From: a virus
IMG/VR virus record: IMGVR_UViG_3300000117_000371
Location: 1-20,165 of that record
Reading direction: 5' to 3' (one strand)
Length of the DNA stretch: 20,165 nt
Positions 1-20,165 of the stretch are shown here, one piece after another. Below the pieces are notes generated by a model. That model ran no database searches. It was not told the DNA's origin and saw nothing but the letters and a program-made list of their open reading frames with translations. The translations under genes were made by a program, and so were the position numbers. How positions within the stretch are numbered: the stretch's first letter is position 1; every line of letters starts with the position of its first letter.

Positions 1-397
1 GGATCTGCTCCCATACGTCAGGCTTCATGTCTGCGTACTCGTCCATCACGAGAAACTTCAAGGACACACCACGCATTGTCTCTGGCCTGTCGGCTCCTTT
101 GAGACTAATCATGGCCCCGTTGACCAGCCTGATCTGCAGGTTGTTGATGTGTGATCCTGCAATCACAGGGTGTCCTAGCTCTAAGAGGGTCTGCCACATA
201 ATGTCACGGGCTTGTCCCTGAGTAGGCGCAACGTAAAACACTTGCCCTTTGTCGGACTGTAAGGCGTTGATAATTAACATCCAAGCTGCTAGTCTGGACT
301 TTCCTGTCCGTCGTCCTGCAGCAACTACCTTAAACCGTGTCGGATCAGAGTAGACTTCTTGCTGCCACGGTAGTAGCTGTACGTTTAAGTCAGTCAC
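1..397 (-). CDS. terL: Terminase large subunit, N-terminal part (runs off the window)
   Basis: This is the packaging motor ATPase that drives DNA into the procapsid; the nuclease half lies beyond position 1. The reverse strand reads openly from a GTG at 397 to the window edge, about 132 residues. A Walker A motif (AAGRRTGKS) lies near residues 27-35, an adenine-binding-type Gln pair (PWQQE) sits upstream of it, and a Walker B motif with catalytic acid (FLVMDEYADM) lies near residue 120. These three in this spacing are characteristic of phage large terminases. The GTG start lies 5 bases after the endolysin stop. No strong Shine-Dalgarno is visible and the frame stays open a little upstream, so the exact start is less certain than the identity. 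The gene follows terS, one unknown gene and the endolysin in one leftward unit. Confidence 0.93.
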   Translation of the reverse strand, partial: MTDLNVQLLPWQQEVYSDPTRFKVVAAGRRTGKSRLAAWMLIINALQSDKGQVFYVAPTQGQARDIMWQTLLELGHPVIAGSHINNLQIRLVNGAMISLKGADRPETMRGVSLKFLVMDEYADMKPDVWEQI

Positions 398-402
398 TGT
401 GT

Positions 403-744
403 TTAGTATGTCCAGATCACTGGGGCAGAACCCCGTGTGTCTACGTGAATAAAGTCACTAGCGACGCCAACCCCAGCGAAACCCATTGCTAAAGCCTCTC
501 TTATAATCGTGTACCGTTGAGCAGAGTTAGTTATCTTTATGTCTGCTGCTATGCCTTGCGCGTGAGTTCCCGGTACATCTTTCTTTGCTTCTATAGGGTG
601 CTGGGGTGACCTGTAGCCACTAGTGATAACAAAAGGAAAACCACAGTGATCTCTGAGTTTATCTACCTTTTCCATGAACTCAGGGTCCATGTGGTTTTCA
701 CCTGTATGTTGACAGTTGAACTCGTCTACTGTAAAGTGCTTCAT
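403..744 (-). CDS. Endolysin, peptidase M15 family (L,D/D,D-peptidase, zinc-dependent)
   Basis: This 113-residue protein is expected to cut peptide crosslinks or stem peptides in peptidoglycan and release virions. It has the M15A-type pattern: SGYRSPQH (42-49), GTHAQGIAADI (59-69) and SDFIHVD (96-102). By family comparison His61, Asp68 and His100 would hold the zinc, and Asp97 or a neighbour would take part in catalysis. The length is typical of single-domain M15 phage endolysins. There is no signal peptide and no cell-wall-binding domain, so a holin would be needed to reach the wall; I do not recognise a holin in the window. Its ATG overlaps the stop of the upstream gene by ATGA, suggesting translational coupling. 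A tail-associated wall hydrolase is the alternative, but the position between the terminase genes favours lysis. Confidence 0.88.
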   Translation of the reverse strand: MKHFTVDEFNCQHTGENHMDPEFMEKVDKLRDHCGFPFVITSGYRSPQHPIEAKKDVPGTHAQGIAADIKITNSAQRYTIIREALAMGFAGVGVASDFIHVDTRGSAPVIWTY

Positions 745-1058
745 TTCTTTTTAGTTGTTTTCTTCTTGGGCTTAGCCTCATTCATTGTTTTAGCTGCCTT
801 AGTAACATCGTTGTTGTACGCACGTTCACAGTGACCGTCATCAAACACAAAGTTAATAGATGAGTTCATCCATGCCCAAGCCTTAGACTTGTCCTTGAGC
901 CTGTAGGAGCGTCCTGAGACGGACTCGTTAGCGTTGTCACCAAAGAAAACAGCTACGTTAACTAACTGAGAAGTAGCATCACCTACCCGTACAACGTAGT
1001 CCAGAGCTTCTTTCAGTGCTGTATCAACCTTATCCTGTGACATCAACTGCTTCTCCAT
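741..1058 (-). CDS. Small conserved phage protein of the terminase/lysis cassette, function unknown
   Basis: The protein has 105 residues with an ATG at 1058, preceded by a strong Shine-Dalgarno (GAGGGAG, minus strand, 1068-1074) at 9 bases. The frame stays open further upstream, to an ATG at 1145, but that would overlap terS far more. The middle carries a pattern I recall from small proteins beside lysis genes in many phages and prophages: a Gly-Asp-x-x-x-Glu-Ser-x-Ser-Gly-Arg-x-Tyr-Arg segment (40-53), a Trp pair (61, 63) and HCERAY (76-81). The tail is strongly basic (KKKTTKKK). There is no convincing membrane span, so it is not an obvious holin. It overlaps terS by 29 bases and the endolysin by ATGA. 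The function is unknown; a lysis or packaging accessory role is inference from position. Confidence 0.78.
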   Translation of the reverse strand: MEKQLMSQDKVDTALKEALDYVVRVGDATSQLVNVAVFFGDNANESVSGRSYRLKDKSKAWAWMNSSINFVFDDGHCERAYNNDVTKAAKTMNEAKPKKKTTKKK

Positions 1059-1440
1059 CAATAGTTTCTCCCTCTTGAGGGCTTGTAAAAACTTCTGTAG
1101 CTCCAACGCCAGTAATGTTGATCTGTATTGCACTTCTCCCTGCATCTTTTACAACTTCCTTTTCAAATGCGCCTACTGGCAGAATACGATCCATTACTAG
1201 TTTCCACGCAGCAGCTTGATTCTTGTGGTCGTGGTCTAGTGCAGCTTCAAATATGGTTTCTAAAACTTTGGCTGACTTAGGACTAGCCAGCATACGGGCC
1301 TTGTACTCATTAATTATTGCAGCGTCGCCCTTTGGACGACCTCGGATTCCTCTAGAACCCTTCTTTTTTGCTACAATTTCTCCTTTTTTTGGACGGCCAC
1401 GGCCTCTCTTTGGCGGTTCTTGGGTGTCTTCGTCTGACAT
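1030..1440 (-). CDS. terS: Probable terminase small subunit, with AT-hook-like N terminus
   Basis: This protein of 136 residues is likely to recognise the packaging site and load the large terminase. The N-terminal 40 residues are very basic with two AT-hook-like cores: RGRGRPKK at 12-19 and RGRPKG at 33-38. A helical central part follows (about 42-90; the stretch AAAWKLVMDRILPVG at 77-91 resembles small terminases of podovirus-like phages), then an acidic, flexible tail. It is the first gene of the leftward unit, about 100 bases downstream of a near-consensus promoter and two genes before the endolysin and terL, the usual neighbourhood for terS. The identity rests on position, size and general resemblance, not on a diagnostic motif. 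A DNA-binding regulator is the alternative. Confidence 0.68.
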   Translation of the reverse strand: MSDEDTQEPPKRGRGRPKKGEIVAKKKGSRGIRGRPKGDAAIINEYKARMLASPKSAKVLETIFEAALDHDHKNQAAAWKLVMDRILPVGAFEKEVVKDAGRSAIQINITGVGATEVFTSPQEGETIDGEAVDVTG

Positions 1441-1478
1441 TATCCAGTACCTGTCTGTTTTACACGTTTTCGCATGAG

Positions 1479-1508
1479 TCCCCTAACTTAAGTATACAGA
1501 TGAGGGGA
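1479..1508 (-). other. Hairpin in the 5' leader of the leftward transcript
   Basis: A 6-bp inverted repeat (TCCCCT at 1479-1484, AGGGGA at 1503-1508) encloses 18 bases that contain the palindromes CTTAAG and GTATAC. It lies between the predicted transcription start near 1544 and the terS start at 1440, so it would fold in the leader RNA. It has no T-run and is not a terminator. The loop is long, so significance is uncertain. Confidence 0.3.
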
Positions 1509-1550
1509 TCTATACGAACCCTTTACTAGTAATACTTAATATCTGAATAT

Positions 1551-1579
1551 ATTATATCATACTTTTATCTAGAAGTCAA
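1551..1579 (-). promoter_or_regulatory. Near-consensus sigma-70 promoter for the leftward (terminase/lysis) unit
   Basis: On the minus strand TTGACT (1574-1579) is followed by exactly 17 bases and then TATAAT (1551-1556). A TG one base before the -10 makes it an extended -10 promoter. That is 11 of 12 consensus bases at optimal spacing in an AT-rich context. Transcription should start near 1544 and give a leader of about 100 bases before terS. Host RNA polymerase with its housekeeping sigma factor should read it directly. Confidence 0.82.
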
Positions 1580-1780
1580 GGATTATTTATGGTAATATTT
1601 CATAAGAATACTAATTACTTCTTTAGTTTTTACTCCATTTAGTCTCCTTAAGGCCGCCCAAGGAAACACGAGTTAAAACAAAGGGTTAGCCCTTATGTTA
1701 ATTCAGGTATTATTACCCCTTTTTCTAAAATTACCCTCTTGCAAACTTGGGTGGCAACCACACGCGACGACATGCGCCAA

Positions 1781-1815
1781 CCCCGGCCCCCGGTACCCTA
1801 AAGAACCCCACCCCC
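1781..1815 (-). other. G-quadruplex-type motif
   Basis: The plus strand has five C-runs: CCCC 1781-1784, CCCCC 1787-1791, CCC 1796-1798, CCCC 1806-1809 and CCCCC 1811-1815. The minus strand therefore carries five runs of three or more G with loops of 1, 7, 4 and 2 bases, which meets the usual G-quadruplex rule. It directly abuts the DnaA-box cluster. Folding is a prediction from pattern only. Confidence 0.5.
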
Positions 1816-1825
1816 AAGGCCGAAG

Positions 1826-1873
1826 TTATCCACAGGTTGTCCACAGGTTGTCCACAAGCCCGAGTTATCCACA
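1826..1873 (+). promoter_or_regulatory. Cluster of four DnaA-box sequences, same orientation
   Basis: The perfect box TTATCCACA occurs at 1826-1834 and 1865-1873, and the variant TTGTCCACA at 1837-1845 and 1848-1856. All are on the plus strand. The first three start at an 11-base pitch and the fourth 17 bases after the third. TTATCCACA matches the high-affinity bacterial DnaA consensus TTATNCACA; the variants differ at one position. The cluster sits in the only large intergenic gap, beside an AT-rich stretch. It could be a DnaA-dependent origin, a DnaA-controlled promoter element or a DnaA titration site. Confidence 0.78.
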
Positions 1874-1934
1874 GGGTTACGAAAGGTAACACAGGTAACA
1901 CGAGTGTGGGGACCAGAGAAGTACCCTCTGGACT

Positions 1935-1964
1935 ACACCAGCATCCACCAGCATCCACCAGCAC
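1935..1964 (+). repeat. Three tandem copies of a 10-bp iteron-like repeat
   Basis: The units are ACACCAGCAT (1935-1944), CCACCAGCAT (1945-1954) and CCACCAGCAC (1955-1964), identical apart from edge positions. A 10-bp period keeps each copy on the same face of the helix, as protein-binding iterons do. The repeat lies between the DnaA boxes and the rightward promoter area. The binding partner is unknown. Confidence 0.6.
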
Positions 1965-1999
1965 ACACAGGACAAACCCCCTGCCAGACTCGCTTAGGC

Positions 2000-2049
2000 T
2001 TGTCAACTATTTATTGTTGGTAATATCCACACAAAAATAATTGTTGACA
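2000..2049 (+). promoter_or_regulatory. Candidate rightward promoter area with a 7-bp inverted repeat
   Basis: TTGTCA (2000-2005) and TAATAT (2021-2026) resemble -35 and -10 elements, but the spacing is only 15 bases. A perfect TTGACA follows at 2044-2049 without a good -10 at normal distance; the closest, TAGATA at 2072-2077, is 22 bases away. TGTCAAC (2001-2007) and GTTGACA (2043-2049) are exact inverted repeats and each covers a possible -35, so a dimeric regulator could act here. Some promoter must lie here for the early genes, but which elements are used is uncertain. Confidence 0.4.
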
Positions 2050-2050
2050 T

Positions 2051-2110
2051 TCGTTTGGCTTAGGTGCAACCTAGATACATCGAAGCAACACTAAACACTA
2101 AACCAAACGA
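2051..2110. repeat. Imperfect 13-bp inverted repeat before the first rightward gene
   Basis: TCGTTTGGCTTAG (2051-2063) is the reverse complement of CTAAACCAAACGA (2098-2110) at 12 of 13 positions, with 34 bases between. Inside it lies the small palindrome TAGGT-GCA-ACCTA (2061-2073). The right arm ends 10 bases before the ATG at 2121 and precedes the ribosome-binding site GAGGG. It could be an operator or, if transcribed whole, a leader hairpin affecting translation. Confidence 0.45.
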
Positions 2111-2120
2111 GGGTTAACAA

Positions 2121-2381
2121 ATGAGCAACGATACATACAACGGATGGAAAACCTTTGAAACTTGGCAGGCTTCTCTGTGGCTCTCAGAGGCTGATACACT
2201 GGGGCGACTACAGGCTGACAGTTGGAAGCGGGTAGACGCTGAGGACGTCGAGAGCTTCGTCTACGAGCTTATCGAGGGCCAAGAAACCCAAGGTCTGATG
2301 GGAGATATATTCAACAGTTGGATTTCGTGCGTCAACTTCCACGAGATAGCGGATCACTACAACCAAGATTTAGAGGGTTAA
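2121..2381 (+). CDS. Small early protein of the NGW-x-x-x-ETW type (DUF7249-like), function unknown
   Basis: This 86-residue protein is encoded by the first gene of the rightward unit, with a GAGGG ribosome-binding site 9 bases or so before the ATG. It opens with YNGWKTFETWQASLWLSE (6-23), a pattern I recall from small phage and plasmid proteins with the consensus NGW-x-x-x-ETW-x-x-x-LW; DUF7249 is the name I would expect from a domain search. The remainder is acidic and probably helical. First position after the control region suggests very early expression, but the biochemical role is not known and I do not propose one. Confidence 0.8.
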   Translation: MSNDTYNGWKTFETWQASLWLSEADTLGRLQADSWKRVDAEDVESFVYELIEGQETQGLMGDIFNSWISCVNFHEIADHYNQDLEG

Positions 2382-2384
2382 ACC

Positions 2385-2516
2385 GTGAATATTACAGAAC
2401 ATTTCTCAGCCTTGACTGCCGTTGTGGTCATTGTTATTCTACTCGGTATCGTAGGTGAGTTAGAACTTCGAGACATTGAATACATTGAACAAAACCAACA
2501 GGAGCAAAGACGATGA
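2385..2516 (+). CDS. 43-residue single-span membrane peptide
   Basis: A GTG at 2385, with AGAGGG at 2372-2377 about 7 bases upstream, opens a 43-residue frame ending in a TGA that overlaps the next ATG (ATGA). The peptide has a short polar start, one hydrophobic segment at about residues 9-24 (LTAVVVIVILLGIVG), then a charged tail rich in Glu, Gln and Arg. This is the layout of a small inner-membrane protein with the N terminus outside or a short anchor. It fills the exact gap between its neighbours with coupled overlap, which supports it being real. Function is unknown; an early membrane-acting peptide or a holin-like protein are possibilities without direct evidence. Confidence 0.62.
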   Translation: MNITEHFSALTAVVVIVILLGIVGELELRDIEYIEQNQQEQRR

Positions 2517-2752
2517 GCAAGATGCCGTGTAGTATTACTGACGACCCCCTTAACGACTACAGCCACTGGTACGAACGTACAGGGCCTTACGCACGCATAC
2601 CGTACCTAAAGAATACGAGCATGTGTGAAGGGTGCTACCAGTTAGTTGATAAGGTAGATGAAGACACTGGTTACTGTTCCGAGTGCCAATCAGACCACGA
2701 AGAAGAGCAGTTTTACAAACACGTAGCAGATAACTGGGGAGTGGAGTTGTGA
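2513..2752 (+). CDS. Small zinc-ribbon-like early protein
   Basis: This 79-residue protein has two CxxC pairs, Cys38/Cys41 and Cys55/Cys58, separated by 13 residues. That is a zinc-ribbon or treble-clef-like arrangement that usually binds zinc and often serves protein or nucleic-acid contacts. An acidic stretch (DHEEEQ) follows and the ends show no known domain. The start overlaps the membrane-peptide stop by ATGA, with GGAGC upstream. Its stop overlaps the GTG of the sigma-like gene, so the three are probably translated together. Many phage early proteins of this kind modify host enzymes, but the target here is unknown. Confidence 0.78.
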   Translation: MSKMPCSITDDPLNDYSHWYERTGPYARIPYLKNTSMCEGCYQLVDKVDEDTGYCSECQSDHEEEQFYKHVADNWGVEL

Positions 2753-2955
2753 AAGAGACAGAGCAGGGAAACCTAAAACCCATGACGTACAGGCAAATCG
2801 CAGAGGTCTTGGGCATATCGCCCGAGTCCGTCCGTGCCATCGAGTTCAAGGCGCTACGGAAGCTACGCAGCCAAGGAAAACTTGACAAGTTCCGTGATAT
2901 GTGTGACGGTACATGGCGTGATGAAGATAAAGGCGTAGGGAGAAATACCAAATGA
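2749..2955 (+). CDS. Sigma-70 region 4-like HTH protein
   Basis: The gene encodes 68 residues from a GTG start that overlaps the previous stop (GTGA), with GGGGAGTGGAG upstream as ribosome-binding site. Residues about 12-41 (MTYRQIAEVLGISPESVRAI followed by EFKALRKLR) match the helix-turn-helix of sigma-70 region 4.2, including the usual motif of a helix, GIS turn, SVRxIE recognition helix and ALRKLR end. Regions 1-3 are absent, so this cannot be a complete sigma factor. It could contact -35 DNA, the beta flap of host RNA polymerase, or both, and so redirect transcription. A simple DNA-binding repressor is the alternative. Position among the early genes and the lack of a phage RNA polymerase in the window fit a transcription-control role. 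Confidence 0.8.
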   Translation: MKETEQGNLKPMTYRQIAEVLGISPESVRAIEFKALRKLRSQGKLDKFRDMCDGTWRDEDKGVGRNTK

Positions 2956-3158
2956 CAACTACACGAGGTGAGATAGACCCACAGTACGAGATAATGCTCT
3001 CAGACATGGCCGAGTGGTCCCACTGGTCCGCTAGTGTGTACGAGGATGACGGGAGCAAACTACAGGACCACTACGCTTACTACCGTAAGTGGTCTTACAA
3101 TAAGCTGGAGAGTGAGTGGGAGGGTTTCTTCGGGAGGGACTACAGCAATGCACTGTAA
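2952..3158 (+). CDS. Small early protein rich in Trp and Tyr, function unknown
   Basis: This protein of 68 residues starts at an ATG that overlaps the stop of the sigma-like gene (ATGA). It is notable for its aromatic content: five Trp and six Tyr, with a WSHWSASVYED stretch (22-32) and a YRKWSYNKLESEWEGFFGRDY end. It carries a net acidic charge with no Cys and no membrane span. I recognise no family. Tight coupling to both neighbours supports a real gene. It shares no obvious motif with the other small early proteins. Confidence 0.72.
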   Translation: MTTTRGEIDPQYEIMLSDMAEWSHWSASVYEDDGSKLQDHYAYYRKWSYNKLESEWEGFFGRDYSNAL

Positions 3159-3375
3159 AGCGTGTGATTGTTTACTGGAAGAAGAAATAGATAACAACAT
3201 GCAACTGTGCTTTGGTTGTAACTTCGTGGCTGTGGCGGCTCAAATGGGACTCGACGAGCTGATCGAAGTTGACCAAAGTAATTCAGGTAATATTTCACAG
3301 TACGGTATAAATCTTGAAGAAGTACAGCAGATCGCTGGTACAATATTAACGAAGGTTAGCAAGCAAGATGGTTAA
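3148..3375 (+). CDS. Small zinc-ribbon-like protein
   Basis: This 75-residue protein starts at the ATG at 3148, chosen because GGGAGGG (3132-3138) lies 9 bases upstream and the coding frame before it shows shadow sequence of the previous gene. Two CxxC pairs, Cys3/Cys6 and Cys21/Cys24, would bind one zinc ion at the very N terminus; the rest is acidic and helical. It overlaps the previous gene by 11 bases and precedes the single-strand binding protein by a 33-base gap. The function is unknown. It is the second separate zinc-ribbon-like protein in this early cluster. Confidence 0.75.
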   Translation: MHCKACDCLLEEEIDNNMQLCFGCNFVAVAAQMGLDELIEVDQSNSGNISQYGINLEEVQQIAGTILTKVSKQDG

Positions 3376-3408
3376 CCTTTTTGTTTAACAACCAAGGGAT
3401 TAAAACTT

Positions 3409-3792
3409 ATGAATACTATAGAAGGCTTAGTTGCATTCAGTAACGTAACCGAACACGACGTGTACAACGGTCAGAGTACTGGTAAATATTCACTTACTAT
3501 CACTATGGAAGACGCTGTAGCTGATGAGCTGGCATCCAAAGGTGTAAAGATCAAGGAGTACCAGCCAGAGGACAAGGTATTCAAGCAACGCAAGTTTACC
3601 AGTAAGTTTGACTTACGCGTCATCGACGCTAACGATAACACTTACTCTGGTGAAATCCCCCGCAACTCCCGTGTCCGTTTGTTGTACAACCTCGGCCCAG
3701 CCGTAGGTGAACACGGCACTTCGACGTATCTCAACGCTATACGTGTAATCGAAGAAGCACCTCAAGAAGTCGCAGAAGGTGTGGACTTTTAA
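3409..3792 (+). CDS. Single-stranded DNA-binding protein, T7 gp2.5-like
   Basis: This protein of 127 residues would coat single-stranded DNA at the fork and recruit polymerase and helicase. It is short for gp2.5 (about 230 residues in T7), but it has an N-terminal hydrophobic beta pattern consistent with an OB fold, several Lys/Arg and aromatic residues in the middle (KVFKQRKFTSKFDLRV, 57-72), and an acidic C-terminal tail ending in a Phe (EAPQEVAEGVDF). A terminal acidic tail with a final Phe is the hallmark of gp2.5 and is needed for protein contacts. It lies directly before the primase-helicase gene, 2 bases apart. AAGGGA serves as ribosome-binding site. Confidence 0.78.
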   Translation: MNTIEGLVAFSNVTEHDVYNGQSTGKYSLTITMEDAVADELASKGVKIKEYQPEDKVFKQRKFTSKFDLRVIDANDNTYSGEIPRNSRVRLLYNLGPAVGEHGTSTYLNAIRVIEEAPQEVAEGVDF

Positions 3793-3794
3793 CT

Positions 3795-5405
3795 GTGTCT
3801 AGTGGCTACCAACACAAGGAACCATGTCCTAAGTGCGGTAGTAAAGATAACGTGGCGGTCTACTCTAACGGTGGCCGCCACTGTTACACTCCGGGCTGTG
3901 GTTACCACGTACATGGAGTAAAAGGGGAGGAATCTCAAGTGCCTACACCTAGTAACTTACAGTTAGGCGGTGTGGTTGCTTCTATCCATGACCGGAAGCT
4001 ATCGCTAAATACTGTGAAAAAATACCAAGTATCGGTGGACTATGCACCGGATGGTAAAATTGCCAAACATTTCTATCCGTATCACGATGTCAACACGGGC
4101 GAGATAGTCGCAACCAAGTGTCGCATCGTAAACACCAAGGACTTTCTCTGTACTGGTGACATGACTAACGTAGGGCTATTCGGTCAACGACAGTGTAGGG
4201 GTAAGGGTAAGTACATTACGATCACCGAAGGTGAGTTAGACGCCATGTCGGTATACGAGATGTTTGGACAGAAGTGGGACGCAGTGTCCCTTCGGTCTGG
4301 AGCATCGAGTGCCGCCAAAGAGATCAAGGCACAACTAGAGTGGCTCGAAGGCTACGATAACGTGGTAATCTGCTTAGACCAAGACAAGGCAGGAGAGTTA
4401 GCCACAGATCAGATTAAGGACTTGTTCAGCCCCAACAAACTTAAGATATGTAGGCTGCCCTTGAAGGACGCCAGCGAAATGTTGATGGCCAACAAGGTGC
4501 AGGAGTTTACACAGACTTGGTGGGACTCGAAGGTTTACAGACCAGATGGAATCGTCGCTGGTACAGATACGTGGAACGCCCTCGTAAACAAACGACAGAT
4601 ACAGAGTGTACCGTACCCTTGGGAGGGGTTGAACGATGTCACACGAGGCCACAGACCCTACGAACTTGTCACTATCACCAGCGGTAGTGGTATGGGAAAG
4701 TCCCAGTTTATCCGAGAGCTTGAGTACGATCTGCTTCAACGCACAGACGCCAACATCGGTGTACTTGCACTGGAGGAAGATGTCGCAACGACAGCTCTGG
4801 GAATTATGTCGGTGGCATCATCAAGGAGGCTCCACATGGAGGAAGACACGCCTGTTGATGAGCTTAGACCTCACTGGGAGGCAACGATGGGGTCTGGACG
4901 TTATTACCTGTTCGATCACTGGGGGTCAACGTCAGCCGATGAGCTTCTTTCAAGAGTACGGCACATGGCAAAAGCCTGCGACTGTAGATATATCGTACTC
5001 GACCACTTGTCAATCGTGGTTTCTTCTCAAGAGAACGGGGACGAACGGAAAGCTATAGACGAGATCATGACCAAGCTGCGAACACTGGTGGCAGAGACAG
5101 GTATCACCTTGTTCCTCGTGTCCCACTTACGGCGAGGCACGGGAACAGCCCACGAGGACGGTGGACGTATCAGTCTGCAGGACTTACGTGGGTCTCAGTC
5201 TATCGCCCAGTTATCTGATATAGTCATAGGCATGGAACGTAATCAACAGGCCGAAGACCCAGCCGTACGCAACACTACGTCTGTCAGGGTACTGAAGAAT
5301 CGGTACGCCGGGGAGACAGGACCAGCGTGTTGGTTACGGTACGATAGATTCACAGGTCGTATCCACGAGTGCAGTAATCCTAACCCGAGGGAGACAGAGT
5401 TTTGA
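3795..5405 (+). CDS. Bifunctional DNA primase-helicase, T7 gp4-like
   Basis: The protein makes RNA primers and unwinds the replication fork. Its 536 residues start at a GTG two bases after the SSB stop; T7 gp4 is 566. Domains in order: zinc-binding domain with Cys11, Cys14, Cys30 and Cys35; TOPRIM primase with TEGELDAMS (Glu145) and CLDQDKAG (Asp195, Asp197); hexameric helicase with Walker A GSGMGKS (297-303, Lys302), a catalytic Glu in ALEED (325-329), Walker B IVLDH (400-404), VSHLRR (442-447) with the sensor His444, and a likely arginine finger Arg503 in KNRYAGETG. All key residues are present, so both activities should work. Its stop overlaps the TTG of the next gene. It pairs functionally with the SSB and polymerase on either side. 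Confidence 0.95.
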   Translation: MSSGYQHKEPCPKCGSKDNVAVYSNGGRHCYTPGCGYHVHGVKGEESQVPTPSNLQLGGVVASIHDRKLSLNTVKKYQVSVDYAPDGKIAKHFYPYHDVNTGEIVATKCRIVNTKDFLCTGDMTNVGLFGQRQCRGKGKYITITEGELDAMSVYEMFGQKWDAVSLRSGASSAAKEIKAQLEWLEGYDNVVICLDQDKAGELATDQIKDLFSPNKLKICRLPLKDASEMLMANKVQEFTQTWWDSKVYRPDGIVAGTDTWNALVNKRQIQSVPYPWEGLNDVTRGHRPYELVTITSGSGMGKSQFIRELEYDLLQRTDANIGVLALEEDVATTALGIMSVASSRRLHMEEDTPVDELRPHWEATMGSGRYYLFDHWGSTSADELLSRVRHMAKACDCRYIVLDHLSIVVSSQENGDERKAIDEIMTKLRTLVAETGITLFLVSHLRRGTGTAHEDGGRISLQDLRGSQSIAQLSDIVIGMERNQQAEDPAVRNTTSVRVLKNRYAGETGPACWLRYDRFTGRIHECSNPNPRETEF

Positions 5406-5725
5406 GCGACATAGAAAACCTTAAAAGCGCCTTGGTTAAGGCACAGCAAAGATATAGTGAAGCATATGATCGCTGGGGTGCTAGTGATAATGGCGCTGGC
5501 CCGCCAAAGAATACAGACAGCGATAGAATCTTAGCTATGTTAGCGTTTGAAGAAAACCATCTTCCTTATGTTGAAACTACCGACGCTATTTTTTTAGTTA
5601 AAGGTAAGTACTATTACGTATCTACTACAGGTAAATGGCGAGTAAAAGGAAAACAAAAGTGGTACAGGAGCAAAGACGTTTACCAATTTATAGATATGTA
5701 TGTAAATAGGAACCCAAATAGATGA
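5402..5725 (+). CDS. Protein of unknown function between helicase and polymerase
   Basis: The gene encodes 107 residues from a TTG start overlapping the helicase stop (TTGA); GAGGGAG lies about 8 bases upstream and supports this start. The N-terminal third is charged and helical. The C-terminal half is Tyr/Lys/Trp-rich and probably beta-stranded (KGKYYYVSTTGKWRVKGK, about 67-84, then KWYRSKDVYQFIDMYVN). I do not recognise a family. The base composition is visibly more AT-rich than the helicase and polymerase genes on either side, which suggests an inserted accessory gene. It ends by ATGA overlap with the polymerase start. Confidence 0.72.
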   Translation: MSDIENLKSALVKAQQRYSEAYDRWGASDNGAGPPKNTDSDRILAMLAFEENHLPYVETTDAIFLVKGKYYYVSTTGKWRVKGKQKWYRSKDVYQFIDMYVNRNPNR

Positions 5726-7371
5726 CTAACCTAGTCTTCTGTGACATTGAAACTGACGGACTAAACCCCAGCGTTATCTGGTGTGCTGTCTGCCGCCACA
5801 ACGGAGAGAGCGAGGTAATATGTAATGAGCAAGATTTCAAACAGTATGTATCGCGTAAAGCGCCGGTTACGTTCGTATTCCACAACGGAACTGGCTTTGA
5901 TGTTCCTGTGGTCGAGCGTCTTTGGGACTTTACTTTTGACAGGAGCATGGTCACTGATACTCTGATACTGTCACGCTTGGCTAACCCTAGTCGGTCTGGT
6001 GGACATTCCCTTCGGAACTGGGGCAACATTCTGGGCTTCCCCAAGGGCGACCACGAGGATTGGTCACAGCTTACACCAGAGATGATCGACTACTGTGTAC
6101 GTGACGTAGAGCTGACAGAGGCTGTGTACAACAGGCTTCAACAGGAACTCGATGGGTTCTCAGAGGAGTGTATCGAACTAGAACACCACGTTCAGTACCT
6201 CATGCACCAACAAGAACGGAACGGATGGTTGCTCGACGAACGTCTGTGTCACATGCTCTGCGCTAAGTTCAAGGAGCGGATGAATGAAATTGAATATAAT
6301 CTACAAGAGATTTTCCCGCCGATTGTTGAAGAGAGATGCTCAGAGAAAACTGGTAAGAGGCTCAAGGATAAAGTCACTGTATTCAACGTCGGGTCGCGTC
6401 AGCAAGTGGCCGACAGGCTTACATCTAAGGGTGCAGTTTGGACGAGCCTCACTCCGACAGGTAAGCCCGTTGTTGATGAGAAATCGCTCAAGGAGAATAA
6501 TCATGTACCCGAAGCGTCTCAAGTCTTGGAGTACCTCTTACTACAGAAGCGATACGCACAAGTAAACTCGTGGCTGGAACACTTACAGGACGATGGCAGG
6601 GTCCACGGGCGTGTGATAAGTAACGGTGCTGTCACTGGACGTATGACACACCAGAGGCCCAACATGGCACAAGTTCCTTCGGCTAGTTCAGAGTACGGGG
6701 AAGAGTGCCGTAAGTGTTGGATCGTACCAGAAGGTTACAGGCTAGTAGGCTTTGACGCTAGCGGACTAGAACTACGGATGCTCGCTCACTACATGGGCGA
6801 CGAGGAGTTTACAGATGCTCTGCTTGACGGAGACATTCACACCAGAAATCAACTTGCTGCGGGTCTTCAGACAAGATCTCAGGCAAAGACTTTCATATAT
6901 GCTTTCCTGTACGGAGCCGGAGACGCTAAAATCGGAACCATCGTCGGAGGAACTGCATCAGATGGCAGAGTTCTTCGGCACCGCTTTCTTCGAAATACAC
7001 CTGCTCTTGAAGCTCTACGAGACAGAGTTGGGCAAGCGTCTAGGCGAGGTTACCTACGAGGACTCGACGGACGAAGACTCTGGGTTCGATCCGAGCATAG
7101 TGCATTAAACACTTTACTACAGGCCGCAGGTGCTATCGTAATGAAACGAGCGTTGCTCCTTTTGGACGACGCCTCTACTAAACAGAAGCTGAACTACCGC
7201 TTTATAGGAAACATACACGATGAGATTCAATCGGAGGTGGTTACAGAACAAGCAGAGATTTACGGTCAACTCGCAGTCGGCTGTCTCAAGGAGGCTGGCG
7301 TATCGTTTAACCTCAGATGTCCGTTGGACGGGGAGTTCAAAATTGGAACTACATGGGCAGATACACACTGA
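5722..7371 (+). CDS. DNA polymerase, family A, with 3'-5' exonuclease (T7 gp5-like)
   Basis: This is the replicative polymerase, 549 residues against 704 in T7. Exonuclease motifs are complete: DIET (Asp8, Glu10), GFDVP (Asp60) and YCVRD (Tyr124, Asp128), so proofreading should be active. Polymerase motif A is FDASGLELR (Asp345), motif B runs RSQAKTFIYAFLYG (Arg385, Lys389, Tyr393, Tyr397) and motif C is HDEIQ (His499, Asp500, Glu501). Tyr393 aligns with E. coli Pol I position 762; Tyr there is the T7 state and is reported mainly from virulent phages. Compared with T7, the long thioredoxin-binding insertion before the VFNVGSR segment (220-226) is missing, which accounts for some of the shorter length. 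The 3' end overlaps the next gene by 29 bases if its TTG start is right. Confidence 0.96.
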   Translation: MTNLVFCDIETDGLNPSVIWCAVCRHNGESEVICNEQDFKQYVSRKAPVTFVFHNGTGFDVPVVERLWDFTFDRSMVTDTLILSRLANPSRSGGHSLRNWGNILGFPKGDHEDWSQLTPEMIDYCVRDVELTEAVYNRLQQELDGFSEECIELEHHVQYLMHQQERNGWLLDERLCHMLCAKFKERMNEIEYNLQEIFPPIVEERCSEKTGKRLKDKVTVFNVGSRQQVADRLTSKGAVWTSLTPTGKPVVDEKSLKENNHVPEASQVLEYLLLQKRYAQVNSWLEHLQDDGRVHGRVISNGAVTGRMTHQRPNMAQVPSASSEYGEECRKCWIVPEGYRLVGFDASGLELRMLAHYMGDEEFTDALLDGDIHTRNQLAAGLQTRSQAKTFIYAFLYGAGDAKIGTIVGGTASDGRVLRHRFLRNTPALEALRDRVGQASRRGYLRGLDGRRLWVRSEHSALNTLLQAAGAIVMKRALLLLDDASTKQKLNYRFIGNIHDEIQSEVVTEQAEIYGQLAVGCLKEAGVSFNLRCPLDGEFKIGTTWADTH

Positions 7372-7852
7372 AGTAACACTGACTGACAGTGAGCGTCAGA
7401 TAGCTGAGTTCGTAGCACAGCGTAGGTTTGATGGTGCTAGAGATAAAAACATTCACAACAACAGGAAGGGGCCGCAGTCAAACTACGAAACTGATCTCGA
7501 AGGTATGGCCTCTGAGCTGGCAGCAGCCAAGGCTCTGAACGTGTGGCCTGACTTAACTGAAGAGATTCAGGTGCATGATCTAACGTACAACGGAGTCACC
7601 ATAGACGTCAAAGCTACCAAATACCACACAGGCAGACTAATAGCTGGCCTCCAAAAGAAAAACAAATCCTGTGATTACTACATGTTACTAGTGGGTGAGT
7701 GTCCGACTTATGATATAAAGGGTTTTGCGAAACGTGAAGACTTGTTGAGTGAAGATACAATAACAGATTTGGGTTGGGGTAAGTTACACGCTTTGACACA
7801 AGATAAACTAACATCGCTGTCTAACTTTCTAAAGGAGTTCCATGATGAGTGA
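7343..7852 (+). CDS. PD-(D/E)XK-type endonuclease-like protein
   Basis: The frame has no ATG in a sensible place after the polymerase. I choose TTG at 7343 because GGGGAG (7330-7335) lies 7 bases upstream, giving 169 residues and a 29-base overlap with the polymerase gene. A CTG or other start near 7378 is possible. The fold signature is an acidic residue on a helix (Glu58 in MASELAAAKAL), then strands ending in GVTIDVKAT (Asp88, Lys90), the D-x-K of PD-(D/E)XK nucleases, followed by a strand DYYMLLVG (111-118). This is the plan of restriction-enzyme-like and resolvase-like nucleases. The substrate is unknown; degradation of host DNA or processing of branched DNA are reasonable guesses. It is the first of four consecutive genes with this type of active site. 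Confidence 0.72.
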   Translation: MELHGQIHTEVTLTDSERQIAEFVAQRRFDGARDKNIHNNRKGPQSNYETDLEGMASELAAAKALNVWPDLTEEIQVHDLTYNGVTIDVKATKYHTGRLIAGLQKKNKSCDYYMLLVGECPTYDIKGFAKREDLLSEDTITDLGWGKLHALTQDKLTSLSNFLKEFHDE

Positions 7853-8135
7853 GAAGATAACAGATACGAGTCGTTTGGGAGACATAGCTGAGTTCTATGT
7901 GACAACTTGGTTGTGGGACGAAGGTTACGAAGTCTTCCGTAACGCTGGATGCACCGGAGCTATCGATTTAGTTGCTCTCAGGAACGGGGTGCCTGTGTTC
8001 ATTGATGTAAAATCTAAGAACACTGATACACGGTACGGCCACTCACGCACAGAAGAACAGAAACTGTTACGTGTACAGTTAGTAGAGTTCAACGGACAAA
8101 CCCGTAAGTGTCGCTGGGTGGAGCATGAAGAATGA
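7842..8135 (+). CDS. Small PD-(D/E)XK nuclease, Hjc/VRR-like minimal core
   Basis: This protein of 97 residues is nearly the bare nuclease core: GDIAEFYV with Glu17, then GAIDLVAL with Asp42, then PVFIDVKSK with Asp55 and Lys57. This Glu...Asp...Asp-x-Lys order is typical of archaeal Holliday-junction resolvase-like and other small endonuclease families. Two ATGs occur in a row; the second (7845) has the better 7-base spacing from AAAGGAG (7831-7837). The gene overlaps its upstream neighbour by 11 bases and the downstream one by ATGA. It could be a nickase or structure-specific endonuclease; the substrate cannot be read from sequence. Confidence 0.8.
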   Translation: MMSEKITDTSRLGDIAEFYVTTWLWDEGYEVFRNAGCTGAIDLVALRNGVPVFIDVKSKNTDTRYGHSRTEEQKLLRVQLVEFNGQTRKCRWVEHEE

Positions 8136-8995
8136 ACATACACACACTGGTACAAGACATATACAAGACGGTGGCTGATAAAGAGCCAGCCGAAGGTGTT
8201 GATTTGTACGACGAGATAGAACAGTTCGGGGAAAACTGTAAGAGTCTGATGACTAGCCTGTTCACTGAGAAAAGGGACGGACGTACCCTGCGTATGTCCA
8301 ACATCGGACGCAAGGATCGTTACTTGTGGAACGCAGTCAACAACCCAGACGTAGCAGAAGAACTGTCACCGAATACTTACGTCAAGTTTATGTACGGTCA
8401 CTTGATCGAAGAGCTTCTGTTATTTTTAACAAAACTAGCGGGACACGAGGTTACTGATGAACAAAAGAAGTGTGAAGTTTCGGGTATTACAGGGTCTATG
8501 GACTGTAAAATTGACGGTGTCGTCACTGATGTTAAGTCTGTGTCCACTTTTGGGTTTAAGAAATTCAAGGACGGAAGTATGGCTCTTGACGACCCGTTTG
8601 GATACGTTGCTCAAATTAAGGGTTACGCACACTCAGAAGGAAGAGACAACCGTTTTGGTTGGTTAGCTATGGACAAGCAGAACGGACACCTGACGTACTT
8701 GATGTACGACACAGAGGACACGAAGGCTTTCGTTCACAACACAATCTCTTACGACATCGAAGAACGTATCGAACACATCAAAGAGGTTGTGCAGCAAGAA
8801 GAACCACCCGAGCATTGTTACGAAGCTGTCGCAGACGGTAAAAGCGGTAACAAAAAACTGGCAGTAGGCTGTTCGTACTGCTCTTACAAAAAAGTTTGTT
8901 GGCCCGACGTTCGAGGTTTTGCCTACGCTAACGGCCCACGCTACTTAGTGGAGGTGGCCAATGAGCCGCAAGTTCCAGAAATCGAACTTAGGTAA
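8132..8995 (+). CDS. RecB/Cas4-like PD-(D/E)XK exonuclease with Cys cluster
   Basis: The 287-residue protein has a RecB-family nuclease core: GHLIEE (His90, Glu93), GSMDCKIDGVVTDVKS (Asp124, Asp133, Lys135) and the RecB-type Q-x-x-x-Y motif in AQIKGYA (Gln161, Tyr165). The C-terminal CSYCSYKKVCW gives C-x2-C-x5-C (247, 250, 256); with an N-terminal Cys (Cys36) this matches the iron-sulfur arrangement of Cas4/AddB/Dna2-type nucleases. The family acts on DNA ends. In this position it probably takes the role of T7 gp6 exonuclease: host-DNA breakdown, primer removal or recombination. The cluster is inferred from spacing alone. It couples by ATGA to the upstream nuclease and overlaps the endonuclease I gene by 35 bases. 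Confidence 0.85.
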   Translation: MNIHTLVQDIYKTVADKEPAEGVDLYDEIEQFGENCKSLMTSLFTEKRDGRTLRMSNIGRKDRYLWNAVNNPDVAEELSPNTYVKFMYGHLIEELLLFLTKLAGHEVTDEQKKCEVSGITGSMDCKIDGVVTDVKSVSTFGFKKFKDGSMALDDPFGYVAQIKGYAHSEGRDNRFGWLAMDKQNGHLTYLMYDTEDTKAFVHNTISYDIEERIEHIKEVVQQEEPPEHCYEAVADGKSGNKKLAVGCSYCSYKKVCWPDVRGFAYANGPRYLVEVANEPQVPEIELR

Positions 8996-9371
8996 GTACA
9001 GATCAGGATTTGAAAAAGATGTCGCACAACAGCTACAACCATTTGGTTTTACGTACGAGTCGTGTCAGGTTCCATATAGGATCGAGCGAAAGTACACCCC
9101 AGATTTTGTGTACGAGAGACAAGGCGTTACTTATTACATCGAATGTAAAGGATACTTTAGAGCAGGAGACACCCAGAAGTACCGCTCAATCTCTAACTGC
9201 CTTGGAAGCAATCAAGAACTTATCTTCGTACTTATGAAGCCTAACCAAAAAGTGAGTAAAAGTACCAGAAATACTATGGCTCAGTGGTGTGACAAAAATA
9301 ACATAAAATGGTACGATACTAGTACGCTCAAGGAATTAGTCGATTATGTCTCTGACACTAGAAGAAACTAA
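8961..9371 (+). CDS. Endonuclease I, Holliday-junction resolvase (T7 gp3 family)
   Basis: This 136-residue protein is close in length to T7 endonuclease I (149). It would resolve branched DNA before packaging and help degrade host DNA. The active site aligns residue by residue with T7 Glu20, Asp55, Glu65 and Lys67: RSGFEKDVAQQL (Glu18), YTPDFV (Asp48) and YYIECKGYF (Glu61, Lys63). The following TQKYRSI helix also matches the family. The ATG at 8961 is preceded by GGAGGTGG and lies inside the end of the RecB/Cas4-like gene. In T7 the gene is upstream of the helicase, whereas here it follows the polymerase. Confidence 0.92.
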   Translation: MSRKFQKSNLGKYRSGFEKDVAQQLQPFGFTYESCQVPYRIERKYTPDFVYERQGVTYYIECKGYFRAGDTQKYRSISNCLGSNQELIFVLMKPNQKVSKSTRNTMAQWCDKNNIKWYDTSTLKELVDYVSDTRRN

Positions 9372-9537
9372 AGAGCGGTTGTTGCGGCTGTACGACCCCG
9401 ACGATCTTCTAGAAGCCCTACAAATATCAGCAGAAGAAATACTAGACCGCTTTGAAGACAAGCTCATTAAACGCCTAGAGTTCTTTTACGAAGAATTTCA
9501 AGAGCAAGAGAAGGAACACGATGAAGATGAGTATTGA
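9346..9537 (+). CDS. Small acidic helical protein, function unknown
   Basis: The gene encodes 63 residues and its start lies 26 bases inside the endonuclease I gene. The sequence is almost all helix-forming and very acidic toward the end (EEFQEQEKEHDEDEY). It contains a YDPDDLLEALQISAEEILDRF segment (16-36; DPDDLL followed by ISAEEIL), a type I recall from short proteins in other tailed phages, without a known function. A coiled coil or a partner-binding helix pair is plausible. The overlapping arrangement and phage-typical sequence support a real gene. Confidence 0.75.
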   Translation: MSLTLEETKERLLRLYDPDDLLEALQISAEEILDRFEDKLIKRLEFFYEEFQEQEKEHDEDEY

Positions 9538-9823
9538 TGAAGCAACGCCCGAGGAGTGGAACACGTCCAGTAAAACAACGTACAATAAGCTGTACCACCC
9601 TCAAGATGTCAACAACCCCGTCACCCAGCCAGACCACTACAACCGTGGGGCTATCGAAGCCATCGAAGCTATCAAGGCTTCTATGCACCCACAAGAATAC
9701 AAGGGTTACCTCAAAGGTAACTGCTTGAAGTACCTCTGGCGCTACGAATACAAGAACGGTTTAGAAGACCTCAAGAAAGCCAAGGTCTACTTAGAGTGGT
9801 TGATAAAAGAGGTAGCCTCATGA
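9521..9823 (+). CDS. DUF3310 family protein (SaV-like nucleotide-metabolism-associated)
   Basis: This 100-residue protein has the DUF3310 core from about residue 32: PVTQPDHYNRGAIEAIEAI, then YLKGNCLKYLWRYEYKNG and DLKKAKVYLEWLI. The motifs DHY, GN-x-x-KYLWR and DL-x-KA-x-WYL define this family, which is widespread in phages and sometimes linked to nucleotide-kinase proteins; the biochemical role is not settled. AAGGA at 9511-9515 serves the ATG at 9521, which overlaps the previous gene by 17 bases. Its place two genes before NrdJ fits a role around nucleotide supply, but that is inference. Confidence 0.88.
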   Translation: MKMSIDEATPEEWNTSSKTTYNKLYHPQDVNNPVTQPDHYNRGAIEAIEAIKASMHPQEYKGYLKGNCLKYLWRYEYKNGLEDLKKAKVYLEWLIKEVAS

Positions 9824-10080
9824 AGATAGTTGAGGGTAACTTCGGAAAAAAAGAGGAAGATATTTCTACGTCTGAGTTCCTCTCGGTCTTTTCAGTTAAG
9901 GCGCTTGAGTACGAACAGGAAGGAAAAGAAGTTAAGGTAGCTGTCGTAATGTACAAAGACGGTGAGGTGTTTGAGATAGCCGCTAACGAACAGTACCCAG
10001 ACGGTGTGTACATGCTTCTAAACATGGCAGCACACGCGATAATAAACGAGACACTAGGAATAACAGGAGTAATAGATTAG
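9820..10080 (+). CDS. Hypothetical protein upstream of NrdJ
   Basis: This protein has 86 residues starting at the ATG at 9820, which overlaps the DUF3310 stop (ATGA) and has AAAGAGG upstream; a longer frame from 9796 would overlap more and lacks this support. The protein is acidic, with a middle strand region (KVAVVMYKDGEVFEIAAN, about 39-56) that could form a small beta sheet and a helical end. I recognise no family. The stop directly abuts the NrdJ ATG, and AGGAG within its last codons serves NrdJ, so the two are co-translated. Confidence 0.75.
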   Translation: MKIVEGNFGKKEEDISTSEFLSVFSVKALEYEQEGKEVKVAVVMYKDGEVFEIAANEQYPDGVYMLLNMAAHAIINETLGITGVID

Positions 10081-11952
10081 ATGGATGCTTACCAACAGTA
10101 TATACACAAGTCACGTTACGCACGTTACAACGCAGAAGAGCAACGACGTGAGACTTGGGAGGAGACAGTTAATCGTTATGTTAACTACTGGGTAGACAAA
10201 GCAGACTTAAATGACTTTGAAGTATCTGACATCTTCAAGGCTATACATGATTTAGACGTTATGCCTAGCATGAGAGCGTTGATGACAGCAGGAGAAGCAC
10301 TAGACCGTGACAACGTAGCAGGGTTTAACTGTAGCTACCTACCTATAGACCACCCTAAAGCATTCGATGAGATGATGTACGTACTCATGTGTGGTACTGG
10401 TGTAGGTTTCAGTGTTGAGCGACAGTACATAGCCAAGCTGCCTGAAGTTGCGGAGAAGTTCCATGAAACAGACACAGTTATTAATGTTGCAGATTCGAAA
10501 ATCGGATGGGCGAAATCGTTTAGGGAGTTGGTATCACTTCTTTATTCAGGTCAAATTCCCCAATGGGACGTTAGCCGAGTACGACCTGCAGGTGCCACAC
10601 TTAAAACTTTTGGAGGTCGTGCAAGTGGTTCAGAACCTCTCGTCGAATTATTCAAGTTCACGTCCGGGTTGTTTCAAGGATCTGCTGGACGAAAACTTAC
10701 GTCACTTGAATGCCACGATCTTTGCTGCAAGATCGCACAAGTCGTAGTAGTAGGAGGAGTAAGACGATCAGCACTAATATCACTGTCTAACCTGTCAGAC
10801 GACAGACTACGTAGGGCCAAGACAGGTGAGTGGTATCATGCTAACCCACAACGTGCATTGTCTAACAACTCTGCTTGCTACACAGAGAAGCCTGACTTTA
10901 TTGCTTACCTAGAAGAATGGAAAAGTTTATATGAATCCTACTCAGGAGAACGAGGTTTCTTCAGCAGAATTGCTAGTCAAAAGCAAGCTGAAAAGAATGG
11001 CAGACGAGATGCTACCTACGCTTTTGGAACTAATCCATGTAGTGAGATCATCCTCAGACCCAACCAGTTCTGCAATCTATCAGAGGTTGTTGTCAGGCCA
11101 GACGATACGCTCTCTAGCCTCAAACGAAAGGTACGCATTGCGGCTATCCTTGGAACTCTACAAGCTACCCTTACAGACTTCAGATACTTAAGGAATATAT
11201 GGAAGACAAACACAGAGGAAGAAGCTTTACTAGGTGTATCACTAACAGGTATCATGGATCACCATTTACTATCCGGACGAGGTGACAATGCAAAGCTTAG
11301 GAAATGGCTCACAGAAATGCGAGAGGAAGCAATTGAGACTAACAAGCGGTGGGCTGAGAGACTTAACATTAATCCCTCTACAGCAATTACTGCAATTAAG
11401 CCTAGCGGTACTGTTAGCCAGTTGGTTGACAGTGCTAGTGGGATCCATCCTCGTTATAGCGAGCAGTATATACGAACAGTACGAGCAGATTCTCGTGACC
11501 CTCTTTGTGCTGTCCTAGAGGCTGCTGGTGTCCCTGTAGAGACAGATGTACACAACGCTAGTACCAAGGTATTCAGCTTCCCTATCGCCTCACCAGAGGG
11601 TGCTGTGACAGCCTCAGCTATGGGTGCGATAGAACAGTTAGATTTGTGGGAGTTGTATCAGGACTACTGGTGTGAGCATAAGCCGTCGATGACGTGCTAC
11701 TACCGTGACCACGAGTTCCTTGAGGTAGGACAGTGGCTATGGAACAAGTTCGATAAGGTATCAGGTGTTAGCTTCTTACCTTACTCAGACCATGTATTCC
11801 AGCAGGCACCTTATCAGCCCATTGATAAGAAAACCTACAAGGAAGCAGTAAAGAACTTCCCCACTGAGATCAACTGGGACATCAACGAGGAGTCTGATAT
11901 GACTGAAGGTAGTCAGGAGCTAGCTTGCACAGGTAACAACTGTGAGATTTAG
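10081..11952 (+). CDS. nrdJ: Adenosylcobalamin-dependent (class II) ribonucleoside-triphosphate reductase
   Basis: This enzyme converts ribonucleotides to deoxyribonucleotides using coenzyme B12, supplying dNTPs for phage replication. The protein has 623 residues (739 in the Lactobacillus leichmannii enzyme). TNPCSEI holds the radical-site residues Asn318, Cys320 (thiyl) and Glu322; Cys84 (FNCSY) and Cys331 (QFCNLSE) are the redox pair, and Cys320 to Cys331 is the same 11-residue step as in L. leichmannii. The C terminus ACTGNNCEI holds the shuttle pair Cys616/Cys621 that passes electrons from thioredoxin or similar. No intein or truncation is seen. There is no partner subunit gene, as expected for the monomeric class. 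It needs B12 but not oxygen, so B12 in the host is required. Confidence 0.95.
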   Translation: MDAYQQYIHKSRYARYNAEEQRRETWEETVNRYVNYWVDKADLNDFEVSDIFKAIHDLDVMPSMRALMTAGEALDRDNVAGFNCSYLPIDHPKAFDEMMYVLMCGTGVGFSVERQYIAKLPEVAEKFHETDTVINVADSKIGWAKSFRELVSLLYSGQIPQWDVSRVRPAGATLKTFGGRASGSEPLVELFKFTSGLFQGSAGRKLTSLECHDLCCKIAQVVVVGGVRRSALISLSNLSDDRLRRAKTGEWYHANPQRALSNNSACYTEKPDFIAYLEEWKSLYESYSGERGFFSRIASQKQAEKNGRRDATYAFGTNPCSEIILRPNQFCNLSEVVVRPDDTLSSLKRKVRIAAILGTLQATLTDFRYLRNIWKTNTEEEALLGVSLTGIMDHHLLSGRGDNAKLRKWLTEMREEAIETNKRWAERLNINPSTAITAIKPSGTVSQLVDSASGIHPRYSEQYIRTVRADSRDPLCAVLEAAGVPVETDVHNASTKVFSFPIASPEGAVTASAMGAIEQLDLWELYQDYWCEHKPSMTCYYRDHEFLEVGQWLWNKFDKVSGVSFLPYSDHVFQQAPYQPIDKKTYKEAVKNFPTEINWDINEESDMTEGSQELACTGNNCEI

Positions 11953-12049
11953 CATTACACTAGTTGTACTAATGTTATTACCTGCGTGTACTGTAGTGTG
12001 TACCTATGAGCCTGAGTGGTGGCCTCAAGACATAAAGAAGATAGAGTAA
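11942..12049 (+). CDS. Possible 35-residue lipoprotein
   Basis: A GTG inside the last codons of nrdJ opens a 35-residue frame. It has a positively charged start (MRF), a hydrophobic stretch, and LLPAC at residues 12-16, which resembles a lipobox with Cys16 as the lipid-carrying residue; the remainder is short, with Tyr, Trp and charged residues. Such tiny lipoproteins occur in phages as outer-membrane spanins or superinfection-exclusion factors, but no inner-membrane partner is next to it here. Only a weak AGG precedes the start, and its end overlaps the convergent 60-residue gene by 25 bases. I hold it as plausible, not certain. Confidence 0.42.
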   Translation: MRFSITLVVLMLLPACTVVCTYEPEWWPQDIKKIE

Positions 12050-12207
12050 CCTCTGTCGTTACCACCTACGTCCTCTGGCTTCTCTTTAGGGTCATGGGAC
12101 GTGGGTATTCCTTCCTTCTGCATCTTCTTGATGCGATCTTTAGAACGCTCACACATACTGTGATAGGCGAGAGATGTGTACGATACAGTGTGGTCTTTGT
12201 CTTTCAT
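12025..12207 (-). CDS. Small hydrophilic protein, function unknown
   Basis: The gene encodes 60 residues on the minus strand, 10 bases after the large internal virion protein gene, with GAGG 8 bases or so before the ATG. The protein is hydrophilic: a basic helical part (CERSKDRIKKMQKEG, 19-33) followed by Pro/Asp/Lys-rich sequence (SHDPKEKPEDVGGNDRG). There are no domains I recognise. It is the last gene of the leftward virion module in the window. Its 3' end overlaps the convergent lipoprotein-like frame. Confidence 0.66.
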   Translation of the reverse strand: MKDKDHTVSYTSLAYHSMCERSKDRIKKMQKEGIPTSHDPKEKPEDVGGNDRGYSIFFMS

Positions 12208-12217
12208 TGGTTAGTCC

Positions 12218-14953
12218 TCAATCAAGGTAATCTGAAAACAGACGCTCGCCCGATCTCATTCTTACAATACGATCTACATTAGAAACTCCGGGAAAATAAG
12301 TTCTACCTGCTCGCAACAAAGGAGCCATAGGTTGTTCTTCTCCTGTTAGTAATCTTTTCCCGCTTGCTATTGTGCCACTAGCTAGCTTAGTTCCAGCAGC
12401 AACCGGAGCAGGAACTAAGTCTATTTCTTCTCCGCCAAACTGTGGCGCGCGCATGTTATATAGACCGCTTGTTGCGTTAGAAGCTAGTTGATTCATAGTA
12501 GCACTTGTTATTCCTTCGGGAGTCAACAAGTCTTCCATGTATTTATCTTTACTAAAATCAAGAGTGTTTCTTGCGTCATCCCACATCCCAGCAAAAACAC
12601 CAAATGCACCTACGTAGTAAGCAGCATTTCGCATAGCATCTTTTGCAGCTTCTGCACCTTCTTTTGTATTTAGCCCGTGTTTTTGTGCTTCTACTCCTTT
12701 CAGTACAATGTCATTTCTAATGTTATTAAATTGACGATTCATGTACGAAAGCATGCTGTACATAACCCTGCCGTTTGGGTTGTCGTGAAAAGCTCTAGGT
12801 AACGCACTCGCACTAATAGGTTGCCACTTATTTAGAGAAGCTCCAGCAAAGTTTATTAACCAAGGATTAGTTAAGTCGCCTGCCTCAAGGGCCTTGACTG
12901 TAGACTGAAACTCTGATTCAGAAAGCCCTCGCATTCCGTCGTGCTTTCTTAACTTATCTAGGTCTTTAGCTTTACCACTCTTAGCTAACATCGCTCCTCT
13001 TTTTATGGCAGTGTTACTAAGAATTTCTTGACCCATTCTGTTTACTGTGGAAACCCCAGTAGTTTTATAAAGAAATTTATTTAAATTATCTACTGTAGAA
13101 GTTACTCTTTCTGAGAGTTTACTAGTCCTTTTTCCTTTAGACACCATCTGTAAAACATCGGCCTGCTCGTTAAAAGCCTTTTTTCCTATGTTGGCCAACT
13201 CTCCCATAAATTCTCTATCTACGCCAAGTTGACGGTTGTTTAACCATCCTTTTACGTCTATCTGAATCTTAGGAATTATTTTATCTAACAAAGGAGCTGT
13301 TGAAATTTCTTCTAACATAGTAGTAATAGTAGGTACAACCATACTAGGTATTGTTCTTGCGTAAGCATTAACTCCATTTTGTACAATAGGAGCAGTTATT
13401 CCTTCAGCTACGTTAAGAACAGCGTTTAACGGAGTAGCTAATAACGCCGCAGAAATAGAACGCCGTGCTAAAGCACCAACAGTAGCTGCCCCTTGTTGAG
13501 AAGCTATTACTTGTGAACGTAAACCCTTAGCTAAGTTCTTAGCAACGGCTGGAGTTGCTCCTTGATCTTTAGCGGCTTTTTCGATAGCATCAATTACAAG
13601 ACTAACTCTGCTAGTACCTTCTGTACTTTTGGGAACTTCTATTTTATTTAAATCAATATCAAATCTAGCAGCCAACGCACGGGCAGCAGAAATATCTTGA
13701 GCCATTTGCTTTAAAGCAATTACAGGATTTTCGTAATCTTCGGTTTTTCCTACAGCACGTTTAGTTTCTTTTCCGGTTTTAGAGGAGATTTTTTTAAGAA
13801 TTCCTGCAGGGGCCGTAGCAATAGTAGGAAAGTAATCAAAGCCTTTACCAGCTTTTATAAAATCCATTTCCTGTAAAAACTTAACCTGCTGTTCAAGAGC
13901 TGTAGCCGCTTGTCTTTGCTCTGCTGAAAGATTAACTTGGCTTATTTTTTCCCAAGTAATAGCAGATTTTTTTCCGACTCTTTTATTGATCTCAAGAAAT
14001 AATTTTTTAAATCCATCACTCTCTTCAAAAAGTTTTGCAGCGTCGGCAAAATCATCGTCAAAAACTCTATCAATTTCTCTTTGTTCGTGACGAGTCATAG
14101 TTTCAGCATCTTCTGCTAAACGTGCCGCACGTTCCCCTACGTTTTTTACAAACCAATTACGTGTACCTAAAAATAAATTACCTAAGTGTCCGCTTTGGCC
14201 TTCTGACTCTACGTTTACTTCAACCTTATCGTAATCCGGGTCGTCTTTAGAAAGGATTTTTCCAGACTTTCTTGCCTGTAAACTTGTATCTCTGTTATTC
14301 ATAACAGCAGATACTGATGTATCAGATGCTTCACCAACGTCAACAAAACCGTCGTCACCTCCAATATGGGTAGCTTGTCCCTGTACTTTTTGTCGCTCTT
14401 TTCGAGCAGCCTCTATCTCGTCAGCGCCTTTAGTTAAGTAACGACCCGCAGCACCTCCAAGGACACCACCACCAGCAGCGCCTAAAGCTGCACCAGCGAG
14501 TCTGCCCTCTTCGCCTTCTCCTTGAAGAAAGCCGTACACTGCACCCTCAGCCGCACCAAAGCCAGCGGCCCTAGCTGCTCGTTGTCCTTTGGAAGCAGCT
14601 TGAGATATTTTTGCCAAGCCCATTCCCGGTATAAAAAATCCTGTAATAAAACCAGAAACAGCTAAGGCTCTTGCTGCGTTAGGGTTGTCTGCTTTAAACG
14701 CTTCGACATCTGATCGGGCTTGTCCTATAGCTTCAGTGTAGTTACTAGCTTCTCCACTAAGGACACGAACAACAGCGTCAAGCTCGTCGCCTACACCAAT
14801 AGCAGATTCAACAAACTCTACGCCAGCAGACCGTAACGAACTGTAGTCTTCGTCTTCTTTTGCGGTATCAAGCAACCAATTAGTGCTTTCTCTTTGGTCT
14901 TCTAGCAACCAATTAGTGCTTTCTCTTTGGTCTTCTAGTAACCAATTAGACAT
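12218..14953 (-). CDS. Large internal virion / DNA-ejection protein (T7 gp16-like position)
   Basis: This protein of 911 residues is the last and largest of three consecutive internal virion candidates, the position of T7 gp16, which forms the channel across the cell envelope on infection. Features: two exact copies of NWLLEDQREST (3-13, 14-24) and a partial third (NWLL, 25-28); a hydrophobic segment at about 96-112; a Gly/Ala-rich membrane-active stretch at about 151-170; long helical regions; and further hydrophobic segments near 500-530 and in the C-terminal quarter (AAYYVGAFGVFAGMW). I see no lytic transglycosylase domain such as T7 gp16 carries at its N terminus. AAAGGAG lies 7 bases before the ATG. 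Membrane insertion for ejection is inferred; I see no enzymatic motif. Confidence 0.78.
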   Translation of the reverse strand: MSNWLLEDQRESTNWLLEDQRESTNWLLDTAKEDEDYSSLRSAGVEFVESAIGVGDELDAVVRVLSGEASNYTEAIGQARSDVEAFKADNPNAARALAVSGFITGFFIPGMGLAKISQAASKGQRAARAAGFGAAEGAVYGFLQGEGEEGRLAGAALGAAGGGVLGGAAGRYLTKGADEIEAARKERQKVQGQATHIGGDDGFVDVGEASDTSVSAVMNNRDTSLQARKSGKILSKDDPDYDKVEVNVESEGQSGHLGNLFLGTRNWFVKNVGERAARLAEDAETMTRHEQREIDRVFDDDFADAAKLFEESDGFKKLFLEINKRVGKKSAITWEKISQVNLSAEQRQAATALEQQVKFLQEMDFIKAGKGFDYFPTIATAPAGILKKISSKTGKETKRAVGKTEDYENPVIALKQMAQDISAARALAARFDIDLNKIEVPKSTEGTSRVSLVIDAIEKAAKDQGATPAVAKNLAKGLRSQVIASQQGAATVGALARRSISAALLATPLNAVLNVAEGITAPIVQNGVNAYARTIPSMVVPTITTMLEEISTAPLLDKIIPKIQIDVKGWLNNRQLGVDREFMGELANIGKKAFNEQADVLQMVSKGKRTSKLSERVTSTVDNLNKFLYKTTGVSTVNRMGQEILSNTAIKRGAMLAKSGKAKDLDKLRKHDGMRGLSESEFQSTVKALEAGDLTNPWLINFAGASLNKWQPISASALPRAFHDNPNGRVMYSMLSYMNRQFNNIRNDIVLKGVEAQKHGLNTKEGAEAAKDAMRNAAYYVGAFGVFAGMWDDARNTLDFSKDKYMEDLLTPEGITSATMNQLASNATSGLYNMRAPQFGGEEIDLVPAPVAAGTKLASGTIASGKRLLTGEEQPMAPLLRAGRTYFPGVSNVDRIVRMRSGERLFSDYLD
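14874..14950 (-). repeat. 33-bp tandem repeat in the ejection-protein gene
   Basis: Two 33-base copies (14874-14906 and 14907-14939) differ only at the last base and are followed by 11 bases of a third (14940-14950). In frame each encodes NWLLEDQREST. Near identity at DNA level, including third codon positions, points to a recent duplication or active homogenisation. Confidence 0.95.
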
Positions 14954-14965
14954 TATCTGACTCCT

Positions 14966-16408
14966 TTACAGGCCACTAAAAAGAGTTTCGAGTTGTTCTT
15001 CTGAAGCCCCTGACCTACGTAATTTATCTTTAACTTGTTGCTCACTTTGAGTTTTAAGGGCTTCCTTTATCATGCTTATTGTGGTAACGTTCCCATTAAT
15101 TTTTGTTGAGTAGCCGCCGTTGTCTTCCATAGATTCTAGTTCAGAGGTTTGCTCCGGTTGTTCCGCATCTGGATACCTTTCTTGCATTAACTGTTCTAAC
15201 TGTGATCTTGCATTTGTTTGTGCGTCCCTTAACAGAACACGCGCAGCATCATTAATTTCTTGTTCGGTTGGAGGAGCCTCTACCTTTTTATTTCTTGCGT
15301 CTCGTTTTGTTCTACCACGGTTGATAGTTGCAGCCCTAAGCCTTGCCTCATTTTGCATAGATTCGGTAGGAACTTGGAGATTTATAATAGCTTCTTGTGC
15401 GTCAATTTGAGAATCTAATTCCCTATTGCTAGCGCGTTGAGAAGATAGTTGATTGCTAAGGTCGTTCATACCTATACCGTTTATCATAGCGTTAAGACTT
15501 TTTTCTATACGCTCTGCATTCTTTCTTTCTCTCGTACCCCACTCTTGTTTTTCTTCGTTCCATCCAGACTTTACTGCCTTTTTGTACTCTTGTAGAGTAG
15601 ATTCAATCATTGTTTTTATTTGACCTTCAGGAAGTGCATCAACCCGAGTTTGGTACATTGACACGTTGGGTGTTTGAGTGTTAGCTATAGAGTTTTCTTC
15701 TAGACGCTGCATTGTTTCAATGTTGCCTGTAATTAAACTGACGTATTTTTGTGCATCGTCAGCGTAACGAGGCCCAGCGTTAGTAATAAAATTTTGAACA
15801 CCTGCTGTGTCATTGTTTTTGATTGCCGCCTCTAAAGCATTACTATTTTTAGAAACGTAATCTTCGTGTGCTAAATCAGAAATTTCTCTGTCAGCACGAC
15901 GGACAGCAGCAGATCTTGTGTTGTACTTTTCTGCAACACGGGGATTTAACAAAAGCTCACTTCGATTATCCTTTAAACTCTGAACAGCTTGTTGAAACTC
16001 AGCTTCAGAAAGATTAGGCATAGCTTTACGTAACGCGTCTTCATTTTTTAAACGAGCATCAATAGAAAGAGCAGAGTTTACAGAGTTGTCCCTAGAAATA
16101 TTTTTAGTTTCTGGAACCAGTCCCTGTAGCTGCTGTATCTGTGATTGAATAACTTTTGCACGAGCTACTGTTATTCCCTTCTGAGAAAGTTGATTTTGCA
16201 TCTGTTTAATAGTGTCATTAAGTCCTGATACATTACCTGCTTGGGCAAACTGAACGCCTTTGTTGCCTAAAGCCGCAGCTCCTTGAATAGCCTGTAGCTC
16301 ACGCTCGTCTCTACGCCTCTCAGCAATACGGTCACCTAACTCAAACAATCCCTGTTGAAACTGCGGGTTGGTTAAACCTTGTATAAGCCCTTGTCCAAAT
16401 TTAGCCAT
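14966..16408 (-). CDS. Internal virion protein, coiled-coil rich (T7 gp15-like position)
   Basis: This protein of 480 residues is predicted almost entirely helical, rich in Gln, Asn, Glu and Arg, with long heptad-like stretches (for example IKQMQNQLSQKGITVARAKV, 67-86, and the 290-350 region). The N terminus (MAKFGQGLIQGLTNPQFQQG) resembles the start of ejection proteins in related phages. It sits between the two other internal virion candidates with a good GGAG ribosome-binding site. T7 gp15 forms a periplasmic tunnel with gp16. The present protein has no enzymatic motif and no clear membrane span. Role assigned by position and composition. Confidence 0.68.
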   Translation of the reverse strand: MAKFGQGLIQGLTNPQFQQGLFELGDRIAERRRDERELQAIQGAAALGNKGVQFAQAGNVSGLNDTIKQMQNQLSQKGITVARAKVIQSQIQQLQGLVPETKNISRDNSVNSALSIDARLKNEDALRKAMPNLSEAEFQQAVQSLKDNRSELLLNPRVAEKYNTRSAAVRRADREISDLAHEDYVSKNSNALEAAIKNNDTAGVQNFITNAGPRYADDAQKYVSLITGNIETMQRLEENSIANTQTPNVSMYQTRVDALPEGQIKTMIESTLQEYKKAVKSGWNEEKQEWGTRERKNAERIEKSLNAMINGIGMNDLSNQLSSQRASNRELDSQIDAQEAIINLQVPTESMQNEARLRAATINRGRTKRDARNKKVEAPPTEQEINDAARVLLRDAQTNARSQLEQLMQERYPDAEQPEQTSELESMEDNGGYSTKINGNVTTISMIKEALKTQSEQQVKDKLRRSGASEEQLETLFSGL

Positions 16409-16422
16409 TGTCTTTCTCCAGT

Positions 16423-17763
16423 TTAACCTAATGCTCCGCCTAACAAACCTGTACCTGCTGCACCAATCAGGTTAGCTTGGCCTAAGCCAGCACCCAACAG
16501 CGCCTCAAGTCCAGACATCTTAGCTTCACCAAACATACTTGCGCCAGCCAACTGACCACGTTGGGCCAACTCGGATGTTGCCAATCCTTCCTGGAACATG
16601 TTGAGAGCTTGCGCCTGCGGAATGTAAGCAGCACCTAACAGTTGAGTACCAAGTTGAGCTTGTTGTGCTTGCTCTGCTTGAGCCTGCTGTATAGCCATGA
16701 GAGAAGCCCTGTTCTTCGCTTCCTCTTGAGCCTGTGCAAGAGCAAACTGCTCTGGTGTGCCACCGAACATTGCTGTACGTACGCCTAAGCGTCCTTGATT
16801 AGCCAGTCTTTCTTCAAGAGTTAGACGCTGACGTTCTTCTTCAGCTTCTTGAGTAGCCCTTATTCGGTTGTACACACCCAGCTCTCTAGTGGCTCTGTCT
16901 GTTGTGACATCATCTAAAAGACTTTTAGCGCCAGTAAATCCGGATGTTGTTATACCCTCTTCTGTTGGGCTTAACTTAAGTTGTAAATTAGGATTTATCA
17001 TCGGGCCTATGCCGCCCATTAGTGCCGCAGCATTACCGCCTGTAGTATCTTGGGTAGTACCTTGGGTAGTACCTTGGGTAGTACCTTGGGTGGGTATTGG
17101 ATTACCGTTTACCGTAACTGCGTTTCCATTAGCGTCGTAACCTATTGTAAAATTACCAAACGGTGTTGGTGTAGTTTCTTCTCTTACAACAGAAGAAGTA
17201 TTTTGTGGGGCTGCAGCACTATCTGTAGCTGCTGTTCCTGTTCCACTAGTCAATAATCCTGTGCTGGGAAAACCCGTAAGACCAGCGTTTCTAGCCGCCG
17301 TAAACTCTTGGTTGCTAACGGAGCCATCATTGTTTATGTCAAAACCACGCATTAGTACGGATTGCTGATTAGCTATGGCCTGCTCACGGGTTATGCCCTG
17401 AGAATCCATAAGCTGCTGAATGCGATCTTGTTGCGTCATCTGCGGGAACGATCCGGGTGCGGGAATACCTGCTCCAAAACTAGAGCCTGTGCCTGTTGTA
17501 ACAGTAAACGGACGAAACGCTGATTGCTGTAAGCCTGCGGTTGCAATAGGGTCAACACCTTTAAGTGCTTGTGTGCCTATGCCACCTAATTCGTCGTACG
17601 CTTTGTTTATAAGAGCCAAACCACCAGCACCCATCGCAACTTGACCGGCGTTTTCCGTCAGACTTTGACCAATGTTTTGCGCGCCAGTCAATAGTCCTTG
17701 TCCTACACTACTGATTACATTTCCTGCGGCGGTAGTAATCGGATGCCACCATGCGTGTGCCAT
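16423..17763 (-). CDS. Internal virion protein with an EF-hand loop (T7 gp14-like position)
   Basis: The protein has 446 residues and is Gly/Ala/Gln-rich with several weakly hydrophobic segments (28-55 region and the C-terminal LEALLGAGLGQANLIGAAG), as expected for a membrane-active ejection protein. T7 gp14 is only 196 residues. Two inserts stand out. Residues 142-153 (DINNDGSVSNQE) are a complete EF-hand-type calcium loop: Asp142, Asn144, Asp146, Gly147, Ser148, Ser150 and Glu153. Residues about 225-240 are TQGT/TTQG repeats encoded by a 12-base tandem repeat. The C-terminal half has a long Gln/Ala-rich coiled-coil (about 305-385). The ATG has GGAGGG upstream. The function as an ejection protein is by position and composition. 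Confidence 0.7.
   Translation of the reverse strand: MAHAWWHPITTAAGNVISSVGQGLLTGAQNIGQSLTENAGQVAMGAGGLALINKAYDELGGIGTQALKGVDPIATAGLQQSAFRPFTVTTGTGSSFGAGIPAPGSFPQMTQQDRIQQLMDSQGITREQAIANQQSVLMRGFDINNDGSVSNQEFTAARNAGLTGFPSTGLLTSGTGTAATDSAAAPQNTSSVVREETTPTPFGNFTIGYDANGNAVTVNGNPIPTQGTTQGTTQGTTQDTTGGNAAALMGGIGPMINPNLQLKLSPTEEGITTSGFTGAKSLLDDVTTDRATRELGVYNRIRATQEAEEERQRLTLEERLANQGRLGVRTAMFGGTPEQFALAQAQEEAKNRASLMAIQQAQAEQAQQAQLGTQLLGAAYIPQAQALNMFQEGLATSELAQRGQLAGASMFGEAKMSGLEALLGAGLGQANLIGAAGTGLLGGALG
17042..17089 (-). repeat. 12-bp tandem repeat, four copies, coding for a Thr-Gln-Gly-Thr linker
   Basis: Four copies of a GTAGTACCTTGG unit (plus-strand reading) run from 17042 to 17089; only the first has one changed base. 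The multiple-of-three length keeps the frame and yields a flexible TQGT-type linker in the gp14-position protein. Copy number may vary between strains by slippage. Confidence 0.95.
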
Positions 17764-17791
17764 TAGAATACCCTCCTAACTTCATTATTGT

Positions 17792-19309
17792 TCATACTGT
17801 TTTACCCACTAGTGCTAATACATTCATTTCCTGTAGGGATATAGAGCTACCGTTCACTTCTGTTTGTAGTCCCACAGAAACCACAGACCCGTTACCCGTA
17901 CAATTAAGAGACTTTCGGCTTATCAAATCGCCAAGCGTAAACTCAACAGCCGTGTACTCTGATACGCCATAAAATCCCGGCGTTGACGTGCCAACTCTAA
18001 AGCGTGACGTATTAGCCTGAATTGAAAAGTCGTACGTCCAACTCAGGATAATGTCTGCGTCGTTACCGCCAATGATTGTAGGCCGTATCTTTTTGAGCAG
18101 TTTTAGTTTCGACGGGTCACCAAACGTCAAACCCGGACTTGTGTACCGAAAAATGTAAGATGAGTTGTTGTCGTCAAACCCGTCGTAAGTACCGATGCCG
18201 TCCACAGTACCAATGTAAATGTCACCGTTGCGGTCTCTAGCAAAACTCTTGAAGTCAACACTAGGCCACTTAGTTACACGGAACGCTCCGTTTTCCAAAC
18301 GACCTCGTAAGTCAAAACAATATATAAGGTTACTGTCAGGCAGTCCTAGTAAGTAAAAATAGTTTTCAGGACTGTACACAGACGTAGCTGGACTAGTCTT
18401 AGCTTTTATCTTTGCAATCAAATCTTGTTTTACGTTACGGCTTGCGTCTGTTATAGGAAGAGATTTTTCTTGTATGACTCTTCCAAGGCTTCGTAAACCA
18501 TCATCGCTCAAGAACAACAAATCAACACCAATACTCTGTACTGTTTTTCTATCTATACAGCCTACACCTGATACAGTGTCGCTGATTGCCATGCTTGCAG
18601 GACTGCTGGCCCCTGAGTAAACAATAATACTATGTTCGCCAAACACAACAAGAAAACCGTTATGAGCTGCTAAAGCAACAATTTTGTCTGCGCCGTTAGG
18701 CCAAGCCTTTGCAACGTCAATAGATCCGCTAGAGCCGCCAGTAAACGCGTTGCCATCTAACAAATCAGACCAGTAAATAACTGTGTCATTGGTTGCGTTG
18801 CCAGCAATAAACAGCCTACCAAAAGCAGCAAGAACTTCATTTGCCTTAAACGTAGCGTTAGTTGCACCGCTATTAGCCACGGTAAATGTCCTAACGCCAG
18901 TGCTGTTATCATAAACGAGAGGATCAAAGCCCCTCTGGAAAAAGTAAGCCTTGTCGTTAAAGTTAACAATCTTCCAATCATTAGCGTTAATTGTGTAAGA
19001 GCCGGGCGTAGCATCTACTAACGTAGTAGTGCCGGTCATAATCTTGTTGTTGCCAGTGCTAAAGATAACCTCGTTACCAGCACTGTCGTAGAACTCGTGA
19101 ATATTGTGGATATAGTCAGTACCCAACACTGTCTTGTTGGTTGTTATAACGCTGTTGCCCTGACGAGCCGCCAATCGGCCCTGTCGGTCAATAATAGCGT
19201 TGTCTGCAACTTCAGCAAAAGACGTATCCTGAGCAAGAGGAGAATCTTCTGTATTGATTCCCTGAAACGCAGGAGCAACTAAATCAATGCTTCTTAAAGG
19301 CTGTGCCAT
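17792..19309 (-). CDS. Tail tubular protein B-like (nozzle) protein
   Basis: This protein of 505 residues is made mostly of short beta strands and loops, with repeated strand-turn units such as YIGTVDGIGTYDGFDD and AAFGRLFIAGN, fitting a beta-propeller-like nozzle. An N-terminal FQGINTEDSPLAQDTSFAEVADNAIIDRQGRLAARQG segment (15-51; quoted parts GINTEDSPLAQ and NAIIDRQGRLAARQG) is a pattern I associate with tail tubular protein B-type and stabilisation proteins of podoviruses. T7 gp12 is longer (794). It follows the tail tubular protein A gene by 8 bases, the T7 order gp11-gp12, which supports the call. There is no enzymatic domain. It would form the distal part of the short tail and carry fibres or spikes. 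Confidence 0.83.
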   Translation of the reverse strand: MAQPLRSIDLVAPAFQGINTEDSPLAQDTSFAEVADNAIIDRQGRLAARQGNSVITTNKTVLGTDYIHNIHEFYDSAGNEVIFSTGNNKIMTGTTTLVDATPGSYTINANDWKIVNFNDKAYFFQRGFDPLVYDNSTGVRTFTVANSGATNATFKANEVLAAFGRLFIAGNATNDTVIYWSDLLDGNAFTGGSSGSIDVAKAWPNGADKIVALAAHNGFLVVFGEHSIIVYSGASSPASMAISDTVSGVGCIDRKTVQSIGVDLLFLSDDGLRSLGRVIQEKSLPITDASRNVKQDLIAKIKAKTSPATSVYSPENYFYLLGLPDSNLIYCFDLRGRLENGAFRVTKWPSVDFKSFARDRNGDIYIGTVDGIGTYDGFDDNNSSYIFRYTSPGLTFGDPSKLKLLKKIRPTIIGGNDADIILSWTYDFSIQANTSRFRVGTSTPGFYGVSEYTAVEFTLGDLISRKSLNCTGNGSVVSVGLQTEVNGSSISLQEMNVLALVGKTV

Positions 19310-19317
19310 AATCTATC

Positions 19318-19965
19318 CTACGCTGTGTAGAAGATTGTCTCTTCTGGGTGCTTCTGAGCATCCAACGCAATAGCATCAGATAAGTATTTATCAGCCAGAG
19401 TAAAGTACTCAGGGGTAGACGTACCACCTGTTTCACCACGCTCACGAGCTAACAACGCAATCGCCATGTGAATCACGGGACTGCTAGGTATAGCCAACGT
19501 ATCTGCATCAGCACTCAGAGGTACGTTACGCAAAACTACTTTTACTTTTAACGAGTAAACGCCGTCAGGTTTAGGGTACACATCAATCTGTGTATCACCG
19601 TTAGCGTCTACGCCGTTATAAGTAAAGTACTTAGGCGCGCCTGAGACTGGGTTGTTTACAAAGAACTCGTTGTCAAACCACGCTTGTGTTTGGTACTGTA
19701 ACTCGCAGTTTGAAGTGTCGTTTATAATTCTAAAAACTTTACCTTCGTCACCGCTGCCTGTCAGTGAGTACGTGTAGTCGTCAGCAGCCGTCGTAATCGT
19801 TAGGGTGTTACGTAACGCTGACCAGTCCCACGCTGTCTCTACGAGATCCTTTGCGTCGTTTACAAAGTCACCGACCATCTTGCTGTACGTACTCTCAGAT
19901 ACGTTAGTTACTTCGTCTTCTCGTAAACGTCTGAGTACGTTGTTTACTAAATTTAAGTAAGTCAT
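19318..19965 (-). CDS. Tail tubular protein A-like (adaptor/gatekeeper) protein
   Basis: The protein of 215 residues is close to T7 gp11 (196). It starts with TYLNLVNNVLRRLREDEV (2-19) and continues with KMVGDFVNDAKDLVETAWDW (29-48), the typical opening helices of gp11/gp4-type head-tail adaptors, and then a beta-rich part. The end includes ALLARERGETGG and an ADKYLSDAIALDAQKHP helix, also family-like. It would sit on the portal and join it to the nozzle. The stop of the upstream gene overlaps its ATG by one base (TAATG), so it is probably coupled. Confidence 0.88.
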   Translation of the reverse strand: MTYLNLVNNVLRRLREDEVTNVSESTYSKMVGDFVNDAKDLVETAWDWSALRNTLTITTAADDYTYSLTGSGDEGKVFRIINDTSNCELQYQTQAWFDNEFFVNNPVSGAPKYFTYNGVDANGDTQIDVYPKPDGVYSLKVKVVLRNVPLSADADTLAIPSSPVIHMAIALLARERGETGGTSTPEYFTLADKYLSDAIALDAQKHPEETIFYTA

Positions 19966-20165
19966 TATGTCAACATACCTCGACTATTTGCTTGAATTAT
20001 TCCGGTAAGTTCTTGCATGTAGTCTTTTTGTTGGAAAGACAACGGTGTAAGTTGGTACGGCTGGTACGACAGTCCGGTCATAAAAGGTCTAAAATCAGGT
20101 ACTTTACTTCTAGCGTTTGCTAACATTCCATTACCACCTAAACCATTACCACCTAAACCATCACC
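19965..20165 (-). CDS. C-terminal end of an unidentified virion-module protein (runs off the window)
   Basis: The minus strand is open from the window edge to a TAA at 19965-19967, giving the last 66 residues of a protein. The visible part starts with Gly/Asn/Leu repeats (GLGGNGLGGNGM) and continues with PDFRPFMTGLSYQPYQLTPL and a helical end (QKDYMQELTGIIQANSRG). Its place upstream of tail tubular protein A, where capsid-module genes lie in T7-like genomes, suggests a small structural protein. It shows no recognisable family from this fragment. Confidence 0.75.
   Translation of the reverse strand, partial: GDGLGGNGLGGNGMLANARSKVPDFRPFMTGLSYQPYQLTPLSFQQKDYMQELTGIIQANSRGMLT

Follow-up and report, generated by a model that had tools for sequence, protein, structure and literature searches.

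What do four DnaA boxes in tandem do in the control DNA of a phage whose replication genes are of the T7 type? The boxes lie in a window of 20,165 bases (the whole stretch of DNA that was analyzed, IMG/VR virus record IMGVR_UViG_3300000117_000371). The initial annotation, made from the sequence alone, had offered three answers: a DnaA-dependent origin, a trap that titrates host DnaA or a DnaA-regulated promoter.

The phage group

The window is probably a fragment of a phage genome; near-complete relatives measure ~36-39 kb, and several of these close on themselves at their ends. It encodes a T7-type replication module of gp2.5-like SSB, primase-helicase, family A polymerase and endonuclease I, and to this extent the phage can be called "T7-like", as it was at first. 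The label does not extend to the terminase, for which the T4-like Terminase_6N/6C Pfam models are the best match, nor to the tail adaptor, which is of the SU10 type. The reported lack of a phage RNA polymerase was borne out, as none occurs among the window proteins scanned. A T7-type RNA polymerase (PF00940) was likewise not found in ~80 records of relatives and array-bearing contigs (many of them fragments, several contigs of 36-39 kb), while the Roseobacter phage CRP-361 was matched as positive control. The sole exception is G061, an array-bearing record from outside the phage group of the window. A DnaA gene was found in none of the group records searched, again many fragments and several contigs of 36-39 kb.

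The group consists of uncultured marine podoviruses. All loci compared are environmental contigs, and the named relatives are remote: orf1030, next to the boxes, has no close named phage, and the tail protein shares only 22-30% identity with named phages. Assignment of a host from binned contigs was tried and rejected, as the matches in genome collections were MAG contigs of unrelated phyla and could not be trusted.

The four-box array and its control gap

The boxes belong to what is here called the slot, a stretch of ~50-250 bp within the divergent control gap of this podovirus group. The features of the gap and its flanks are the following.

1030 to 1440 (start at 1440), minus strand: orf1030, the conserved left flank of the slot; AT-hook-like, without family assignment
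1551 to 1579, minus strand: predicted leftward sigma70 promoter, TTGACT-17-TATAAT (11/12), for orf1030, endolysin and terminase
1806 to 1815, plus strand: C-rich tract CCCCACCCCC at the left slot edge; most homologous slots have a C-tract
1826 to 1834, plus strand: DnaA box 1, TTATCCACA; kept in L001, L004, L008 and L009
1837 to 1845, plus strand: DnaA box 2, TTGTCCACA; relatives carry TTTTCCACA or TTATGCACA
1848 to 1856, plus strand: DnaA box 3, TTGTCCACA; exact TTRTCCACA match
1865 to 1873, plus strand: DnaA box 4, TTATCCACA; exact TTRTCCACA match
1876 to 1890, no strand: palindrome GTTAC-N5-GTAAC, directly right of the DnaA boxes
1884 to 1901, plus strand: AGGTAACAC repeated twice in tandem; L004, L007, L008, L009 and L052 have 3-4 copies
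2000 to 2030, plus strand: conserved TTGTCA...GGTAATATNCAC element; weak match
2121 to 2381, plus strand: orf2121 (DUF7249), the first early gene right of the slot

The initial annotation described four boxes in one orientation, three of them on an 11-base pitch, and both points were confirmed: the boxes start at 1826, 1837, 1848 and 1865, all on the plus strand, with start-to-start spacings of 11, 11 and 17. They are the only exact TTRTCCACA sequences in the 20,165 bases, for which ~0.3 matches per whole window are estimated by chance. The control-region setting is supported too, since orf1030 (minus strand, start 1440) and orf2121 (plus strand, 2121) diverge from a 680-nt gap that contains the array. 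The AT-rich stretch that was said to adjoin it is near rather than adjacent. The array itself is a local GC-rich island (52-55% GC), and AT-rich DNA is found 100-300 nt to its left (1501-1700, 31% GC) and ~130 nt to its right.

Several other elements of the gap recur in relatives. Of 122 homologous slots, 112 have a C-tract at their left edge, mostly 10-30 nt ahead of the first site, and the palindrome GTTAC-N5-GTAAC occurs in six slots (0.1 expected). The AAAAGTCAAG element of the leftward sigma70 promoter is conserved across the group, and the TTGTCA...GGTAATATNCAC element is possibly a rightward early promoter or operator. Judged by its position, orf1030 is possibly the small terminase subunit. 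The leader between the leftward promoter and orf1030 (1441-1579, minus strand) is strongly conserved and can form a GTTCGTAT...ATGCGAA stem; the fold of this leader hairpin is not significant (z = -1.4), and Rfam gave no matches. Further to the right, orf2749 (2749-2955, plus strand) encodes an early protein of 68 aa; it contains a sigma70 region 4 domain and could address the host RNA polymerase.

Conservation of the boxes and their likely ligand

In relatives with 93-96% primase identity the array sits 360-386 nt from the orf1030 start, and its middle boxes read TTTTCCACA, TTATGCACA or the like. When the collection was scanned for three boxes on an 11-bp pitch, at least 120 stretches were obtained; an orf1030 homolog is present in 31 records among the matches listed, with the array beside it in most. 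Measured against the refuting condition named in the initial annotation (boxes not conserved in close relatives), box conservation holds for the closest clade but not across the whole group.

The array has 4 boxes in the window and up to 13 in relatives. The pattern of variation was analyzed in 51 box-bearing slots; as these slots were chosen for having boxes, the variation pattern and not the box density is the evidence. The orientation of the 260 boxes is 233:27. Their spacings are multiples of ~11 bp, among which 11, 12, 21, 22 and 33 dominate. Of 109 one-mismatch variants, 47 are changed at position 5 and 27 at position 3, the degenerate positions of TTWTNCACA that are tolerated by DnaA. 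Mismatch positions, orientation, spacing and conserved place indicate that the sites are under selection as DnaA-type sites, as their first description implied. Since the substitutions fall where DnaA tolerates them and the orientation and spacing are constrained, host DnaA is likely to be the ligand of the array.

Other regulator sites in the same slot

Repeats were first noticed in box-free slots. Fixed patterns were then counted in 122 homologous slots and compared with dinucleotide shuffles; the loci are related, so the counts are not independent. TTATCCACA is found 165 times (1.5 in shuffles). The sigma54 pattern TGGCAY-N5-TTGC is found 76 times (0.3 in shuffles) and only 0-1 times with any other spacer, and 76 of the 81 copies in ~1 Mb fall inside slots. 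At the bases on which the search did not depend, 93% of the sigma54 sites have a T before TGGCA and 95% an A or T after TTGC. These flanking bases match the known sigma54 consensus. Fur palindromes with up to 3 mismatches number 51 (0.1 in shuffles), and LexA sites (CTGTAT-N6-ACAG) number 10 (0.33 in shuffles, with spacer controls at chance). In addition, five alpha-type Zur cores (0 in shuffles) and three FadR cores, all in one slot, were counted, while sites for CRP, FNR, PurR, ArgR, MetJ, TrpR and NtrC were absent from the 122 slots. The IHF pattern WATCAANNNNTTW occurs 57 times over all 122 related slots (9.8 in shuffles) and is not tied to the DnaA class. Overall, 78 of the 122 slots hold a recognized site class; the other 44 have no known class, and many of them hold lineage-specific tandem repeats.

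Because the site classes had emerged from inspection of the slots, the counts were repeated on a held-out set of 88 loci that were collected later, using two other terminases as queries. Sigma54 (124 versus 1.15 in shuffles) and LexA (19 versus 0.7) recurred in counts that are blind. DnaA (103 versus 0.95) recurred in a count that is not fully blind, because one query terminase and its near copies came from array-found contigs. Fur sites were few (3 versus 0) and CRP sites mildly enriched (6 versus 0.45). Zur and FadR sites did not recur in the 88 loci, and each of them stems from a single lineage.

These counts also bear on the simplest explanation, that the array is a product of chance or assembly. 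Apart from recurrent contig breaks in the slot, nothing points that way. The observed counts are ~100x those in shuffled sequence and the same array is found at the same place in independent assemblies, by which this explanation is refuted; we give it practically no weight.

The arrangement of the sites differs among lineages. Tandem sigma54 (-24/-12) elements lie upstream of orf1030 in L013, L015, L057, L282, L311, L314 and L340 and are also found in L519-L530 and L569, with up to 9 per slot. In several slots the sigma54 elements form convergent pairs on a 54-bp period. Fur palindromes of the AATGAGAATCATTCTCATT type occur in L368, L383, L387, L388, L399, L410 and other slots of the G026 clade, where they sit between two DnaA-box clusters; in L312 and L340, Fur-box palindromes are located at a start codon. 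The L270 slot combines three FadR-like (CTGGTCAGACC) with three LexA-like sites, and the slots of L359, L360 and L362 carry palindromes (ATGTTATAACATATCA) that resemble alphaproteobacterial Zur boxes. Lineage-specific tandem repeats fill the slots of L349, L350, L385, L420, L417, L030 and L302, with examples such as ATATAGAAAACAT (seven copies on ~23 bp), GTATACAGTATAC, GTCTTATATAAGAC, GGTAATATTCAC (four copies) and GCACCATTGGGGC.

Turnover of the slot content

In terminase-based samples that were not selected for boxes, arrays are present in ~40% of the covered gaps and absent from the rest. On a tree of 104 terminases the presence of the array needs 22 changes by parsimony, at least 13 of which are forced by well-supported branches. 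Identical terminases even occur both with and without a DnaA array. The switch can be seen in two loci, L289 (ten boxes) and L294 (sigma54 sites), that are 94% identical over 1.7 kb; the identity ends at the first box. The array is swappable cassette content and not a fixed feature. A partner gene for the DnaA class was not found across lineages, the best association (14/34) being one clade.

This turnover weighs on the origin reading, according to which host DnaA would melt the region and the T7-type primase-helicase and polymerase would start there, DnaA thus taking the place of the T7 RNA polymerase transcripts. The window does combine T7-type replication genes, no RNA polymerase, consensus boxes arranged head to tail on an 11-bp pitch and AT-rich stretches within 100-300 nt. 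In the window, G026, G036 and G049 the cumulative GC-skew also reaches its minimum at the array or close to it, a signal that is confounded because gene orientation switches at the same place. However, a DnaA-trio-like run within 60 nt is found in 0 of 40 arrays, and an AT-rich (at least 75%) 40-mer directly 3' of the last box in 0 of 40. Close sisters, some with an identical terminase, have no boxes, and the sigma54, Fur and LexA sites that take their place are unsuited to an origin. The array-free sisters and the missing trio and adjacent AT-rich element weaken the origin among the three options first proposed. The idea that DnaA replaces the T7 RNA polymerase loses ground as well, because arrays are also carried by polymerase-bearing phages (the T7-like Berlinvirus and G061). 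A simple conserved DnaA origin was rejected as the general function of the slot, given the identical-terminase sisters that lack boxes and have other sites. As a function of the DnaA class alone, we consider an origin unlikely on the whole.

Another option is a roadblock at the genome end where array-bound host proteins would pause the entry or packaging of DNA, as proposed for T5. In one clade several contigs end within the slot, and Stenotrophomonas phage Salva and Berlinvirus A7 have their arrays inside or close to a terminal repeat or the end of the genome. For the injection stop signal of T5, a combination of repeats, palindromes and DnaA boxes has been described (PMC13250531), yet only one consensus box was found there in our box scan. 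Moreover, contigs cross the slot freely and end at several places of the genome, breaks in the slot can come from its repeats, and low-abundance ligands such as sigma54 would make poor roadblocks. The map can be closed to a circle through head-tail overlaps of 123-2092 bp, and such overlaps, like the repeats, would also account for the clustering of contig ends. We consider a roadblock very improbable.

A proposed decoy or a possible operator

DnaA, Fur, LexA and the sigma54 holoenzyme all bind stably to short consensus sites, mostly as repressors. Our preferred reading, which we hold tentatively and at somewhat less than even chances, is that the four boxes are the DnaA version of a swappable cassette that would capture host proteins (decoy or titration). 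The sequences themselves show that the sites exist, that they are enriched and phased, and that the slot content switches; the proposed mechanism would proceed as follows. The slot would hold clusters of near-consensus sites to which one or two host DNA-binding proteins bind; in the window, host DnaA would bind the four boxes cooperatively. As the phage genome is copied, several hundred boxes per cell may accumulate and pull DnaA off the host oriC and off DnaA-repressed promoters. With DnaA depleted, re-initiation in the host would be restrained and repression lifted, to the benefit of the phage. Other lineages would follow the same scheme with other regulators. The several copies per genome, the near-consensus quality of the sites, the convergent sigma54 pairs (poor promoters that would fit as binding sites) and the rapid exchange appear to suit a decoy best.

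Some observations speak against a decoy. With four boxes per genome, many phage copies are needed before DnaA is depleted, and a protein as abundant as Fur could hardly be titrated by one to three boxes. The strict head-to-tail order on 11 bp exceeds what a decoy needs, and the slot always lies between divergent promoters, the place of ordinary operators.

The last two points agree with a second reading, in which the slot is an operator or sensor of the host state: host DnaA (Fur, LexA or sigma54 in sisters) would tune the flanking divergent promoters according to host physiology. The slot is flanked on the left by the leftward sigma70 promoter, which is strong and conserved, and on the right by the early genes; many sigma54 arrays face only early genes (L291, L294, L312 and L340). 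As no phage RNA polymerase was found in the group records searched, transcription is presumably carried out by the host enzyme, which also counts for a sensor. A precedent is found in cyanophage genes under host PhoB, with EMSA support (PMC10976474). On the other hand, the array does not directly overlap the leftward promoter (~250 nt away) or the rightward element (~130 nt away), and convergent sigma54 pairs would work poorly as promoters. None of the first 122 slots contains a classic activator site (CRP, FNR), and no early gene tracks the DnaA class across lineages. We therefore regard an operator as a doubtful, though serious, alternative to the decoy.

If the decoy reading is correct, phages, which are known to change their hosts mainly via proteins, would have a protein-free way to hold back host replication, to relieve iron, SOS or other repression, or to read the state of the host. 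A site cassette of this kind would be invisible to gene-based annotation. The sites in the slot would also point to the regulators, and hence to the host groups, of uncultured phages. The broader proposal, that a widespread group of uncultured podoviruses uses site arrays exchanged by recombination as DNA decoys and reprograms the host without an encoded protein, is made with slightly more reserve than the reading of the four boxes.

Comparison with known systems

A report of an exchangeable multi-regulator cassette was not found in the literature searched, with subscription journals mostly outside its coverage. DnaA-box arrays as such are not restricted to this group. Berlinvirus and Eapunavirus (both T7-like) and Salvavirus carry them within or close to terminal repeats or the genome end. 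The following examples, several of them at such positions, come from cultured phages, including T7-like ones with an RNA polymerase.

Escherichia phage nasanit, 4078 to 4129: DnaA-box array
Shigella phage VB_Ship_A7, 80 to 142: DnaA-box array
Enterobacter phage NJ2, 15765 to 15812: DnaA-box array
phiEap-1, 142 to 176: DnaA-box array
Stenotrophomonas phage Salva, 596 to 639: DnaA-box array
Arthrobacter phage Tiff81, 50435 to 50482: DnaA-box array

A high-GC (63-67%) viral lineage, unrelated to the window in its proteins, has a near-invariant four-box array with spacings of 11, 11 and 12 (L082, L105, L109, L110, L121, L129, L131, L139 and other contigs). Clusters of DnaA boxes are also present in the non-coding DNA of Microviridae (PQ006258.1, MG945484.1 and other records).

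T5, Salva, Berlinvirus A7 and phiEap-1 resemble the window in having non-coding phage DNA with DnaA boxes, in Berlinvirus next to the terminase gene. Their boxes are placed within or close to terminal repeats or the ends of the genome, whereas no terminal repeat is apparent at the slot of the window. The bacterial oriC shares the intergenic, head-to-tail consensus boxes on an 11-bp pitch; in contrast, the 40 phage arrays are without a DnaA-trio or directly adjacent AT-rich element, and sister phages lack the array.

The nearest published case of host-regulator sites in phage control DNA is that of the host PhoB boxes in cyanophage promoters (PMC10976474). There, single sites for one regulator serve individual genes, whereas the slot holds multi-site arrays for unrelated regulators that are swapped. 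The datA locus and other chromosomal DnaA-titration loci likewise have high-affinity DnaA boxes clustered away from oriC, where they could sequester DnaA. At datA an IHF site drives DnaA-ATP hydrolysis; in the phages, IHF-like sites are enriched over all slots and not tied to the DnaA class. The array of the window is carried on a multicopy phage genome and is interchangeable with sites for other host regulators. Finally, multicopy plasmid operators draw a host repressor away in the operator-repressor titration of biotechnology. Compared to this engineered scheme, the slot is natural and located on a phage, and its putative ligand is DnaA or sigma54.
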